Below, piece after piece: positions 1-64,000 of a stretch of 64,000 nt of DNA. How positions within the stretch are numbered: the first letter of the stretch is position 1; each line of letters opens with the position of its first letter. The position numbers were made by a program, and so were the translations under genes. Source of the DNA: Geodermatophilus sp. DSM 44513 (GTDB lineage Bacteria > Actinomycetota > Actinomycetes > Mycobacteriales > Geodermatophilaceae); assembly GCF_032460525.1 (NCBI RefSeq), contig NZ_CP135963.1, positions 1,116,001-1,180,000 on the forward strand, in the 5' to 3' direction. The notes beneath the pieces are model-generated. The model worked only from the letters and a program-made list of their open reading frames with translations, ran no database searches and had not been told where the DNA came from.

Positions 1-449
1 GAGTGGCCGGATGCGTAGCAGCGCTCATGGGCAAACAGCCAGAGTCGACGCCTAGCGGCATCCGCCAGCGGCGCGTGAATGTCCGTGCCAAGCAAGCTCT
101 CGCCCCAAAGTCGCAGTGTCGGTTGAGGGGTTGCCACTGGCAGAGCTTGCGCGGCGGCCAGCAACAGATCGCCAGCCCCGCAGGCGGGGTCGAGGAAGGG
201 CGCCTTGCCGTACGTCTCGATCGCGTCCGTGATGAGGTCCCTGATGGCCAGCCCCGTGAAGAAGGTGCCGCTGCCACGCCGAGTGCTTCGATCCACCAGC
301 TGGCGAAGGGCGGCCGCAGGGCCGTCCGCCAGCGACTCCGCGATGCGGTGCCCGAGCTGATCGCTGTCCGGGTCGACCTGCCGGGCTTCCACTAAGTCGT
401 CCAGAATCTCGACGTAGCTGCGGAAAGCGTCGAACGTCGTCTCGGGCAA
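1..449 (-). CDS. N6-adenine DNA methyltransferase, 5' part (cut by window edge)
   Basis: The reading frame runs leftwards off the window; 149 residues are visible. Residues 60-65 read SGTFFT, the glycine/aromatic motif that precedes motif I in N6-adenine methyltransferases, and residues 87-98 read DPACGAGDLLLA, the SAM-binding motif I; LLGTDIHAPLADAARRRL follows where the acidic motif II is expected. The start is a TTG (447-449) with GGAGGA eight bases upstream, so an ATG-only search would miss it. It diverges from the kinase-receiver-hydrolase operon at 591. The catalytic motif IV lies outside the window, so a restriction-modification, BREX-like or orphan role cannot be decided. Confidence 0.8.
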   Translation of the reverse strand, partial: MPETTFDAFRSYVEILDDLVEARQVDPDSDQLGHRIAESLADGPAAALRQLVDRSTRRGSGTFFTGLAIRDLITDAIETYGKAPFLDPACGAGDLLLAAAQALPVATPQPTLRLWGESLLGTDIHAPLADAARRRLWLFAHERCYASGH

Positions 450-590
450 GGATGCGTTCCTCCAAGGCGAAGGGTGCCTCGTGTGGGCTAGGGGGCCAGC
501 ATTGAGGCCTCGCTCGGACCAGGCCAGCCTAGACTCCAAGCCTGACGGCCGGTCGCAGCGACGCGTCCGCATGGACCCGGTGAGGGACGC

Positions 591-2702
591 ATGTCGACAG
601 AACACATCCGCTTCGCCCCGGACATCCTCCGACGTCTCGGGGAGGAGCTCGTCCCGCATGCTGACCTCGGCATACTCGAACTCGTTAGGAACGCATACGA
701 CGCGGACGCCTCCTACTGCCGCATCAGCCTCGAGGCGGGGGGTGCCAAGGGATCGGCCGTCCTCGTGGCGGATGACGGTGACGGGATGTCGCCCGATGAC
801 ATTCGCAATGGCTGGCTCCTCCTGGGCAAGTCAGGCAAGAGTGGCTCAAGGTTCTCAAGGGCGGGGCGGCAGAAGGTTGGCGAGAAAGGGCTTGGCCGTC
901 TAGCGGCGCTCCGATTGGGCCATAGTGTAATTCTGGCGACCCGACCCCGGTTCGAGGGGGCTGGACTCGAGTATCGACTGCGGATCGACTGGGCGGACTT
1001 CGATGACGCAAAAACGGTCGAAGAGGTGCCGCTCAGCGCGGTTAGTAGTCGGACGGCGGAGTCGCCGGGGACAAATATACGCATTGAAGACCTGCGAGCA
1101 AACATGTCGACTCGAGACGTTGAGCGCCTAGCTCGGTCTCTTGTTCTGTTGATGGGTCCTTTCCCTGACTCGACGGACTTTCGTGTCACCCTTGCAGCGC
1201 CCGGTTTCGACGAGATGGAAAGGCTTGTGCGCGAGTCATACTTTACCGAGTATGATTACCTTGTCGCGGCCACCCTGGATGATGAAGGTCGGGCGTCGGC
1301 AACGCTGAAGGATTGGCGCGGAAACATTGTTGGACGCGCTGGCCACGAGCGCGTTGCGGATCGGCGATTGAAGCGTGACCCCACGTACGTCTACTCGGGC
1401 CCCCAGTCGCGATTTGAAATGTTCTTGTTCAACCTGAGCAAGGCGAACTTCGACGTGCGGCAGTCGTATCAGACCGTCGATGCTGTCAGGCAGTGGTTGA
1501 AAGTCGTAGGTGGAGTGCACCTTTTCCACCGAGGCCTCCGAGTGCATCCTTATGGCGATCCGGGCCATGACTGGCTCGACCTGAACCTGAGTAGGGTAAA
1601 AAATCCGGAATTGAGACCCGGCACTAATACGTCCGTCGGGCGAATTGTCGTTGAGCAGGACAGTGAGTCTCTTGTTCCGAAGACTGACCGCACCGGCTTC
1701 ATCGAAAATGAGACGTTCACTGCTTTGAGACTGTTCGCGCAGGACGTCCTAGATTGGGCCGCGGACGTTAGGTTGAAGCTGCGTGAGGCGGCCCGCCAGG
1801 ACGAGCGCACCGAAAGGGCAACGGACCTCGAAGTAGCGGCGCGCGAGGTCGAAGATGTTTTGAGTAAGCTGCCCTCGGATGTTCGTCCAGGAGTGCGCAA
1901 GGTCGTGTCGACCTATCAAAGCGCGGCTAAGAGTCAACTCAAGTCAGTGTCGGAGGACCTTGAGCTGTATCGATCCCTGGGTACTGTCGGCACGACGTCC
2001 GCAGTTTTTGCGCACGAGACACTGCGGCCGGTTGCTATAATAGAGCAGATGGCGGGATCGCTTGAGCATAGAGCGCGTGCCGATCTGCCGGATCGATTCG
2101 AGCAGCGATATGCCAATCCGCTTGGTCTAATAAGGGGTTCGGTGGCGAGCCTACGCACCTTCGCCGAGCTTCCCCTGCGCATGCTCACTCGAAGTAAGCG
2201 ACGGCCGGGCGCGGTTTGCGTCTACGAGGTGATTGCTGATGTCGCTGAGATGTTCAAACCCTACCTAGATGATGCGTCTGTTGTAATGCGCGTGAAGGCG
2301 CCTCGGCATGATCTCGAGGTCAGGGGCTCAGTTGCTGGCATAGAGGCAATCCTCCTCAATATGCTCGCAAACTCCGTGCATGCCATGAATGCTTCAGGAG
2401 TGCCCAGCGACTCTCGCATCATCGAGATTAGATTGACCAGCAGTTCCGATGAGGTCGTCCTTGAGGTTATGGACAGCGGCCCTGGCATTGTGGGGTTGGA
2501 GCCCGAAGAGGTCTTTCTTCCGGGGCGGACCACACGGGAGGATGGCACTGGGCTCGGATTGACTATCGTAAGGGATGTGGTCCGTGATCTTGGAGGGCGG
2601 TTGGCTGCGGCAAAGAATGGATCATTGGGTGGGGCTCACTTCACGGTGAGGTTGCCGATGGCCGACTCTAGCGATAAGAGCCCGGCTCGGGACTTCCGAT
2701 GA
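591..2702 (+). CDS. Double-GHKL ATPase / histidine-kinase-like protein
   Basis: This 703-residue protein has two ATP-binding domains of the Hsp90/histidine-kinase fold. The N-terminal one has an N-box (E30, N34, D37), DDGDG at 61-65 and a GxxGxG loop at 97-102, as in HATPase_c_3 proteins. The C-terminal one resembles a sensor kinase: an FAHE H-box near residue 475, an N-box near 590, DSGPG near 628 and GTGLGL before the end. No transmembrane segment is evident, so it is probably cytosolic. It overlaps the receiver gene by ATGA and heads a three-gene operon. I infer that it senses a signal, perhaps through its Hsp90-like half, and phosphorylates the receiver. The substrate and trigger are unknown. 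Confidence 0.75.
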   Translation: MSTEHIRFAPDILRRLGEELVPHADLGILELVRNAYDADASYCRISLEAGGAKGSAVLVADDGDGMSPDDIRNGWLLLGKSGKSGSRFSRAGRQKVGEKGLGRLAALRLGHSVILATRPRFEGAGLEYRLRIDWADFDDAKTVEEVPLSAVSSRTAESPGTNIRIEDLRANMSTRDVERLARSLVLLMGPFPDSTDFRVTLAAPGFDEMERLVRESYFTEYDYLVAATLDDEGRASATLKDWRGNIVGRAGHERVADRRLKRDPTYVYSGPQSRFEMFLFNLSKANFDVRQSYQTVDAVRQWLKVVGGVHLFHRGLRVHPYGDPGHDWLDLNLSRVKNPELRPGTNTSVGRIVVEQDSESLVPKTDRTGFIENETFTALRLFAQDVLDWAADVRLKLREAARQDERTERATDLEVAAREVEDVLSKLPSDVRPGVRKVVSTYQSAAKSQLKSVSEDLELYRSLGTVGTTSAVFAHETLRPVAIIEQMAGSLEHRARADLPDRFEQRYANPLGLIRGSVASLRTFAELPLRMLTRSKRRPGAVCVYEVIADVAEMFKPYLDDASVVMRVKAPRHDLEVRGSVAGIEAILLNMLANSVHAMNASGVPSDSRIIEIRLTSSSDEVVLEVMDSGPGIVGLEPEEVFLPGRTTREDGTGLGLTIVRDVVRDLGGRLAAAKNGSLGGAHFTVRLPMADSSDKSPARDFR

Positions 2703-3424
2703 GCGCCGTTCTAGCGCCCGGCGAGTCGGTGGGCGTCCTTGATGACTCGGAAACTGACGCTGCAGCAACTTTCGAGGTACTAATCGACGCGGGTTTCTCG
2801 CCCGTACGGATCCCGCTACTGTCCTCGGTCAAGGATGTGGTGACGAGCGTCCGCGCCAACGCACGCGCACTCGTCGCTGACCACCGCTTGGGTGGTGGTG
2901 CCACTGGTTCCAAAGTCTCGTACTCGGGTGCGGAAGTCGTTGCTTCCTGCTACGCGGAACACCTGCCCGCTATCCTCATCACCACCTGGGCGAACGCGGA
3001 CGAGGCAAGTTCTATACGAAAGTATCGTCGACAAGTCCCGAGCGTCTTGAAGCGAGGTGGGACGACGGGGGCGGAGACCGTACGCGTGGCGCTCGAGCAG
3101 GCGGCACAAGAGGTTAGCGGGACGACTCCTCGTGCTCGACAGGCTTTCCGCACCGTAGTACGAATCGCCCACGTCGAGGGTCAGCCGGGGTCAGACTTGG
3201 AGGTGATAGTCCCCGGGTGGCGGCCCGCTCAGGCCGTCGTTATGTCGCGATCGCTATTGCCGGCTGATCTTGCTCATTGGGACGGCGAGCGTTTGAGGGG
3301 TTCGCGGCTCTTCGCGAAGGTGAACATTTTCGCTGACGAGCCCGGCGATCTGTACTTCGAGGATGTTGAGCTAGCGCCGGAGGATTCCTCGAATTGGCTG
3401 TCCGGCGATCGGAGTATTGATTGA
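2699..3424 (+). CDS. Receiver-domain protein paired with the GHKL kinase
   Basis: Residues 1-130 form a CheY-like receiver: acidic pair D15-D16, phospho-acceptor D61 in ALVADHRL, T95 in ILITT and K118 in VLKRG. All positions needed for phosphotransfer are therefore present. The remaining 110 residues show no DNA-binding helix-turn-helix that I can recognise, so this is probably not a transcription factor. It overlaps the upstream kinase by ATGA and the downstream metallo-hydrolase by TTGA, which implies coupled translation and fixed stoichiometry. The likely role is to relay phosphorylation from the kinase to the hydrolase. That role is inferred from gene order only. Confidence 0.7.
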   Translation: MSAVLAPGESVGVLDDSETDAAATFEVLIDAGFSPVRIPLLSSVKDVVTSVRANARALVADHRLGGGATGSKVSYSGAEVVASCYAEHLPAILITTWANADEASSIRKYRRQVPSVLKRGGTTGAETVRVALEQAAQEVSGTTPRARQAFRTVVRIAHVEGQPGSDLEVIVPGWRPAQAVVMSRSLLPADLAHWDGERLRGSRLFAKVNIFADEPGDLYFEDVELAPEDSSNWLSGDRSID

Positions 3425-4440
3425 CGACCGAAGTGACAGTGCTGGATGTTGGCCACGGCAATGCGGCGGTCGCTCAGGATGGCGATGAGGTGGTCGTCGT
3501 AGATGCTGGTCGGGGTCCCACCTTGCTAGATCAACTAGAGACGCAAGGTATCTTAACGGTTAACCACCTGGTCCTGTCGCATGCCGATGCCGATCACATC
3601 GGCAGTGCGATCGCTTTGCTTTCGAGTCACATCGTCGTTAAGAAACTTTGGTATAACGCAGATGCGCAAAAACAGAGTCAACTCTTCGAAGACTTGAGTA
3701 CGTTGGCGTCGGACAAGAGTGACCGGGGCGAGCTCAATGTATCAATGAGTCTCAACTCGGCCGCCAAAGGTGAAATATCGACCGAAAATCTGTCCTTCGA
3801 AATCATGCACCCAAGTGTCTCGTGGGCGAGCACGGGCCCTCGGGACGCAAGTCATCGCGGTGGCGAGCTGACATCAAACTCGATGTCAGCCGTCGTGCGG
3901 ATTTCAGGCGGCAGTAGGTCTGTCCTGCTTTGCGGCGACATGGACTCTCGAGCCCTACTTCATCTGCAGCAAAGGAATATCGACTTAACGGCAGACGTCC
4001 TAGTCTTTCCGCATCATGGGGGCCATTGCGACGGAGACGATCAAACATTTGCTCGTGAGCTCGCGGGCGCGGTGCAGCCTGCCTCGGTCGTATTCTCACT
4101 GGGCCGCGATGGCTACTCGAATCCACAGCCAGACATCGTCTTGGGCGTACTCGAGGGCTCTCCTGCGAGTCATATCGCCTGTACGCAACTGAGTAAACGG
4201 TGTCATCCCACAGCGGTCGCTCGAGATGGACACCTGGCCTCAGTACCCGCAGCGGGGCGTGGACTCGGCAAGTGCTGCGCCGGTAGCTTGCCGTTTGCTC
4301 CCTTGACTGACTCCCTGTCGTCGCCGGATCTCGTGAGCCATCTTGATTTCGTGAAGGCGAACGTCGACACACCGTTGTGTCTCAATCTTAGACGAGCGCG
4401 GGATATGCTCGACTCGGACGATCCGATAGCTTCCGTATAG
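3421..4440 (+). CDS. ComEC-like metallo-beta-lactamase-fold hydrolase
   Basis: This 339-residue protein opens with a ComEC/Rec2-type strand (VTVLDVGHGNAAV), followed by HADADH at 54-59, the metal-binding HxDxDH motif. Later segments (LLCGDMDSRALL, VLVFPHHGGHCD, FSLGRDGYSNPQPD) match the rest of that subfamily. There are no membrane helices, so only the hydrolase part of ComEC is represented. The TTG start overlaps the receiver stop by four bases; GTG at 3433 is an alternative. Members of this family act on nucleic acids or nucleotides, which makes it the plausible effector of the operon. The actual substrate is not known. Confidence 0.75.
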   Translation: MTTEVTVLDVGHGNAAVAQDGDEVVVVDAGRGPTLLDQLETQGILTVNHLVLSHADADHIGSAIALLSSHIVVKKLWYNADAQKQSQLFEDLSTLASDKSDRGELNVSMSLNSAAKGEISTENLSFEIMHPSVSWASTGPRDASHRGGELTSNSMSAVVRISGGSRSVLLCGDMDSRALLHLQQRNIDLTADVLVFPHHGGHCDGDDQTFARELAGAVQPASVVFSLGRDGYSNPQPDIVLGVLEGSPASHIACTQLSKRCHPTAVARDGHLASVPAAGRGLGKCCAGSLPFAPLTDSLSSPDLVSHLDFVKANVDTPLCLNLRRARDMLDSDDPIASV

Positions 4441-5284
4441 GCTTGCGTGGTCCGTGTAGTCAGGGTAGGCGCCGCGCCTTGAGGCATCGGTGGCAACAGG
4501 TGTGCGCGGCTACGGCGGGCATCGCGGGCCGGGCCATCGTTCGAAGCGTCGCGGCGCCTCTCCCTCGCGGCAAGCAGATTCCGGGTCTGCACCGCGGTGC
4601 TGGCGGTGGCTTGCTTCGGTGAGGCCAGGCGCCTTCGCTGCCGCCGTCCTCCTCCGGAATCGTGAGAACGCCGGTCCGCTCCGGCTCGTCGAGGCGGAGG
4701 CAGGCGAAGCGGGTCGATCACCATGTGTTGTTTCATCGATTACTGATCTCGTTTCAGGAGCTGCGCTAACGACCAGGCATATGTGGCTGCAACGGTAGTT
4801 GCAGTCGACGTACTCCGATCTTGGTCCGCGTTCGTGCGCCGTCGTCCGGTGAAGTGGCGGGCCCCCTGCTCAGCAAGCCCTTTCCTACATCCGCGGACGT
4901 CGGCGAGCGCCGTTAGGTCGGCCTGGCAGATTGGGGGTCAGGGGTTCGAGTCCGGTACCTCTACCCGGACCAGGGCTTTCATCAAGAGGCCCGGTCGATC
5001 CCGTCTCTAGTTGCTGTTCGGCTTGCAGTTGACCCGGGCTTACTCAGCAGCGTCGAGCATGAACTCAACGGTGACCTAGCCATGCAAGCGTCCGTCGGCG
5101 CCCTTATGGATCTTCGACTCATCGTTCGATGCGTGGCTGGCCGGGATTGCCACTACCGTAGCCATCCCGGCCAGAGCGCCGTGGTCACCGCAAGTAGGCC
5201 ATGGATTGCTTGCCAGGATCGGTCGGTGGCTTTGGGGCGCCGTCCTGGCGGTCGGCTCAGTACGGTCGCGGCGGAGGTGAGTCC
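4441..5284 (+). other. Non-coding stretch holding a tRNA-Ala remnant
   Basis: No open frame here has a ribosome-binding site or recognisable protein motifs. The stretch holds a decayed tRNA-Ala 3' half at 4923-4963 and an imperfect hairpin at 4967-4996, and ends with the leader of the beta-helix gene. It probably marks a junction between two acquired segments. Confidence 0.5.
4923..4963 (+). other. Decayed tRNA-Ala(GGC) 3' half, candidate attachment site
   Basis: Read as a tRNA from the anticodon loop onward, CTGGCAG (4923-4929) is followed by a five-base stem strand, a five-base variable loop and the T-arm AGGGGTTCGAGTCC. From position 4954 the T-stem and acceptor no longer pair. The copy at 14338 has the same anticodon loop, variable loop and T-loop, and both are preceded by CGGC. 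This looks like an old attachment-site copy left by a tandem or earlier integration. Confidence 0.5.
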
Positions 5285-6865
5285 ATGACGGTCAACACGG
5301 AGACGGCCCATGCCCGGCTGCGCTACGGGCTCGCGACAGCCGTCCGCGCGGACTGCTCGGCGGCCCGGGACCCCGCCAACCTGACAGTTATCCGCTCCCT
5401 GACGGCTATCCGCGACGACGCGTGGATGGACCGGACCATCCACGCCGACGTACTCCGCGGGCTGCTTGTTGAGGGCGCCGCCGAGGCGGGGCAGCGCTTT
5501 GAGCTCGTTGGAGCGCGCGTCGTCGGGGTACTCGACCTGCAGGGGCTCACCTTGCCCCGGATTCTTTCCTTGCGCCGATGCCTCTTGGACCGCGTCGAGC
5601 TAGGACACGCAATTGCTGGCCGGCTCGATCTCTCGGGATGCCATGTCCGAGACTCGGTCGCCGCCCCGGATCTCCGGGCCGCCGGCCAGGTCTCGCTGCG
5701 CGGGATGACCGTCGAGGACGGAATCAACTTGGGAAGTGCACGGATCGATGGCACGGCGGATCTCCGAGATGCGAGGCTGCGCAGCCGTGAGCCGGACGCG
5801 CTGATCTTGACTGGTGCCCGCATCGGCGGAAGCGTGCGACTCGACGGCGCTTACATCGATGGCGTGATCGCCGCCATGGGCGTCCGGATCGACAACGGGC
5901 TTGTCTTGAATGGCGCGACGGTCGAGGGGCGCCGCCGCCCCGTCGCGGAGTCGCAAACTTCGGTCACGCCGCGATTCGGCAATCCTGCACCGACAACGTG
6001 GGCTCTTCTTGCGGACCACGCGATCATCGGAGGCGCAGTCAATCTGTCCCTTCGCCCGCACGCTCTTGAACGACGGGCCACTTGGTCCACTAACTCCGTC
6101 AGAATCAACGGAGGGATCGCATTCTTCGCGGCGACGATCGGCGGCAACGTTGTAGCTGATTACGCCTACCTGCGCGCCGAGCGCGGCTACGCACTGACCC
6201 TTGAGACGGCGACCGTCGGCGGGGCCCTCCTGCTTCGCGGCGCCACCATCAAGGGCGGGGTTCGGCTCTTCTCTGCGAAGGTGACCGCGGCCATCGAGTG
6301 CGACGACGGGGCTTTCGTGGGTGGCCCCCTTACCGCCGCCATAGATGCCCAGTGGTGCACTGTCGACGGACCGGTCCTCCTCCGCAACGGCTTCGATGCG
6401 GAGGGAGGTGTCGACGCCCTACGCGCGAGCATCGGTGGCAACCTGGAGTGTAAGGGCGGTCACTTCTACGGACGCCCTCCCGCCAAACTGTCCAAGGATG
6501 ATCTTGGGAAGCCGGCCCTCAATCTCAGAGACGCGACCGTCAACGGGAATGTGTTCCTGACCCATCCCTTCACTGCCAAGGGTGCGGTCGTGCTGCGCGG
6601 ATCCGATGTCTCAGGCAGCGTCAATGCCGTGGGCGGATCTTTCGAGAACCGCGGTGACGTGGCGCTCGATGTTGCCGGGCTGCACATCGAACGGGAGCTC
6701 GACCTCACGGGGGTCACCATCATGGGAGACCTTGACCTATCCCACGCACAGGTCACCAGCTTCTTCGACGACCGGCACAGCTGGTTCCGCAGCAACGTGA
6801 GCGCCGGAGCAACGACCGCCCAAGCTGAAACGCCGCCCGCTCATCTGAAGCTCGAGGGTTTCTAG
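5285..6865 (+). pseudogene. Membrane-associated beta-helix protein, N-terminal part (amber-interrupted)
   Basis: This 526-codon segment consists largely of short repeats with the pattern GARI.G..DL..A.., predicting a right-handed beta-helix like those of pentapeptide or bactofilin-type proteins. The ATG at 5285 follows GGAGGTGAG and is preferred over an upstream in-frame ATG. The frame ends at a TAG (6863-6865), but the same frame continues immediately (YESLQSPDLSWKDRVEWL...) into the conserved membrane domain. In actinobacterial relatives I know, both parts form one protein, so this is an interrupted gene unless the TAG is read through. Function is unknown. Confidence 0.65.
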
Positions 6866-7429
6866 TACGAGTCCTTGCAAAGCCCCGACCTGTCGTGGAA
6901 GGACCGCGTGGAATGGCTGCGGTTGCAACGCCGCGCTGCTCTGCCGCAACCCTTCCTGCAGCTGGCCGCTGCTTACTGGGCCGGCGGGAGGGAGCGCGAG
7001 GCCAGAAAAATCCTAATGGCGCGCCACAACGAGGGCCTTCGACTCCGGAACATTGGGCGGCAACTGTTGCGCATCACCGTTGGCCACGGCTATGAGCCTC
7101 TCCGCGCGCTGCTGCTGGCATTCGCGATCTTCAGTGCCGGGTGCGTCGTCTTCAACTACGGCGCTCGCCACGAACTTCTGGTCCCATCCCGAACCACAAC
7201 GGCGGTCAGCTCCAACTGCGACGCCAAGACTTATCCGTGTCTGTCGCCCTATGTCTACAGCCTGGATACATTGCTGCCGGTCATCAATCTGCGCCAGCGG
7301 GACCACTGGGTGCCTGACCCCGAGGACGGCCAATGGGTCGCAGTCTTTGCCTGGACGTCGACCGTCCTTGGCTGGGTTCTCGGGCTACTGGTGGTCGCGG
7401 GGTTTAGTGGGCTTGTCCGCCGCGAGTAG
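6866..7429 (+). pseudogene. Membrane-associated beta-helix protein, C-terminal membrane part
   Basis: This is the in-frame continuation of the preceding segment after its TAG codon; a TTG at 6875 could restart translation as a 184-residue product. The sequence has a helical linker with WLRLQR and QLAAAYWAGGREREARKILMARH, then two hydrophobic segments (about residues 78-96 and 158-177 of the restart product) around an extracytoplasmic loop with VINLRQRDHW. Because the linker normally joins the beta-helix to the membrane anchor, the split should separate the repeat domain from its anchor. Confidence 0.6.
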
Positions 7430-7588
7430 CAGTGCCCGGGCGCGTCGAACGGCATAGGGGACGGGGCAGGCTTCCGTGCCCCGACGTGTCTGACCGCTGC
7501 ATCGACCGGTACATGGCACCGCCCGTCGCATTAGATTGCGCCGCCCCGCCGGGGTTCTGGGTCCAGAGGGCTCGGCGGCATTGCCGGG

Positions 7589-8146
7589 GTGGCAGCGCAG
7601 GACGAGGCCTCGGGTGACGATGTCGCTGTGACGCAGCAGGAGCGCATCGACCAGGACGTCCTGCGTCGCCGCGGTCAGGTTGCGGTGCTGTCCGGCTTGG
7701 CAGCGGGCGACGACGTCGATGACCAAATTGCGGCAGCAGCTCCCAGCCACGTGCCCGGTTGGCTTGCGCCGGATCTGGCCATCCTCGAGTTGGCCGTCAC
7801 GGCGCTCGACCTCGCGTGTCCGGCTGGCGCTGGGCCGCTGGAGTACGAGGGGCTGTGCGAGCGCTACCTGCCGGAGGTGACGTTCCGCGGCCGCGTCGAG
7901 CTTCGCAACAGCCAATACGCCCTGTACGCCGCCGGCTGCATGCGCGGCTGCATTTGCGGCGGCCTGCAGCCCGACATATTGAGCGACGCCGGCTGGTGGG
8001 GAACCCCGCTGTGGCAGTACGCCGTCTGCGCCGTCGTCATCTACAGCCGTGCCGCGGCCGAGCGCCTCTCGGTCACGGCGGAGGAGATCGCTCGGCGGAT
8101 TGCCGCTCGGCACAACCTCGAGCTCACCGCGAGCCGCCCGGCGTGA
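7589..8146 (+). CDS. Hypothetical protein
   Basis: I do not recognise this 185-residue protein. Its C-terminal two-thirds look genuinely coding: RVELRNSQYALYAAGCMRGCICGGLQPD, then GWWGTPLWQYAVCAVVIYSRAAAERL and a charged helical tail. The cysteine-rich CMRGCICGG segment is the only distinctive motif. The start is uncertain: GTG at 7589 gives the full length, and GTG at 7628 is possible; neither has a strong ribosome-binding site. It lies between the interrupted beta-helix gene and a stretch of decayed sequence, so it may itself be a survivor of a larger unit. Confidence 0.5.
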   Translation: MAAQDEASGDDVAVTQQERIDQDVLRRRGQVAVLSGLAAGDDVDDQIAAAAPSHVPGWLAPDLAILELAVTALDLACPAGAGPLEYEGLCERYLPEVTFRGRVELRNSQYALYAAGCMRGCICGGLQPDILSDAGWWGTPLWQYAVCAVVIYSRAAAERLSVTAEEIARRIAARHNLELTASRPA

Positions 8147-8266
8147 CCCATTCATGACCCACGCAGTGGAAAAAGATGGGACATAAGAGGATCAGACCGG
8201 GGCTTTCGGAAGGCCCTTCAGAACTCCTCCAGTATGCCTACGGGGCATCTGACGTGCGGTTTCACG

Positions 8267-8346
8267 TGGAGCGGGTGACCGGGATCGAATCGGCATGGCC
8301 AGCTTGGAAGGTCGGATCGGGCTCTGCTGGTCAGCCGCCTATGCGC
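8267..8346 (-). other. tRNA-Gly(TCC)-like remnant
   Basis: On the minus strand the 3' half reads as tRNA-Gly: anticodon loop CTTCCAA, stem strand GCTGG, T-loop TTCGATC, acceptor strand CACCCGC, then TCCA. The upstream half keeps a D-arm-like GGCTGACCAGCAGAGC, but the anticodon stem has extra bases and the 5' acceptor strand (GCGCATA) does not pair with CACCCGC. It is therefore a non-functional tRNA relic, or a half-tRNA attachment site with a decayed 5' side. Confidence 0.55.
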
Positions 8347-8675
8347 TTCCTGGAGGTCCGCTCCTGACGCACGTGCCCTATCGCGTCCTACAGCTTGCAA
8401 CCCGGAGAGTTCCAGACCGTCGGTGGGTGACCTGTGGCCGCGCTGAGCATGGCGACGATGGCGTGGGCAATCTGGGCGCCGCGGACGTCGGCAGCTTGCT
8501 GGTACAGGAACGCGGCGACGGGGGAGGAGCGGACGAGAGGCCGGGTGAACTGGTTGCAGCGGCTGCTCGCCCAGCCGTCACAACGAGTTCCGCTACCTCA
8601 GATGCAAGACGTGTGTGGCACTTGATCTCGGTCGGTCTCCAGTAGCGATCGGGAGCCGGATGGCCCGGTGGAGCG

Positions 8676-9084
8676 AGCACCGGGATCGACATCGAGGCCC
8701 CGGTCGAGGGGGTCTGGGAGGTGCTGCGCGACGTCAAGCGGTGGCCGGAGTGGGCGCCGACGGTCACCTGTGTGCAACGCCTCGACCAAGCGCCGCTCGC
8801 CGTCGGGTGCCGGTCCGCGCGAAGCAGCCCCGGATCCCCTAACCGAGTACGTCGTGACCGAGCTGGAGTCGAGCCGCTCGTTCACCCGGGTGGCCACCGG
8901 CCCGGGGCGTCCGCACCACCGTTCGGCACCCGCTGGAGGGGCTCGCGAGCCGCGGCACACGCGTGACGCTGACGGTGGAACAGGCCGGCCCGTGCACGTG
9001 ATGATGGGACGGTCTACCGCCGCCTCACCGATCGGTACCTGACCGCTGAGACCGAAGGGATCGAGGCGAGGAGCCAGGGACGAA
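8676..9084 (+). pseudogene. SRPBCC-family protein pseudogene (several frameshifts)
   Basis: One frame reads IDIEAPVEGVWEVLRDVKRW followed by PEWAPTVTCVQRLDQAPLAVG, the start of a polyketide-cyclase/SRPBCC domain. The homologous continuation (PLTEYVVTELESSRSFTRVATGPG) is in another frame, and the final helix (VYRRLTDRYLTAETEGIEAR) in a third. At least three indels are needed to rebuild a protein of normal length (about 140 residues). It sits in the most decayed part of the island. Confidence 0.65.
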
Positions 9085-9331
9085 TGTGGCGTCCGGCCGG
9101 CGCCCGAGACCCGGGGGGCACGAGGTGTGTTGGAGGTCGATCTTGGAAATTCAGGTTTCCAGGTGGGCTCAAGAACGCCCCCTCGTCGCTTCGAGTGGTT
9201 CATCGCGGTCGGCACGCACACCCGTGCCGAGGGCGACGAGGCGCCGAAGCCCTGGACCGAGCTTGCCTTCCCGGATACGCCTCCTCCTCGTGCCGCGGGG
9301 GAGCCGGATCCGTTCTGTCCACCCCAGGGCT

Positions 9332-9685
9332 ACGCCACTGAGGCGGTACCAGGCGAACTGGCTGCCGCACCTCGGACCGTCGTTCTTCACAAAGTTCTTC
9401 TATTACGTCGACGCCGATGGCACGTCCGGCGATGTGGGACGCGCCTTGATTCTCGACCAGTTCGTGGCTATCGGACTCAACTACCTGGAGGGCTGGGGCC
9501 TCAGTGAGACGGGGCCTTGGCCGGTTGGCGTATACGAGCGCTGGTTGGACTACGCCCAGAATCAGGCAGCGGAGCCTGACGGGCCAGGAAGCCCCGCTGT
9601 CCGGACGGACGCGGTTGAGATGGCGGTGTTTTGGCTCGGGCGGCGGGTGGCTGCCGCCCCCAAGCAGGGGCGGTCGGAGCCGTAG
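9332..9685 (+). pseudogene. C-terminal fragment, possibly an OGG-fold-like hypothetical
   Basis: The frame contains a coherent protein-like segment (YQANWLPHLGPSFFTKFFYY, then GRALILDQFVAIGLNYLEGWGL and a final helix AVEMAVFWLGRRVAA). This resembles actinobacterial proteins annotated as an OGG-type glycosylase fold, an assignment from memory and uncertain. Upstream in the same frame the sequence becomes arginine/serine-rich and unlike protein, and no start with a ribosome-binding site is visible, so the N-terminal half has probably been lost. Confidence 0.4.
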
Positions 9686-9759
9686 TCCTTCCGCCCAGGC
9701 GGACGGGCACCTCGTCCGTGACTAGCATCGGGCTGACGAGCGAGTCGAGGGGGTTGTCG

Positions 9760-10101
9760 GTGGATCGAAACGAGAAGAAGCGGACCAGGGACAAAATCGG
9801 ACAGCATCTGGATGTCTCTGGTACACGCCTGACTGACCACGAAGCCAGCTTCCTGAGTGCTCTAATCGACGACTACGACGAGACGTATCGGGGCAAGAGC
9901 GAGACCCATCGATCCAGCCACGATGGCTGGAGTTCGGACGGAAAGTTCACTCGTACGGAAGAGTGGACGGACACCTTCACCGATGACATCGGTATTCGTC
10001 AGGACTACAGTTACCACGACGACGACGGCCAGAGCGGGCAATCTTCTACCGAGATCAGAGACGCTCGAGGCGTCCTCAACTGGTTCAGAGATCGCCGCTA
10101 A
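9760..10101 (+). CDS. Small hydrophilic hypothetical protein
   Basis: This 113-residue protein is rich in charged and polar residues, with a C-terminal half dominated by D, S, T and Y (EEWTDTFTDDIGIRQDYSYHDDDGQ) and no membrane segment. GTG at 9760 is chosen because AGGGGG ends six bases upstream; the frame is open further upstream but without such a site. I recognise no family. It is separated from the nucleotide operon at 10466 by a 364-bp gap, so co-transcription is unlikely. Confidence 0.5.
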   Translation: MDRNEKKRTRDKIGQHLDVSGTRLTDHEASFLSALIDDYDETYRGKSETHRSSHDGWSSDGKFTRTEEWTDTFTDDIGIRQDYSYHDDDGQSGQSSTEIRDARGVLNWFRDRR

Positions 10102-10465
10102 CTAAGGTAAGCGCTGTGCGCTATTCCGGCAGCGGAGCCGGCTTTCTGGCAGCGCCATAGATCTGCTGCACGACCTTGACCCACATTGAGCGCGCCATTG
10201 CGACGCCCTGTCTCCTTCGGAAGATCCTGGCGTGGGATGCCCCCGACGCACACCGTTGCACCATGGGGACAGCCCTTGACGACTTGGGCTACTGACTCTG
10301 TGCGTCGTCTTCCTACACAATGCGTTACGACCGTCCGATTAGGCAATCGGGTCAGGCCGTCTCGTAACGTGCTCATCGAGCTTCGCCGACCCGGTCACTC
10401 CCTCAGGCGCTAGTCTTCTCGGACTTTGCTCGCAGGCTTAGGTTAAGAGCGCGGGGGACTGGATA
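10102..10465 (+). other. Intergenic region upstream of the nucleotide operon
   Basis: No credible gene is seen. TAGGTT at 10439-10444 is a plausible -10 hexamer for the operon that starts at 10466, and GGGGGA lies about eight bases before that ATG. No convincing -35 box is visible, so the promoter call is weak. Confidence 0.3.
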
Positions 10466-11131
10466 ATGAATATTGCCTTCGCCGGGTTGACGGCCGCTGG
10501 AAAAACCACGCACGCAAAAGTGCTGGCCGAGCAGTTGAACTACGAATACGTTTCAGCAACCGAAATCATCGCCGACATACTTGGCCTGACGCAAGCCGCT
10601 GCACCTCGGCTCTGGTTCACGAAGTTGGGCGAGATCAACGCAATGCGTGAGGCAAGTGACTCCCTCGACGAAGAGCTCGAATCGCGGCTGATACAAAAGG
10701 CCAGAAGTAGCGACCATCTGGTCTTGGACACCTGGGCGATGCCATGGATCAGTGAGAGTCCGGCGGTCAACGTATGGATCGAGTCGAGCTTCGTGACCCG
10801 AACCTGGAAGTGCTATGTGTCCCAGGGCTGTTCGCCGGCCTTGGACATGCTGGAATGCTCCGCCCTCGTGGCCGATAAGGACGAGACGACTCGTCAAATC
10901 TTCATGCGGCGGCATGGCTTTGACCTGTTCACCGATAAGGGACCGTTCCAAGTGATCGTCGACAATACGACCCTGCTTTCGGCACCGACACATGAAGCGT
11001 GTCAGCGTGGTATTGCTGCGTTCGCGCCGCAGGTCCTCGATGCGGTGACCACGGCACTCAAGCGTCCCTCGCGCTTGCACCCACGGCCGACGACAACAGA
11101 GGAAGACCTTCTCGGCGGCTCTGTTGCCTGA
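10466..11131 (+). CDS. P-loop nucleotide kinase-like protein
   Basis: A Walker A loop, GLTAAGKTT, lies at residues 7-15 of 221, followed by LAEQLNYEYVSATEI, the pattern of cytidylate/dNMP-type kinases where the base-recognition helix follows the P-loop. VLDTWAMPW fits the next strand. The fold therefore suggests phosphorylation of a nucleotide or nucleoside, but no family-specific base-selecting motif is clear. It is the first gene of a four-gene operon and overlaps the RelA/SpoT gene by eight bases. It could also be an AAA_33-type kinase acting on RNA or a small molecule. Confidence 0.7.
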   Translation: MNIAFAGLTAAGKTTHAKVLAEQLNYEYVSATEIIADILGLTQAAAPRLWFTKLGEINAMREASDSLDEELESRLIQKARSSDHLVLDTWAMPWISESPAVNVWIESSFVTRTWKCYVSQGCSPALDMLECSALVADKDETTRQIFMRRHGFDLFTDKGPFQVIVDNTTLLSAPTHEACQRGIAAFAPQVLDAVTTALKRPSRLHPRPTTTEEDLLGGSVA

Positions 11132-12428
11132 CTCGCGCCAGTCGCCGGAATTCGCGCAGACATTGTTCCGCCTTTATGCCGAACGTGCAGCGCAACACGA
11201 AAGCGCCCTGCGTAGGGTGACCGACAGTCTGCAGGCGATAACCCGGGATCGAACCTGTTTCACCGTCAGCCAGCAACGCCGCATCCGCGTGGAGACAGGG
11301 CGAATCAAGGAGCCTGCCCGCCTACTCGCCAAGGCGCAGCATAGTAAGTATGCCGAGGTCATCAAGGACCCGGAGGACGTTTTCCGCGTGCTTACCGACG
11401 TCGTCGGAACACGGGTTACATGCAATACGGTCCAGGACGTGCTCTGTATGGTCGAGGCCATCAAGCAGTCGAAGACCCTGGCTCTGCCGGGTCACCTCCC
11501 GCCTGAGAAGTGCGCGGAGGACTACATCACCAATCCAAGGCAGAGCGGATACCGCGCGGCCCACCTGTTAGTGAGCGTTGACGTGCCGGCTGGCTCGGAC
11601 TATTCCGCAGTCGTGTGCGAGATACAAGTCCGCACCCTTCTGCAGCACGCCTGGGGGGAGTTGACACATGAGGATACGTTCAAGCCTGAGGTGAAAGTTC
11701 CGGGCCTCGTTACGACGCTTAGCAAGCGCCTGGCTACGGCGTTAGCTGTTCTTGATGAAATCGCCCAAGATTTGCGCGATGAGCTCGCTAAGATCGAAGA
11801 CGAAGTCGCGCAGCCGGTGGAGATCCACAAGCCGACTCCAGGGACCGGGGCCCGCACCAACGGGAAACTGTTGCGCGCTGTCTTCGCTGAAGTCATGGGC
11901 CGAGAACTCGCGGTGGCCAACCCAGAACTGGAGCGGGCCCGCTCCCTGTTTGGAGCGGCGCCCTTGCTGAACCGCGACCAGGTATGGGCGGCGATCAGCG
12001 GGACGCGGGACTTATCGAGCTCCGTCTTCGCGAAGCACCCGGTGCTAGTTCCTGACAGCGAGTTCTTGTTTGCCGCGGCTGCCTGGCCTCTCGGTCCTAA
12101 CGCAGTCGAGGGGCGCCTGACCGATGTGGCGACACGGCTGGAGGCGCGCATAGATGAGATGCATGAGTTTGAGGAACTCTACGCAGCCGGGCACACACAT
12201 GTCGGGACGGTCGTACGGGTGAAGCCGCGCTACTCGCTAGTGCAGCTGACAAGCGGGGATACGGCGACGATGTCGGCGAGGCATATCGAGGCAGGCGGAA
12301 CGTCCTACGTCAATCTCGAGGACTACGTGAGCCCGGGGTCGACGATTCGTGTCGAAGTGGTGAACGCCGACGCGGATCGGCGGAGGATTGAAGTGCGGCC
12401 AGCCGACGGCTTGGCTCGGCTTCGGTGA
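11124..12428 (+). CDS. RelA/SpoT-domain protein with C-terminal OB-like domain
   Basis: Residues 50-215 match the (p)ppGpp-synthetase nucleotidyltransferase fold: GRIKEPARLLAK, the metal-binding DVVGTRV, DYITNPRQSGYRAAHL and CEIQVRTLLQHAWGELTHE, with the catalytic acidic positions present. A middle helical region follows, and the last 80 residues (GTVVRVKPRYSLVQL...TIRVEVVNADADRRRIEV) look like an S1/OB nucleic-acid-binding domain, an unusual addition. There is no HD hydrolase domain. It is much longer than small alarmone synthetases (200-260 residues). The TTG start lies inside the kinase gene. It may make an alarmone, or pyrophosphorylate tRNA or a nucleotide as toxSAS enzymes do. Confidence 0.75.
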   Translation: MPDSRQSPEFAQTLFRLYAERAAQHESALRRVTDSLQAITRDRTCFTVSQQRRIRVETGRIKEPARLLAKAQHSKYAEVIKDPEDVFRVLTDVVGTRVTCNTVQDVLCMVEAIKQSKTLALPGHLPPEKCAEDYITNPRQSGYRAAHLLVSVDVPAGSDYSAVVCEIQVRTLLQHAWGELTHEDTFKPEVKVPGLVTTLSKRLATALAVLDEIAQDLRDELAKIEDEVAQPVEIHKPTPGTGARTNGKLLRAVFAEVMGRELAVANPELERARSLFGAAPLLNRDQVWAAISGTRDLSSSVFAKHPVLVPDSEFLFAAAAWPLGPNAVEGRLTDVATRLEARIDEMHEFEELYAAGHTHVGTVVRVKPRYSLVQLTSGDTATMSARHIEAGGTSYVNLEDYVSPGSTIRVEVVNADADRRRIEVRPADGLARLR

Positions 12429-13135
12429 GGGATGGAGGGCCCTCGGTCGACTCCACGCTGACCGTCGACGAGGCCAAGCGTGAGCAGGTGGCACTTCGAC
12501 GCCAGTTGCGCGTAGAACCAATGGACTTCCGAAGTGTGCGCTTCGCCCTGGCTATCGGCGTTTCATACTCGGTCCGCGACAAGGAGGCGGTGGCGGTCGC
12601 GATGCCAATGCGGTTAGACGGAACGCCAATTGATGAATCGCACATCATAGTCTCTCGACAGGCGTCGGACTTTCCGTACATCCCCGGCATGTTCGTGTAC
12701 AGAGAAGGGCCGGCAATTTGTTCCCTCCTGAACGGGCTGCCGGGCTTGCCGAGCCTGCTCGTCTTTGACGCCCAGGGGACCGCGCATCCTCGTCGGTTCG
12801 GTCTTGCCGCCCACATCGGCGTGCTGTACGACGTTCCCACGATCGGCCTTACACGGAAGCTATTAATCGGTCGCGCGCCGGCCCTGGCCGAGACCGACGG
12901 CGCGAGGAGCTTCATCAAGGACCGTGAAGGTAAGGTCGTTGGCCTGGCTTGCCGCTTACGGTCCCGCTGTGAGCCGATCTATCTTTCGCCGGGGCATCGT
13001 GCTGATATGTCGTCGCTTGTTGGCTACGTCGAGGGCATAAAGTCAGTTCGTAGCTGTTTCCCTGCGGCGCTGGCCTTAGTGCATGAACGGGCGAACCACC
13101 TCGCCAACACCGGACGAACAACCGATGGCTTCTAG
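12425..13135 (+). CDS. Endonuclease V homologue
   Basis: The 236-residue protein follows endonuclease V along its length: FPYIPGMFVYREGPA (with the active-site Glu), LLVFDAQGTAHPRRFGLAAH (Asp and His of the active site), VPTIGLTRKLLIG, and YLSPGHRADMSSLVGYVEGI. Family members cut DNA or RNA one base 3' of (deoxy)inosine. The first catalytic Asp, found in GADVGF of E. coli and GVDLSF of Thermotoga, appears to be Gly here (IGVSYS), so activity may be reduced or altered. The GTG start overlaps the RelA/SpoT stop as GTGA. It is the only copy in the window. Confidence 0.85.
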   Translation: MRDGGPSVDSTLTVDEAKREQVALRRQLRVEPMDFRSVRFALAIGVSYSVRDKEAVAVAMPMRLDGTPIDESHIIVSRQASDFPYIPGMFVYREGPAICSLLNGLPGLPSLLVFDAQGTAHPRRFGLAAHIGVLYDVPTIGLTRKLLIGRAPALAETDGARSFIKDREGKVVGLACRLRSRCEPIYLSPGHRADMSSLVGYVEGIKSVRSCFPAALALVHERANHLANTGRTTDGF

Positions 13136-13151
13136 CTCCAGGAGGATGATG

Positions 13152-13706
13152 ATGGCTGACAAGCTGACACTGATTACGGGGAATGCCGGAAAGGCGCGAG
13201 AGTTGGGGGACCTCCTTGGCTTTCCCCTTGCGCACGAGAAGTTGCGACTGACTGAGAAGCAGGCTTTGGATGTAGCCGAGGTGGCTCAAGATAAGGCCGC
13301 TCAGGCCTACGACCAGTTGCAGCGGCCGGTTCTGGTTGACGACACGGGCCTTACGGTTCTGGCTTGGAATGGCCTTCCGGGCGCTCTCATTGCATGGTTC
13401 CTAGATGCTGTCGGCAACGACGGAATCCTTTCGATGGCAGCCTCGCTCGGTGATCGACGGGCTTCGGTAACTACCGCGCTAGGGTATGCGGACGAGAATG
13501 GGCCGCAGGTGTTCACTGGCACGCTGTGGGGAGCGTTGGCGGACCAGCAACGGGGCTCCAACGGTTTCGGCTACGACACGATATTCATCCCCGAGGGAAA
13601 TCCAAAGACGTTCGCGGAACTGAGCGCAGAACAGAAGAATGGAATCTCCATGCGAAAGCTGGCTGCCGAGAAGCTGAGGCAGCAGATCGGTGAGCGCTTC
13701 GTCTGA
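13152..13706 (+). CDS. HAM1/RdgB-family non-canonical purine NTP pyrophosphatase
   Basis: The 184-residue enzyme has TGNAGKARELGDLL near its start, VDDTGLTV (the ADDSGL substrate loop), FTGTLWG, GSNGFGYDTIFIP and FAELSAEQKNGISMR, all family signatures. Relatives hydrolyse dITP, ITP, XTP or dUTP-like nucleotides to the monophosphate. AGGAGG at 13140-13145 leaves six bases to the third of three ATG codons, at 13152, which I choose. It closes the operon with kinase, RelA/SpoT protein and endonuclease V. The chromosome also has an ordinary rdgB at 54689, so this copy is an accessory one, and it lacks the EALLKA-type segment of that protein. Confidence 0.85.
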   Translation: MADKLTLITGNAGKARELGDLLGFPLAHEKLRLTEKQALDVAEVAQDKAAQAYDQLQRPVLVDDTGLTVLAWNGLPGALIAWFLDAVGNDGILSMAASLGDRRASVTTALGYADENGPQVFTGTLWGALADQQRGSNGFGYDTIFIPEGNPKTFAELSAEQKNGISMRKLAAEKLRQQIGERFV

Positions 13707-14333
13707 GGACACCGTCGGGCCCGAAACGAGTACTGGGTCGCCATGTCGACCCTCGGGGCGGGCAGCGTCCTCTTCTGCCGTGCGCGGCTGGACTGCGGAC
13801 TGATGCCGCGCCCGTTGGCCGTTTGGGGGGACGCCGGATATGCAATCTTCGCCTTCCGTGGCGTCCTGCAGCTCGCCGGTCACGAGGTCGGTGTACCGAG
13901 GTCGGTACCGGGAGGCGTGTTCGTAGGGGTAGGCGATACCTACCTGCTGGTCAACGGCTTCGACGGCGGCGCCACGGCGGGTGCTCGGCGGATCTCCCGT
14001 TCTGGACGTCGCGACCGCCTCAGCCCGACGGAGTGACGGGACGGATCGCCGGGCCGTCCTCGGCTGATCGGAGGAGGTGCCGGGGGACGGCTGGATGGAC
14101 GTCGACGCCTGCAGTTCCTTAAGTGATGCCATCGAACTTGAGCGCTGGGAGCCAACCTTCGGTGCTTCGCATCTGAGCGCGTGTGCTCAGCGTGGCCAAG
14201 GGATGGCGATCGTGGTTGCAGTCGTGGTTGCAGTTGGGGCCGTACGCGGTTGTGCGCCGACATTCGTAGTCGTCCGTAATTGCACGTCAGCGGCTTACGG
14301 AACGGCAGTGAACTGCTGCGAACGCGATCATGA
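13707..14333 (+). other. Right-hand end of the island, no confident gene
   Basis: Open frames exist on both strands, but none combines a ribosome-binding site with recognisable protein features. Two direct copies of a GTGGTTGCAGT-like unit lie near 14211-14232. The stretch ends at the tRNA-Ala half-gene. Confidence 0.4.
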
Positions 14334-14337
14334 CGGC

Positions 14338-14379
14338 CTGGCAGTGTGGGGGTCAGGGGTTCGAATCTCCTCAGCTCCA
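14338..14379 (+). other. tRNA-Ala(GGC) 3' half, right attachment site of the island
   Basis: The sequence reads exactly as a tRNA from the anticodon loop: CTGGCAG (anticodon GGC), stem strand TGTGG, variable loop GGGTC, T-arm AGGGG/TTCGAAT/CTCCT and acceptor CAGCTCC plus discriminator A. The bases before it (ACGGC) do not pair with TGTGG, and no D-arm is present, so only the 3' half exists. Breakage in the anticodon loop is typical of tyrosine-integrase attachment sites. A chromosomal terminator and a sharp rise in G+C follow. Confidence 0.75.
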
Positions 14380-14390
14380 CCCCGATGACC

Positions 14391-14418
14391 AGGCCGTCCT
14401 CCCTCGGGAGGGCGGCCT
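14391..14418 (+). terminator. Hairpin terminator of the tRNA-Ala locus
   Basis: The arms AGGCCGTCCTCC and GGAGGGCGGCCT pair almost perfectly around a CTCG loop, beginning 12 bases after the tRNA discriminator. No T-run follows, which is common in high-G+C actinobacteria. Confidence 0.7.
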
Positions 14419-14571
14419 GAGTCGTCTCCGGTTGCAGGTGGACCGGCTCCACCCGCCGGCAGCAGGCTCCCCGTCCGGTCGGTGGCCTCGCGGCCGAACC
14501 CCGGCAGGACGTGGAATCGCGGCACCTCCGTCACCCCGCGCCGGACGGACCGGGATCACGGGTGCAGCGGC

Positions 14572-15564
14572 TCAGCCGCCGATCTTGCGCTCCAGCGTCC
14601 GTCGTACGGACTCCGTGGCTGGCGCGGAGGCGTCCTGGGTCATCGAGTGCAGCATGGTCAAGAAGCGCTCGCAGACCTCCCAGCCGTCACGGCGGGCGCT
14701 GATCGCCGCGTGGTCCTCGGCCGGCTTGCCCATCGCGCGGAGCGCGTCGAGGTAGTGGGTGACGAACCGCTCGACCATCGACTCGTCCATGGGGACGTAG
14801 GAGGCCCCGCCGTGGACGGTGCCGCCGATGTAGGCCAGGTCCTGGGCCACGTCGCCGATCTCGGCCCACTCCCAGTCGATGAAGCCGACCCGGTCGCCGT
14901 CGAAGACGACGTTGCCGACGACGAGGTCGCCGTGGATGAAGCTGAACCGCTCCACGACCCCGCCGGCCTCCTCGCACCGGTGGACGTAGCGGCGCACGGC
15001 GGGGAGGAGGGCCGTCACCCGCGGGTCGTCGACCAGGCCGGGGTGGTGGGCCTGCCACCAGGCCAGGCCCGCCTTGAGGTGCCCGTCGAGGCTCAGTCTC
15101 TCGACGGTGGGGCTGTCCACGGGCCCGGCCAGGGCCTCGCCGACGTCGTGCAGCACGGCCAGGGTGTCGGCCACGCGCTCCGGGTCCGCGGCCGTCCACG
15201 CGGCGGCGGGCTTGACCGTGCCGGGGACGAAGGTCGTCAGGACGTAGCGGGCCCCGAGCGGGTTGTCCTCGGTGTCCCGGTACGTGATGCCGCGGGTCCC
15301 CACGCCTCGGGGCACGCGGGTGAGGGCGGCGAACTCGTCGGGCATCGGCCGAGGTGCCTCGTCGGCGGGGCGGTGCGGGATGCGCAGCAGGAACACGCCT
15401 GAGGGAGCCGTGACCCGCCACGCGGTGTTCGTGTCCCCGCGCCCCAGGTGCGAGACCTCGACGTCCTGACCGGGTTCGTGCCCGGGGATGGGTACCGCGC
15501 CACCCGTGAGGAGGTCGGTCAGCTCCCGGCCGTCGGCCGCGAACGGCTCGGGTCTAGACCTCAT
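14572..15564 (-). CDS. Aminoglycoside phosphotransferase/choline-kinase family protein
   Basis: The 330-residue protein shows FIHGDLVVGNVVFDGDRVGFIDWEWAEIGDVAQDLA, the catalytic loop (HGD...N) and metal-binding D of the APH/choline kinase fold, and an N-terminal part with GDTNTAWRV as the nucleotide loop. It probably phosphorylates a small hydroxylated substrate, but nothing in the sequence selects an antibiotic, homoserine or choline. The ATG at 15564 is used because the upstream frame has poor protein character. It is the first chromosomal gene after the island and reads towards it. Confidence 0.8.
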   Translation of the reverse strand: MRSRPEPFAADGRELTDLLTGGAVPIPGHEPGQDVEVSHLGRGDTNTAWRVTAPSGVFLLRIPHRPADEAPRPMPDEFAALTRVPRGVGTRGITYRDTEDNPLGARYVLTTFVPGTVKPAAAWTAADPERVADTLAVLHDVGEALAGPVDSPTVERLSLDGHLKAGLAWWQAHHPGLVDDPRVTALLPAVRRYVHRCEEAGGVVERFSFIHGDLVVGNVVFDGDRVGFIDWEWAEIGDVAQDLAYIGGTVHGGASYVPMDESMVERFVTHYLDALRAMGKPAEDHAAISARRDGWEVCERFLTMLHSMTQDASAPATESVRRTLERKIGG

Positions 15565-15619
15565 GCGGAGGAGCTTCCTCGACGTGGCCGAGTGGTACGA
15601 CGACGTCCGTGCCGCGGGA

Positions 15620-15823
15620 TCAGCGGGACCGCTGCTGACGCCGGGCGATGAGGACGAGGCCGCCCACGACGACCACGATCGGCACCCACGACGGCAGCCC
15701 GAGCGGTCCGAGCAGCAGGCCCACGACGGCGAGCACGAGCTGGAAGCCGAGGACGAGGCCCAGCGCCACCAGCACCCAGAAGATGACGGGCTGCTCGGCG
15801 CGCAGTCGGCGCAGGTGGTCCAC
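15620..15823 (-). CDS. Small membrane protein
   Basis: A 67-residue protein with two hydrophobic stretches: about residues 13-37 (VIFWVLVALGLVLGFQLVLA) and 44-60 (WVPIVVVVGGLVLIA). It ends in a basic tail, RRQQRSR. It starts at GTG 15823. It lies upstream of, and in the same direction as, the phosphotransferase gene. No family is recognised; the hydrophobic pattern is the only support beyond frame and length. Confidence 0.6.
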   Translation of the reverse strand: MDHLRRLRAEQPVIFWVLVALGLVLGFQLVLAVVGLLLGPLGLPSWVPIVVVVGGLVLIARRQQRSR

Positions 15824-16040
15824 GGTGGCTCCTCGGTGGGTGTCAGGTGGTGCGGGTGGCCGGCGCAGCCGTCCCGGGACGGCGGGGACCGACCGTGCAC
15901 CGCAGAACGTCCCGCGGTGCCCACGGCGTTCCCGCCCGCGTTCCGGCCGGGAGTAGGTTCGCTCAGCGACGCCGCGCTCGTCCGCCGCAGGGTGTGGTGG
16001 CCGGCGACCGCGCCCGACCCTCAGGACGACGGGCGGCCGG

Positions 16041-16376
16041 TCAGCCGCGCTGCTCGGCGCGGTGCGTCCGGTGGTGCACCCACAGCACCAGGCAGCGCAG
16101 GGCGGCGAAGCCCTCGGGGGAGGCGTAGCCCTGCTCGAAGCGGGCGGCCTCGATCAGCGCCTCGCTGTCGACCGACCCACCCCCGGCGAAGCGGGCGAGC
16201 AGCTCCCCGGTCAGCGACCGGCTGCTGAACAGCCGGGCGGTGCCGAGGGCCACGGCGTCGGACACGGTCAGGCTGAACGGAGGGTGGGCCATGGCGGCCC
16301 GGCGGTCGAGCAGCTGGGCGACCTCGCTGTAGACCTGCGCGTCCGTGGCGGGGATCCCGCGGGCGGCGACGTCCAT
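16041..16376 (-). CDS. Hypothetical protein
   Basis: A 111-residue, mostly helical protein starting at ATG 16376. Residues such as DAQVYSEVAQLLDRRAAMAHPPFSLTVSDAV and FEQGYASPEGFAALRCLVLWVHHRTH have normal coding composition, but I recognise no family. It follows the FlbD-like gene on the same strand after a 45-bp gap, so the two may be co-transcribed. Confidence 0.55.
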   Translation of the reverse strand: MDVAARGIPATDAQVYSEVAQLLDRRAAMAHPPFSLTVSDAVALGTARLFSSRSLTGELLARFAGGGSVDSEALIEAARFEQGYASPEGFAALRCLVLWVHHRTHRAEQRG

Positions 16377-16421
16377 CGACGGCTCCTCTCCGGCGTGCGG
16401 GGGTGCTGGCCCGACCGGCGG

Positions 16422-16715
16422 TCAGGCCGGCCGGAGGGGGACCACGGACGCCGGGTCGGGCACCCGGGTCAGAGGGTCGAAGGCGCGCAGGTGCCGGGGG
16501 TCGGGGTCCTCGCCGCGGTCGAGCACGTAGCAGGCCGCGATCACCCCGGCGCGGTCCTCGACGATGCGCCGGATGACCTGGTCGACCGTCTCGCGCACGC
16601 AGTAGGTGTCGCCGTCGGTCGTGACGACGACGGTGTCGTGCCCGCCCTCCACCCGCTCGATGTGGTCGGGGTCGAGGTGGCAGAACTCGCCGGTGCGGCG
16701 GGTCAGACCGATCAT
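16422..16715 (-). CDS. FlbD-family protein outside a flagellar cluster
   Basis: The first 60 residues (MIGLTRRTGEFCHLDPDHIERVEGGHD followed by TVVVTTDGDTYCVRETVDQVIRRI) match the flagellar protein FlbD, with its short beta-rich core. A 35-residue C-terminal extension is unusual. ATG 16715 has AGGAGG six bases upstream. No flagellar gene is nearby. Instead it stands opposite an OmpR-type regulator and next to the TasA/SipW locus, so it may have a regulatory or surface-sensing role here. This function is inferred. Confidence 0.7.
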   Translation of the reverse strand: MIGLTRRTGEFCHLDPDHIERVEGGHDTVVVTTDGDTYCVRETVDQVIRRIVEDRAGVIAACYVLDRGEDPDPRHLRAFDPLTRVPDPASVVPLRPA

Positions 16716-16762
16716 CGCGGTCCTCCTGCTGGGCGGGGCATCGGGCCCCGGCGGCTGCCTCA

Positions 16763-16886
16763 GGGGTGAGGTGTCGGTGGCTTCGGCACCACGGCCGCCG
16801 GGGTTGAGGCCGGACGGCGCCCTCCGCCCCGTCGGGGTGAGGCCGCTGGACCGCCCGCCCGGCCCGCCTCCTCCCTCCGGGTGAGG
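16763..16886 (+). repeat. Four spaced GGGTGAGG-type motifs between divergent genes
   Basis: Copies near 16763, 16800 (with one extra T), 16834 and 16879 share GGGTGAGG, three of them continuing CCG. They are spaced 34-44 bases apart between the flbD-like gene and the response regulator. They could be operator sites for that regulator, although high G+C makes chance similarity possible. Confidence 0.35.
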
Positions 16887-16988
16887 CCGGCGCCCCTCGC
16901 TCAAGGCGCTCCGGGCCACCGCCGATCACCCGGTCAGGTGACGCCGGCTCCCCGTCGGCGTCCTGCCGCACGCAGAGGAGGAGACGTC

Positions 16989-17687
16989 GTGTCCGAACAG
17001 TCCGTGCTCGTCGTCGAGGACACCGAGGAGATCAGGGAGCTGGTCTGCACGGTCCTGCGCCGGGCGGGGATGGACGTCCGCGCGGTCGCCTCCGGCGCAC
17101 AGGCGCTGGTCGAGGTCCGCCGGGCCGTCCCCGACGTCGTCGTCCTCGACCTGGGCCTGCCGGACGCCGACGGCACCGAGGTGTGCCGGCAGATCCGCGC
17201 CGAGAGCGAGTGCTACGTGCTGATGCTCACCGCGCGCGCCGAGGAGGTCGACCTGCTGATCGGGCTGGCCGTCGGCGCCGACGGGTACATGGCCAAGCCG
17301 TTCTCCCCTCGCGAGCTCGTCGCCCGGGTGCAGGCCATGTTGCGCCGGCCCCGGGTGCCCGCCCCCCGTCCGGCGCCGCCGGAGGAGTCGGTGCTGCGCC
17401 TGGCCGAGCTCGAGGTGGACGGCGACAGCCGCGAGGTCCGGGTGGACGGGTCGGTCGTCGACCTCACCCGCACCGAGTTCGACCTGCTGGCCGCACTGGC
17501 CTCCCGGCCGGGCCGGGTGCTGCAGCGGGAGACCCTGCTGCGCGAGGTCTGGCAGACCGACTGGGAGGGCAGCGTCCGCCTGGTCGAGGCGCACATGTCC
17601 AACCTGCGCCGCAAGCTGCAGGCCGCGGGCCTGTCCTCGCCGGAGATCCGCACCGTGCGCGGGGTCGGCTACCGCCTGGTGGCCTGA
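16989..17687 (+). CDS. OmpR-family two-component response regulator
   Basis: The 232-residue protein has a receiver domain (VLVVEDTEE, phospho-acceptor in VVLDLGLPDADG, lysine in YMAKPFSPREL) and a winged-helix DNA-binding domain (LTRTEFDLLAAL...VRLVEAHMSNLRRKL...RTVRGVGYRLV). The GTG start follows GAGGAGG. No kinase lies directly beside it; the nearest is at 21858, past the surface-fibre genes, which are convergent with it. It is a reasonable candidate to control that locus, but this is not shown by the sequence. Confidence 0.9.
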   Translation: MSEQSVLVVEDTEEIRELVCTVLRRAGMDVRAVASGAQALVEVRRAVPDVVVLDLGLPDADGTEVCRQIRAESECYVLMLTARAEEVDLLIGLAVGADGYMAKPFSPRELVARVQAMLRRPRVPAPRPAPPEESVLRLAELEVDGDSREVRVDGSVVDLTRTEFDLLAALASRPGRVLQRETLLREVWQTDWEGSVRLVEAHMSNLRRKLQAAGLSSPEIRTVRGVGYRLVA

Positions 17688-17702
17688 GAACCCCTGCGCC
17701 GC

Positions 17703-18305
17703 TCAGCAGGTCAGCACCGCCGTCAGCGTGGAGCTGGCCGTCCACCCGTAGGTGGTCAGCGTGGTCACCTGCGCCCGGGGCTCGTACTGCAGGACGCTGG
17801 CGTCGGTGCGGAGGGTGATCGACCGCGCATCGGCGGGTGTCTCGGCGATCCCGACGGTCGTTCCGTTGCTCAGCCGCGCGGTGACCAGGTAGCCCGACAC
17901 CCCGCGGGAGCCGCTGCCGACCCAGGAGACGGTCGCGGTCAGGTCGGTGTCCTTCTCGATCGTCGTCCGGGTCTTCTGGTTGGGCCCCGGGCCCGGCTTC
18001 TCCGACGTCGTCTTGCTCTCGACGTCGGTGTCGCTGTCGGCGTAGGTGAAGTCGACGTCCTTCGACGTCACCTTCCACTTCTTCGTCGTGGAGTCGTAGG
18101 TCAGGACCTCCGTCGTCGTCTTCGTCACCGTGGTGCAGCTGTCCTTCTCCGTGACCCCGGTGGGCGGCGCGACCGTCCCGGTCGACACCGGCGCCGTGCC
18201 CCCGGCCGCCTTCGTGGTGAACGACGCCCAGGCCGGCAGGACGCCGGCGACGAGGGTGGCGAGCACCAGCAGGGTCAGCACCAACGAGCGGCGGACGACG
18301 GTCAC
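17703..18305 (-). CDS. Exported SipW-type substrate, FN3-like
   Basis: The 200-residue protein begins VTVVRRSLVLTLLVLATLVAGVLPAWASFTTKA, a signal peptide whose AWASFTT end resembles SipW-dependent cleavage sites rather than AxA alone. The mature part has APPTGV, TATVSW, GYLVTARLS and a final YGWTASSTL, a pattern like a fibronectin type III domain, and ends in TC. A threonine/lysine-rich linker lies between. AGGAGA precedes the GTG start. It is a paralogue of the next gene; both lie with TasA-like proteins and a SipW peptidase, so a surface-fibre accessory role is likely. Confidence 0.75.
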   Translation of the reverse strand: MTVVRRSLVLTLLVLATLVAGVLPAWASFTTKAAGGTAPVSTGTVAPPTGVTEKDSCTTVTKTTTEVLTYDSTTKKWKVTSKDVDFTYADSDTDVESKTTSEKPGPGPNQKTRTTIEKDTDLTATVSWVGSGSRGVSGYLVTARLSNGTTVGIAETPADARSITLRTDASVLQYEPRAQVTTLTTYGWTASSTLTAVLTC

Positions 18306-18361
18306 GGCGGTTCTCCTGGTGGGCTGCGTGGGGGCGGGGGACGGGGCCGGGACGCCGGCGG

Positions 18362-18970
18362 TCAGCACGTGAGCACCTGGCTGAGCTCCGACCGGGCCGA
18401 CCAGCCGTACTCGGTGAGCGTGGTGACGGAGAACTGCAGCTGCATCCACAGCATCCCGGCGTCGTAGCCGCCGTTCATCGTGGTCACCCAGGGCCAGGTC
18501 CAGCTGACCGGGAGCCCCCCGCTGCCCCAGAAGTGCAGCGAGCCCAGGTAGCCGTTGACGCCGCGGGCCGTGGTGCTCGGCGTCCAGCTGGACGCGATGC
18601 GCAACTCCGTGTCCTTCGTGACCGTCGTCGTCGTGCTGTCGTTGGGCCCCGGGCCCGGCGCAGGTGCCGACGTGGTGCTGCTCTCGACGTTCCGGTTGCT
18701 GCGTGCGGGCGTCGAGGTGGTGGTCCGCTCGGTGGTCGTCTGCTGGCCGGTCACCGGGTCGGTGGTGGTCGTCCGCTTCGTCGTGGTGGTGGTCGTCCAG
18801 CAGGACGAGGTCACCACCAGGTCGGTCGGCGGGGCGACGATCCCGGTCGCCACCGGCACCCCGCCCCCGGATGCCTTCGTGGTGAACGACGCCCATGCCG
18901 GCAGGACCCCCGCGACCAGGACGGCGAGGACCAGGACGGTCATCACCAGGGAGCGGCGGACGGCGGTCAC
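18362..18970 (-). CDS. Exported SipW-type substrate, paralogue with Thr-rich linker
   Basis: The 202-residue product shares its first 35 residues with the neighbouring 200-residue protein (MTAVRRSLVMTVLVLAVLVA, then GVLPAWASFTTKASGG) and the same ending, YGW...LTC. The middle is strongly threonine-rich (WTTTTTTKRTTTTDP...QTTTERTTTS), perhaps an O-glycosylated or extended linker. A tryptophan-rich segment (LPVSWTWPWVTTMNG) is unique to this copy. It is a tandem duplicate that has diverged mainly in the mature domain. It probably leaves the cell through Sec with the SipW peptidase at 20392. Confidence 0.75.
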   Translation of the reverse strand: MTAVRRSLVMTVLVLAVLVAGVLPAWASFTTKASGGGVPVATGIVAPPTDLVVTSSCWTTTTTTKRTTTTDPVTGQQTTTERTTTSTPARSNRNVESSTTSAPAPGPGPNDSTTTTVTKDTELRIASSWTPSTTARGVNGYLGSLHFWGSGGLPVSWTWPWVTTMNGGYDAGMLWMQLQFSVTTLTEYGWSARSELSQVLTC

Positions 18971-19000
18971 GGGGGTCTCCGGGGAGTCGGGGAGCGCGGG

Positions 19001-19603
19001 TCAGCGGGCGGTGCCGGCGCGCTGGACGCCGGCGAAGGTGAGGGTCAGGGTGGTGCTCTGGCCCTGGAAGGCGTTGCCGGCCGTGGTGGGCAGGGTGAGG
19101 GTGACCAGCAGGTGGTCGGCGCCGCCGGGCTCCAGGCTGGCCGGGGCGTCGAGGGCGTGGTCGCCGACGACGGCGCCCGCGGTGGTGATGGCGCGCTGGT
19201 TGCCGGCGCAGGTGTGGGTCGGGCCGGCGGCCTCGGTCCAGGGGACGGTGCACGCGGTGAGAGCCAGCTGCAGGCCGTTGACCTGGTCGCCGGTGAGCAC
19301 GGTGGCCGAGCCGGCGGTGACGCCGAGGCTGACGCTGGACAGCGCGCTGGTGCCGTTGTTCTCGAGGGTGACGGTGCGGGCGATCGAGTCGCCGGGCACC
19401 AGGTCGGTGACCGGGGTGTCCAGGCGGGTGGCCGGCTGGCTCAGGTCGATGTCGACGTCACCGGAGGTCAGCGTGGCCGACACCGGGGTGGTGGTGTCGG
19501 TGAAGGTGCCGAAGGTGCCCAGGCCGGCGACGGCGGTGGCGGTGCCGATGACGGCCAGGGAGCCGAGGACCTTGTGGGTGGTGGTGGCGCGGGTGCTGCG
19601 CAT
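19001..19603 (-). CDS. TasA-like SipW-dependent fibre protein
   Basis: A 200-residue secreted protein. The signal region KVLGSLAVIGTATAVAGLGT plus FGTFTDTTT is the typical TasA/camelysin form recognised by SipW. The mature part has LVPGD...RTVTLENNGTSALSSVSL, a beta-sandwich pattern of this family, and two cysteines around VPWTEAAGPTHT. The start MRSTRATTTHK has AGGAGA in the leader. It is nearly identical in its first 40 residues to the protein at 21048, and the leaders of both genes are also duplicated. Confidence 0.85.
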   Translation of the reverse strand: MRSTRATTTHKVLGSLAVIGTATAVAGLGTFGTFTDTTTPVSATLTSGDVDIDLSQPATRLDTPVTDLVPGDSIARTVTLENNGTSALSSVSLGVTAGSATVLTGDQVNGLQLALTACTVPWTEAAGPTHTCAGNQRAITTAGAVVGDHALDAPASLEPGGADHLLVTLTLPTTAGNAFQGQSTTLTLTFAGVQRAGTAR

Positions 19604-19707
19604 CGGGTGTCTCCTGCTTCGGGCCAGGTCGGGTGATCCGGCGACAGGGACGACTCTCCGGGGCCGACCGCAGGTCACCCGCCCCGTTCCCGCAAGGGAT
19701 CCACAAG
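19604..19707 (-). repeat. Duplicated leader, copy A (before the first tasA-like gene)
   Basis: These 104 bases directly upstream of the start codon are almost identical to 21648-21751, with only a handful of differences. The GGGAAC element and the ribosome-binding site are both conserved, so the duplication probably carried its promoter and 5' leader. Both genes should respond to the same signal. Confidence 0.7.
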
Positions 19708-19732
19708 TTCGCCAGGCCCGGCCGGCGGCCGC

Positions 19733-20395
19733 TCAGGCGCCGGCGACGGCGGCGAGCTCGACGACCAGCTCGTGGGCGAGGACGCCGCGGCGGGCGTCCT
19801 GGGCGATCGCGCGGCACACCGCGGCGACCTCCGGGTGGCCCAGCTGGGCGCTGGTCCCGGCCAGCGTGGCCGAGGCCTGTGCGAGGGCGGTGGCGTCACC
19901 GGTGCGCGCGCCGTCGGCGATGGCGGTCAGCCGGGCGGGCAGCGCGGCGGCGTAGAGCCGCTGCAGGCGGTCCATGAGCTCGGTGTCGACGTCGTCACCG
20001 GGTGGGTCGTCGGCGCCGGGGCCCTGCGGGCCGGCCGCGCGGCGGTCGAGCAGGGTCAGCAGCAGGCCGGCGTCCACCGGCTTGGGCAGGCAGGCCAGCG
20101 CGCCGGCCTGCAGGGCGGCGGCCCGGTCCTGCGCCCCGGCGTCGGCGGTGACGGCGAGCAGGTGGGCCCGGCAGCCGACCAGCCGCAGGCGGCGCAGCAG
20201 CGCCGGTGCCTCGCCGGCGGGCACGTCCAGGTCGGTGACCACGAGGTCCAGGTCGCCCCGGCGGGCCAGCGCGAGGGCCTCGCGGGTGTCGGTGGCCTCC
20301 CGGACGTCCCAGCCGGTGACCCGCAGCAGCCCGGCGACCAGGGTCCGGCCGGGAACGTCCGGGCCGACGACCAGGGCGGTCGGGACGGCGCTCAC
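19733..20395 (-). CDS. Receiver protein with degenerate HPt-like domain
   Basis: Residues 1-118 form a receiver (ALVVGPD instead of the usual acidic pair, phospho-acceptor region LVVTDLDVP, lysine in CLPKPV). The C-terminal 85 residues resemble an HPt domain, but the motif reads ASATLAGTSAQLG where HxLKGxSxxLG is expected, so the phosphorylatable His is Ser. The acidic pair is also incomplete. The GTG start overlaps the sipW stop as GTGA, which ties its production to the peptidase. It may act as a docking or decoy module rather than an active relay. Confidence 0.7.
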   Translation of the reverse strand: MSAVPTALVVGPDVPGRTLVAGLLRVTGWDVREATDTREALALARRGDLDLVVTDLDVPAGEAPALLRRLRLVGCRAHLLAVTADAGAQDRAAALQAGALACLPKPVDAGLLLTLLDRRAAGPQGPGADDPPGDDVDTELMDRLQRLYAAALPARLTAIADGARTGDATALAQASATLAGTSAQLGHPEVAAVCRAIAQDARRGVLAHELVVELAAVAGA

Positions 20396-20991
20396 GACGC
20401 CTCGTCGGCGCGCGGCCGCCAGATCCCCAGCAGCAGCCAGCCGGCCAGCAGCGCGGGGACGCCGTAGACGAGCGCGGAGCTCACGGCCGGGTCGCGCAGG
20501 GCGGTGATGGCGTGGCCCAGCTCGGGCACCACGGCCCGCACCTGGTAGGCGGTGTCGCCCTGCAGGACGGCGGTCCAGGGGTCGACGTGGTCGTTGGCGT
20601 CGCCCTTGGTCCGGACGCTCACGGTCCCCTCGGCGCCGCGCTGGACCTCGACGACGCGGTGGCTGACGACGCGGTGGTCGTCGATGGGGATGTGGTAGGT
20701 GATGACCATCCCCTCGGTCACGTCGGCGACCGCCAGCGGGGTGGCGACGACGACGTCGCCGGGCTGGATCTCCGGCGCCATGCTGCCGGTCAGCATGGTC
20801 ATGGTGCGGTAGCCCGTCAGGTGCGGGCCGACGGCCAGCAGGGCGAAGGCGAGGACGGCGACCGCGACCAGGGCCCGGGTGGCCCAGCGGCCCACCGCGG
20901 CGACCAGCGGGCGCAGCGCCGGGAGGGCGCGACCGGTGGCCGGGCGCAGCGCGCGCGCCGCACCGGGGGCGGGCATCGGGATCGCGGTCAT
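20392..20991 (-). CDS. SipW-family signal peptidase I
   Basis: The 199-residue membrane protein has an N-terminal helix (about residues 38-58), the catalytic-serine motif MLTGSMAPEIQPGDVVV, SHRVVEV with a His in place of the Lys of classical SPase I, VRTKGDANDHVD, and a C-terminal helix (ALVYGVPALLAGWLLLGIW). These features define the SipW/archaeal-eukaryotic type. It presumably processes the TasA-like proteins on both sides and the two exported paralogues. It sits between the two fibre genes and overlaps the receiver/HPt gene. Confidence 0.9.
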   Translation of the reverse strand: MTAIPMPAPGAARALRPATGRALPALRPLVAAVGRWATRALVAVAVLAFALLAVGPHLTGYRTMTMLTGSMAPEIQPGDVVVATPLAVADVTEGMVITYHIPIDDHRVVSHRVVEVQRGAEGTVSVRTKGDANDHVDPWTAVLQGDTAYQVRAVVPELGHAITALRDPAVSSALVYGVPALLAGWLLLGIWRPRADEAS

Positions 20992-21047
20992 GTCGGCTCC
21001 TCCGTCTCGTTCGCGGTGGTCAGCGGGTTCTGGTCAGCGGCCGGCGG

Positions 21048-21647
21048 TCAGCGGGTGGTGGCGGCGCGCTGGACGGCGGTGAAGGTGAGCGAGAGGGTGG
21101 CGCTCTTGTCCTGGAAGGCGTTGCCGGCCGTGGTGGGCAGGCCGAGGGTGACCAGCAGGTGGTCGGTGCCGTCGGGCTCCAGGCTGGCCGCGCCGGTGAT
21201 CGGGCGGCTGCTGACGACCCGGCCGGTGCTGATCGCGGTCTGCGTGCCGGTGCAGGTGTAGGTGGGGCCGGCGGCCTCGGTCCACGGGACGGTGCAGGAG
21301 GCCAGGGCCAGCTGCAGGCCGTCGACCGCGTCGGTGGTGAGGACGCTGCCGGAGGTGGCGGTGGTGTCGAGGGTGACCGAGGACAGCGCGCTGGTGCCGT
21401 CGTTGGTCAGGGTGACCGGGCGGGACAGGGTGTCCCCGGGCACCAGGTCGGTCACCGTCGCCGGGATGGGGGTGGCCGGCTGGGCGAGGTCGATGGAGAC
21501 CGTGCCGGAGGTCAGCTCGGTGGAGACCGGGGTGGTGGTGTCGGTGAAGGTGCCGAAGGTACCCAGGCCGGCGACGGCGGTGGCGGTGCCGATCACGGCC
21601 AGGGAACCCAGGACCTTGTGGGTGGTGGCGGTGCGGGTGCTGCGCAT
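21048..21647 (-). CDS. TasA-like SipW-dependent fibre protein, second copy
   Basis: This 199-residue paralogue of the 19001 protein shares the signal region and TFGTFTDTTTPVS start of the mature chain. The later beta-strands have diverged (TPIPATVTDLVPGDTLSRPVTL). ATG 21647 is preceded by the same leader as the first copy. Having two TasA-like proteins around one SipW is reminiscent of major/minor subunit pairs such as TasA/TapA or the calY duplicates. It is transcribed towards sipW and may be the first gene of the fibre operon. Confidence 0.85.
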   Translation of the reverse strand: MRSTRTATTHKVLGSLAVIGTATAVAGLGTFGTFTDTTTPVSTELTSGTVSIDLAQPATPIPATVTDLVPGDTLSRPVTLTNDGTSALSSVTLDTTATSGSVLTTDAVDGLQLALASCTVPWTEAAGPTYTCTGTQTAISTGRVVSSRPITGAASLEPDGTDHLLVTLGLPTTAGNAFQDKSATLSLTFTAVQRAATTR

Positions 21648-21751
21648 CGGGTGTCTCCTGCCTCGGGCCGGGTCGGGCGATCCGGCGACAGGGACGACTG
21701 TGCGGGGCCGACCGCAGGGCACCCGCCCCGTTCCCGCAAGGGATCCGCAAG
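21648..21751 (-). repeat. Duplicated leader, copy B (before the second tasA-like gene)
   Basis: This is the partner of 19604-19707 and directly precedes the start codon. The shared GGGAAC followed by a 16-base spacer and GGTC could be an ECF-type promoter, but that reading is speculative. Confidence 0.6.
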
Positions 21752-21756
21752 ATGAA

Positions 21757-21812
21757 GGACCCCCGTGCCCCCCACCGCTCGCGAGCTCGCGGCGGGCCCC
21801 TGCACGGGGGCC
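21757..21812 (-). terminator. Dispersed hairpin element, copy 1
   Basis: The outer stem GG(A)CCCCCGTGC/GCACGGGGGCC encloses an inner stem around GCGAGC. It lies 46 bases downstream of the histidine kinase stop on the minus strand. It is one of eight related copies whose stems covary. Confidence 0.75.
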
Positions 21813-21857
21813 GCCGAGCGAGCCTCCGGACGGGGCGGGCGGCGGGCCCGGGTGCGG

Positions 21858-23084
21858 CTAGCGGGGCAGGGTGAGAGTGAAGGTGGTGCCCTCGCCCTCG
21901 ACGCTGGCGACCTCAAGGGCGCCGTCGTGCGCGGTGGCGATCGCGCGGGTGATGGCCAGGCCCAGCCCGACACCGGGCACCGCGTGCCGCCGCGCGGTCG
22001 AGGCGCGGAAGAAGCGGGCGAACAGCTTCCCCTGCTCCCCGGTGGGGATCCCGACGCCGGTGTCGCTGACGGCCAGGCGGGCCGCGGGGACCGCGCCGTC
22101 CTGTGGTGCGTCGACGACCGCGCCGTCCGGCGTGCGCCAGGCCGCGTGCAGCGCCAGGGTGACCCGGCCGCCGGCCGGGGTGAACTTCACCGCGTTGGAG
22201 ACCAGGTTGTCGCACGCCTGCCCGAGCCGGACGGCGTCACCGGGCACCCGCAGGCCCTCGTCCGGCAGGTCGAGCACGATCTCCACGCCGGCGGCCCGTG
22301 CGGTCACCCGGGCGGTCTCCTCGGCGGCGCGCACGACGGCGACCAGGTCGACGTCCCCGGGCTGCAGGGTGAACCGGCCGGCGTCCACCTGCGCGGTGAA
22401 CAGCAGGTCGCCGACCAGGCGCAGCAGGCGCTGGGCGTTGCGCTCGACGGTGCCCAGGTACCCGCGGACCTCCCCGCCCAGCTCCGGGTCGTCGAGGACC
22501 AGTTCCAGGTAGCCGAGGATGGAGGTCAGGGGCGTCCGCAGCTCGTGGCTGATCAGGCTCACGAACTGGTCCTTCATCCGCTCGGTGGCCCGCGCCTCGG
22601 TCATGTCGGTGCCGACGAAGTTCCAGCCGGCGTGCACGCCGCGGTCGTCGGTGCGGGGGGTGACCGCGACGGAGACGGTGAGCTCCTCGCCGTCCGCGGC
22701 GACGTAGGTCCAGTCCCGGACGTCGCTGCCCTGCTCCTGCGCCACCCGCACCAGGGCCGCCAGCCCTCCGCCGGCCTCGGCCAGCTCCTCGGGCAGGTGG
22801 AACTCGGTGATCGACCGCCGGCGGACGACGTCGGCGCGGGGCAGGCCCAGCATCCGCTCGGCCCCCGGGTTCCAGACGCGCACGATCCCGTCCACGTCGG
22901 TGCCGATGATCGACTGCTCGGTGACCGCGTCGATGACGCTGGTCATCGTCTGCGCCCGGGCGGTCAGCATGCGGGTGGCGACCTCGAGCTCCTCGTCGCG
23001 GTGCTGCATCTGCGCCAGCAGCGCGGCGTTCACCGCCCGCAGCCGGGCGAGCTCCTCCTCCACCGCGGTGCCGACGGCGGTCAC
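21858..23084 (-). CDS. PAS-domain sensor histidine kinase
   Basis: The 408-residue protein begins with a coiled coil (about 5-45), followed by a PAS domain (IIGTDVDGIVRVWNPGAERM...), a HisKA dimerisation helix with FVSLISHELRTPLTSILGYL, and a HATPase domain (NLVSNAVKFTPAGG, DTGVGIP, GVGLGLAI). No membrane helix is present, so it is cytosolic. It overlaps the upstream single-domain receiver by four bases. Its location downstream of the TasA/SipW genes suggests control of surface-fibre production, but the target is not shown. Confidence 0.9.
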   Translation of the reverse strand: MTAVGTAVEEELARLRAVNAALLAQMQHRDEELEVATRMLTARAQTMTSVIDAVTEQSIIGTDVDGIVRVWNPGAERMLGLPRADVVRRRSITEFHLPEELAEAGGGLAALVRVAQEQGSDVRDWTYVAADGEELTVSVAVTPRTDDRGVHAGWNFVGTDMTEARATERMKDQFVSLISHELRTPLTSILGYLELVLDDPELGGEVRGYLGTVERNAQRLLRLVGDLLFTAQVDAGRFTLQPGDVDLVAVVRAAEETARVTARAAGVEIVLDLPDEGLRVPGDAVRLGQACDNLVSNAVKFTPAGGRVTLALHAAWRTPDGAVVDAPQDGAVPAARLAVSDTGVGIPTGEQGKLFARFFRASTARRHAVPGVGLGLAITRAIATAHDGALEVASVEGEGTTFTLTLPR

Positions 23085-23470
23085 GCGCTCACCCCGGCCG
23101 TCAGCTCGCGCACCCGGGTGACCAGCCCGGCGACGGAGAACGGCTTGGCCAGGTGCGCGTCCGCCCCGGCGGCCAGGCCGCGGGCGACGTCGTCGGGGGA
23201 GGCGCCGGCCGACAGCAGCAGCACGGGGATGCCCGCGGTGGCCGCGTCACCGCGCAGGGCGGCGCAGACCTCCAGCCCGGTCGCCCCGGGCATGGAGACG
23301 TCCAGGACGGCCAGGTCGGGCGGGTCGGTGCGCGCGGCGGCCAGCGCCTGGGTCCCGTCGGCCACCTCGGCGGCCACGGTGCACCCGGCGCGGCGGACGG
23401 CGAGCACCACCAGGGCGCGGATGTCGTCCTCGTCGTCGGCGACCAGGACGCGCGCGGGTGCGGTCGGCAC
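23081..23470 (-). CDS. Single-domain response regulator
   Basis: A CheY-like protein of 129 residues with D12-D13, phospho-acceptor D57 in LAVLDVSMPG, and K109 in HLAKPFS, and no output domain. It precedes and overlaps the PAS histidine kinase gene (ATG start of the pair's second gene within the last codons), so the two probably work together, either as kinase and phosphate acceptor or with the receiver as kinase modulator. Confidence 0.88.
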   Translation of the reverse strand: MPTAPARVLVADDEDDIRALVVLAVRRAGCTVAAEVADGTQALAAARTDPPDLAVLDVSMPGATGLEVCAALRGDAATAGIPVLLLSAGASPDDVARGLAAGADAHLAKPFSVAGLVTRVRELTAGVSA

Positions 23471-23576
23471 GGTGGGGCTCCCTCGTCCGGACGGTCGGCG
23501 TCCTGGACGACGTCGGCGCGCGGCCGCGCGCCCTGCAGGCCACCGGCGGCGCCCTCACCCCATCGGGGGCCACGCA

Positions 23577-23615
23577 GCACCGCGCCCCGCCGGGTGACCC
23601 GGCGGGGCGCGGTGC
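23577..23615 (-). terminator. Perfect 18-bp hairpin after the DUF3618 gene
   Basis: The arms 23577-23594 and 23598-23615 are perfect inverted repeats around a TGA loop. The hairpin begins 38 bases past the DUF3618 stop codon in the direction of transcription and separates that gene from the receiver gene. Confidence 0.8.
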
Positions 23616-23652
23616 GTGCTGGCACGGCCACCCCGCGGGGCGGCCGTCGGTG

Positions 23653-24354
23653 TCAACTGCCGGACTGGCTCTGCACCGTCTGGCGGGACTGCTGGGCCTG
23701 ACCCTGCACGTCCTGGGCCGCGGACTGGCCCTCCTCCTTGACCGTCTGGGCTGCGCCCTGCGCGGTGGACTTGACCTCCTCGACGGCCTGCTGGGCGGCG
23801 GGCTTCAGCTGCTCGCCGACCTCCTGGGCGGCCTGCTTGGCCGGGGCGAGGAGCTCGTCCTTGTGCTCGCGGACGGCGGTCTCGGCCTGCTGGGCGAGCT
23901 GGCGCTCCCGCTCCGACGCCGGCAGCAGGCTGGCGACCAGCCAGCCGACGCCGAAGGCGATCAGACCCGCGGCCAGGGGGTTGCCCTGGGCCTGCCGGAC
24001 GATGGTGTCCGGCGCCTGCTGCACCGCGTGCGCCGCCTGCTGCGCGGCACCCTGCACGGAATCGGCGGCACCCTGGGCCGTCTCCTGCACGCTGCCCGCG
24101 GCGCTCTGGGCCCGGTCCTGCACGCTGCCGGCCGCGCTCTGCGCCCGGTACTGCGCGCTCGACCGGGTGTCCTGGGCGCTGCCCATCACGCGGTCCTTGA
24201 CCGAGGAGAACCGGCCCTTGGCCGCGGTGACCCGACGGTCCATGACGCGGGAGGGGTTCACCTTCTCGTTGAGGGCGTCGACGTCGTAGCTCAGCTCGCG
24301 CTGGGTCTGCTCGATCTGCCGGCGGATGACTTCGGGGTCGTTGCTGGTGGTCAT
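23653..24354 (-). CDS. DUF3618 protein with Ala/Gln-rich repeat tail
   Basis: The first 45 residues (DPEVIRRQIEQTQRELSYDVDALNEKVNPSRVMDRR) are the DUF3618 domain. Repeats of the form SAAGSVQDRAQ follow, then a single membrane helix (LAAGLIAFGVGWLVASLLP, about 130-148) and a long Ala/Gln/Glu helix like late-embryogenesis or YtxH-type proteins. It is 233 residues long. With the next two genes it forms a set commonly found together in actinobacteria, thought to act on the envelope under stress. The amphipathic repeats suggest membrane-surface protection. Confidence 0.8.
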   Translation of the reverse strand: MTTSNDPEVIRRQIEQTQRELSYDVDALNEKVNPSRVMDRRVTAAKGRFSSVKDRVMGSAQDTRSSAQYRAQSAAGSVQDRAQSAAGSVQETAQGAADSVQGAAQQAAHAVQQAPDTIVRQAQGNPLAAGLIAFGVGWLVASLLPASERERQLAQQAETAVREHKDELLAPAKQAAQEVGEQLKPAAQQAVEEVKSTAQGAAQTVKEEGQSAAQDVQGQAQQSRQTVQSQSGS

Positions 24355-24394
24355 GATCGGTGCTCCGGTGTCTGGAGAGGCCGCGAGGCCGTGG

Positions 24395-24925
24395 TCAGTG
24401 GGGCTTGAGGGCGCCGGGGACCTCGGACAGGGTGTCCACGGTCCGCTCGGGCTTCGGGTTCACCTGCTTGAGGGCCTTGCGACCCATGCTCAGGCCGACG
24501 GCGGCGGCGATGCCCCACAGGACGGCCACGATCAGGCCGGCCAGCCCGGTGTCCATGAGGTTGTCCAGGAACCACATCAGGGAGTGGGACAGGAACAGCA
24601 GTGTGAGGAACCCGGCCAGGCCGGCGTAGACCATCAGCCCGACGCCCTTGCCGGCCTTCTTGGCCTCGGCCTGGACCTCGGCCTTGGCCAGGGCGACCTC
24701 CTGGCGCATCAGCGTGGAGAGGTCCTTCGCGAGCTCGCCGAAGAGCTGACCGACCGAGGTGCCCTCGATGTCGGGACGACCCTCGGCGGTCGTCGGCGTG
24801 CCCATGGTGCCGCTGTGCCCGCCGTAGGCCTGGTCGGGGGCGACCGCGTAGTTGGCCTCCCCGTACGGGTCCTGGCCGCCCTGTGGAGTGCCGACCGGCG
24901 TCGCGCCGGAGTAGGGGGAGCTCAT
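24395..24925 (-). CDS. Actinobacterial holin-X (phage-holin-family) membrane protein
   Basis: This 176-residue protein has a glycine/proline-rich N-terminal tail, an amphipathic helix (SVGQLFGELAKDLSTLMRQE), then VALAKAEVQAEAKKAGKG and two transmembrane helices (about 96-114 and 126-145). That is the PF07332 layout. Despite the family name there are no phage genes here; such proteins are ordinary chromosomal membrane proteins. It is encoded between two other envelope proteins on the same strand, only 2 bp from the upstream gene's stop. Confidence 0.85.
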   Translation of the reverse strand: MSSPYSGATPVGTPQGGQDPYGEANYAVAPDQAYGGHSGTMGTPTTAEGRPDIEGTSVGQLFGELAKDLSTLMRQEVALAKAEVQAEAKKAGKGVGLMVYAGLAGFLTLLFLSHSLMWFLDNLMDTGLAGLIVAVLWGIAAAVGLSMGRKALKQVNPKPERTVDTLSEVPGALKPH

Positions 24926-24927
24926 GG

Positions 24928-25788
24928 TCAGACCCCCTGACCCGGGCGGCTGGTCGACTCGTCCCAGCCCGCGGGGGTGGTCGGCGGGACGACCGCACCG
25001 GCCGGTGCCGTCGTCCCGTAGGGCGGCGGCGGGACGGGCGTGCCGGTCGCGGCCGTGCCGCTGTAGCCGGTCGTCGTCTCGTAGCCGGTGGTGGGCTCGT
25101 AGCCGGTGGTGGCGGTGCCGTAGCCGGAGTAGGCCGGCGCGGGGTCGACGTAGTTGGTGTCGGCGTAGCTCGACCGGTACTGCTGCCCACCGGAGGTCGA
25201 CGACCCGTCGGTGTGCGCGGCCTTGACCCCGCTGGTGAGCCGGCCGGCCAGCACGCCGGTGAGGGCGGCACCGAGCAGGAAGGCCCCCGGGCGGCGGCGC
25301 GCGAAGGCGCGGACGTCGTCGAGCAGGTCGGCCGGCTCCCGGTTCTGCAACCGGTCGGCGAACTGCTCCACGTAACCGGTGGCCTGCTCCAGCAGGTCGC
25401 GGACGGGGCCGGGGGCCGCCGCCTCGCCGTTGGCCATGCCGCGCAGCTGCGTGACCACGCCCTGCAGGCCCTCGGCGGCCTTGTGCTGCTGGCTGGTCAC
25501 CTGCTGGCGCAGCTGCTGGCGGCCCTGCTGGACGAGGTCCTGGGCCTGGTGCTTGGTCTCCTGGGCGACCTGCTTGGCCTGGTCGGTCGCGGTCGAGGCG
25601 ACCTGGCTGCCGGCCTGCGCGGCGGTCTGGCCCACGTTGCGGGCCTCGTCCTTGGCCACGTCGCTGGTCGACGGGGAGCCCGTCGTCGTCGTGCCGGTCG
25701 TGGTCGCGGTGACCGTGGTGCTCCCGCTGCTCGCACCGGAGCCAGGGGAGGGCGGCGGCGGGAACGGGCTGTCGATGGAGTGGGTCAT
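24928..25788 (-). CDS. Low-complexity membrane protein with Tyr/Gly-rich tail
   Basis: A 286-residue protein: a Pro/Ser/Thr-rich start, a long Gln/Ala helix (NVGQTAAQAGSQVASTATDQ..., residues 50-120), a DUF3618-like core (VRDLLEQATGYVEQFADRL...RRRPGAFLLGAALTGVLAGRL) with one membrane segment, and a Y-G-T repeat tail (GYEPTTGYETTTGYSG). ATG 25788 is chosen; upstream codons encode an arginine-rich, non-protein-like stretch. It is first in the three-gene envelope-stress set. No enzymatic function is suggested. Confidence 0.75.
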   Translation of the reverse strand: MTHSIDSPFPPPPSPGSGASSGSTTVTATTTGTTTTGSPSTSDVAKDEARNVGQTAAQAGSQVASTATDQAKQVAQETKHQAQDLVQQGRQQLRQQVTSQQHKAAEGLQGVVTQLRGMANGEAAAPGPVRDLLEQATGYVEQFADRLQNREPADLLDDVRAFARRRPGAFLLGAALTGVLAGRLTSGVKAAHTDGSSTSGGQQYRSSYADTNYVDPAPAYSGYGTATTGYEPTTGYETTTGYSGTAATGTPVPPPPYGTTAPAGAVVPPTTPAGWDESTSRPGQGV

Positions 25789-25932
25789 CGTTCCTCCTCG
25801 GCGGATGTCGTGGTCGGATGCGCCGGTACCCGTGAAACGATCACCCACACATGGCGGGGGCCCGCCGTCGCGGCCCCGACCCCGGTGCCTCCCGCGCGCG
25901 ACGGGCACGGGGGCGTCCCGTGCCGCGGGCGG

Positions 25933-26790
25933 TCACGCGCGCTCGGCGGCCTCCCCGCCGGTCGCGGTGCGGGTGGGTTGCGCCGCCGGCTCCTCGCGCA
26001 GGAACAGGTACCAGTAGGACGTGCCGACGAAGACCACGGCGCCGACCAGGTTGCCGACGCCGGCGAGCAGCCAGTTGAGGCCGATGTCACCCCAGCCGAT
26101 GCCCGGGACGCCGGCGAACACCGCCGCCGGCAGGAAGAACATGTTGGCCACCACGTGGTCGAAGCCCATCGCGACGAAGGCCATCACCGGGAAGAAGACC
26201 GCCAGGATCTTGCCCGACACCGTGGTCGCCGCCAGCGACATCCAGACGGCCAGGCAGACCAGCCAGTTGCAGCCCACACCGCGCAGGAAGGTCTGCCAGG
26301 CGGACTCCCCGAGCGCCTTGCCCTCGGCGATCGCGGCCAGCCGGTCGTGGGTGAGCCCGGCGCTGCCCGACGCACCCGGGGCGCCGATCACCCCGGTCTG
26401 CACGGCCAGGAAGTACGCGACGACGAGGGCGCCGAGCAGGTTGCCCAGCAGCACGAGCGTCAGGTTGCGGGCGACCTCGCCCATGCCGAGCCGGCCCTGC
26501 ATCGCGCCGAGCGGGACCAGCAGCATGTTCCCGGTCGCCAGGTCGGATCCGGCGACCAGCACGAGCACCAGCCCCAGGGTGAAGGCCGCGCCCATGAACA
26601 GCGTGGGCAGCGTCCCCCAGGTGGTCGGGTCCAGGCCCGAGGAGACGGTGATCGCCACGAGCGCGCCGAAGGCGATGTAGGCCCCGCCGAGGAAGGCCGA
26701 CACCAGGACGCGGTCCCAGCTGCGGCTGACCTTCTTGGCGCCGGTCTCACCGGCCACCTGGGCCATCTCGGGGGGCTGCCGGTCGGACAT
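25933..26790 (-). CDS. Formate/nitrite transporter family channel
   Basis: The 285-residue protein has six hydrophobic helices and family motifs: SAFLGGAYIAFGALV, GSDLATGNMLLVPLG, RGVGCNWLVCLAVWMSLA and MGFDHVVANMFFLPAAVF. Members form pentameric channels for formate, nitrite or hydrosulfide, with the His in FDHVVAN at the pore. No formate or nitrite enzymes are adjacent, so the anion cannot be assigned. The start MSDRQPP at 26790 gives the usual length; upstream residues are arginine/proline-rich. Confidence 0.88.
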   Translation of the reverse strand: MSDRQPPEMAQVAGETGAKKVSRSWDRVLVSAFLGGAYIAFGALVAITVSSGLDPTTWGTLPTLFMGAAFTLGLVLVLVAGSDLATGNMLLVPLGAMQGRLGMGEVARNLTLVLLGNLLGALVVAYFLAVQTGVIGAPGASGSAGLTHDRLAAIAEGKALGESAWQTFLRGVGCNWLVCLAVWMSLAATTVSGKILAVFFPVMAFVAMGFDHVVANMFFLPAAVFAGVPGIGWGDIGLNWLLAGVGNLVGAVVFVGTSYWYLFLREEPAAQPTRTATGGEAAERA

Positions 26791-26933
26791 GGGCACCTCC
26801 GGGTTGCGTCGGGTCCCGCGGGGGGACCGTACGACCCGGGACCGGATCCGGCACACCGGCGGTCGCCGCGGGCCACCGGGTGGCATCCGCGATCTAGGGT
26901 CGGGCGGACACACCCGCCAACCCGGGAGAGCAC

Positions 26934-27341
26934 ATGGCCGTCTCCAACCGCGTCCGCGGCGCCCTGACGACGACGGTGCTGGCCACCGCGGCGACCGGGT
27001 TCCTCGCCGCCTGCGGCACGGAGGAGCAGGAGCCGGAGCAGGTCGCCTACTGCACGAACGAGGACGGCGAGATCGTGGACGACGACTTCTGCGACGACGA
27101 CCGCGGCGGCGGGGGCGGGCTGTTCTTCCTCTACCTCGGCGGGTTCCGCCCCGGCCTGCCGGTCGGCACCGTGCTCCCCGGTGGCGGCACCCGGATCAAC
27201 CCCACCGACACCGCGGCCCGCCAGCGCGCCGGGCTGCCCGCGACCGGCCGGGTCTCCGGCGGCACGCGGGTGACCGGCGGGATCGGCTCCGGTGTCGGTG
27301 GTGACTCCGGCACCCGGTCGGGCGTCGGCGCGGGCAGCTGA
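26934..27341 (+). CDS. YgiB-like lipoprotein
   Basis: The 135-residue precursor has a signal peptide ending in the lipobox LAAC (residue 25), so it is probably a lipoprotein. Two cysteines follow in YCTNEDGEIVDDDFCDDD, a spacing similar to the DUF1190/YgiB family, then a glycine-rich low-complexity tail. The gene is 22 bp upstream of a YgiC-like ATP-grasp gene, the same partner YgiB has in E. coli. The similarity is short, so the family call is tentative. Confidence 0.6.
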   Translation: MAVSNRVRGALTTTVLATAATGFLAACGTEEQEPEQVAYCTNEDGEIVDDDFCDDDRGGGGGLFFLYLGGFRPGLPVGTVLPGGGTRINPTDTAARQRAGLPATGRVSGGTRVTGGIGSGVGGDSGTRSGVGAGS

Positions 27342-27363
27342 GCGCGACCGCGGGGCCCCGGCC

Positions 27364-28608
27364 GTGAGGCGCGTCGAGGCCGGCGTGGTGCGTCCCGGCT
27401 GGGAGGCCGAGGTCGAGGCCCAGGGGCTGGTCTACAACCGGACGACGACCCCCGGCGGCGAGGTGCGCAGCTACTGGCGCGAGGGTCCCTTCTACGACTT
27501 CACGATGGCCGAGGTGCGCCAGCTGGAGGGCTGGGTCGCCCAGCTGTTCGAGATGTGCGTGGCGGCCGGCGACCACGTCGTGGAGCACGACCTGTTCGAC
27601 CGGATGGGCATCCCGCCGATCGCCCGCCCGGAGATCCGGCGCACCTGGGAGACCGAGCCGCCGAGCGTCTACGGCCGCTTCGACCTGCGCTACGACGGGC
27701 AGGGCCCGCCCAAGCTGCTGGAGTTCAACGCCGACACCCCGACCGGGCTGGTCGAGTCCGCCGTCACCCAGTGGAACTGGCACCTGTTCACCGGGCAGGG
27801 CGCCGACCAGTGGAACGCGCTGCACGACCGGCTGGTCGCCGCCTGGCAGCGCAACCTCACCCGCTGGGAGCGGCGCACCGGCGTCCGCCCGCGGGTGCAC
27901 CTGGCCTGGACGTCGGAGGAGCGCTCCGGTGAGGACCGGATGACCGTCGCCTACCTGATGGACACCGTCGTGCAGGCCGGCTACGAGGCGATCGAGCTGG
28001 TCGTCGAGGACATCGCGCTCGACGACGGAGACGGCCGCTTCTACGACCAGCAGGGCCGCCACCTCGACGTCGTGTTCAAGCTCTACCCCTGGGAGTGGCT
28101 GATCGAGGACGAGTTCGGGGCCGCCGTCCTCGCCGACGCCGCCCGGCCCGGCGGCACGACGTGGGTGGAGCCGGCCTACAAGATGCTGTGGAGCACCAAG
28201 GCCCTGCTGCCGGTGCTGTGGCGGCTGTTCGGCGCCGACCCGGCGCTGTCCCCGCTGCTGCTGCCGGCCTACTTCGCCGACGAGCTGCCCTCGTCCTGGC
28301 GCACCTACGTGCGCAAGCCGCTGTGGGGCCGGGAGGGGGCCAACGTGCAGATCGTCCGCGACGGGCAGGTCGCCGAGCAGCAGCCCGGCCGCTACGGCAC
28401 CGAGGGGTGGGTCGTGCAGGAGTTCGCCCCGCTGCCGGACTTCGCCGGCGTCGACGGCCCGCACCACCCGGTGCTGGGCGCCTGGGTGGTCGACGGCGAG
28501 CCGGCGGGCCTGGGCATCCGGGAGAGCGACGGGCTGATCACCGACAACCTGAGCTTCTTCGTGCCGCACACGATCGACCTCGCCGGTCCGCAGGCCGGGC
28601 GCCGGTAG
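27364..28608 (+). CDS. Glutathionylspermidine synthase/YgiC-like ATP-grasp enzyme
   Basis: The 414-residue protein carries RFDLRYDGQGPPKLLEFNAD and TPTGLVESAVTQWNW, the ATP-grasp segment of the glutathionylspermidine synthase family, and EDEFG, YKMLWSTKALLPVLW and KPLWGREGANV later. Such enzymes form amide bonds using ATP. Actinobacteria lack trypanothione chemistry, so the substrate is unknown. The GTG at 27364 gives a standard N-terminus (MRRVEAGVVRPGWE). It is paired with the small YgiB-like lipoprotein, suggesting an envelope peptide or polyamine ligation. Confidence 0.8.
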   Translation: MRRVEAGVVRPGWEAEVEAQGLVYNRTTTPGGEVRSYWREGPFYDFTMAEVRQLEGWVAQLFEMCVAAGDHVVEHDLFDRMGIPPIARPEIRRTWETEPPSVYGRFDLRYDGQGPPKLLEFNADTPTGLVESAVTQWNWHLFTGQGADQWNALHDRLVAAWQRNLTRWERRTGVRPRVHLAWTSEERSGEDRMTVAYLMDTVVQAGYEAIELVVEDIALDDGDGRFYDQQGRHLDVVFKLYPWEWLIEDEFGAAVLADAARPGGTTWVEPAYKMLWSTKALLPVLWRLFGADPALSPLLLPAYFADELPSSWRTYVRKPLWGREGANVQIVRDGQVAEQQPGRYGTEGWVVQEFAPLPDFAGVDGPHHPVLGAWVVDGEPAGLGIRESDGLITDNLSFFVPHTIDLAGPQAGRR

Positions 28609-28626
28609 CCGACTACGGTCGGGGGC

Positions 28627-29088
28627 ATGCCGCTGCAGGGTGAGTACGAGCCGAGCTCGGAGCAGTGGGTCCGCGAGCAGGTCGAGCGCTACGAGGCGAC
28701 CGGGGGCCGGGAGGCCAACACGCTGCGGGACACCGGGCTGCCCGTGGCGGTCTTCAGCACCCGGGGTGCCCGCAGCGGCAAGGTGCGCAAGCAGGCGCTC
28801 ATGCGGGTGGAGCACGACGGCGCCTACGCGATGATCGGTTCCAAGGGCGGCGCGCCGACCGACCCGGCGTGGGTGGCCAACCTGCGCGCGCACCCCGACC
28901 AGGTCACCGTGCAGGACGGGCCGCAGCCGTGGGACGGCGTGGCCCGCGAGGTGACCGGCGAGGAGAGGCAGCAGTGGTGGGAACGGGCCGTGGCCGCGTA
29001 CCCGCCCTACGCCGAGTACCAGCAGCGGACCGAGCGGGTGATCCCGGTCTTCGTGGTCGAGCGCGCCGAGCCCGTCAACCCGGCCTGA
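28627..29088 (+). CDS. F420-dependent nitroreductase-family (Ddn-like) oxidoreductase
   Basis: The 153-residue protein matches deazaflavin-dependent nitroreductases: LPVAVFSTRGARSGKVRKQALMRV, YAMIGSKGGAPTDPAWVANLRAHPDQVTVQ and WWERAVAAYPPYAEYQQRT. These bind F420H2 and reduce quinones or nitro compounds. An F420 enzyme supports the actinobacterial assignment. It starts 19 bp after the ATP-grasp gene and may be read with it. Confidence 0.85.
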   Translation: MPLQGEYEPSSEQWVREQVERYEATGGREANTLRDTGLPVAVFSTRGARSGKVRKQALMRVEHDGAYAMIGSKGGAPTDPAWVANLRAHPDQVTVQDGPQPWDGVAREVTGEERQQWWERAVAAYPPYAEYQQRTERVIPVFVVERAEPVNPA

Positions 29089-29097
29089 CGCGTCCGG

Positions 29098-30174
29098 TCA
29101 GGGCAGCGCGGCGGCCGCCGCGGGGATGGCGGCGGCCACGTCGTCGGGGAACGCGGTGAACGGCGTCGCGGCGACCGTCCGGTCCGCGCCCTCCCGCCCG
29201 GACCGTGGGCCCTGCCAGGCCCAGGTGCCGAGCACCCGCCCGCCGTGGACGACGGTCGGCCGGAACACCCCGTTGCCGCCGGGCACGATCCGGTCGGCGA
29301 ACTGCGGCGGGACGGTGCAGCTGCGGTCGGCGTAGCCGAGGACGAGCTCGTCGAAGCCGGGCAGCAGGAACAGCCCGGCGGCCTGCCCGCGGCACGCGGC
29401 CAGCAGGTCGGCGGTCTCCGGCGCCATGAGGTGCTCCCGGCCGTCGACCTCCACGGCGGTCAGCTGGTCGCGGACGGCGGCCACCCCGGCGCGCACGTCG
29501 GTCACCGTCAGCCCGGACCAGCGGGCGAGGTCGGCGACGGTGGCCGGGCCGTGCCCGCGGAGGTAGCGCAGCGCCAGCTCGGCCAGGGCGGCGTCCCGGT
29601 CCAGCCGCCGCGGCGCGGGCACCCACTCGTCGAGCAGCACGAACTGCTGCTCGCCGTCGGCCATCGGCCCGAGGCACAGGGTGCCGGTCTGGGCCAGGTA
29701 CCACAGCAGGTGGTAGCCGCGCTGCCCGGTGGTGGCCACTCCGCCGTCGGCCACGGCGGCGAGCAGGTCCCGTCGGCCGCGGCGCCGGCCGCCGGTGAGG
29801 GCCGCGGTGACCAGGTCGCGGGCCCGCTCGGTGTCGGCGTCGGTGACGCCGAGGACCGCCCGCCGCCGGGCGGCACCGGCCAGCACCCGCGGCCCGCACA
29901 GCGCCAGCAGCCAGGGCAGGTCCTCGGCGGGCAGCAGGTGCAGCGTGCTGCGCATCGGCCACGAGCGGACGACCGCACCGCACTCCAGCGCCGCCTCCAC
30001 CCCGGCCCGCGTGCGCTGCGCCGTCCGCAGCGCCACCGACGTCACCGCACCGGGCAGCTCCTGGGCCTGCACGCAGGTGAGCAGCCGGACCGCGGCGGCG
30101 GCGTCGGCGGGCGGTGGGCCGGCGACCCGCAGGGCCACCAGCCGCAGCAGGGCGAGGTCGGTCGCCGTCGTCAT
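29098..30174 (-). CDS. AlkZ/YcaQ-like winged-helix DNA glycosylase family protein
   Basis: The 358-residue protein begins with LLRLVALRVAGPP...RLLTCVQAQELPGAV, then VRSWPMRSTLHLLPAEDLPWLL and, later, LLPGFDELVLGYADR, all typical of the HTH_42/AlkZ family. Members unhook interstrand crosslinks or remove alkylated bases; the catalytic QxQ-type residues correspond to VQAQ (residues 34-37). Whether it protects against a self-made toxin is unknown, as no biosynthetic genes are adjacent. It converges on the F420-reductase gene. Confidence 0.85.
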   Translation of the reverse strand: MTTATDLALLRLVALRVAGPPPADAAAAVRLLTCVQAQELPGAVTSVALRTAQRTRAGVEAALECGAVVRSWPMRSTLHLLPAEDLPWLLALCGPRVLAGAARRRAVLGVTDADTERARDLVTAALTGGRRRGRRDLLAAVADGGVATTGQRGYHLLWYLAQTGTLCLGPMADGEQQFVLLDEWVPAPRRLDRDAALAELALRYLRGHGPATVADLARWSGLTVTDVRAGVAAVRDQLTAVEVDGREHLMAPETADLLAACRGQAAGLFLLPGFDELVLGYADRSCTVPPQFADRIVPGGNGVFRPTVVHGGRVLGTWAWQGPRSGREGADRTVAATPFTAFPDDVAAAIPAAAAALP

Positions 30175-30229
30175 GTGCGGGAGCCTGCCAGCGGGGTCCG
30201 ACGTGTCCTCCGGCTGACAGACTCCGCGC

Positions 30230-30829
30230 GTGCAGGCAGCGGACTGGGACGCGCGCTACGCCGCGCAGCAGCAGTGGTCGGGCGGCCCCAACGCGCTGGT
30301 GGCCGAGCTGCTCGCGGACCTGGCGCCCGGGGACGCGGTCGACCTGGCGGCGGGGGAGGGCCGGCACGCGCTGTGGCTGGCCGGCCGCGGCTGGCGGGTG
30401 ACGGCCGTGGACTTCTCCGCCACCGGGCTCGCCCGCGGGCGGGCCCGGCCGGGTGCGGACCGGGTGACCTGGGTGACCGCCGACGTCCGCGCCTGGGACG
30501 CCGCCGCGGGATCGCTGGACCTGGTGCTCGTCGCCTACCTGCACCTGCCGGAGCCCGAGACCACGGACCTGCTGTGCCGCGCGGTCGGCTGGCTGCGGAC
30601 CGGCGGGCACCTCCTCGTGCTCGGCCATGACGCCGACAACGTCGCGCACGGCGTCGGTGGCCCGCAGGACCCGGCGATCCTGTACAGCGTCGCGCGGCTG
30701 GCCCCGGTGGCCGGGCTGCTCGAGGTCGACCGCCTGGAGCAGGTCCGCCGCGAGTCGCCGGCGGGGACCGCGCTGGACACCCTGCTGTGGGGTCGGCGGA
30801 GCGGTCGTCCCGTCGTCCCCCGGCGGTAG
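30230..30829 (+). CDS. Class I SAM-dependent methyltransferase
   Basis: A 199-residue Rossmann methyltransferase: WDARYAAQQQWSGGPNALV, motif I VDLAAGEGRHALWLAGRGW, VTAVDFSATGL, and LVLVAYLHLPEPET as motif IV. The opening WDxRYxxxxxxW is the TehB/thiopurine-like pattern. The acceptor is not evident. It starts at GTG 30230, divergent from the AlkZ-like gene with 55 bp between them. Confidence 0.85.
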   Translation: MQAADWDARYAAQQQWSGGPNALVAELLADLAPGDAVDLAAGEGRHALWLAGRGWRVTAVDFSATGLARGRARPGADRVTWVTADVRAWDAAAGSLDLVLVAYLHLPEPETTDLLCRAVGWLRTGGHLLVLGHDADNVAHGVGGPQDPAILYSVARLAPVAGLLEVDRLEQVRRESPAGTALDTLLWGRRSGRPVVPRR

Positions 30830-30839
30830 CCTGCGCGCC

Positions 30840-30965
30840 GTGATGGGGATGGGCGGGGCCGGCGGTCCCGACGCGCAGCGCCGCCGGCGACTGGTCGCCA
30901 CGGTGCTGGTGGTCGCGCTGCTGGTCACCGCGGCGGCGACGGTGCTGTCCATCGCGCTGGCCTGA
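30840..30965 (+). CDS. Very small membrane protein
   Basis: A 41-residue reading frame beginning GTG ATG (30840) with a glycine-rich start, a basic RRRRR patch and one transmembrane helix (LVATVLVVALLVTAAATVLS). It lies 10 bp after the methyltransferase stop and 10 bp before the DUF1801 gene, so it fits in that operon. Support is by frame, spacing and the hydrophobic pattern only. Confidence 0.5.
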   Translation: MMGMGGAGGPDAQRRRRLVATVLVVALLVTAAATVLSIALA

Positions 30966-30975
30966 GGAGGCGGTC

Positions 30976-31401
30976 GTGGACGCCGGGGTCGAGGAGTGGT
31001 TCGCCGCCGCCGGCCCGCGCGAGGCGGAGCTGCGTCGGGTCGACGAGCTGGTGCGGTCGGCCGCACCGAGCATCGACCGGCAGCTGGTGCCCCTGGGGTC
31101 CGGCCGGGCGCTGGGCTACGGCCTGGTGCCCTACCGGCCGCGGTCGGCGAGGGAGACGACCACCTGGCCGCTGCTCCTGCTCGCGGCCCAGCGGCGGCAC
31201 CTGTCGCTGTACGTCTCCGCCGTCGTCGACGGGGAGTACCTCGCCGAGGCGCGCGCCGCGCGGCTGGGGCGGGTGTCCTGCGGGCGGAGCTGCATCCGGT
31301 TCACCTCGCTGGACCGCGTCGACCGGGCCGAGCTGACCACGCTGGTGCGGGACGCCGTGGCCGCGACCCGGGACGGCACGAACGGCTGCTTGGCCGGCTG
31401 A
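30976..31401 (+). CDS. DUF1801 domain protein
   Basis: The 141-residue product fits the DUF1801/YdhG fold: VEEWFAAAGPREAELRRVDELVRSAAPSIDRQLV, LGYGLVPYRP, LLLLAAQRRHLSLYVSAV and CGRSCIRFTSLDRVDRAELTTLVRDA. It starts at GTG 30976 with GAGGAGG upstream. Biochemical function of the family is not established. It is last in a run with the methyltransferase and the small membrane protein. Confidence 0.8.
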   Translation: MDAGVEEWFAAAGPREAELRRVDELVRSAAPSIDRQLVPLGSGRALGYGLVPYRPRSARETTTWPLLLLAAQRRHLSLYVSAVVDGEYLAEARAARLGRVSCGRSCIRFTSLDRVDRAELTTLVRDAVAATRDGTNGCLAG

Positions 31402-31541
31402 CCGCCCGGGCGTTCCGCAACTGGGGGTTGCGACAGTGACCTTGGTCCCTGGTGCGACCGCCTCGCGAGGGACACCGTGGGGGCCGACGCCGAGGGCGTC
31501 CGACCGACGCTCCTTCCCCCGCGCACGGAGGCGCCCCCCGC

Positions 31542-31736
31542 ATGACGCTGACCGAGGACCCCGCCGTCGACCAGGCCGTCGCCCGGCTCGCGGACGAGTT
31601 CGGCACGCGGCTCCGCCCGCAGGTGATCGGCACCGTGGTCCGCACCTGCCGCCAGGACCTCAGCGGGGTGCCGGCCACGGCACTGCCCGAGCTCGTCGAG
31701 CGCCTCGCCCGGGAACGGCTGCAGTCCGTCGGCTGA
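31542..31736 (+). CDS. Three-helix-bundle dimerisation-domain protein
   Basis: The 64-residue product (DQAVARLADEFGTRLRPQVIG followed by TVVRTCRQDLSGVPATALPEL) matches small actinobacterial proteins with a three-helix dimerisation domain, otherwise found at the N-terminus of protein tyrosine phosphatases of the ArsC type. ATG 31542 is chosen over an upstream frame extension that is arginine-rich. The function of the stand-alone form is not known. Confidence 0.65.
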   Translation: MTLTEDPAVDQAVARLADEFGTRLRPQVIGTVVRTCRQDLSGVPATALPELVERLARERLQSVG

Positions 31737-31764
31737 CCGCCCGCGCGCTCGCCGGCGACCGTCC

Positions 31765-31873
31765 GTGACCATCGGCGGGTGGTTGCTCCCGTCGGCGTGT
31801 CGGGGCGCCACCTGCCGATGATCACGGGGGAGGGGCGGCTCAGGCCGATGATCACGGGGGAGGTGCGGCTCAG
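31765..31873 (+). repeat. 18-bp inverted repeat plus 30-bp tandem repeat
   Basis: Arms 31765-31782 and 31808-31825 pair with two mismatches around a 26-base loop. The second arm then continues into two 30-base direct repeats (31814-31843 and 31844-31873) sharing GCCGATGATCACGGGGGAGG. The last copy overlaps the stop codon of the MFS gene. It may serve as a bidirectional terminator between convergent genes. Confidence 0.65.
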
Positions 31874-33072
31874 GCTGCGGCGCGGGACCCCACGGGGACG
31901 GCGTCCACCCCGGCCGGGGGCTGCAGCCGGTCCCGACGCTCAGCCGCGCGGACGACGACGGCGAGCCCGGCGCCGGCCAGCGCGAGCACGGCACCCACCC
32001 AGATCGGCGCGGTGTAACCCAGGCCGGCGGACAGCACGCCCGCGCCGAGGGCGGCGCCCAGGGCGTTGGCCACGTTGAACGCGCCCTGGTTCGCGGCCGA
32101 GACCAGGCTGCCGCCGGGCACCCGCGCCGCCTCGATGACGCCGTTCTGCACGACCGGGCCCAGCCCGAAGGCCAGCGTCCCGAACAGGACGAGCAGCACG
32201 ACCGCGGCGACCGGGGTGCGGGCCAGCACGGCGAAGGCGGCCAGGACGACGGCGGTGGCCAGCAGGCCGGCCACGACGAAGGAGGACCCGTAGCGGTCGC
32301 CCAGCCGCCCGCCGACCAACGTGCCCACCGTCGTGCCGATGCCGAACAGCGCCAGCACCGGGGTCACCCACCCGATCGGCAGGCCGCTCAGCTCGGTGAG
32401 GATCGGGCTGACGTAGCTGTACACGGCGAACAGCGCGGAGAAGCCGACCATGGTCAGGCCGAGCACCAGCCACACCCGGCCGCGACGGAACGCGGCCAGC
32501 TCGGTGCGCAGGTCGCCGGGCTCGCCCAGGTCCCGCGGCATCCACGCGAGCAGGCCGGCGATGGTGACCAGGCCGACCACGGCGATGGCGCCGAGCACCA
32601 GTCGCCAGCTGGTCTGCTGGGCGACGAAGGTCCCCAGCGGGACGCCGACGACGTTGGCCAGGGTCAGCCCGACCATCATCAGCGAGATCGCGCTGGTGGA
32701 GCGCTCGGGTGCGACCAGCCGTCGGGCGGCGACCGCGCCGACGCCGAAGAAGGAGCCGTGGGCCAGCGCGGTGAGCACCCGGGCGGCGGCGAGCGTCTCG
32801 TAGCTGGGCGCCACCGCCGACAGCACGTTGCCGACGACGAACAGCGCCATCAGGCCGACCAGGGTGTGCCGCGGCGGGAAGCGCACGCCGAGCGCGGTCA
32901 GGGTGGGGGCGCCGAGGACGACACCGACGGCGTAGGCGGAGATGAGCAGTCCCACCGAGGGCACTGAGACGCCGAGCCCTTCGGCGACCTCCGGCAGCAT
33001 GCCCATGACGACGAACTCGGTGGTGCCGATGCCGAAGGCGCCGATGGACAGGGCGAGCAGGGCGCGGGGCAC
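31870..33072 (-). CDS. MFS exporter (AraJ/Cmr-like)
   Basis: A 12-helix major facilitator of 400 residues. GTEFVVMGMLPEVAEGLGVS and RVLTALAHGSFFGVG are typical of the DHA1 AraJ/chloramphenicol-resistance group of drug or sugar exporters. GTG 33072 is favoured because TGGAG lies seven bases upstream and the protein then starts just before the first helix. An ATG at 33171 is in frame but lies in the loop of the terminator hairpin of the dehydrogenase gene. The substrate is unknown. Confidence 0.82.
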   Translation of the reverse strand: MPRALLALSIGAFGIGTTEFVVMGMLPEVAEGLGVSVPSVGLLISAYAVGVVLGAPTLTALGVRFPPRHTLVGLMALFVVGNVLSAVAPSYETLAAARVLTALAHGSFFGVGAVAARRLVAPERSTSAISLMMVGLTLANVVGVPLGTFVAQQTSWRLVLGAIAVVGLVTIAGLLAWMPRDLGEPGDLRTELAAFRRGRVWLVLGLTMVGFSALFAVYSYVSPILTELSGLPIGWVTPVLALFGIGTTVGTLVGGRLGDRYGSSFVVAGLLATAVVLAAFAVLARTPVAAVVLLVLFGTLAFGLGPVVQNGVIEAARVPGGSLVSAANQGAFNVANALGAALGAGVLSAGLGYTAPIWVGAVLALAGAGLAVVVRAAERRDRLQPPAGVDAVPVGSRAAA

Positions 33073-33151
33073 GAGGCGGCTCCAGGACGGTGCGGTTCCG
33101 GGCAGGGGCTCGGACTGCGTCGTCCGTGGGGGAGGTCTCGCCGGGAGCAAG

Positions 33152-33185
33152 GCGGCGTCCCGGGCCGGCATGCCCGGGACGCCGC
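33152..33185 (-). terminator. Perfect 13-bp hairpin after the alcohol dehydrogenase gene
   Basis: The arms GCGGCGTCCCGGG (33152-33164) and CCCGGGACGCCGC (33173-33185) pair perfectly around eight bases. The hairpin starts 24 bases past the dehydrogenase stop on the minus strand. Confidence 0.8.
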
Positions 33186-33209
33186 GTGGGTCTGCTCACA
33201 CGGTGCGGC

Positions 33210-34391
33210 TCAGGGCTGCAGCAGCACCTTGACCGCGCCGTCCTCCTTCTGCCGGAACTTGGCGTAGGCCTCGGGCGCCTGCTCGAGCGGCACGTGGTGG
33301 GTGGCGAAGTCGTCGACGCCCAGCGGGTCGCCCTCGGTGAGGATCGGCAGGATGTCCGGCGCCCAGCGCCACACGTTGGCCTGGCCCATGCGCAGCTGGA
33401 TCTGCTTGTCGAACATCTTGTTCAGCGGCATGGGGTCGCTGGCGCCGCCGTAGACGCCGGACAGCGAGATCGTGCCGCCGCGGCGGACGGCCTCGATGGC
33501 GGTGTTCAGCGCCGCCAGCCGGTCCACCCCGGCCACCTGCATGACCTTCTCCATGAGCGCGTCCGGGACGATCGCCGAGGCCTTCTGGGCGATCGAGGCG
33601 GCGGGGGAGCCGTGCGCCTCCATGCCGACGGCGTCGATGACGGCGTCCGGGCCACGGCCGGCGGTGGCCTCGCGGATCTGGCCGACGACCTGTTCCTGGT
33701 CGGTCGAGCGGATCACGTTCGTGCCGCGCAGGGTGGCCCGCGCCAGCCGCTCGGGGACGACGTCGGAGGCCCACACGTGCTCGATGCCCAGGTGGTGGGC
33801 GATCCGGGTGCACATGTCGCCGATCGGGCCCAGACCCAGCACCAGCAGCGTGCCGCCGGGCGGCGTCGCGGCGTACTGGACGGCCTGCCAGGCGGTGGGC
33901 AGCACGTCGGAGAGGTAGACGAAGCGGTCGTCGGGCAGGCCGTCGGGGACCTTGATGGGCAGCGTGTTGCCGAACGGGACCCGCAGGTACTCCGCCTGCC
34001 CGCCGGGCACCTGGCCGTACAGCTTGGTGTAGCCGAACAGCGAGGCGCCGTAGCCCTGCTCACGGTTCTGCGTCGTCTCGCACTGCGACTGCAGCCCCTG
34101 CGAGCACATCCAGCAGGTGCCGCACGAGATGTTGAACGGGACGACGACCCGGTCGCCGGGCCGGACCGCGGTGACGTCCGGGCCCACCTCGCGGACGACG
34201 CCCATCGGCTCGTGCCCCATGACGTCGCCGACGGTCATGAACGGCGCCATCACCTCGATCAGGTGCAGGTCGGAGCCGCAGATGCCGCTGGAGGTCACCT
34301 CGACGACCACGTCGGTCGGGTCCTGGATCACCGGGTCGGGGACGGTGTCCACCCGGACGTCGGCTCGGCCGTGCCAGGTCACTGCGCGCAT
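33210..34391 (-). CDS. Zinc-dependent alcohol dehydrogenase (glutathione-independent formaldehyde dehydrogenase-like)
   Basis: The 393-residue protein has the MDR-family zinc site GICGSDLHLIEVM...GHEPMGVV and the structural-zinc cysteines CGTCWMCSQGLQSQC, followed by the cofactor loop LGLGPIGDMCTRIA. The long insertion and RGGTISLSGVYGG near the end are seen in the large formaldehyde-dehydrogenase-like subgroup. It probably oxidises an alcohol with NAD; the substrate is not defined. The ATG at 34391 gives MRAVTWHG, the canonical start. Confidence 0.88.
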   Translation of the reverse strand: MRAVTWHGRADVRVDTVPDPVIQDPTDVVVEVTSSGICGSDLHLIEVMAPFMTVGDVMGHEPMGVVREVGPDVTAVRPGDRVVVPFNISCGTCWMCSQGLQSQCETTQNREQGYGASLFGYTKLYGQVPGGQAEYLRVPFGNTLPIKVPDGLPDDRFVYLSDVLPTAWQAVQYAATPPGGTLLVLGLGPIGDMCTRIAHHLGIEHVWASDVVPERLARATLRGTNVIRSTDQEQVVGQIREATAGRGPDAVIDAVGMEAHGSPAASIAQKASAIVPDALMEKVMQVAGVDRLAALNTAIEAVRRGGTISLSGVYGGASDPMPLNKMFDKQIQLRMGQANVWRWAPDILPILTEGDPLGVDDFATHHVPLEQAPEAYAKFRQKEDGAVKVLLQP

Positions 34392-34682
34392 GGGGGAGGG
34401 CTCCTCGGATCGGGGTCGTCGGGGGGCGGACGCCGGGCTCCTGCCCCGCCGTGACGACGATCGCCCCCGCCCGGCCGACGACCCGGCGTGTTGCTGACCT
34501 CCCGTGAGGAGCGGTTGACGGTTCGTCGAACCACCGGGGCGGCGTCCGGTGACGGCGCTCACGGGGGGCGGCGCCAATACCCCTGCCCGGAGATCACCAA
34601 ACGGACACGTGGTGTTCACTTGGCCCCCGTCCGCTCCCCCGGGCACCGCACGCGACCCCGTCCCCTCCGGAAAGCCCGGTGC

Positions 34683-35543
34683 ATGACCCAGCCCTGCCAC
34701 GACCACCGACCCGACCAGGCGCGGACGTCCCGGCACACCGTCCCGACGCAGCGCGCCGGGGGAGCACGACCGTCGGGCGCCCCTCCCGCCCGGCCGCTCC
34801 CGTCGGGACGACGCAGCCGCCGCGGACCCCTGCTGCCGGCCCGCCGCCGGACCGCCCACCTCGCCGCCGCACTCGTCGGGGCGAGCGCGCTGGGCCTGGT
34901 CACCCCCGGTGACCCGGCGGCCCGCGCCGACGCCGCCGACGTCTCCGTCACCGACCCGGTCAGCGTGGCCGAGGAGCTGGGCCTGGCCGCCGGCGCGACG
35001 TCCGTCGTCCCGGACACCGAGGCCGCCGCACGGCTCGGGGAGCTGGCCGCGAGCCGCACCGCCCGGGAGGCCGGGCGCGCCGCCGCGGCGGCAGCGCAGG
35101 ACGAGGCCGACCGGCGCGCGGTCGCGGCCGCCGTCGAGGCCGCCCGGCCCGAGGCGGTCCTGCCCGTCGAGGGTGGCCGGCTGACCAGCCGGTTCGGACC
35201 GCGCTGGGGGACGCTGCACGCCGGCATCGACATCGCCGCCCCGATGCGGACCCCGGAGTACGCCGCGATGGACGGCATCGTGCTGGAGGCCGGCCCGGCC
35301 AGCGGCTACGGGCTGGCGGTCTACCTCCAACACGCCGACGGCGACGTCACCGTCTACGGCCACATGGACGAGGTCCTGGTGACCCCCGGCCAGGTGGTGG
35401 AGGCCGGGGAGACCATCGCGCTGCTCGGCAACCGCGGCCAGTCCACCGGCCCGCACCTGCACTTCGAGGTGCGCCGCGGCGGCCTGGACGGCGAGCCGGT
35501 CGACCCGGTGCCCTACCTGCGGGAACGCGGCGTCCGGATCTGA
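34683..35543 (+). CDS. M23 family peptidoglycan endopeptidase
   Basis: A 286-residue exported protein: a long Arg/Pro-rich N-terminus, a signal-like helix (TAHLAAALVGASALGLVTPG), an Ala-rich helical linker, and a C-terminal LytM domain with GRLTSRFGPRWGTLHAGIDIAAP (zinc His and Asp), VYGHMDEVLV, and STGPHLHFEVRRGG (the HxH motif). All zinc ligands are present. It should cleave cell-wall crosslinks or activate other hydrolases. The upstream 290 bp contain no gene, and I saw no c-di-AMP riboswitch there. Confidence 0.88.
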   Translation: MTQPCHDHRPDQARTSRHTVPTQRAGGARPSGAPPARPLPSGRRSRRGPLLPARRRTAHLAAALVGASALGLVTPGDPAARADAADVSVTDPVSVAEELGLAAGATSVVPDTEAAARLGELAASRTAREAGRAAAAAAQDEADRRAVAAAVEAARPEAVLPVEGGRLTSRFGPRWGTLHAGIDIAAPMRTPEYAAMDGIVLEAGPASGYGLAVYLQHADGDVTVYGHMDEVLVTPGQVVEAGETIALLGNRGQSTGPHLHFEVRRGGLDGEPVDPVPYLRERGVRI

Positions 35544-35547
35544 AAGA

Positions 35548-35603
35548 GGACCACCCTCCTCCCCACGCCTCGCACGCTCGGCGCGGGCCCCTGGAGGGTG
35601 GCC
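35548..35603 (+). terminator. Dispersed hairpin element, copy 2
   Basis: The stem GG(A)CCACCCTCC/GGAGGGTGGCC begins four bases after the M23 peptidase stop, with an inner hairpin of CGCC...GGCG type. Confidence 0.75.
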
Positions 35604-35647
35604 ATCCGTGGACACTTGGGTCCGCAGCTGACGGCAGAGGGGGGTCG

Positions 35648-36571
35648 ATGGGACACGGGCACGACCACGGGGGGCCCGTCGGGACGGCGTCGGCCGGCCA
35701 CCGCCGCCGGCTGGCCGTCGTCCTGGTGCTCACCCTCGTCGTGGCCGCCGCCGAGGTGGCCGGTGCCCTGGTCTCCGGCTCGCTCGCGCTGCTGGCCGAC
35801 GCCGGGCACATGGCCACCGACGCGCTCGGCATCGGTCTGGCGCTCGGCGCGGTGTCCCTGGCGCAGCGGCCCGCCCGCGGTCGGCGGACCTTCGGCTGGC
35901 AGCGCGCGGAGGTCCTCGCCGCCGTCGCCAACGGCCTGCTGCTGGTGGCGGTGGCCGGCTACGTCGTCGTCGAGGCGGTCCGCCGGGTCGGGGACCCGCC
36001 GCAGATCGACGCCGGCCTGGTGCTCGCGGTCGCCGCGCTCGGCCTGGTGGTGAACCTCGGCGGTCTGGCCCTGCTGCACCGTGGCCGGCGGGACTCCCTC
36101 GCCGTCCGCGGCGCCCACCTGGAGGTGCTCGGCGACGCCCTCGGCTCGGTCGCGGTCCTGGCCGCCGCCGCCGTCGTCGCCACCACCGGCTGGACGCCGG
36201 CGGACACCGTCGCCTCGCTGCTCATCGCCGCGCTGGTGCTGCCGCGGGCCTGGTCGCTGCTGCGCGAGGCGGTCGACGTGCTGCTGGAGGCCGCCCCGCG
36301 CGGGGTCGACCTGGACCGCGTGCGGGCACACCTCCTCGGCGTGGACGGCGTCGTCGGCGTCCACGACCTGCACGCCTGGACCATCACCTCCGGTCTGCCG
36401 GTGCTCTCCGCGCACGTCGTCGTCAGCGACGAGGCGCTGGCCGACGGCCACGGGGGGCGGGTGCTCGACGCGCTCGGGGACTGCCTCGGCGACCACTTCG
36501 ACGTCGCGCACTGCACCTTCCAGCTGGAGGCCGCGGCGCACGCCGGCCACGAGTCCCCCGTCCACGAATGA
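35648..36571 (+). CDS. Cation diffusion facilitator (zinc/cobalt exporter)
   Basis: The 307-residue protein begins with a histidine tail, MGHGHDHGG, followed by six transmembrane helices. Motifs SGSLALLADAGHMATDALG (HxxxD of the first metal site) and GAHLEVLGDALGSVAV (HxxxD of the second) form the transport site. A cytosolic ferredoxin-like domain follows (VDGVVGVHDLHAWTI). It exports a divalent metal in exchange for protons. It is flanked by two copies of the hairpin element, so it is transcribed alone. Confidence 0.9.
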   Translation: MGHGHDHGGPVGTASAGHRRRLAVVLVLTLVVAAAEVAGALVSGSLALLADAGHMATDALGIGLALGAVSLAQRPARGRRTFGWQRAEVLAAVANGLLLVAVAGYVVVEAVRRVGDPPQIDAGLVLAVAALGLVVNLGGLALLHRGRRDSLAVRGAHLEVLGDALGSVAVLAAAAVVATTGWTPADTVASLLIAALVLPRAWSLLREAVDVLLEAAPRGVDLDRVRAHLLGVDGVVGVHDLHAWTITSGLPVLSAHVVVSDEALADGHGGRVLDALGDCLGDHFDVAHCTFQLEAAAHAGHESPVHE

Positions 36572-36575
36572 ACAA

Positions 36576-36631
36576 GGACCCCTCTGCCCCCCACCGCTCG
36601 CACGCTCGCGGTGGGACCCTGCAGAGGGGCC
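36576..36631 (+). terminator. Dispersed hairpin element, copy 3
   Basis: The stem GG(A)CCCCTCTGC/GCAGAGGGGCC starts four bases after the CDF exporter stop. Compared with copy 1 both arms differ in step (GTG/CAC against TCT/AGA). Confidence 0.78.
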
Positions 36632-36676
36632 GTTCCATTCGGTCACCAGCAGCACGGACGGCGGGAGGCAGCAGCG

Positions 36677-37636
36677 GTGGAGCACGGTGACCACTCGGAC
36701 ATGTGGATGCCGACGGAACCGCCGACCTGGGGGCGGCTCTTCCTGCCCCACCTGGACGGCTGGTCGTGGCTGGCCGTGCTGAGCCTGCTCGGCCTCGTCG
36801 GCTACCCGGTCGCGGTCGCGGTGCTGCGCCGCTCCGGTGTGGTCTGGCCCTGGTGGCGGACGGCGTCCTGGACCGCCGGCTGCCTCGCGCTGTTCGCCGT
36901 GACCGGCACCTGGCTCAGCGGCTACGGCATGGTGCTGTTCAGCGTGCACATGGCCCAGCACATGGTGCTGTCCATGCTCGCCCCGGTGCTGCTGCTGCTC
37001 GGCGCCCCGGTCACTCTGGCGCTGCGGACCCTCCCGCGCGGCCGGACGCTGGCCGGCGTCCCCCGGGCGCTGCTGCTGGACGCGCTGCACAGCCGGGTTG
37101 CCCGCGTGACGTCCCACCCGGCGTTCACCCTGCCGCTGTTCCTGGCCAGCCTGTACGCCGTCTACTTCACGCCGCTGTTCGACACCCTGATGGCCGACCC
37201 GCTCGGCCACCAGTTCATGCTCGCCCACTTCACCGTGACCGGGCTGCTGTTCTTCGGCCCGATCCTCGCCCAGGACCCGTGGCCGCGGACGACCGGCCAC
37301 GGCGGGCGGATGCTCGAGCTCCTCATCCCGATGCCGTTCCACGCCTTCTTCGGCGTGGCGATCCTCATGGCCAGCTCGCTGGTCGTGGACACCTTCGCCA
37401 CCCCGCCCGCCGGCTGGGGCATCGACCCGCTGGCCGACCAGAAGGCCGCCGGGAGCATCGCCTGGTCCTTCGGTGAGATCCCGACGGTCTTCGTGATGGG
37501 CCTGGTGCTGTACAGCTGGATGGGCTCGGAGCAGCGCAGGGCCCGCCGGCAGGACCGCGCCGCCGACCGCGACCAGGACGCCGAGCTCACCGCCTACAAC
37601 GAGCGCCTCCGGGCCCTGGCCGCACGCGGCGGCTGA
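36677..37636 (+). CDS. Cytochrome c oxidase assembly protein (CtaG/caa3 type)
   Basis: The 319-residue membrane protein has seven hydrophobic helices and the family signature FSVHMAQHMVLSMLAPVLLLLGAP, plus LAHFTVTGLLFFGPIL and LIPMPFHAFFGVAIL with histidines likely to bind copper. Relatives deliver copper to the oxidase. The GTG at 36677 has GGAGG eight bases upstream; ATG 36701 is an alternative. CtaD is encoded 2.8 kb downstream, consistent with a role in the same complex. Confidence 0.85.
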   Translation: MEHGDHSDMWMPTEPPTWGRLFLPHLDGWSWLAVLSLLGLVGYPVAVAVLRRSGVVWPWWRTASWTAGCLALFAVTGTWLSGYGMVLFSVHMAQHMVLSMLAPVLLLLGAPVTLALRTLPRGRTLAGVPRALLLDALHSRVARVTSHPAFTLPLFLASLYAVYFTPLFDTLMADPLGHQFMLAHFTVTGLLFFGPILAQDPWPRTTGHGGRMLELLIPMPFHAFFGVAILMASSLVVDTFATPPAGWGIDPLADQKAAGSIAWSFGEIPTVFVMGLVLYSWMGSEQRRARRQDRAADRDQDAELTAYNERLRALAARGG

Positions 37637-37720
37637 CGCCCCGCCGTGTCGCCCGCACCGACTCCGTGATCGACCGGCGCGGACGGGGGCCGTGGGACGG
37701 CCGTTTGCGACCATGGCGGC

Positions 37721-38224
37721 GTGCCGGTCTCCCTCGTCCTCACGGCGGACACCCACGTCCCCCGGCGGGCGCGCGACCTCCCCCGCGCGCTGTGGGCCGC
37801 CATCGACGCCGCGGACGTCGTCGTGCACGCCGGCGACTGGGTGGACGTCGCGCTGCTGGACCGCTTCGAGGAGCGCGCCCGCCGGCTGGTGGCCGTCCAC
37901 GGCAACAACGACCACGGCGCGCTGCGCGAGCGGCTGCCGGAGGTGGCCCGCGCGGAGATCGAGGGCATCCGGCTGGCCGTCGTGCACGAGACCGGGGACC
38001 GGAAGGGCCGGGAGGCCCGCTGCGCCGCCCGCTTCCCCGACACCGACCTGCTGGTGTTCGGCCACAGCCACATCCCGTGGGACACCACCGCCGCCACCGG
38101 TCTCCGGTTGCTCAACCCCGGCTCGCCGACCGACCGGCGCCGGCAGCCCACCTGCACGTTCCTGACCGCCGTGGCCGACGGTGGTGTGCTGCGCGACGTG
38201 ACCCTGCACCCGGTCGCGAGGTGA
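37721..38224 (+). CDS. YfcE/MJ0936-type metallophosphoesterase
   Basis: A 167-residue phosphodiesterase: TADTHVP (DxH), VVHAGDWVD (GDxxD-like), VHGNNDH (GNHD variant), VVHETGDR and FGHSHIPW (GHxH). These are the five metal-binding blocks of the family. The natural substrate is unknown. Its stop overlaps the start of the MFS gene as GTGA. Confidence 0.88.
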   Translation: MPVSLVLTADTHVPRRARDLPRALWAAIDAADVVVHAGDWVDVALLDRFEERARRLVAVHGNNDHGALRERLPEVARAEIEGIRLAVVHETGDRKGREARCAARFPDTDLLVFGHSHIPWDTTAATGLRLLNPGSPTDRRRQPTCTFLTAVADGGVLRDVTLHPVAR

Positions 38225-39444
38225 CGCCGGGGACCGCCCGCTGGCGCCACCTCGGGGTGAGCCTGCTCGGCCTGGTCGCCGCCTGCGCCGTCCAGAACGG
38301 GCTGCCCTTCCTCACCGTCGCGCTGCGTGCCGAGGGCCTGTCGCTGAGCGCGATCGGGCTGCTGGTCAGCGCGCCCACGGCCGGTCTGGTGCTCAGCCTG
38401 CTGGCCTGGGGTGCGCTGGCCGACCGGTACGGCGAGCGGCGGGTGCTCGGCGCCGGGCTCGGCATCGCCGCCGCCGCCCTGGCCGGCGCCGCCGTGGCGG
38501 CCACACCGCTGGCCACCGGGCTGTGGCTGCTGCTCGCCGGCGCGGGCAGCGCGTCGGTGCACGCGGCCAGCGGGCGGCTGGTGCTCGGCTGGTTCCCGGC
38601 CACCCAGCGGGGCCTGGCCATGGGCATCCGCCAGGCCGGGCAGCCGATCGGCGTCGGGGTGGCGGCCTTCGCGCTGCCGCGGCTGGCCGACGGCGGCACG
38701 GGGACGGCGTTCGCGGCGCTCGCCGCCGGGTGCGCGGCCACCGCCGTCCTCATCGGGGTCCTGGTGCGCGACCCGGCGCGGCCCCGGACGCCCGCAGGAG
38801 CCCCACCGGTCCCGTCGCCCTACCGCACACCGGTGCTGTGGCGGGTGCACGCGGCCAGCACGCTGCTCGTCGTCCCGCAGTTCGTCGTCGCCGCGCTGGG
38901 CTTCGACTTCCTGGTCCGCGCGGCCGGCTGGTCGGCGGGGGCGGCGGGCGCCCTGCTGGCGGTCACCGCGCTGGGCGGGGCCGCCGCGCGGCTGGGCGCG
39001 GGCGTGTGGTCCGACCGCGCCGGCAGCCGGGTGGGCCCGCTGCGGCTGGCCGCGGCCGCGGTCGCCGTCGTCGTCGCAGGGCTCGCGGTCGTCGCCGCCC
39101 TCACCCCCGACGTCCTCGCCCCCGCCGCCGTTGCCGCCGCGGTGGTGGTCGCGACCGTCGCCACGGTCAGCCCCAACGGGATCGCCTTCACCTCGGTCGC
39201 CGAGCAGGCCGGGTCGGCCTGGGCCGGGCGGGCGCTGGGCGCGCACAACACCGTGCAGAACGTCGGCGCCACCCTCACCGTGCCGCTGGCCGCGCTGCTC
39301 GTCGAGGACGGGCCGGGCTACCCGGCGGCGTTCGCGGCGGCGGCGGTCGCCGCGGCGCTGGCGGTCGGCGTGGTGCCCGGCCGGGCGGTCGAGGCGGGCT
39401 CGCCCGGCGCCCCGCAGGCGGTCGGGGCCGCCGCCGCCCGGTGA
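38221..39444 (+). CDS. MFS transporter
   Basis: The 407-residue protein has twelve helices and the MFS motif A loop LADRYGERRVLGAG between helices 2 and 3; GLAMGIRQAGQPIGVGVAAF is typical of the CynX/NNP-like group. The GTG start overlaps the phosphoesterase stop and its own stop overlaps the next methyltransferase start, so the three genes are translationally coupled. The substrate cannot be assigned. Confidence 0.85.
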   Translation: MTPGTARWRHLGVSLLGLVAACAVQNGLPFLTVALRAEGLSLSAIGLLVSAPTAGLVLSLLAWGALADRYGERRVLGAGLGIAAAALAGAAVAATPLATGLWLLLAGAGSASVHAASGRLVLGWFPATQRGLAMGIRQAGQPIGVGVAAFALPRLADGGTGTAFAALAAGCAATAVLIGVLVRDPARPRTPAGAPPVPSPYRTPVLWRVHAASTLLVVPQFVVAALGFDFLVRAAGWSAGAAGALLAVTALGGAAARLGAGVWSDRAGSRVGPLRLAAAAVAVVVAGLAVVAALTPDVLAPAAVAAAVVVATVATVSPNGIAFTSVAEQAGSAWAGRALGAHNTVQNVGATLTVPLAALLVEDGPGYPAAFAAAAVAAALAVGVVPGRAVEAGSPGAPQAVGAAAAR

Positions 39445-40346
39445 GCCCCCGCCGTCCGTGGCCGGCGCGGGCGGTGCAGCTGCTGGCCTGCCCGGTGTGC
39501 GGAGACCCGCTGACCACCCGGCCGGACGACGCCGGGCTGCGCTGCCCGGCCGGGCACGCCTTCGACCGGGCGCGCCAGGGGCACGTCACGCTGCTGCCAC
39601 CGGGGCACGTCCCGCCGTCCGGCGACTCCGCCGCGATGGTCGCCGACCGGGTCGCCTTCCTCGCCGCCGGCCACTACGCGGGCCTGACCCGCGCCCTGGA
39701 GGACGCCGTCACCGCGGGGGACCACGGCCCACCCGGCGCGCTGCTCGACCTCGGCGGGGGCACCGGGCACCACCTGGCCGCCGTCCTCGACCGGCTGCCG
39801 GACGCCGCCGGGGTGGTCCTGGACTCCTCCCGCTACGCCGCCCGGCGCGCGGCCGGCGCCTCCCCGCGCGCGCTCGCGGTGGTCGCCGACGCCTGGGCCC
39901 GCCTGCCCGTGCGCACGGCCGCCGTCGACCGGGTGCTGGTCGTCTTCGCCCCGCGCAACGGCCCGGAGGTCGCCCGGGTGCTGCGCCCGGGCGGGCGGCT
40001 GGTCGTCGTCACCCCGGCCGCCGACCACCTCCGCGAGCTGGTCGGCCCGCTCGGGCTGCTGCGGGTCGACCCCGACAAGGCACGCCGGCTGTCCGCCGCC
40101 CTCGGCCCGCACCTGCACCCGGTGGCCGCGGCGGCCCACCGGGAGCACCTCGTGCTGGACCGGGCGGCGGTCGCGACGCTGGTCGGCATGGGCCCGCACG
40201 CCCGCCACCTGGACCCCGCACGGCTGGCCGCGGCGGTGGCCGCGCTGCCGGGACGGACGCCGGTCACGCTGTCCGTCGACGTCACCACCTGGGCCCCGGA
40301 ACCGGGCGGCCCCGGCGTGTCAGGTCACGATCCGGGCACGACCTGA
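39441..40346 (+). CDS. RlmA-like rRNA (guanine-N1) methyltransferase
   Basis: The 301-residue protein starts with a zinc finger, CPVCGDPLTTRPDDAGLRCPAGH, then FDRARQGHVTLLP, as in RlmA(I)/(II), and a SAM domain with LLDLGGGTGHHLAAVLDRL. RlmA enzymes methylate 23S rRNA near G745/748, which affects macrolide and tylosin binding. Final assignment of the position is not possible from sequence. It is the third gene of the GTGA-linked set. Confidence 0.8.
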   Translation: MSPRRPWPARAVQLLACPVCGDPLTTRPDDAGLRCPAGHAFDRARQGHVTLLPPGHVPPSGDSAAMVADRVAFLAAGHYAGLTRALEDAVTAGDHGPPGALLDLGGGTGHHLAAVLDRLPDAAGVVLDSSRYAARRAAGASPRALAVVADAWARLPVRTAAVDRVLVVFAPRNGPEVARVLRPGGRLVVVTPAADHLRELVGPLGLLRVDPDKARRLSAALGPHLHPVAAAAHREHLVLDRAAVATLVGMGPHARHLDPARLAAAVAALPGRTPVTLSVDVTTWAPEPGGPGVSGHDPGTT

Positions 40347-40433
40347 GGTCTCCACGGGCGTCCGTCGCGTGCCGACGGGCGCGCCCGCGACGTCGGCAGG
40401 AAGCCGGTGGCGGGAAGCGTCTAAGCTGCGGCC

Positions 40434-42185
40434 GTGACGATCGCACCGGCGCCGATCGTGAGCCGGCCGAGCCCGGTTCACGAGGCGGAGAAGGGCTCGC
40501 GGCTCTCCAACCTGCTGCGGACCACCGACCACAAGACCATCGGCCTGATGTACCTGGCCACCTCCTTCGCCTGGTTCGTCGTCGGCGGGCTGCTGGCGAT
40601 GCTGATGCGCGGGGAACTGGGCCGCCCGGGCCTGCAGTTCCTGTCGCCGGAGCAGTACAACCAGCTGGTCACCATGCACGGCACGATCATGCTGCTGTTC
40701 TTCGCGACGCCGCTGTTCTTCGCCTTCGCGAACCTGATCATGCCGCTGCAGATCGGCGCGCCCGACGTGGCGTTCCCGCGGCTGAACTCGTTCTCCTACT
40801 GGCTGTTCCTGTTCGGCTCCACGATCGCGGTGTCGGGCTTCTTCACCCCGGGTGGTGCCGCCGACTTCGGCTGGTACGCCTACACGCCGCTGTCCACCGC
40901 CGCGCACAGCCCCGGTGCCGGTGCCGACCTGTGGATCGCCGGCCTCGCCGTCAGTGGTCTGGGCACCATCCTCGGTGCGGTCAACTTCCTCACCACGCTG
41001 GCCTGCCTGCGCGCGCCGGGCATGACGCTGTTCCGGATGCCGATCTTCTGCTGGAACACCCTGGTGACCAGCCTGCTGGTGCTCTTCGCCTTCCCGATCC
41101 TCACCGCCGCGCTGTTCGCCCTGCTGGCCGACCGCCAGCTCGGGGCGCTGGTGTTCGTCGAGGAGAACGGCGGGTCGATGCTGTGGCAGCACCTGTTCTG
41201 GTTCTTCGGGCACCCCGAGGTCTACATCATCGCGCTGCCGTTCTTCGGCATCATCACCGAGATCATCCCGGTGTTCAGCCGCAAGCCGCTGTTCGGCTAC
41301 AAGGGCATGGTCTTCGCGACCATCGCCATCGGTGGCCTGTCGCTGACGGTGTGGGCGCACCACATGTACGCGACCGGCGCGGTGCTGCTGCCCTTCTTCT
41401 CCTTCCTGACCTACCTCATCGCCGTGCCGACCGGGATCAAGTTCTTCAACTGGATCGGCACGATGTGGCGCGGCCAGCTCACCTTCGAGACGCCGATGCT
41501 GTTCGCCATCGGCTTCCTGGTGACCTTCCTGCTCGGTGGGCTGACCGGCGTCCTGCTCGGCAGCCCGGCGCTGGACTGGCACCTCAACGACAGCTACTTC
41601 GTCGTGGCGCACTTCCACTACGTCGTCTTCGGGACCGTCGTGTTCGCCGCCTACGCGGGCATGTACTTCTGGTTCCCGAAGATGATCGGCCGGATGATGG
41701 ACGAGCGGATCGGCAAGCTGCACTTCTGGCTGACGTTCATCGGTTTCCACGGCACGTTCCTCGTGCAGCACTGGCTCGGCGCCGAGGGCATGCCCCGCCG
41801 CTACGTCAACTACCTGGGCACCGACGGGTTCACCACGCTGAACACCGTGTCGACGATCTTCTCGTTCGTGCTGGGCGCCTCCACGATCCCGTTCCTCTAC
41901 AACGTGGCCCGGTCGTGGCGCTACGGCCGGCTGGCGCTGCGGGACGACCCGTGGGGCCACGGCAACTCGCTGGAGTGGGCGACGGGCTCCCCGCCGCCGC
42001 GGCACAACTTCACCGAGATCCCCAAGATCCGCTCCGAGCGGCCGGCGTTCGAGGCGCACTACCCGCACCTGGTCGAGCGGCTGCAGCGTGAGGCGCACGC
42101 CGGCAAGGGCCACGGCCGGTACACCAGCGAGCTGGCCGGCGGCACCGGCCCGCGTCAGGGAGTCAACGACCCCGATCCCTTCTGA
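40434..42185 (+). CDS. ctaD: Cytochrome c oxidase subunit I
   Basis: The 583-residue protein is an aa3-type subunit [13 protein letters not shown] opens the first helix; HGTIMLLFF carries a haem a ligand; [17 protein letters not shown] carries the Cu-B His and cross-linked Tyr (EVY), giving the D/K-channel type; HHMYATG supplies the other Cu-B ligands; [10 protein letters not shown] has the haem a3 and haem a ligands. It forms the catalytic core of complex IV. The GTG start is at 40434. serB follows, an order also seen in mycobacteria. Confidence 0.95.
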
Positions 42186-42189
42186 AAGA

Positions 42190-42243
42190 GGACCCCGTCC
42201 TCCTCACCGCTCGCAAGCTCGCGGCGAGCCTCTGGACGGGGCC
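42190..42243 (+). terminator. Dispersed hairpin element, copy 4
   Basis: The stem GG(A)CCCCGTCC/GGACGGGGCC begins four bases after the ctaD stop, with an inner CGCTCGCAAGCTCGCGGCG hairpin. Confidence 0.78.
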
Positions 42244-42271
42244 ACCTCTCAGCGGGCAGCACAGCTCACCT

Positions 42272-42303
42272 GACGCCCCGTCGGCTCCGGCCGGCGGGGC
42301 GTC
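42272..42303 (+). terminator. Second hairpin downstream of ctaD
   Basis: GACGCCCCGTCGGC and GCCGGCGGGGCGTC pair over 14 bases with one T-G wobble around TCCG. It lies 28 bp beyond copy 4 and probably acts as a back-up terminator. Confidence 0.65.
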
Positions 42304-42361
42304 GCGGTGTGCGGGGACCGCTGCTGCCCGGTGGCCGGACGGCGGCCGGTGGTGCGGCACG

Positions 42362-43669
42362 ATGACGGCCGTGCCGCCCGACCCCGCCCTGCACCCGGAC
42401 CCCGTCGGCGTGCCGGCCGCCACCCCGCGGGCGCTGCTGACCGTCTCCGGGAGCGACCGCCCCGGGGTCACCGCGCGCCTGTTCGCCGCGCTGGCCGCGC
42501 CCGGGGACGGGTTCCCGCCGCTCGAGGTGGTCGACGTCGAGCAGGTCGTCGTCCACGGGCAGCTGGTGCTCGGCGTCGTCGTCGGGGCGCTGCCGGTCGA
42601 GGGCGGGCCGGTCCAGGGCGGGCCGGTCGAGGGCGGGCCGGCGGTGCCCGAGGAGCGCTTCCTGGCCGCCCTCGGCCGGCTGGCCGGGGACGTCGCCGCG
42701 GCCACCGGCGTGCGGGTGCAGGTCGAGTCCGCCGCCGACGCCGGGCTGGACGCCGCCCCCGCCGGCCGGCCGCACCACGTCATCCTGCTGGGCCGGCCCG
42801 TCCCGCCCGGGGCCGTGGCCGGGGCCGCGTCGGCCATCGCGGGCACCGGCGGCAACATCGAGGCCATCCGCCGCCTGTCGGACTACCCGGTCACCAGCTT
42901 CGAGCTCACCGTCTCCGGCGGGGAGGCCACCGCGCTGCGCACCGCGCTGGCCTCGGTGGCCTCGGCCACCGGGGCCGACATCGCCGTCGAGCAGGTCGGC
43001 CTGGCGCGTCGCAGCAAGCGGCTGATCGTGCTCGACGTGGACTCCACCCTGGTGCGCGGGGAGGTCATCGACGAGCTCGCCGCCCGCGCCGGCCGGGCCG
43101 CCGAGGTCGCCCGGATCACCGCCGCGGCCATGAACGGCGAGCTGGACTTCGCCCAGTCGCTGCGGGCCCGGGTGGCCGCGCTCGCGGGGCTGCCGGTCGA
43201 GGTGCTCGACGAGGTGCGCCAGGCGCTCGTGCTCACCCCCGGCGCGCGCACGCTCATCCGCACGCTCAAGCGGCACGGCCTCCGCTGCGGCGTCGTCAGC
43301 GGCGGCTTCACCCAGGTCACCGACCCGCTGGCCGAGCAGCTGGGCCTGGACTTCGCCGCGGCCAACACCCTGGAGGTCGCCGACGGCCGGCTCACCGGCG
43401 GGCTGGTGGGGGAGATCGTCGACCGCCCCGGGAAGGCGCGGGCGCTGGCCCGCTTCGCCGAGGCGTACGGCATCCCGCTGGAGCAGACCGTGGCCGTGGG
43501 CGACGGGGCCAACGACCTGGACATGCTCAACGCTGCCGGCCTGGGGATCGCCTTCAACGCCAAGCCCTACGTGCGCGAGCAGGCGCACACCGCCCTGAAC
43601 CAGCCCTACCTGGACGCCGTGCTGCAGGTGCTCGGCTTCACCCGCGACGAGGTCCTCGACGCGGAGTGA
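42362..43669 (+). CDS. serB: Phosphoserine phosphatase
   Basis: The 435-residue enzyme combines two N-terminal ACT-like domains (ALLTVSGSDRPGVTARLFAAL and a second near residues 135-215) with a HAD phosphatase: VLDVDSTLVRGEVIDELA (DxDxT), VVSGGFTQV, and VGDGANDLDML. It dephosphorylates phosphoserine in the last step of serine synthesis; the ACT domains probably bind serine. A short repeat (EGGPVQGGPVEGGP) lies in the linker of the first domain. The arrangement mirrors mycobacterial SerB2, also next to ctaD. Confidence 0.93.
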   Translation: MTAVPPDPALHPDPVGVPAATPRALLTVSGSDRPGVTARLFAALAAPGDGFPPLEVVDVEQVVVHGQLVLGVVVGALPVEGGPVQGGPVEGGPAVPEERFLAALGRLAGDVAAATGVRVQVESAADAGLDAAPAGRPHHVILLGRPVPPGAVAGAASAIAGTGGNIEAIRRLSDYPVTSFELTVSGGEATALRTALASVASATGADIAVEQVGLARRSKRLIVLDVDSTLVRGEVIDELAARAGRAAEVARITAAAMNGELDFAQSLRARVAALAGLPVEVLDEVRQALVLTPGARTLIRTLKRHGLRCGVVSGGFTQVTDPLAEQLGLDFAAANTLEVADGRLTGGLVGEIVDRPGKARALARFAEAYGIPLEQTVAVGDGANDLDMLNAAGLGIAFNAKPYVREQAHTALNQPYLDAVLQVLGFTRDEVLDAE

Positions 43670-43779
43670 GCCAGGCGCGGCGTTCTGGAGGCTGTCTGCG
43701 CGGCAGTCGGGGTCCCCGCCCGCAACCGGCGCCCGGATTCCCCGCAGTAAGTACAGCGGCCTGGGCGCTCGACGGCTTC

Positions 43780-43843
43780 CCGCGATCACGGCGCCGGGAC
43801 CACCGGATCGACGCCCGGAGTGGTCACGGCGCCGTGATCGCGG
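43780..43843 (+). repeat. Perfect 17-bp inverted repeat
   Basis: The arm 43780-43796 (CCGCGATCACGGCGCCG) is the exact reverse complement of 43827-43843, with 30 bases between. It lies between serB and the glyoxalase-like gene and might be a serB terminator or a protein-binding site. Confidence 0.75.
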
Positions 43844-43902
43844 CGGGCTGGGTGTCCGATGCGTCCAAGACGCCGGCGCGGCTGCTGCCTAGCGTCACCG
43901 GC

Positions 43903-44298
43903 ATGGAGCTGCGCCCCGCCGTCGTCGGACTCGTGGTCTCGGACATGGCCGCGACCCTCGCCTTCTACCGCCGCTGCGGCCTCGCCGTGCCGGAGGGCGC
44001 CGACGACCAGCCGCACGTCGAGCTGCCGCTGGGCGGCGGGCTGCGGCTGGCCCTGGACACCGAGGCGACCATCCGGTCGTTCGACCCGCACTGGGCCCCG
44101 CCGACCGGTGGTCACCGGGTGGCCATCGCCTTCGACTGCGGCAGCCCCGCCGGCGTCGACGCGGCGTGGGCGGAGCTGACCGGGGCCGGTTCCCACGGGC
44201 ACCTGCCGCCGTGGGACGCCGTGTGGGGTCAGCGCTACGCCGTCGTCCGCGACCCGGACGGCACCCCGGTGGACCTCTTCGCGGCGCTACCCGGCTGA
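43903..44298 (+). CDS. Glyoxalase/VOC-family protein
   Basis: The 131-residue protein has the paired beta-alpha-beta-beta-beta pattern: VVGLVVSDMAATLAFYRRCGL...HVELPLGGGLRLALD, then HRVAIAFDCGSPAGVDAAWAEL and RYAVVRDPDGTPVDLFAAL. Typical metal-binding positions are only partly present (H in the second half), so it may be a binding protein rather than an enzyme. It starts at ATG 43903. Its last 12 bases overlap the end of the convergent AraC gene. Confidence 0.85.
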   Translation: MELRPAVVGLVVSDMAATLAFYRRCGLAVPEGADDQPHVELPLGGGLRLALDTEATIRSFDPHWAPPTGGHRVAIAFDCGSPAGVDAAWAELTGAGSHGHLPPWDAVWGQRYAVVRDPDGTPVDLFAALPG

Positions 44299-44973
44299 CC
44301 CGCGCAGCAGCGCGGTCGCGGTGGTGCCGGTCAGGTCGCGCACGTCCCGGGCGAGGTGTGCCTGGTCGGCGTACCCGGTCTCGGCGGCCACCCGGGCCAG
44401 CGGCGCCCCCTGCCGGACCTGCTCCAGCGCGCGGCCCAGCCGCAGCACCCGGCTCAGGTGGCGCGGCCCGTAGCCGAAGAGGTCCAGCGACCGGCGGTGC
44501 AGCTGCCGGACGCCGAGGCCCAGCCGCGCGGCCATGCCCGCGACCGGCACCCCTGCCCGTGCCAGCGCCAGCACCCGGCCGCCCAGCGGGTCCGCGGGGG
44601 AGTCGACCACCCGCTCGCCGGCCCACCGTTCCAGGGCGCCGGCCGGGTCCTCGGCCACCCGGTCGGCCAGTCGCCGCGCCACCGCCGCCGGCCACAGCTC
44701 CTCCAGCAGCGGCGTCCGGTCCCGCAGCTCGTGCGCGGGCACGCCCAGCAGCGCCGGTCCGGTCCCGCCGGAGAAGCGCAGCGCGACGTAGCGGGCGGGC
44801 ACCGGGTCCTCGTGCCACCGCGCCCGCGTGTCGGGACCGGCCACCGACAGCCGCCGGCCGTCCCAGAGCAGGTCCAGGCAGCCGTCGGGCAGGATCCGCG
44901 ACGCCCCCGCGGGCACGGCCCGCTGCCACAGCACCGCGCCGGGCACGGCGGTCGCCCGCTCGCGGTACGTCAC
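44287..44973 (-). CDS. AraC-family transcriptional regulator
   Basis: The 228-residue protein has an N-terminal cupin-like sensor (RILPDGCLDLLWDGRRLSVAGPD, the DUF6597-type start) and a C-terminal double helix-turn-helix (GMAARLGLGVRQLHRRSLDLFGYGPRHLSRVLRLGRAL, then ARVAAETGYADQAHLARDVRDLTG). The GTG start overlaps the pncA stop as GTGA, so it is the last gene of the pncB-pncA operon. It could regulate that operon, though this is only positional evidence. Confidence 0.88.
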   Translation of the reverse strand: MTYRERATAVPGAVLWQRAVPAGASRILPDGCLDLLWDGRRLSVAGPDTRARWHEDPVPARYVALRFSGGTGPALLGVPAHELRDRTPLLEELWPAAVARRLADRVAEDPAGALERWAGERVVDSPADPLGGRVLALARAGVPVAGMAARLGLGVRQLHRRSLDLFGYGPRHLSRVLRLGRALEQVRQGAPLARVAAETGYADQAHLARDVRDLTGTTATALLRGSAG

Positions 44974-45554
44974 TGCCCGGCCGGTGACCGGTGCACCCCG
45001 CCGGAGAGCTCCACGCCGGCGGTGCGGAGCTGGTCCAGCGCGGCGTCGGTGGTCGCCTCGCTGACGCCCGCGGTGAGCGGCAGCAGCACGCGGGTCGCGA
45101 AGCCCGCGCCGACGGCGTCCAGGGCGGTGGCCCGCACGCAGTGGTCGGTGGCGATCCCGACGACGTCCACGGCGTCCACCCCACGGGCGCGCAGCCAGTC
45201 GGCCAGCGGCACGCCGTCGGAGGCCCCCTCGAAGCCGGAGTAGGCCGCGGCGTACTCGCCCTTGTCGAACACCGCCTCGATCGGGCCGCGGTCCAGGTGC
45301 GGGTGCAGCTCGACGCCGCCGGTGCCGACCACGCAGTGCGCCGGCCAGGTCTCCAGGTAGTCCGGCTGCGCGGCGAAGTGGCCGCCGGGGTCGACGTGGT
45401 GGTCGCGGGTGGCCACCACGTGCGCGTAGTCGCCCGCGTGCGCGCGCAGGTGGGCGCTGATCGCCGCGGCGACGTCCGCACCGCCGGCGACGGCCAGGCT
45501 GCCGCCCTCGCAGAAGTCGTTCTGCACGTCCACCACCAGCAGGGCGCGGGTCAC
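44970..45554 (-). CDS. pncA: Nicotinamidase
   Basis: The 194-residue isochorismatase-fold enzyme has ALLVVDVQNDFCEGGSLAV (catalytic Asp), VATRDHHVDPGGHF (metal-binding D and H), and VVGIATDHCVRATALDA (nucleophile Cys); the catalytic Lys is in FDKGEYAAAYSGFEG. It converts nicotinamide to nicotinate for NAD salvage, and in mycobacteria activates pyrazinamide. It is 10 bp downstream of pncB, whose product uses the nicotinate. Confidence 0.93.
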   Translation of the reverse strand: MTRALLVVDVQNDFCEGGSLAVAGGADVAAAISAHLRAHAGDYAHVVATRDHHVDPGGHFAAQPDYLETWPAHCVVGTGGVELHPHLDRGPIEAVFDKGEYAAAYSGFEGASDGVPLADWLRARGVDAVDVVGIATDHCVRATALDAVGAGFATRVLLPLTAGVSEATTDAALDQLRTAGVELSGGVHRSPAGQ

Positions 45555-45564
45555 GTCGTCCTCC

Positions 45565-46848
45565 TCAGGCCGTCACGGTCTCGATGGCGCTCTCCCCGCG
45601 GGACAGCGCGAACGCCTCGGCAGGCAGCGCGGCGACGGTCTGCTCGTGGTGGGCCCGCGCGGCGGCCACCGCCTCCCGCGGTGTGGCCGGGGTGCACACC
45701 TCGCCGCCGCGGACCAGCTCCACGACCAGCGCCCGGTCGCCGTCCCGGGGGAGCACCGGTGCGCTGGTGACCACCTCGGCGGTCGCCGTGCCGGCGGCGT
45801 CGTGCCGGCGGACGGCGGACTTGCGCCCCCCGACGGAGTTCTTGCCCTCCGAGCGCTTGGCCACCGGGACGCCGTCCCGTTCCACCAGCTTGTAGACCAT
45901 CCCCGCGGTCGGGGCCCCGGAGCCGGTGACCAGCGAGGTGCCCACGCCGTACCCGTCGACCGGGGCGGCCATGAGCCCGGCGATCGCGTACTCGTCCAGG
46001 TCGCTGGTGACCACGATCCGCGTCCGCGTCGCGCCGAGGGAGTCCAGCAGCTCGCGGGCGTGCCGGGCCAGCGTGGGCAGGTCCCCGGAGTCCAGCCGGA
46101 TCGCGCCCAGCTGCGGCCCGGCCACCTCCACCGCCGTCCGGATGCCCTGGTCGACGTCGTAGGTGTCCACCAGCAGCGTGGTCCCCACGCCCAGGGCGGC
46201 GACCTGGGCGCGGAAGGCGGCGGCCTCGTCGTCGTGCAGCAGCGTGAAGGCGTGCGCGCTGGTGCCGGTGGTCGGGACGCCGTAGCGGCGACCGGCCTCC
46301 AGGTTCGAGGTGGCGGCGAACCCGGCCAGGTGCGCGGCCCGGGCGGCGGCCACCGCGGCGTCCTCGTGCGTGCGCCGCGAGCCCATCTCGATGCACGGCC
46401 GCTCGCAGGCCGCCGACACCATCCGGGCCGCGGCCGACGCGATGGCGCTGTCGTGGTTGAGCACCGAGAGCACCAGCGTCTCCAGCAGCACCCCCTCGGC
46501 GAACGGCGCCCGGACGGTGAGCACCGGCGAGCCCGGGAAGAACGGCTCGCCCTCCGCGTAGCCGTCGACGTCCCCGGAGAAGCGGAACCCGGCCAGCCGG
46601 TCCAGCAGCCGTGCGTCGGTGAGCCCCTGCTCGCGCAGCGCGGCCAGGTCGGCGTCGGTGAACCGGAAGCCGGCCAGCGCCTCCAGCAGCCGCCCGGTGC
46701 CGGCCAGCACGCCGTACCGGCGCCCGTGCGGCAGCCGCCGGGCGAAGACCTCGAACACGCAGTCGCGGTCGGCGGTGCCGTCGGCCAGCGCCGCGGCGAC
46801 CATGGTCAGCTCGTACCGGTCGGTGAGCAGGGCGGGACCGGTCGACAT
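45565..46848 (-). CDS. pncB: Nicotinate phosphoribosyltransferase
   Basis: The 427-residue enzyme begins ALLTDRYELTMVAAALADG, then CVFEVFARRLPHGRRYGVLAG, SAHAFTLLHDDEAAAFRA, VDTYDVDQGIRTAVEVA, IRLDSGDLPTLARHAREL, and VTSGSGAPTAGMVYKLVERDG, covering the PRPP- and nicotinate-binding regions. It makes nicotinate mononucleotide with ATP hydrolysis. The pncB-clpS divergent arrangement, followed by DUF2017 and mec-cysO-cysM, matches mycobacterial gene order. Confidence 0.94.
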   Translation of the reverse strand: MSTGPALLTDRYELTMVAAALADGTADRDCVFEVFARRLPHGRRYGVLAGTGRLLEALAGFRFTDADLAALREQGLTDARLLDRLAGFRFSGDVDGYAEGEPFFPGSPVLTVRAPFAEGVLLETLVLSVLNHDSAIASAAARMVSAACERPCIEMGSRRTHEDAAVAAARAAHLAGFAATSNLEAGRRYGVPTTGTSAHAFTLLHDDEAAAFRAQVAALGVGTTLLVDTYDVDQGIRTAVEVAGPQLGAIRLDSGDLPTLARHARELLDSLGATRTRIVVTSDLDEYAIAGLMAAPVDGYGVGTSLVTGSGAPTAGMVYKLVERDGVPVAKRSEGKNSVGGRKSAVRRHDAAGTATAEVVTSAPVLPRDGDRALVVELVRGGEVCTPATPREAVAAARAHHEQTVAALPAEAFALSRGESAIETVTA

Positions 46849-46900
46849 GGCCCCGCAGCGTAGGCGCGACCGGCGACACCCCGCGTTCTAAGGTGAGGGG

Positions 46901-47197
46901 GTGGCCGGACCGCTCGCCCCGATCCGGACGCCGGAGGAGACCGTCGAGGAGCTCGGCGACCTCGACCGCCCGTGGGTCACCATCGTCTGGAACGACCCGG
47001 TCAACCTCATGACCTACGTGACCTACGTCCTGCAGGAGCTGTTCGGCTACGACGAGCCGACGGCGACCACGCTCATGCTGCAGGTGCACGAGGAGGGCAG
47101 GGCGATCGTGAGCTCCGGGCCACGGGAGAAGATGGAGCACGACACCAGCCGGCTGCACGCCTACGGGCTGTGGGCCAGCTACCAGCGCGACTCGTGA
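46901..47197 (+). CDS. clpS: ATP-dependent Clp protease adaptor ClpS
   Basis: The 98-residue protein contains [41 protein letters not shown] and [17 protein letters not shown], the N-degron-binding pocket and ClpA/C contact surface of ClpS. It delivers N-end-rule substrates to the Clp protease. It starts at GTG 46901 and is divergent from pncB with a 52-bp gap. Confidence 0.95.
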
Positions 47198-47207
47198 GGG
47201 CACCCGC

Positions 47208-47705
47208 GTGAGGCCGTTCCGCCGTCGCGGGGACGAGCTCGCCGCCCGGCTCGAGCCGGCCGAGGCGCACGTCCTCGGCCTGCTGCTCGACCAGCTCGAG
47301 CAGCTGCTCACCGCCGAGGCCGAGGACGTCGCCGGCGACCCGGTCATCGCTCGGCTGCTGCCCGCCGGGCACCGCAGCGACCCCGACATCGCCGCGGACT
47401 ACCGGGAGATGACCGAGTCGGCGCTGCGCTCCGGCAAGGCCTACGACCTGGCCACCGTCCGGGCCGGTCTGCCCCCGGACGGCGGGGCGGTCCGCCTGGA
47501 CCCGGAGCAGGCGGCCGCCTGGCTGCGCACCACCAACGACCTGCGGCTGGCGCTGGGCACCCGGCTGGACATCCGGGAGGACACCGAGCCGCCGGAGGAC
47601 CTCGGCGGCGAGGAGGGCCAGCAGCTGGCCGTCTACTACTGGCTCACCGGCCTGCAGGGCTCGCTCGTCGACGCACTCGCCGCGGGTCGCGCCGGCCGAA
47701 GGTGA
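47208..47705 (+). CDS. DUF2017 protein
   Basis: The 165-residue protein (FRRRGDELAARLEPAEAHVLGLLLDQL, LLPAGHRSDPDIAADYREMTESALRSGKA, WLRTTNDLRLALGTRLDI) is the DUF2017 family member that follows clpS in most actinobacteria, 10 bp downstream. The function is not established; genomic conservation suggests a link to ClpS. Its 3' end overlaps the convergent membrane-protein gene by 62 bp. Confidence 0.88.
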   Translation: MRPFRRRGDELAARLEPAEAHVLGLLLDQLEQLLTAEAEDVAGDPVIARLLPAGHRSDPDIAADYREMTESALRSGKAYDLATVRAGLPPDGGAVRLDPEQAAAWLRTTNDLRLALGTRLDIREDTEPPEDLGGEEGQQLAVYYWLTGLQGSLVDALAAGRAGRR

Positions 47706-48000
47706 GCACGACCAGCACCGCGAGGAGCAGGTCGAGCACGAAGAACACCGACACCAGGCCGGGCATCTCCAGGTCGCGCACCAGCGCACCGACCGCGGAG
47801 ACCAGCACCACCAGCGACAGGACGGCGACCAGCAGCAGGGTCAGCACCTGGAGCGACACGACCAGCACCAGCGACACCCGGTCGCCACCGATGGCGCGGC
47901 GGTACCAGCCGGTGCGCCTGCGGGTGCCCCCGACGCCGAGCACCAGCGCCGGCAGCGCCACGCCCAGCACGCCCGCGACCATGAGCAGCTCGACCACCAC
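47644..48000 (-). CDS. Hypothetical four-helix membrane protein
   Basis: This 118-residue product has hydrophobic stretches near residues 3-23, 45-65 and 80-98 (LLMVAGVLGVALPALVLGVG; LVLVVSLQVLTLLLVAVLSL; MPGLVSVFFVLDLLLAVLVVL). It ends in an arginine-rich tail that overlaps the end of the DUF2017 gene on the other strand. ATG 48000 is used. No family is recognised; the regular membrane pattern argues that the frame is real despite the overlap. Confidence 0.6.
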   Translation of the reverse strand: MVVELLMVAGVLGVALPALVLGVGGTRRRTGWYRRAIGGDRVSLVLVVSLQVLTLLLVAVLSLVVLVSAVGALVRDLEMPGLVSVFFVLDLLLAVLVVLTFGRRDPRRVRRRASPAGR

Positions 48001-48094
48001 GACCTCGCACCGTAACCGAGCGGGACCCCCCGCCCCTCGCCAGTTCGGGGCGGGACGCTGCGGGCGCCGTCGGTGGGCCGCCTAGACTGGGCCC

Positions 48095-48568
48095 GTGCTG
48101 CGCATCGACCGCGCGACCTACGACGCCATCGTGGCCCACGCCCGGGAGGACCACCCGGACGAGGCCTGTGGCGTCGTCGCCGGCCCCGCGGGCAGCGACC
48201 GTCCCGAGCGGTTCATCCCGATGCTGAACGCCGCGCGCTCGCCCACGTTCTACGAGTTCGACTCCGGGGACCTGCTGCGGCTGTACCGGGACATGGACGA
48301 CCGGGACGAGGAGCCGGTGGTGGTGTACCACTCGCACACCGCCACCGAGGCCTCCCCCTCCCGCACCGACATCGGTCTGGCCGCCGAGCCGGGTGCGCAC
48401 TACGTGCTGGTCTCCACCCGCCAGCACGGGGAGCGGACCGGGCTGGCCGGGGACGACGTCGAGTTCCGCAGCTTCCGGATCGTCGACGGCGTCGCCACCG
48501 AGGAGCACGTCGAGGTCGTCGAGTCCTACCTGTTCGGCCACTCGCCGACCACCGTCGTCTACGACTGA
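48095..48568 (+). CDS. mec: JAMM-family metalloprotease Mec
   Basis: The 157-residue enzyme has DEACGVVAG (catalytic Glu), YHSHTATEASPSRTD (the JAMM H-x-H...S...D motif). In Mycobacterium tuberculosis the homologue releases cysteine from the CysO-cysteine adduct. The cysO and cysM genes follow, which makes the assignment strong. It starts at GTG 48095. A hairpin element separates it from cysO. Confidence 0.93.
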   Translation: MLRIDRATYDAIVAHAREDHPDEACGVVAGPAGSDRPERFIPMLNAARSPTFYEFDSGDLLRLYRDMDDRDEEPVVVYHSHTATEASPSRTDIGLAAEPGAHYVLVSTRQHGERTGLAGDDVEFRSFRIVDGVATEEHVEVVESYLFGHSPTTVVYD

Positions 48569-48578
48569 AGAAGTCGAA

Positions 48579-48635
48579 GGACCCTCCTGCCCCCCACGAC
48601 GCGCTCCGCGCGCCGCGGGTCCCTGCAGGAGGGCC
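48579..48635 (+). terminator. Dispersed hairpin element, copy 5
   Basis: The stem GG(A)CCCTCCTGC/GCAGGAGGGCC begins ten bases after mec, with an inner CGACGCGCTCC-GCGCGCCG hairpin whose sequence differs from other copies but still pairs. Confidence 0.75.
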
Positions 48636-48745
48636 ACCCGTCGTCCGGAATCCCGGACGGCGATCGGGCGTTGGGCCGAGCAGACGCACGTCCGCCGCGC
48701 CGTCGCGCGGCACACCCCTGAACCCCTGAGGAGCACGAACCCGCC

Positions 48746-50012
<1,267 letters not shown>

Positions 50013-50208
50013 GCGGACCGGCGCCGGCGAGCACCCGGCCGGGTGCGCAGGCGGACCGGGCCGCACCGCGGTGACGCGTCCCGCGGCGGGTCCGCGTCGC
50101 CGCCGTCGCCGTGGGACCCCTGCCCTGACGGGCACCCGGGTGTGGTGCGGACCTCCCCGGCGTCGCGGCTAGCCTGACCCGCGACATGGGGACGACGGGA
50201 GCGCGGGC

Positions 50209-50949
50209 ATGCGGCTGACGGTGGTCGGCTGCTCGGGCAGCGGCCCGGGCCCCGCGTCACCGGCGTCCTGCTACCTGGTCGAGCACGACGGCTTCCGCGT
50301 GCTCCTCGACCTGGGCAACGGCGCGTTCGGGACGCTGCAGGCCCTCGTCGACCCGGCGTCCGTCGATGCGCTGTACCTGACCCACCTGCACGCCGACCAC
50401 TGCCTCGACGTCGCCCCCTTCGTCGTGTGGCACCGCTACTCCGGGCGGTCCCGCGGCCGGCCGGTGCCGCTGTATGCCCCGCACGGCGCGCACCGGCGGC
50501 TGGCCTCGGCCTACTACGGCAACGACGCCCCCCTGGAGGACGTCTTCGACTTCACCGTCCTCACCGGCGAGCCCTTCGACCTGGGGCCCTTCCGGGTGCG
50601 GACGGCGCGCACCGCGCACCCGGTGGAGTGCCACGCGGTGCGGCTGACCGCCGGTGGCCGCTCGCTGGTCTACACCGGGGACACCGGCGTCAGCGCCGCC
50701 GTGGTCGAGCTCGCCCGCGGCGCCGACGTGCTGCTGGCCGAGGCCGCGCACCCCGACGTCCCGGACCTGCCGCCGGACCTGCACCTCACCGGCCGGCAGG
50801 CCGCCGAGCACGCCGCCGCAGCGGGGGTCGATCGGCTGCTGCTCACCCACGTGCCGGCCTGGGTCGACCCCGCCGGGCAGCTCGCCTCCGCGCGGACCGT
50901 CTACCCGACCGCCGAACTCGTCGCCCCCCGCGCCACGTACGACGTCTGA
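50209..50949 (+). CDS. Metallo-beta-lactamase phosphodiesterase (Rv1339-like)
   Basis: The 246-residue protein has LTHLHADHCLD (HxHxDH), VECHAVRL and YTGDTGVSAAV, with the final His in LLLTHVPAW. In mycobacteria the homologue at the same position after cysM was reported to hydrolyse cyclic AMP. It has been called an atypical class II-like phosphodiesterase. The rhomboid and murI genes that lie between cysM and this gene in mycobacteria are absent here. The ATG at 50209 gives the usual MRLTVVGCSGS start. Confidence 0.85.
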   Translation: MRLTVVGCSGSGPGPASPASCYLVEHDGFRVLLDLGNGAFGTLQALVDPASVDALYLTHLHADHCLDVAPFVVWHRYSGRSRGRPVPLYAPHGAHRRLASAYYGNDAPLEDVFDFTVLTGEPFDLGPFRVRTARTAHPVECHAVRLTAGGRSLVYTGDTGVSAAVVELARGADVLLAEAAHPDVPDLPPDLHLTGRQAAEHAAAAGVDRLLLTHVPAWVDPAGQLASARTVYPTAELVAPRATYDV

Positions 50950-50950
50950 C

Positions 50951-51005
50951 GGAGCCTCCTGCCCCCGGCACCCGCAGGCTCGCGGCGGCATCCTGCAGGA
51001 GGACG
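50951..51005 (+). terminator. Dispersed hairpin element, copy 6
   Basis: CCTCCTGC/GCAGGAGG forms the core stem just after the phosphodiesterase stop. The 3' arm ends GGACGG rather than GGGCC, so this copy is somewhat diverged. Confidence 0.6.
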
Positions 51006-51064
51006 GTGCCGCACGTCAGCGCACCCCGCTTGCCCCGCCGCGTGCGGCCGGGCACGGTGGCCCG

Positions 51065-52021
51065 GTGGTCGACGACGAACGGGACGGCGTCCGGCTGACC
51101 AGCCTCGACGCCCCGCTGGGCGACGGCCTCGGGGTGACCAAGGGCGACCTGGTCGACCACCTCGACGCCAACGCCTCCCGGTTGGTGCCGCAGCTGGCGG
51201 GCCGCCCGCTGTCGGTGAAGCGGGTCCGGCCGGGCCAGGAGCCGTTCGTGCAGCGCAACGTCGCCAAGGGCGCCCCCGACTGGGTGCGCACCGTCCCGGT
51301 GTGGTCCCACGGTGCGCACCGCGAGGTCCACCAAGTGCTCTGCGACGACCGCCGCACGCTGCTGTGGCTGGCCAACCAGCGGGCCGTGGAGTTCCACGTG
51401 CCCTTCGCCCTCGCCGGCGCGGAGACCGCGCCGACCGGGATCGTGCTCGACCTGGACCCACCGGAGGGGGCCGACTTCGCCGTGGTCGTGCAGGCGGCGG
51501 ACCTCGTCCGGCGGGCGCTGGCCGACGCCGGGCTCGCCGGGGCGGTGAAGACCAGCGGGTCCAAGGGCGTGCACGTCGTCGTGCCGGTGTGCGGGGTCGG
51601 GCCCGAGGACGCCGCCGCCGCGACCCGCGCGCTCGCCGCCCGCGCCGCCGCCCTGGACCCGGACCTGGCCACCACCGCCTACATCGTCGAGGACCGGCAC
51701 GGCCGGGTGTTCCTCGACTCGACCCGCTCGGGCTCCTCGACGATCGTGGCCGCCTACAGCCCGCGCGTCCGCCCGGGCCTGCCGGTGTCCGCGCCGGTCG
51801 CCTGGTCGGACCTGCCCGCGGTGCGGCCCGGTGACGTGACCGTCCGGACGGCCCCGGAGCTGCTGGGCGACGGTGACCCGTGGGCGGCGCTGCTGCCCGC
51901 GCCGCAGGAGCTGCCGGCCGACCTGGTCGCCGAGGGCCGCACCATCCCGGTGGCCCGCGTGCAGGCGATGCACGAGGGCCGGCGCCGGGCCCGGGCGCGC
52001 CGCGCGGAGGCGGGGGACTGA
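51065..52021 (+). CDS. LigD-type polymerase/primase domain protein
   Basis: The 318-residue stand-alone PolDom has [16 protein letters not shown] [37 protein letters not shown], the catalytic [10 protein letters not shown] (DxD), and [15 protein letters not shown]. It resembles the archaeo-eukaryotic primase domain of LigD used in non-homologous end joining. No ligase or nuclease domain is attached and ku is not in the window. It starts at GTG 51065. Confidence 0.87.
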
Positions 52022-52103
52022 CCGTCCGCGGCCGCGTCCACAGCCGCGGCGCCGTCCACAGGCCCGGGCCGGCGCGTCGCCCGCGCCGGGCACGCTGCCG
52101 GCC

Positions 52104-52586
52104 ATGTCACCGGACCCGCAGACCACCGCCTGGCTCGACCAGGAGGACGCCCACCTCGCCCGGGTGATCCGGCAGCACCGCTGGGCGGTGCAGTACGTCG
52201 GCGCCGGCACCGGGGACGACGAGCCCTGCTTCGGCTACACCATCGGGCTGTTCGGCCTGGGCCACCCGGAGCTGGTCGTCGTCGGCCTGGCGCCCGGCCC
52301 CACGCACGACCTGCTGCAGCAGGTGGCCGCCGAGGTCGCCGCCGGGCGCGACCTGGTGCCCGGGGAGCTGCTCGACCGGGACGACGGCGGCGGGCGGCTG
52401 TGCGTCGAGGTCTCGCCCAACCCCGGCGAGGTGGTGCTGGGCGCCAACCGCTTCTACCAGCGGCCACCGGAGTACTCGGTGCCGGCGCTGCAGCTGACCT
52501 GGACCCGGGCGGGGTGTTTCCCGTGGGAGGAGGGGCACCCGTGCGACCCCGGGTGCCAGCCGCGCCCCGGCACCTGGCGGGCCTGA
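52104..52586 (+). CDS. DUF4262 protein
   Basis: A 160-residue protein with [36 protein letters not shown], then [23 protein letters not shown] and [20 protein letters not shown], the DUF4262 layout. It ends with cysteine/proline-rich [11 protein letters not shown]. No function is known. ATG 52104 is chosen. Confidence 0.8.
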
Positions 52587-52590
52587 CGGA

Positions 52591-52643
52591 GGACCTCCCT
52601 GCCCCCGCCGCCACTCGCAGTGGAGGGACCCTGCAGGGAGGCC
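52591..52643 (+). terminator. Dispersed hairpin element, copy 7
   Basis: The stem GG(A)CCTCCCTGC/GCAGGGAGGCC lies between the convergent DUF4262 and bcp genes, four bases after the DUF4262 stop, and could serve both. The inner hairpin is shorter than in other copies. Confidence 0.75.
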
Positions 52644-52653
52644 GCTCCGTCGG

Positions 52654-53154
52654 CTAGTCCAGACCCAGGTCGCGGCGCAGCTTGGCGACGTGACCGGTCG
52701 CCTTGACGTTGTAGGCGGCCTTCTCGACGCGGCCCTCGGCGTCGATGACGAACGTCGACCGGATGACCCCGAGGACCTCCTTGCCGTACAGCTTCTTGGT
52801 CCCGTACGCGCCGTAGGCGGCGAGCACCTCCTTGTCCGGGTCGGACAGCAGGGTGATCCGCAGGCCCTCGGCCTCGCGGAAGCGCGCCAGCTTGTCGACC
52901 GGGTCCGGGGAGATGCCGATGACGTCCAGGCCGGCCTCGGCCAGGTCGCCGGCGGAGGCGGTGAAGTCCACGGCCTGGGTGGTGCACCCCGGGGTCATCG
53001 CCGCCGGGTAGCAGTAGACGACCACCCGGCGGCCGCGGTGGTCGGCGAGCGACACCGGGGTGCCGTCGGCGTCGGGCAGCGTGAACCCCGGGGCGGGGTC
53101 GCCCGGGGCCAGGCGGACGGGAGCCGTGTCGAGGCCGCGGTCGGTGTCGGTCAT
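52654..53154 (-). CDS. bcp: Peroxiredoxin (thioredoxin-dependent thiol peroxidase)
   Basis: The 166-residue protein has GDPAPGFTLPDADGTPVSLADHRGRRVVVYCYP, then AAMTPGCTTQAVDF with the peroxidatic Cys, and YGKEVLGVIRSTFVIDAEGRV. It reduces peroxides using thioredoxin. The resolving cysteine found in many Bcp proteins five residues downstream of the first is absent, so it would be a 1-Cys type. ATG 53154 has AGGA eight bases upstream; ATG 53163 is an alternative. Confidence 0.92.
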   Translation of the reverse strand: MTDTDRGLDTAPVRLAPGDPAPGFTLPDADGTPVSLADHRGRRVVVYCYPAAMTPGCTTQAVDFTASAGDLAEAGLDVIGISPDPVDKLARFREAEGLRITLLSDPDKEVLAAYGAYGTKKLYGKEVLGVIRSTFVIDAEGRVEKAAYNVKATGHVAKLRRDLGLD

Positions 53155-53205
53155 GACCGGCATCCTGCCGTGCCCGGCCGGCCGCGCGGCAGGGGCGTCC
53201 CTGGG

Positions 53206-53610
53206 TCAGCCGGCGAGGAAGGACAGCCGGACCTGCCGCTCGGGGTTGTCGGTGTTGGTGTCCACCAGGCAGACCCGCTGCCAGGTGCCCAGCTGCAGGC
53301 GCCCGCCGAGCACCGGGATGCTCGTCGACGGCGGGACGAACGCCGGGAGCACGTGGTCGCGGCCGTGACCCGGACTGCCGTGCCGGTGCCGCCACCGCCC
53401 GTCGCGGGGGAGCAGCTCGTCGAGCTGGGCGAGCAGGTCGTCGTCGCTGCCGGCGCCGGTCTCGATGACGGCGACGCCTGCCGTCGCGTGCGGCACGAAC
53501 ACGTGCAGCAGCCCGTCGGCCTCCGCCCGCACGAACTCGGCGCACTCCTCGGTGAGGTCGACCACCGTGGGCTCGCCTCCGGTCCGGACCGTCCGCAGCT
53601 CAGATCGCAC
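53206..53610 (-). CDS. YjbQ family (UPF0047) protein
   Basis: The 134-residue product has [45 protein letters not shown] and [28 protein letters not shown], covering the whole UPF0047 fold. Some relatives have thiamine phosphate synthase activity in vitro. The GTG at 53610 gives the standard length. Its upstream region is the 84-bp tandem repeat. Confidence 0.88.
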
Positions 53611-53629
53611 GTGACATTGTCGTCCTACC

Positions 53630-53828
53630 GGACGACACCGCGTCCAGGTGTCGTCCCCGACGCAGCCGAGCCGGCCCGCCGCCTCGTCGCGGGACCCACC
53701 GGGCCCCACTCCTCGACGGCACCGCGTCCAGGTGCCGTCCCCGACGCAGCCGAGCCGGCCCGCCGCCTCGTCGCGGGACCCTCCGGGCCCCACTCCTCGA
53801 CGACACCGCGTCCAGGTGCCGTCCCCGA
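53630..53828 (+). repeat. 84-bp tandem repeat (2.3 units) with internal hairpin
   Basis: ACCGCGTCCAGGT recurs at 53637, 53721 and 53805, giving two full 84-base units and a partial third. Each contains a 9-bp hairpin with the loop GCGTCCA; the stem is GACGACACC/GGTGTCGTC in unit 1 and GACGGCACC/GGTGCCGTC in unit 2. It lies between the divergent yjbQ and rph genes. Confidence 0.85.
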
Positions 53829-53951
53829 CGCCGGACGGCGGGAGCCGCGGTGTGCCCGCGACAGCCGCGCTGCACCGCGGCTCCGGCGGCCGCACGGCGG
53901 CTCTCGTGGGGGGCGCCGGCCCGCCCCCGGGCGGCACTACTGTCGGCGCAC

Positions 53952-54692
53952 GTGACCGCAGCAGCCGCGCCTCCGCGCCCCGACGGCCGGGCGGCCGACC
54001 AGCTCCGCCCCGTGACGATCACCCGCAACTGGCTGGACCACGCCGAGGGCTCGGTGCTGGTGGAGTTCGGCCGCACCCGCGTGCTCTGCGCGGCCAGCGT
54101 CACCGAGGGCGTGCCGCGCTGGCGGAAGGGCTCGGGCCTGGGCTGGGTGACCGCCGAGTACGCGATGCTGCCGCGGGCCACGCACACCCGCGGTGACCGC
54201 GAGTCGGTCAAGGGCCGCATCGGCGGGCGCACGCACGAGATCAGCCGGCTGGTCGGGCGCTCGCTGCGCGCCGCGGTCGACCTCGCCGCGCTGGGGGAGA
54301 ACAGCGTCGCCGTCGACTGCGACGTCCTGCAGGCCGACGGCGGCACCCGGACGGCGGCGATCACCGGTGCCTACGTCGCCCTCGCCGACGCCGTGTCCTG
54401 GCTGGGCGAGCGGCGCAAGCTGGCCCGCGCGAAGCCGCTGCTGCAGTCGGTGGCCGCGGTGAGCGTCGGCGTGGTCGACGGGCAGCCGCGACTGGACCTC
54501 GCCTACGAGGAGGACGTGCGCGCCGGCACCGACATGAACGTCGTGTGCACCGGCGACGGCAGCTTCGTCGAGGTCCAGGGCACCGCGGAGAACGGCGTCT
54601 TCGACCGCGGCACCCTCGACGCGCTGCTGGACCTCGCGGTCGGCGGCTGCGCCACGCTCACCGCGCTGCAGCAGCAGGCGCTCACCCGATGA
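53952..54692 (+). CDS. rph: Ribonuclease PH
   Basis: The 246-residue exoribonuclease matches its family throughout: [108 protein letters not shown]. It trims the 3' ends of tRNA precursors using phosphate. GTG 53952 gives the usual start. The stop overlaps rdgB as ATGA, the standard actinobacterial pair. Confidence 0.96.
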
Positions 54693-55300
54693 GCGCGCGG
54701 CTGCTGCTGGCCACCCGCAACCCCGGCAAGCTCGCCGAGCTGCGCCGGCTGCTGCACAGCGCCGTCCCCGGGGTGGACGTGCTGGGGCTGGGCGACCTCC
54801 CCGAGTACCCCGAGGCGCCCGAGACCGGTGCCACCTTCGCCGAGAACGCGCTGCTCAAGGCACGCGAGGCGGTCCGGCACACCGGGTTGGCCGCGGTCGC
54901 CGACGACTCCGGGCTGACCGTCGACGCGCTCAACGGGATGCCCGGGATCCTGTCCGCCCGCTGGTCGGGCCGGCACGGGGACGACGCGGCCAACACTGCC
55001 CTGCTGCTCGGCCAGCTGGCCGACGTGCCCGACGGGCGCCGCGGCGCCGCCTTCGTCTGCGCGGCCGCGGTGGTGACGCCGGAGGGCGCCGAGCGGGTGG
55101 TCGAGCGGTCCTGGCGCGGGGAGGTGGTCCGGGAGCCGCGGGGTGCCCACGGCTTCGGCTACGACCCGGTCTTCCTGCCCGACGGGCTGGAGCACACCGC
55201 CGCGGAGCTCACCGCCGCGGAGAAGGACGCGCGCAGCCACCGCGGGCAGGCCCTCACCGCCCTGGTGCCGCTGGTCGCCGAGCTGCTCGACCGGGCCTGA
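54689..55300 (+). CDS. rdgB: Non-canonical purine NTP pyrophosphatase (chromosomal copy)
   Basis: The 203-residue enzyme has [57 protein letters not shown] and [13 protein letters not shown], with all nucleotide-binding elements. It removes dITP, ITP and XTP from the pool. Unlike the island homologue at 13152 it retains the FAENALLKA element and is coupled to rph. Confidence 0.95.
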
Positions 55301-55412
55301 CCGGCTCACCCCGAAGGAGGGGACCGGCGAGCCCGGGGTGCACCGGCCGGGTGGACCGGCCGATCCAGTCCGTGTCACCCGCACGAGGCGGGTGCCCGGA
55401 CGACGAGGGGCC

Positions 55413-57416
55413 ATGCGCACACACACCCGGCGGTCGACGAGGTCCCGTCCGCGACGGCGCGACCCCCACGGCCGCGTGCGGGCCGGCGCCCGGCTGCGGC
55501 TGCCCGCCCACGCCGCCACCGCCGGCCTGGTCGCCGTCCTGGCCGTGCTCACGGTCTTCTCGGTGACCGCTGCGGTGACCAACGCCCGCGCCGCCAGCGA
55601 CGCGGAGCAGAGCGCCCTGGTCTCGGAGTGGTCCGAGCAGGCCGAGCGCTCCCTGGTGCGCCAGGTCGACCTCGTCGACGACCTGGCCCTCGAACCGGAC
55701 GAGGAGCTGCGCGCCGAGTACGACGAGGCCAGCGCGGCCACCCGGGCGGCGATCGAGGAGATGGGTGCCGTCGCCGGCGCCGACGAGGAGATCGCCGTCC
55801 GCGAGTGGCTGCGGCTGCACACCCGGTACGAGTTCGCCGTCGAGCAGCTCCTGTCGGCCACCGCGACCAGCCCGGGGATCGCCGAGACCTACGAGGACGT
55901 CTACGTCGACCCGCACCACGACGCGCTGGAGGCCCTCATCCGCGACGAGGCCAAGCAGCACTGGGACCGCGCCAACGAGTCGCTGGCCTTCGTGGGCGAC
56001 GTCCAGCAAGTGCTGCTCGTCGCCACGCCGGTGGTCTTCGGTGCCGGGCTGGCCGTGGTGGCCTGGTTCGCCGCCATCCTCACCCGCAGCCGGCGGGAGA
56101 CCGTCGCGCAGGCCGAGGCCAACCGGCAGCAGGCGCTGCACGACGCGCTGACCGGCCTGCCCAACCGCACGCTGCTCCGCCAGCGCGGCGAGGTGGCGCT
56201 GGCCGGCGCCGAGTCCGGCTCGGTGGCGCTGATGCTCATCGACCTGGACCGGTTCAAGGAGGTCAACGACACCCTGGGGCACGCCTACGGGGACGTCGTC
56301 CTGCAGGCGGTGGCCGACCGGCTGCGCGCCACGGTCCGCGGCAGCGACACGGTGGCCCGGCTCGGCGGCGACGAGTTCGCCATCCTGCTGCCCCGCGTCG
56401 TCGACGAGGAGGCCGCCCGGCAGCTGGCCGGCCGGGCGCTGGTCGCGATGGAGGCGCCCATCGAGGTCGACGGCGTCTCCCTCGACATCGACGCGAGCAT
56501 CGGCATCGCCATGGCCGGCGTCCACGGGGAGGACGTGGAGACCCTGCTGCAGAGCGCGGACATCGCCATGTACTCCGCCAAGGACCGCGGGCTGGGCGTG
56601 TGCGTCTACGACGACGCCCTCAACGACCACAGCCCCGAGCGGCTGGGCCTGCTCGGCCAGCTGCGCCGGGCGATCGACAACGGCGAGCTGGTGCTGCACT
56701 TCCAGCCCAAGATCGCCCTGCCCGGTGCCCAGGTGTGCGGGGTGGAGGCCCTGGTGCGCTGGCAGCACCCGCAGCGCGGCCTGGTCCCCCCGGGCGACTT
56801 CATCCCGCTGGCCGAGCGCACCCCGCTCATCCGGCCGCTGACCCGCTACGTCGTCGACGCGGCCCTCGAGCAGTGCGCGCGGTGGCGGGACGCCGGCCGG
56901 GACCTCGGCGTCGCGGTCAACATCTCGGCCCGCAACCTGCTCGACGAGCACTTCGTCGACGAGGTGGAGGAGCTGCTCGAGCACTGGCGGCTGCCGGCGT
57001 CCTGCTTGGAGCTGGAGGTCACCGAGAGCGCGATCATGGCCGACCCCGAGCGGGCCCGGCGGATCCTCACCCGGCTGGCCGAGTGCGGCGTCACCCTGTC
57101 GGTCGACGACTTCGGGGCCGGCTACACCTCGCTGGCCCAGCTCAAGGACCTGCCGGTGCGCCAGTTGAAGATCGACCGCTCCTTCGTCGCGCCGATGGCG
57201 GCCGACCCGAGCAACGCGATGATCGTGCGGTCGGTGGTCGAGCTGGGGCACAACCTGGGGCTGACCACCGTCGCGGAGGGCGTCGAGGACCAGGCGACCT
57301 GCGAGAGCCTGCAGGCGATGGGCTGCGACGTGGCGCAGGGCTACTACATCTGCCGGCCGATGCCGGCCGACGCGCTCGAGGCGTGGTTCGACGCGACGGT
57401 CGGCCTGCGGGTCTGA
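55413..57416 (+). CDS. Membrane GGDEF-EAL cyclic-di-GMP enzyme
   Basis: The 667-residue protein has two transmembrane helices (about residues 32-54 and 202-225) around a periplasmic helical domain, then GGDEF (LIDLDRFKEVNDTLGHAYGD...RLGGDEFAILLP, intact active site) and EAL (FQPKIALPGAQVCGVEALVRW, NISARNL, LEVTESAIM, SVDDFGAGYTSL, KIDRSFV, AEGVED). Both catalytic halves look complete, so it could make and degrade c-di-GMP. The periplasmic part presumably senses a signal. It has no adjacent partner. Confidence 0.92.
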   Translation: MRTHTRRSTRSRPRRRDPHGRVRAGARLRLPAHAATAGLVAVLAVLTVFSVTAAVTNARAASDAEQSALVSEWSEQAERSLVRQVDLVDDLALEPDEELRAEYDEASAATRAAIEEMGAVAGADEEIAVREWLRLHTRYEFAVEQLLSATATSPGIAETYEDVYVDPHHDALEALIRDEAKQHWDRANESLAFVGDVQQVLLVATPVVFGAGLAVVAWFAAILTRSRRETVAQAEANRQQALHDALTGLPNRTLLRQRGEVALAGAESGSVALMLIDLDRFKEVNDTLGHAYGDVVLQAVADRLRATVRGSDTVARLGGDEFAILLPRVVDEEAARQLAGRALVAMEAPIEVDGVSLDIDASIGIAMAGVHGEDVETLLQSADIAMYSAKDRGLGVCVYDDALNDHSPERLGLLGQLRRAIDNGELVLHFQPKIALPGAQVCGVEALVRWQHPQRGLVPPGDFIPLAERTPLIRPLTRYVVDAALEQCARWRDAGRDLGVAVNISARNLLDEHFVDEVEELLEHWRLPASCLELEVTESAIMADPERARRILTRLAECGVTLSVDDFGAGYTSLAQLKDLPVRQLKIDRSFVAPMAADPSNAMIVRSVVELGHNLGLTTVAEGVEDQATCESLQAMGCDVAQGYYICRPMPADALEAWFDATVGLRV

Positions 57417-57464
57417 GCCGCGGACCCCGCCGGCCCCGGTGCGCCGCGGCCGGCGGGCGGCGGG

Positions 57465-58292
57465 TCAGGAGGTCGGCCCGGCCCCGGTGGGGGACGACGC
57501 CTCGTCCTCCCCGGCGTCCGGCGCCGGTGCCGACCCGCCCGGGGACCGGGTCGGCCCGCTGCCGGTGGTCGGCTCGGCGGCCGGGGTGCGCGACGGCGTC
57601 ACCGACCCGGACGTGGACCCGCCGTCCTCCTCCGGGACCTCCTCCTCCGCCGGGGCACCCTCGTCGCCGTCGGTGGCCGGGGCACTCGTCCCGGTGGCCG
57701 GCGCGGTCGGGGTGGGAGACGAGGGGGCCGGGTCACCCGGCTCCTGCTCCCCGGTGGGGCCCTGCCCGCCGGTCGAGGACGCCTCGGTGATCGCGCCGAT
57801 GGTCGTGGCCGCGGAGGTCTCGGTGTCCCCGACGAGCGCGGACACCGGTCGCTGCCCGACCAGCTCGATGCCGCTCAGGACCACCATGGCCAGCCCGAAC
57901 ACCGCCGCGGCGTAGCCGGCGACCCTGGTCCAGCGCAGCCGCCGGGGTCGCGCGGTCGGGCGGCGGGGGTCCAGGTGGGCCGGCAGCACCGCGGTGGCCG
58001 GCGGCGCCGCGGCCGACGGCCGGCCGGTGCGCTGTCCGCGGGCCTGGCGCAGCCTCCGGCTGGTGCGCTGCAGGGAGGTGCCGTAGACCGCGGCGCCGAC
58101 GGTGCTGACGACGCTGGCCAGGGCGGCACCGATCAGGGTGCCGGCCAGGCCGGAGGTGGAGGCGACCACGGCGGCGGACACCGCGGCCAGGGCGCCGGCG
58201 GCCACCTGGGTGGCACTGAGCTGGGTGGCCGGTCGCGGCTCCTCGGCGGGCCGGGCGGACGTGTCGCTCGGGTCGGGACGTGGCGGGGTCAT
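57465..58292 (-). CDS. Membrane protein with acidic Pro/Ser/Thr tail
   Basis: A 275-residue protein: an N-terminal hydrophobic segment (ATQVAAGALAAVSAAVVAST and LAGTLIGAALASVVSTVGAAVY, about 27-70), a basic cytosolic loop, another membrane helix (VAGYAAAVFGLAMVVLSGIELV) and a roughly 120-residue acidic tail rich in P, S, T, G, E. The first part resembles actinobacterial proteins annotated as hypothetical with repeated alanine/glycine membrane segments. The tail is probably extracytoplasmic. No function is evident. Confidence 0.7.
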   Translation of the reverse strand: MTPPRPDPSDTSARPAEEPRPATQLSATQVAAGALAAVSAAVVASTSGLAGTLIGAALASVVSTVGAAVYGTSLQRTSRRLRQARGQRTGRPSAAAPPATAVLPAHLDPRRPTARPRRLRWTRVAGYAAAVFGLAMVVLSGIELVGQRPVSALVGDTETSAATTIGAITEASSTGGQGPTGEQEPGDPAPSSPTPTAPATGTSAPATDGDEGAPAEEEVPEEDGGSTSGSVTPSRTPAAEPTTGSGPTRSPGGSAPAPDAGEDEASSPTGAGPTS

Positions 58293-58514
58293 GGGCTCCG
58301 GCGGGGGTCGGTGCGTGCAGGGCGATGCGGCCGGGACGGGCGGCGCTGCGCGACGGCCTGCCCTCCCAGGGTAGGGGCGCGTCCTGCGGCGTCCCGGCGC
58401 CGATCGGCCCGCCGTGCCGCTGACCTGCACGGACGGCGTCGTGTGATCCCGCTCGCGCGCGTCCCGCCGTCCGCCCGCGCGGCGCGCCGGCGGGCGCCCG
58501 GGCACAGTGGGCGG

Positions 58515-59435
58515 GTGCGGATCTCGGTGGCGGGTGTGCGGGCGCTGCGCTTCGACGACGGGACGCCGGTGACCGCGGCCTCCGCCGTCGCGCCGCTGGG
58601 CGAGGGCTTCCTGGTGGCCCAGGACGACTCCACGGTGGCCGCCTGGCTGCGCGGCGACTCGGTGACCGCGCTGCGCCTGCTGCCGCCCGTCGAGGGCCTG
58701 GACCGGTTCAGCGAGGCGGCGGGCACCAAGCGGCTCAAGCCCGACCTGGAGGTGGCCTGCCCCGCGGAGGTCGACGGAGAGCCGGCCGTCCTGGCGCTCG
58801 GCTCGGGCGCCACCGACCGGCGCACCCGCGGGGTCCTGGTGCGGCTGGACGGCGGGGTGCCCGTCGTCCGCGCGGGGGAGCTGGCGCCGCTGTACGCGCG
58901 GGTCGCCCGCGTGCTCGGCATCGACGACGACCAGCTCAACCTGGAGGGCGCCAGCCGGCACGGCGACACCGTCCGCTGGTTCAACCGCGGCAACCTGGCC
59001 GCCGGGCTGCCCTCGCGCAGCGTGGACGTCCCGCTGGCCGCCCTGGTCGACGCCGTCCTCGGCCGGGCGGACCCCGGCTCCGTGCCGGTGGACCGCCCCC
59101 GCTCCTACGACCTCGGCGAGGTGGCCGGGGTGGGCCTGGCGGTGACCGACGCGATCACCCTGCCCGACGGGCGGCTGCTGCTGAGCGCGGCCGCCGAGGA
59201 CACCCCGAACGCCGTCGACGACGGGCCGGTGGTCGCCGCCGCGCTGGTGCTGGTCGACGGGGACGTCGTGCTGGACGTCGGCGCCCTCCCGGAGGTGGAC
59301 GGGCAGGTGGCCAAGGTCGAGGGGCTGGCGCTGCGCGGCACGCGCGACGGTGCGCTGCAGCTGCTGGCCGTCGTGGACGACGACGACCCCACCGGCCCGG
59401 CGGCGGCGCTGGAGCTGCACGTCGAGCTGGGCTGA
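58515..59435 (+). CDS. DUF6929-like hypothetical protein
   Basis: The 306-residue protein has repeated beta-strand units (FLVAQDDSTVAAWLRGDSVTALRLLP; VLALGSGATDRRTRGVLVRLDG; LNLEGASRHGDTVRWFNRGN; LSAAAEDTPNAVDDGPVVAAALV; KVEGLALRGTRDGALQLLAVVDDDD), a beta-propeller-like pattern. It resembles the family annotated DUF6929. No signal peptide is present at GTG 58515. The function is unknown. It precedes the tRNA-Leu gene, which is on the opposite strand. Confidence 0.75.
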   Translation: MRISVAGVRALRFDDGTPVTAASAVAPLGEGFLVAQDDSTVAAWLRGDSVTALRLLPPVEGLDRFSEAAGTKRLKPDLEVACPAEVDGEPAVLALGSGATDRRTRGVLVRLDGGVPVVRAGELAPLYARVARVLGIDDDQLNLEGASRHGDTVRWFNRGNLAAGLPSRSVDVPLAALVDAVLGRADPGSVPVDRPRSYDLGEVAGVGLAVTDAITLPDGRLLLSAAAEDTPNAVDDGPVVAAALVLVDGDVVLDVGALPEVDGQVAKVEGLALRGTRDGALQLLAVVDDDDPTGPAAALELHVELG

Positions 59436-59436
59436 G

Positions 59437-59517
59437 TGCGGGAGGCGGGAGTCGAACCCGCACGCCCGAGGGCACCAGATCCTAAGTCTGGCGTGGCTGC
59501 CGTTACACCACTCCCGC
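59437..59517 (-). tRNA. tRNA-Leu(TAG)
   Basis: The minus strand folds as an 81-nt class II tRNA: acceptor GCGGGAG/CTCCCGC with discriminator A, D-arm, anticodon stem CCAGA/TCTGG with loop CTTAGGA (anticodon TAG), a long variable arm (TGCCCTCGGGCGT) and T-arm GCGGG/TTCGACT/CCCGC. CCA is not encoded. Confidence 0.95.
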
Positions 59518-59606
59518 GTGGGATCCGAGCATAGGGACCCGCCCACGCGGGTGGCCCTCGCCCGACTGACGCGCCCGGGCCGGGGCCGTCTGGCAGGCTG
59601 TCGCCC

Positions 59607-59837
59607 GTGCCTCGCGACCCTCGACAGATCCAGCTGGAGATCGACGCCGCCCGGGAGTCGCTCGCGGCGACCCTGGACCAGCTGGCCGCCCGGACCAGCC
59701 CGCAGCGGTTGAGGGCCCAGGGGCAGGCCGCCGTCCAGCAGTTCCTGCAGACCCCGGCGGGGATGGCCGCCGTCGGCGCGGTCGGTCTGCTGATGACGCT
59801 GGTGATGGTGCAGAAGGTCCGGCACCGGAACGACTGA
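59607..59837 (+). CDS. Small DUF3618 membrane protein
   Basis: The 76-residue product has RDPRQIQLEIDAARESLAATLDQLAARTSPQR (the DUF3618 helix) followed by one membrane helix (MAAVGAVGLLMTLVMVQKV). It is the minimal form of the domain found at the start of the 23653 protein. It starts at GTG 59607. Confidence 0.85.
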   Translation: MPRDPRQIQLEIDAARESLAATLDQLAARTSPQRLRAQGQAAVQQFLQTPAGMAAVGAVGLLMTLVMVQKVRHRND

Positions 59838-59851
59838 GCGCGACGACCGAG

Positions 59852-60349
59852 ATGGCCCACCCCCGCCCCGATCCCGTCGGTCCCGGCCAGGAGTCGGTCT
59901 GGGACTACCCCCGCCCGCCCTCGGCCGAGGTGTCCGGTCGCCGGGTGGTGGTCGAGCTCGGCGGCCGCGTCGTCGCGGCGACCGATCGCCCGATCCGGGT
60001 CTGCGAGACCAGCCACCCGCCGGTCTACTACGTCCCCCGCGAGGACGTCGCCGAGGGCGTGCTGGAGCGCGCCGCCGGCAGCTCGTGGTGCGAGTGGAAG
60101 GGCGCGGCCACCTACTGGGACGCGGTCGTCGACGGACGGCGGTACCCGTCGGTGGGTTGGTCCTACGAGTCGCCGGTGCCGCGCTACGCCCACCTGCGCG
60201 GCGCGGTGGCCTTCTACCCGAGCCGGGTCGACCGGGCGCTCGTCGACGGGGAGACCGTGCGGGCGCAGCCGGGCGACTTCTACGGCGGCTGGATCACCGA
60301 CGAGGTCGTCGGCCCGTTCAAGGGCTCGCCGGGCACGCTCGGCTGGTGA
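59852..60349 (+). CDS. DUF427 protein
   Basis: The 165-residue protein carries ESVWDYPRPPSAEVSGRRVVVELGG, ETSHPPVYYVPREDV, SWCEWKGAATYWDAVVDG, VGWSYESPVPRYAHLRGAVAFYPSRVD and YGGWITDEVVGPFKGSPGT, covering the whole DUF427 fold. Biochemical function is unknown. It follows the DUF3618 gene by 14 bp. Confidence 0.88.
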   Translation: MAHPRPDPVGPGQESVWDYPRPPSAEVSGRRVVVELGGRVVAATDRPIRVCETSHPPVYYVPREDVAEGVLERAAGSSWCEWKGAATYWDAVVDGRRYPSVGWSYESPVPRYAHLRGAVAFYPSRVDRALVDGETVRAQPGDFYGGWITDEVVGPFKGSPGTLGW

Positions 60350-60350
60350 G

Positions 60351-60977
60351 TCAGGCGGTCGCCGGCCGCGCGTTGCGCAGCAGCGGCAGGACGACGGTCC
60401 CGAACACGTCGTCGAGGTAGCCGTCGTCCAGCGGCAGGCCGGTGAGCAGCCAGCGCTGCACGACCAGCGCGCTGATCGCCTCCGAGGTCACCGAGCCGTC
60501 CATGCCCGGGCGGACCTCGCCGCGCTCTTCCGCTCGCGCCCACATGGCGGCGAAGGCGCCGTGCCACACGGCCAGCGGCCCCTCCCGGAAGGCCTGCACC
60601 AGGGCCGGCTGGTGCTGCATCGCCGGCAGCAGCGACCGGATCGCCGCCCCGGCCGGGCTCTGCACCGTGCCGGCCACCAGCTGCAGCAGCGCGCGGGCGT
60701 CGCGCTCGACCGAGCCGGTGTCCGGCGGGACCGCGATCGCCCGGTGGATGTCGGAGAGCGTGTCCACCACCAGGTCGTGCTTGGTGCGCCACCGGCGGTA
60801 GATGGTCGCCTTGCCCACACCGGCCTCGGCGGCCACCGCGTCCATGGTCAGCGCGCCGTACCCGACCTGGGCCAGCAGCCGCAGGATGGCCGCTCGGATG
60901 ACGCCGTCCCGGCTGGGGTCGCGGGGGCGGCCGCCCCGCGGGGAGCGCACCGGCGGAGGATCCTGGGTGACGATCAT
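60351..60977 (-). CDS. TetR-family transcriptional regulator
   Basis: The 208-residue protein has the TetR helix-turn-helix VIRAAILRLLAQVGYGALTMDAVAAEAGVGKATIYRRW with a basic N-terminal arm (RSPRGGRPRDPSRDG), and a C-terminal TetR_C-type ligand domain. It is divergent from the EAL gene (138 bp between starts) and may repress it, although no operator palindrome is clear. Confidence 0.9.
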   Translation of the reverse strand: MIVTQDPPPVRSPRGGRPRDPSRDGVIRAAILRLLAQVGYGALTMDAVAAEAGVGKATIYRRWRTKHDLVVDTLSDIHRAIAVPPDTGSVERDARALLQLVAGTVQSPAGAAIRSLLPAMQHQPALVQAFREGPLAVWHGAFAAMWARAEERGEVRPGMDGSVTSEAISALVVQRWLLTGLPLDDGYLDDVFGTVVLPLLRNARPATA

Positions 60978-61115
60978 GGGCTGACCTTAGACACTCAGGT
61001 GAGACACGACGACACGATCCGGAACCGCCGGTCGTCGGTTCGGCGCGTCCGGCGCGTCGGCACCGACCGCGCGCCCGTCGGAGCCCGCCGTCCCCGTGCC
61101 GTGCATCCTGGTGGC

Positions 61116-62198
61116 GTGGCGCCCCCTGACCGACGACTGCGGCGCCGGGAGTACTGGCACCTGCCGGCCCGCGCGACCCACGTCCTGCTCGCGACCTCCG
61201 ACGCGCACCTGCTCACCGAGGTGGCCCGCACGGCGCGGACGCTGGGTCTGCAGGTGTCGGTGTCCCCGGACCTGCTCGACCTCGACGACGAGGACGGCGG
61301 CCGCGGCGTCGAGCGGCTGTTCCGGCGCCTGGCCCGCGCGCTCACCACCGCGGAGGCCGAGGACCTGCGGGTCGCCACCGACCCCCCGGACGGCGGCTCG
61401 GCGCTGACCGCCCGGCTGCTCACCGCGCCGACGCTCGCCGTGGAGCTGGCCCGCCGCGGCGTCACGGCCGACATCGGCCTGCTGACCGAGGCCGAGCTGT
61501 GGTCGGTGTACCAGCCGATCGTCCGGCTCGACGACCGTGCCGTCGTGGCCCAGGAGGCGCTGCTGCGGGGGGCGGTCGGCGGGCGGGAGATCGGCGCGGA
61601 GGACCTGTTCTTCGTCGCGGAGTCCGCCGGGTGGCTGCCGCGGCTGGACCGCATCGGCCGCGAGTCGGCGGTCACCGGGGCGGCGGCCTGGCTCGGCGGC
61701 GCCGACCTGTTCGTCAACTCCGACCCCGCCTCGGTGCACCGGCCGGAGGTGAGCCTCGCCGGCACCGCCCAGGCCCTGGAGGACGCCGGCATCCACCCCT
61801 CGCGGATGGTCGTCGAGGTGGGCGAGGTCTCCGCCGTCCGGGACCGCGGGCACCTGCTCTCGGTGCTCGAGCACCACCGCTCGCTCGGCTGGCGGGTGGC
61901 GCTGGACGACGTCGCGGCGGGCTGGTCGAGCCGCTCGCTGCTCACCGCCGTCCGCCCCGACGTGGTCAAGCTGGGCCGGCCGCTGGTGCAGGCACTGCCC
62001 GACGACGGCGCGCGCACCATGGTGCGCTCGGTCGTCGAGCTGGCCCACGAGCTCGGCGCGCAGGTCGTGGCCGAGGGCGTGGAGACCGAGCGGACCGCCG
62101 ACGAGGTCACCCGCCTGGGCGCCGATCTGGGTCAGGGCTGGCTGTTCGGCCGCCCCGTCCCGCCGCCGGCGACGGTCAGTGCAGGCCCCAGCCGGTGA
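61116..62198 (+). CDS. EAL-domain protein with short N-terminal regulatory segment
   Basis: The 360-residue cytosolic protein has a helical N-terminus resembling DICT-type sensor segments and a C-terminal EAL domain: VYQPIVRLDDRAVVAQEALLRG, FVNSDP, VVEVGEV, VALDDVAAGW, VKLGRPLV and VAEGVET. The EAL glutamate, DD pair and lysine are kept, but DDFG is DDVA and KID is KLG, so hydrolysis of c-di-GMP may be weak and a binding role is possible. Its stop overlaps the convergent histidine-phosphatase gene by 23 bp. Confidence 0.85.
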   Translation: MAPPDRRLRRREYWHLPARATHVLLATSDAHLLTEVARTARTLGLQVSVSPDLLDLDDEDGGRGVERLFRRLARALTTAEAEDLRVATDPPDGGSALTARLLTAPTLAVELARRGVTADIGLLTEAELWSVYQPIVRLDDRAVVAQEALLRGAVGGREIGAEDLFFVAESAGWLPRLDRIGRESAVTGAAAWLGGADLFVNSDPASVHRPEVSLAGTAQALEDAGIHPSRMVVEVGEVSAVRDRGHLLSVLEHHRSLGWRVALDDVAAGWSSRSLLTAVRPDVVKLGRPLVQALPDDGARTMVRSVVELAHELGAQVVAEGVETERTADEVTRLGADLGQGWLFGRPVPPPATVSAGPSR

Positions 62199-62763
62199 GC
62201 ACCGGACGGTCGTGCTCGTGCCCGAGCACACCGTAGGAGCCGGCCGGCAGCGCCAGCAGCGCTCCCGCGCGGGGCTCCAGCCCCAGCCAGCGCGCGGTGA
62301 GGACGCGCAGCACGTGGCCGTGCGCGACCAGCACCACGTCGCCGTCGGCCAGCAGCCGGCGCGCGCGGTCGAGCACCCGGTCGGCCCGCGCGCCGACGTC
62401 GGCCAGCGTCTCGCCCGGGGTGTCCCCGGGGACGGTGCCGTCGTCCCAGATCGACCAGAGCCGGCCCAGCTGCGCGCTGATCTCCGCCGTCGTGCGGCCC
62501 TCGTACCCGCCGTAGTCCAGCTCCACGAGGTCCTCGTCGGTGGCGGTGGGGGTGAGGCCGGCGAGCTCGGCGGTCTGCCGGGCCCGCAGCCGCGGGCTGG
62601 TCCACACCGCGGCGAGGGTGCGCCCGTCGAGGTCGCCACGCAGCCGGCGGGCCTGTTCCTCGCCCTCGGGCAGCAGCGGCAGGTCGGTGACGCCGGTGTG
62701 CTGGCCGCTGAGGCTCCACTCGGTCTGCCCGTGCCGGATCACGACGACCTCGCCCATGCCCAT
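62176..62763 (-). CDS. Histidine phosphatase superfamily protein
   Basis: The 195-residue phosphatase has VVVIRHGQTEWSLSGQHTGVTDLPL (RHG catalytic His), TSPRLRARQTAELAG, LVELDYGGYEGRTTAEI (acidic residue) and VVLVAHGHVLRVLTARWLGL (second His). It belongs to the phosphoglycerate-mutase-like branch. The substrate cannot be assigned. Confidence 0.9.
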   Translation of the reverse strand: MGMGEVVVIRHGQTEWSLSGQHTGVTDLPLLPEGEEQARRLRGDLDGRTLAAVWTSPRLRARQTAELAGLTPTATDEDLVELDYGGYEGRTTAEISAQLGRLWSIWDDGTVPGDTPGETLADVGARADRVLDRARRLLADGDVVLVAHGHVLRVLTARWLGLEPRAGALLALPAGSYGVLGHEHDRPVLTGWGLH

Positions 62764-62873
62764 CTCCTCCAGTGTCGGCGGTCACATCCCGGAAGAGCAA
62801 CGCCCGCTCCCCGTGCTGGCCAGCGGAGAGACCCCGTGGCACCCGGCCGCGGGCGGACCCCCCTGGAGGAAGC

Positions 62874-63728
62874 ATGACCGCGGTCGCACCCACCGACACC
62901 TTCGCCCTCGGCGGGGACCTGCCCGTCCACCGCCTCGGTTACGGCGCCATGCAGCTGACCGGCCCCGGCGTCTGGGACGAGCCGGCCGACCCGGAGAACG
63001 CCCGCCGCGTGCTGCGCGCCGCCGTCGAGCAGGGCGTGGACTTCATCGACACCGCCGACTCCTACGGCCCGGTGGTCAGCGAGCGGCTCATCGCCGAGGC
63101 GCTGCACCCCTACCCGGAGGGGCTGGTCGTCGCCACCAAGGCCGGGCTGACCCGCCAGGGCCCCGGCATCTGGACGCCGGTCGGCCGCCCGGCCTACCTG
63201 CGCCAGCAGGTCGAGCTGTCGCTGCGCACGCTGCGCCTGGAGCGCATCGACCTCATCCAGCTGCACCGCATCGACGCCGAGGTGCCGCTGGCCGACCAGC
63301 TCGGCGCGTTCAAGGAGCTGCAGGAGGAGGGCAAGGTCCGCCACATCGGCCTGTCCGAGGTCTCGGTGGCCGAGCTGCAGCAGGCCCAGGAGATCGTCGA
63401 CGTGGTCAGCGTGCAGAACCTCTACAACCTGACGAACCGGCAGTCCCAGGAGGTCCTGGACCACTGCACGCAGCACGGCATCGCGTTCATCCCGTGGTTC
63501 CCGATCGCCACCGGCGACCTGGCCTCCCCGGACAGCCCGGTGGCCGACATCGCCCGCGAGCTGGACGCCACGCCGGCGCAGGTCGCGCTGGCCTGGCTGC
63601 TGCACACCTCGCCGGTCGTGCTGCCCATCCCGGGCACCAAGTCCCTGGACCACCTCGCCGAGAACCTCGGCGCCGCCGGGCTCCGGCTGTCGGCCGAGGA
63701 CGTGGCCCGCCTGGACGCCCTGGCCTGA
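62874..63728 (+). CDS. Aldo/keto reductase
   Basis: The 284-residue TIM-barrel enzyme has HRLGYGAMQLTGPGVWDEP, VDFIDTADSYGPVVSERLIAEAL (catalytic Asp and Tyr), VATKAGL (Lys), IDLIQLHRID (His) and VVLPIPGTKSLDHLAENLGA (NADPH site). It probably reduces aldehydes or ketones with NADPH. ATG 62874 follows GGAGGAA. The hairpin element copy 8 follows. Confidence 0.93.
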   Translation: MTAVAPTDTFALGGDLPVHRLGYGAMQLTGPGVWDEPADPENARRVLRAAVEQGVDFIDTADSYGPVVSERLIAEALHPYPEGLVVATKAGLTRQGPGIWTPVGRPAYLRQQVELSLRTLRLERIDLIQLHRIDAEVPLADQLGAFKELQEEGKVRHIGLSEVSVAELQQAQEIVDVVSVQNLYNLTNRQSQEVLDHCTQHGIAFIPWFPIATGDLASPDSPVADIARELDATPAQVALAWLLHTSPVVLPIPGTKSLDHLAENLGAAGLRLSAEDVARLDALA

Positions 63729-63732
63729 GGAA

Positions 63733-63796
63733 GGACCCTCCTGCAGGGTCCTCCCCACCCCTCGCAGGCTCGGGGCGGTGACCTTGCTGGAGGGCC
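63733..63796 (+). terminator. Dispersed hairpin element, copy 8
   Basis: GG(A)CCCTCC and GGAGGGCC form the outer stem, four bases after the aldo/keto reductase stop. A CTGCAGGGTCC insertion makes this copy longer than the others. It lies between convergent genes. Confidence 0.7.
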
Positions 63797-63809
63797 GCGT
63801 CCGTCGCGC

Positions 63810-64000
63810 CTACCGCCAGTGGCGCAGCGGACCGGTGTGCGTCCGGCGGCGGCCGGTGCGGTCCTCGGCGTGCCGCACCGGCCGCGGCCGGTGCGGCAGA
63901 GGAGCGCCCGCCGGGGGCAGGGGGACGGCGGTGTCGGCGTCGACCGGGCCGTCGAGCTCCAGTCGCCCCGCGAGCCCGGAGGACAGGACCAGCCGCCGGG
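63810..64000 (-). CDS. Hypothetical protein, C-terminal end (cut by window edge)
   Basis: A minus-strand frame enters from the right edge and stops at TAG (63810-63812). The 63 visible residues start RRLVLSSGLAGRLELDGPVD and end in an arginine/histidine-rich tail (HRPRPVRHAEDRTGRRRTH). No family is recognisable from this part. It is convergent with the aldo/keto reductase across the hairpin element. Confidence 0.45.
   Translation of the reverse strand, partial: RRLVLSSGLAGRLELDGPVDADTAVPLPPAGAPLPHRPRPVRHAEDRTGRRRTHTGPLRHWR

Follow-up and report, generated by a model that had tools for sequence, protein, structure and literature searches.

A four-gene nucleotide-handling operon on an integrative island of Geodermatophilus and the changing partners of its kinase family

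What would bring a P-loop kinase, a RelA/SpoT-type synthetase, an endonuclease V homologue and a HAM1-type pyrophosphatase together at one locus of Geodermatophilus sp. DSM 44513, and what might the four do in concert? Within the 64,000-nucleotide stretch of DNA analysed here (the window), these genes, called KIN, REL, ENDV and HAM (Table 1), constitute one operon of four genuine genes. KIN overlaps REL by 8 bp and REL overlaps ENDV by 4 bp (GTGA); HAM most likely starts at the ATG behind the AGGAGG, and therefore a 16-bp gap separates it from ENDV. The original prediction had read the same overlaps and gap as one unit and had assigned all four genes to nucleotide-handling families, and both claims hold, as each Pfam match lies above the cut-off of its family. 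Its further statement that no system of this composition has been described agrees with the literature that we searched.

Table 1. Positions in the window of the four genes and of two associated sequence features.
Feature	Position	Strand	Remarks
KIN, P-loop (d)NMP-kinase-like protein, 221 aa	10466..11131	+	Pfam Cytidylate_kin2 PF13189, 1.1e-8
REL, RelA/SpoT-type synthetase	11124..12428	+	TTG start; Pfam RelA_SpoT, 4.9e-17
ENDV, endonuclease V homologue	12425..13135	+	Pfam Endonuclease_5, 2.4e-40
Shine-Dalgarno-like AGGAGG	13140..13145	+	precedes likely HAM start ATG 13152; from sequence
HAM, HAM1/ITPase-family pyrophosphatase	13152..13706 (longer ORF from 13083)	+	Pfam Ham1p_like, 2.3e-44
Island right end, 103-bp repeat	14338..14440		tRNA-Ala(GGC) anticodon arm to 3' end and following sequence

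The operon occupies the right-hand end of an integrative island of ~23.1 kb, recognized by a tRNA-Ala, an integrase and a 103-bp direct repeat. A tRNA-bounded island had been proposed for this place, and the claim needs amendment: ARAGORN finds no tRNA at the operon's place within the window, but the intact tRNA-Ala(GGC) lies ~23 kb leftward of the operon, outside the window, next to an ORF whose product matches Phage_integrase (3.9e-23), and the right-hand repeat is identical to this tRNA region (genome positions 1107195-1107297) in 96 of 103 columns. The GC content is 58.5-66.2% over window positions 1-14000 and 69.5-80.6% farther right. The "defence-like neighbours" are weakly borne out, the PADLOC matches of the ORFs at 1-10101 being weak (best 1.8e-9), and an association of the kinase family with defence islands failed: for 11 KIN loci, 96 neighbour proteins gave 7 PADLOC model rows at E<=1e-10, whereas for 9 control loci 96 of the 116 neighbour proteins listed gave 45 rows, many from redundant models. 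There is hence no excess over this small control, drawn from other loci of the same bacterial family.

Since RelA-type relatives are uninformative alone (matches occur in 108 of the 394 class genomes, and tblastn found KIN, EndoV and HAM all absent from 12 RelA-type neighbourhoods), KIN and not REL was chosen as the marker for further comparison. KIN, the founder of the kinase family defined here, has the P-loop G-L-T-A-A-G-K-T-T-H and a (d)CMP kinase domain (Cytidylate_kin2, 35.9 bits, cut-off 28), and it matches the NCBIfam archaeal (d)CMP kinase equivalog at 1.7e-9 (37.9 bits), below the cut-off of 102.1 bits. The family is rare, with 12 places in 9 of the 394 class genomes and members in 2 of 295 Streptomyces genomes. 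The order KIN-REL-EndoV-HAM recurs identically in Streptomyces chryseus, in a damaged state where REL is split across two contig ends, apparently by an IS, and EndoV is frameshifted; identities to the proteins of the window operon are 63% for REL over its N-terminal half, 50% and 57.5% for EndoV, and 57% for HAM. The co-occurrence in other genomes, for which the original prediction had proposed a search, exists but is very rare, and the fact that only two complete four-gene sets (type A) were found, one of them broken, counts against the reading that we prefer below.

Outside type A, the KIN family swaps its operon partners. In type B, they are an adenosine deaminase (1.8e-24), a nucleotidyltransferase-OB protein and a HAM1 protein; in type C, a B12-radical-SAM protein, an AlkZ-like glycosylase (3.1e-28) and MazG; and in other KIN operons, NUDIX sets. 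Type E contains two conserved proteins that match no Pfam family, with a methyltransferase nearby in Lentzea; an initial view of the third type E protein as a HIT protein was dropped, since Pfam gives no match for it. The type C radical-SAM protein weakly matches PDC-M51A (2.2e-9), from a two-protein phage-defence candidate in PADLOC, and KIN itself matches PDC-M51B very weakly (0.012); these matches are weak, the radical-SAM protein is not part of the window operon, and no paper on the name PDC-M51 was found. The type B nucleotidyltransferase has a G-S-S...K-D-V-D nucleotidyltransferase-like motif and a C-terminus that appears OB-like by Foldseek (best E 1.4e-4; the input model has a mean pLDDT of 55 and was used for the C-terminal barrel only), an arrangement that parallels the RelA-plus-S1 plan of REL. 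KIN also resembles the kinases of viperin systems (pVip, pVip-kinase fusion and VakA in PADLOC), matching the kinase part of the pVip-kinase model with residues 3-170 (2.6e-5) and VakA with residues 2-39 (4.9e-7). In Micromonospora craterilacus a KIN relative lies directly behind a prokaryotic viperin (pVip) of the PADLOC class "associated with kinases" (4e-21), in an operon that also holds a NUDIX gene (9e-21); this pairing, with the viperin adjoining KIN at locus L080, was seen once. The window operon differs in that Pfam and PADLOC detect no viperin-like radical SAM gene in it.

Each of the 12 class KIN places lies no farther than ~3 kb from a gene for HAM1, MazG or NUDIX (with Pfam applied to examples, and MazG and NUDIX places mapped genome-wide), where roughly 3% per place would be expected by chance, as we estimate from 25 NUDIX, 2 MazG and ~2 HAM1 genes per ~6.8 Mb genome. 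The species-wide scan found such a gene at 22 of 25 KIN loci (missing at L079, L081 and L090), counting L069, whose partner lies only across a contig break, and L092, which is a 41-residue KIN fragment only. The operon types track the kinase tree, the identity values of KIN are correlated with those of HAM (r 0.77; 45 pairs from 10 operons), and KIN (9 genomes) and HAM (11 genomes) occur together in 4 of the 394 genomes, which is above chance (Fisher p 3.9e-5, uncorrected for kinship). That the two always travel together had to be rejected: no KIN lies near 9 of the 14 close relatives of HAM in the class, with solitary relatives in Frankiaceae, and this counts against our reading.

HAM itself is a pyrophosphatase of the RdgB/HAM1 family by its Ham1 domain (151.9 bits, cut-off 22.5) and the core motifs present in the alignment, and it belongs to the subgroup found with KIN or solitary in Frankiaceae. 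It is 51-62% identical to the HAMs of other KIN operons and 33% identical to the genome's own RdgB. The HAMs of types A and D have SMR in place of the SHR found in type B and in the genome's own RdgB, a change that may alter the choice of base.

The active sites of REL and ENDV, to which the original prediction had drawn attention, came out differently for the two proteins. ENDV shares the fold family of endonuclease V (Nfi) and most of its active-site and PYIP motifs. Aligned to 2w35 and 2w36, it keeps the glutamate of YREGP, the aspartate of FDAQG and the histidine of SPGH, and has Arg at T. maritima K139 and Gly at D43; thus, of D43, E89 and D110, which we take to be the metal-binding triad of the T. 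maritima enzyme, the last two are retained and the first is lost. The Gly is found in both known type A EndoVs, that of the window and that of S. chryseus, whereas all six other EndoVs have Asp. Because Gly replaces the metal-binding D43 in both copies, ENDV is probably an inosine binder rather than a nuclease.

In the case of REL, the synthetase domain (~50-225) is followed by a helical middle and an S1/OB-like C-terminus (~355-428). Its alignment to solved small alarmone synthetases, including YjbM, retains the D of TDVVGTR, the Y/H of SGYRAAH and the E of EIQVRT, so that the catalytic motifs, with residue roles that we assume to be those of small alarmone synthetases, look intact. The OB tail that had been proposed scores weakly against profiles (Pfam S1 E=0.031, below cut-off; NCBIfam S1-type models down to 0.0058), but a RelA protein of the same plan (L034, genome G266) reaches the S1 cut-off with 22.3 bits against 22, and its tail aligns with that of REL. 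The structure model of REL (mean pLDDT 51.7) is too poor for a fold search, a point that we count against our reading.

The inosine theme of the original prediction, which as a whole is partly supported, gains weight because type B swaps REL and EndoV for an adenosine deaminase and a nucleotidyltransferase-OB protein, and because KIN also adjoins a viperin. The obvious comparison is Kongming, which, as outlined in a review (PMC12948488), consists of the adenosine deaminase KomA, the HAM-like KomB and the NAD+-depleting effector KomC, and uses dITP as its signal. Both involve a nucleotide kinase step and the chemistry of inosine, and the sister type B places an adenosine deaminase beside kinase and HAM; on the other hand, Kongming uses the phage's kinase where the window operon has its own, and the operon has RelA-S1 in place of the NAD+-depleting effector and an EndoV homologue in addition. 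HAM is like KomB at the family level only (chain 8zsg_V, 1.5e-22), and it scores higher with archaeal and human ITPases, which is evidence against us. Direct membership in Kongming was rejected, since Pfam finds no adenosine deaminase in the four genes or nine further window ORFs and no domain of an NAD+-depleting effector among these 13 ORFs.

Considering these findings, our preferred interpretation, to which we give somewhat less than an even chance, is that the operon serves as an island-borne accessory module for producing and regulating a non-canonical nucleotide, most likely against phage or mobile DNA. As a kinase of the (d)NMP type, KIN would phosphorylate a non-canonical purine monophosphate, an inosine-type one being a guess. 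HAM would work in reverse and turn the triphosphate into the monophosphate; between them, KIN and HAM would thereby set the amount of the odd triphosphate. ENDV would have kept the inosine pocket but lost the nuclease metal site, and could read inosine-bearing nucleic acid or act as a regulator. REL would provide the output of the module as a pyrophosphate transferase. The tRNA 3' end is a known target of some toxic small alarmone synthetases, and REL may likewise modify RNA by way of its S1-like tail, for example at that end; alternatively, it might make an alarmone and halt growth. The module would most likely serve to block phage or other mobile DNA once nucleotide metabolism has been upset. 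Against this stand the curated models nearest KIN, which are CMP kinases and not purine kinases, and the lack of KIN relatives in the phage, plasmid and viral collections. For REL, 27 phage and 35 plasmid records give partial matches (<60% identity, none covering 80%), and no relative was confirmed in viral contigs.

A possible but doubtful alternative is a sanitation and repair cassette with no antiviral role, where KIN and HAM clear deaminated nucleotides from the pool, inosine in nucleic acid is marked by ENDV, and REL links the damage to the stringent response. HAM1, EndoV, MazG, NUDIX and AlkZ-like proteins are classical sanitation and repair families, ENDV is the only EndoV match in the genome, and the neighbourhood has no defence enrichment. 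Moreover, in Patescibacteria MAGs (0.6-0.8 Mb) KIN-HAM stands alone among housekeeping genes, which from reading the sequences we take to be CTP synthase and RuvC/YebC; this fits metabolism and counts against a defence module. However, the genome already carries its own RdgB, a repair EndoV would be expected to retain the catalytic Asp, the gene set sits on an integrative island, KIN is rare in both genome sets, and a viperin is among its partners.

It seems unlikely that REL is a plain toxSAS-like toxin of abortive infection, with one neighbour as antitoxin and the inosine theme incidental. REL does belong with the small alarmone synthetases by its RelA_SpoT domain and conserved motifs, the operon is translationally coupled, and residues 89-177 match the PADLOC candidate PDC-S33 at 1.2e-18. 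However, this match is limited to the common synthetase core (model positions 92-174 of 349), the S1-like C-terminus and the operon with KIN, EndoV and HAM set REL apart, no known antitoxin family was found among the 13 window ORFs scanned, to our knowledge neither HAM nor EndoV proteins are antitoxins, and KIN and HAM recur jointly without REL. Improbable too is a nucleoside-metabolite cluster (antibiotic or signal) in which kinase, deaminase, B12-radical-SAM and NUDIX proteins build and the glycosylase, MazG or HAM protect, for although type C joins the B12-radical-SAM protein to an AlkZ-like glycosylase, of a family that gives self-resistance to azinomycin, the hosts are mostly metabolite-rich actinobacteria, and type E has its Pfam-less proteins and the Lentzea methyltransferase, neither a carrier-protein gene nor PKS/NRPS or export genes were seen among the four, enzymes that build bases or sugars are missing from type A, and KIN occurs in the small Patescibacteria MAGs.

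Returning to the island-borne module, a bolder version of it, which we regard as a long shot, is that KIN marks modular antiviral systems made of a kinase, an NTP pyrophosphatase and a swappable third part that makes or uses the odd nucleotide, be it viperin, B12-radical-SAM, adenosine deaminase with nucleotidyltransferase-OB, or RelA-S1. In type A, inosine would be the alarm: a nuclease-dead EndoV would read it in nucleic acid and release or steer the RelA-S1 toxin in an abortive-infection circuit. This raises the question of whether an ITPase-kinase pair could set the threshold for a RelA-type enzyme. If true, this actinobacterial operon family would add a kinase and a pyrophosphatase of its own to the nucleotide-based antiviral principle of viperins and Kongming, and ENDV would be a natural, conserved example of an endonuclease V changed from nuclease to inosine reader.

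The kinase (KIN), RelA/SpoT (REL), endonuclease V (ENDV) and HAM1/ITPase (HAM) genes all share one orientation in the window. KIN overlaps REL by 8 bp, REL overlaps ENDV by 4 bp, and 16 bp separate ENDV from the likely start of HAM, bearing out the original prediction that the four form one unit. The genome, a single contig of 4.63 Mb, yielded no second KIN or EndoV when searched. Its other HAM1 gene also lies in the window, at about 54.7 kb, and a paralogue of REL (RelA type, 43% identity) is encoded elsewhere, with no KIN, EndoV or HAM beside it by tblastn of the neighbourhood.

Coordinates and composition of the operon, its surroundings and the arrangements around KIN-family kinases
Feature	Position	Strand	Match or composition	Occurrence
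KIN	window 10466-11131	+	Pfam Cytidylate_kin2, 1.1e-8	
REL	window 11124-12428	+	Pfam RelA_SpoT, 4.9e-17	
ENDV	window 12425-13135	+	Pfam Endonuclease_5, 2.4e-40	
HAM (likely start)	window 13152-13706	+	Pfam Ham1p_like, 2.3e-44	
Second HAM1 gene	genome 1170701-1171267		ordinary RdgB	
tRNA-Ala(GGC), intact	genome 1107164-1107238			
103-bp repeat of tRNA-Ala region, from anticodon arm on	window 14338-14440		96/103 identical	
Edge ORF	window 3-659	-	N6-methyltransferase-like, Pfam 7.9e-5; PADLOC mad2, 1.4e-8	
Piece belonging with edge ORF	L148 19120-19998	-	no Pfam match	left of window
Three-gene group	window 591-4440	+	4-bp overlaps between genes	
Glycosylase-like ORF	window 9086-9685	+	C-terminal half against OGG-like 8-oxoguanine glycosylase model, positions 111-201 only, 3.5e-18	
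RelA/SpoT + S1 protein	L034 9472-10575	-	outside any KIN operon	G266
Type A			KIN-REL-EndoV-HAM	window, S. chryseus
Type B			KIN - adenosine deaminase - small P-loop protein - U317 - HAM	five genomes (L057, L063/L078, L064, L070, L071)
Type C			KIN - B12-radical-SAM - AlkZ-like glycosylase - MazG	seven places (L058-L062, L065, L068)
Type D			KIN-HAM alone	three MAGs (L072, L073, L074)
Type E			NUDIX - KIN-like - ~220-aa protein - ~420-aa protein	L066, L067, L085, L087, L088, L089, L091
Type V	L080 2591-4833		viperin (4e-21) - KIN - NUDIX (9e-21)	Micromonospora craterilacus

A species-wide scan with the KIN protein alignment gave 25 loci, among them one in Streptomyces chryseus (L069) where KIN-REL lies at a contig end; another contig end of this assembly (G394, right end of L125) supplies the remainder of REL, followed by EndoV and HAM. 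In the S. chryseus REL, the N-terminal half is 63% identical to that of the window and the C-terminal part 41%; the EndoV is 50% and 57.5% identical in two frames, and the HAM 57% over residues 54-202. Each of the two contigs breaks off within REL, where a CTAG precedes inverted ends that match each other (25/26, counted by eye), a pattern resembling an insertion sequence that duplicated a 4-bp target. Since S. chryseus carries the same order, the four-gene set is older than the Geodermatophilus genome, and the interrupted REL and frameshifted EndoV indicate that it is decaying there. The four families thus occur in this order in one further, damaged, set, and no other complete one was found in 394 genomes of the class, 295 Streptomyces and 192 genomes from the phylum of a Saccharibacteria MAG. 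KIN itself occurs in 9/394 and 2/192 of the first and last of these collections; two Streptomyces gave strong matches and five more weak P-loop matches only.

EndoV D43, a metal ligand, is required for cleavage and dispensable for binding. In the alignment of ENDV (AIGVSYS) to T. maritima EndoV (2w35, GVDLSF), D43 is replaced by Gly, as it also is in S. chryseus; the deposited 2w36 sequence has Ala there, and all six other EndoVs from the genomes of this set have Asp. K139 is Arg in both the window and S. chryseus proteins. Glu in YREGP, Asp in FDAQG, His in SPGH and the PYIP wedge motif are all conserved. We infer that ENDV probably binds inosine without cutting.

KIN-family kinases occur in several arrangements (see table), assigned by tblastn of operon proteins against fetched loci, with Pfam run on examples only. 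Type B is found in G088, G100, Pseudofrankia asymbiotica, Saccharopolyspora elongata and Actinocrispum wychmicini, and its adenosine deaminase (Pfam 1.8e-24) conserves the HxH, HLGE, GHG and TDDP motifs in alignment A4. Type C hosts are G132 and P. asymbiotica (two places each), Frankia torreyi, Frankia sp. CIT1 and Actinopolyspora righensis. The kinases of L072 and L073 are identical. Type E is a conserved set of four genes, whose ~220-aa and ~420-aa proteins had no Pfam match in the one example scanned. In type V, a prokaryotic viperin is followed directly by the kinase and a NUDIX hydrolase. In a tree of 27 kinases, types B, D and E each form a supported clade, as do the five type C kinases from Frankiaceae, with the Actinopolyspora type C kinase apart and type A placed without resolution.

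Within the 394 class genomes, a HAM1, MazG or NUDIX gene lies within about 3 kb at 12/12 KIN places, which, falling into four operon types, are not independent; with 13-33 NUDIX and 0-4 MazG matches in each of the nine KIN genomes, we estimate that chance would give such a neighbour at about 3% per place. In the species scan 22 of 25 loci have such a gene, if S. chryseus is read across its contig break and a KIN fragment (L092) with NUDIX 1.8 kb off is included, and none was found at L079, L081 and L090. The S. populi KIN has a NUDIX gene 2.2 kb off on the opposite strand, an Actinokineospora locus has a radical-SAM gene, a Patescibacteria genome (L155) has KIN with two convergent NUDIX genes, and two KIN-bearing MAG contigs yielded no partner of these kinds. 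A fixed KIN-HAM pairing was rejected: only five of the class's 14 close relatives of HAM are in KIN operons, and the other nine, elsewhere in Frankiaceae (L139-L147, 56-62% identical to the window HAM), have no KIN nearby. One of these adjoins MazG (L140) and another a remnant of the type B protein U317 (L145).

At the right end of a ~23.1 kb element bounded by the tRNA-Ala region and its repeat, the operon is the final gene group. The tRNA is followed by an oppositely oriented ORF whose residues 179-362 match Phage_integrase (3.9e-23); the frame of this ORF continues through the tRNA gene and its end is provisional. GC is 58.5-66.2% in window 1-14000 vs 69.5-80.6% in the remainder; the left part of the element, which holds a second integrase-like gene (1.3e-20), has 65-74%, so the island is a patchwork. 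Of the proteins encoded by the three-gene group, one contains two HATPase domains (9.7e-23 and 7.6e-19), one of 241 aa matches no Pfam family, and one has a metallo-beta-lactamase fold (1.3e-10) and weakly matches the PADLOC models RTasMBL and LmuA. The glycosylase-like ORF, matching only the last part of its model, is probably a truncated gene.

A role in defence is favored by two of the KIN-family partners, viperin and PDC-M51A, a PADLOC candidate, by the match of KIN to the PADLOC pVip-kinase model and by the island location. Against it stands the lack of an excess of defence genes around KIN: at E<=1e-10, 96 neighbours of 11 KIN loci gave 7 PADLOC model rows, including one pPIWI-RE set, vs 45 rows, many from redundant models, among 96 control neighbours. 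The defence-like neighbours of the original prediction match PADLOC only weakly. In the most likely mechanism, KIN would, judging from the families, raise and HAM lower an odd nucleoside triphosphate; ENDV would read inosine, and REL would act on RNA or nucleotides and halt growth. An operon serving only nucleotide pool sanitation is less likely; REL as a plain RelA toxin is less likely still, and a metabolite gene cluster is the least probable of the three.

The closest known logic is that of Kongming, where a deaminase, the phage's kinase and host kinases produce dITP; on binding to a HAM-like protein, the dITP activates an effector (PMC12948488). The window operon was rejected as a member, as it lacks both deaminase and effector. 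Type B resembles the parts of Kongming with the kinase built in. As originally claimed, no published description of this gene combination was found, nor did literature on PDC-M51/PDC-S33, EndoV in phage defence or viperin kinases describe it; this is weak evidence, since the coverage left out most subscription papers and preprints.

The synthetase core of REL aligns to solved small alarmone synthetases (best 6.8e-14) and keeps the D, Y/H and E motifs; its AlphaFold model was of poor quality and was not used. The S1-like tail, weak by profile, is common to the L034 RelA protein, in which S1 barely reaches its cut-off. U317 matched no Pfam family, and its five sequences have in common G-S-S/A-M-x-G...K-D-V-D-F-V, which in our reading resembles a nucleotidyltransferase signature. 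The RelA/SpoT domain is itself a member of this broad nucleotidyltransferase superfamily. In the predicted U317 model (mean pLDDT 55), the C-terminal barrel, with block values of 61-89, finds its structural matches (best E 1.4e-4) among OB folds of RPA, Stn1, SSB and lysyl-tRNA synthetase. With these features, types A and B would both join such a transferase to an OB-like domain, adjoining KIN and HAM and accompanied by an inosine-related EndoV or adenosine deaminase.
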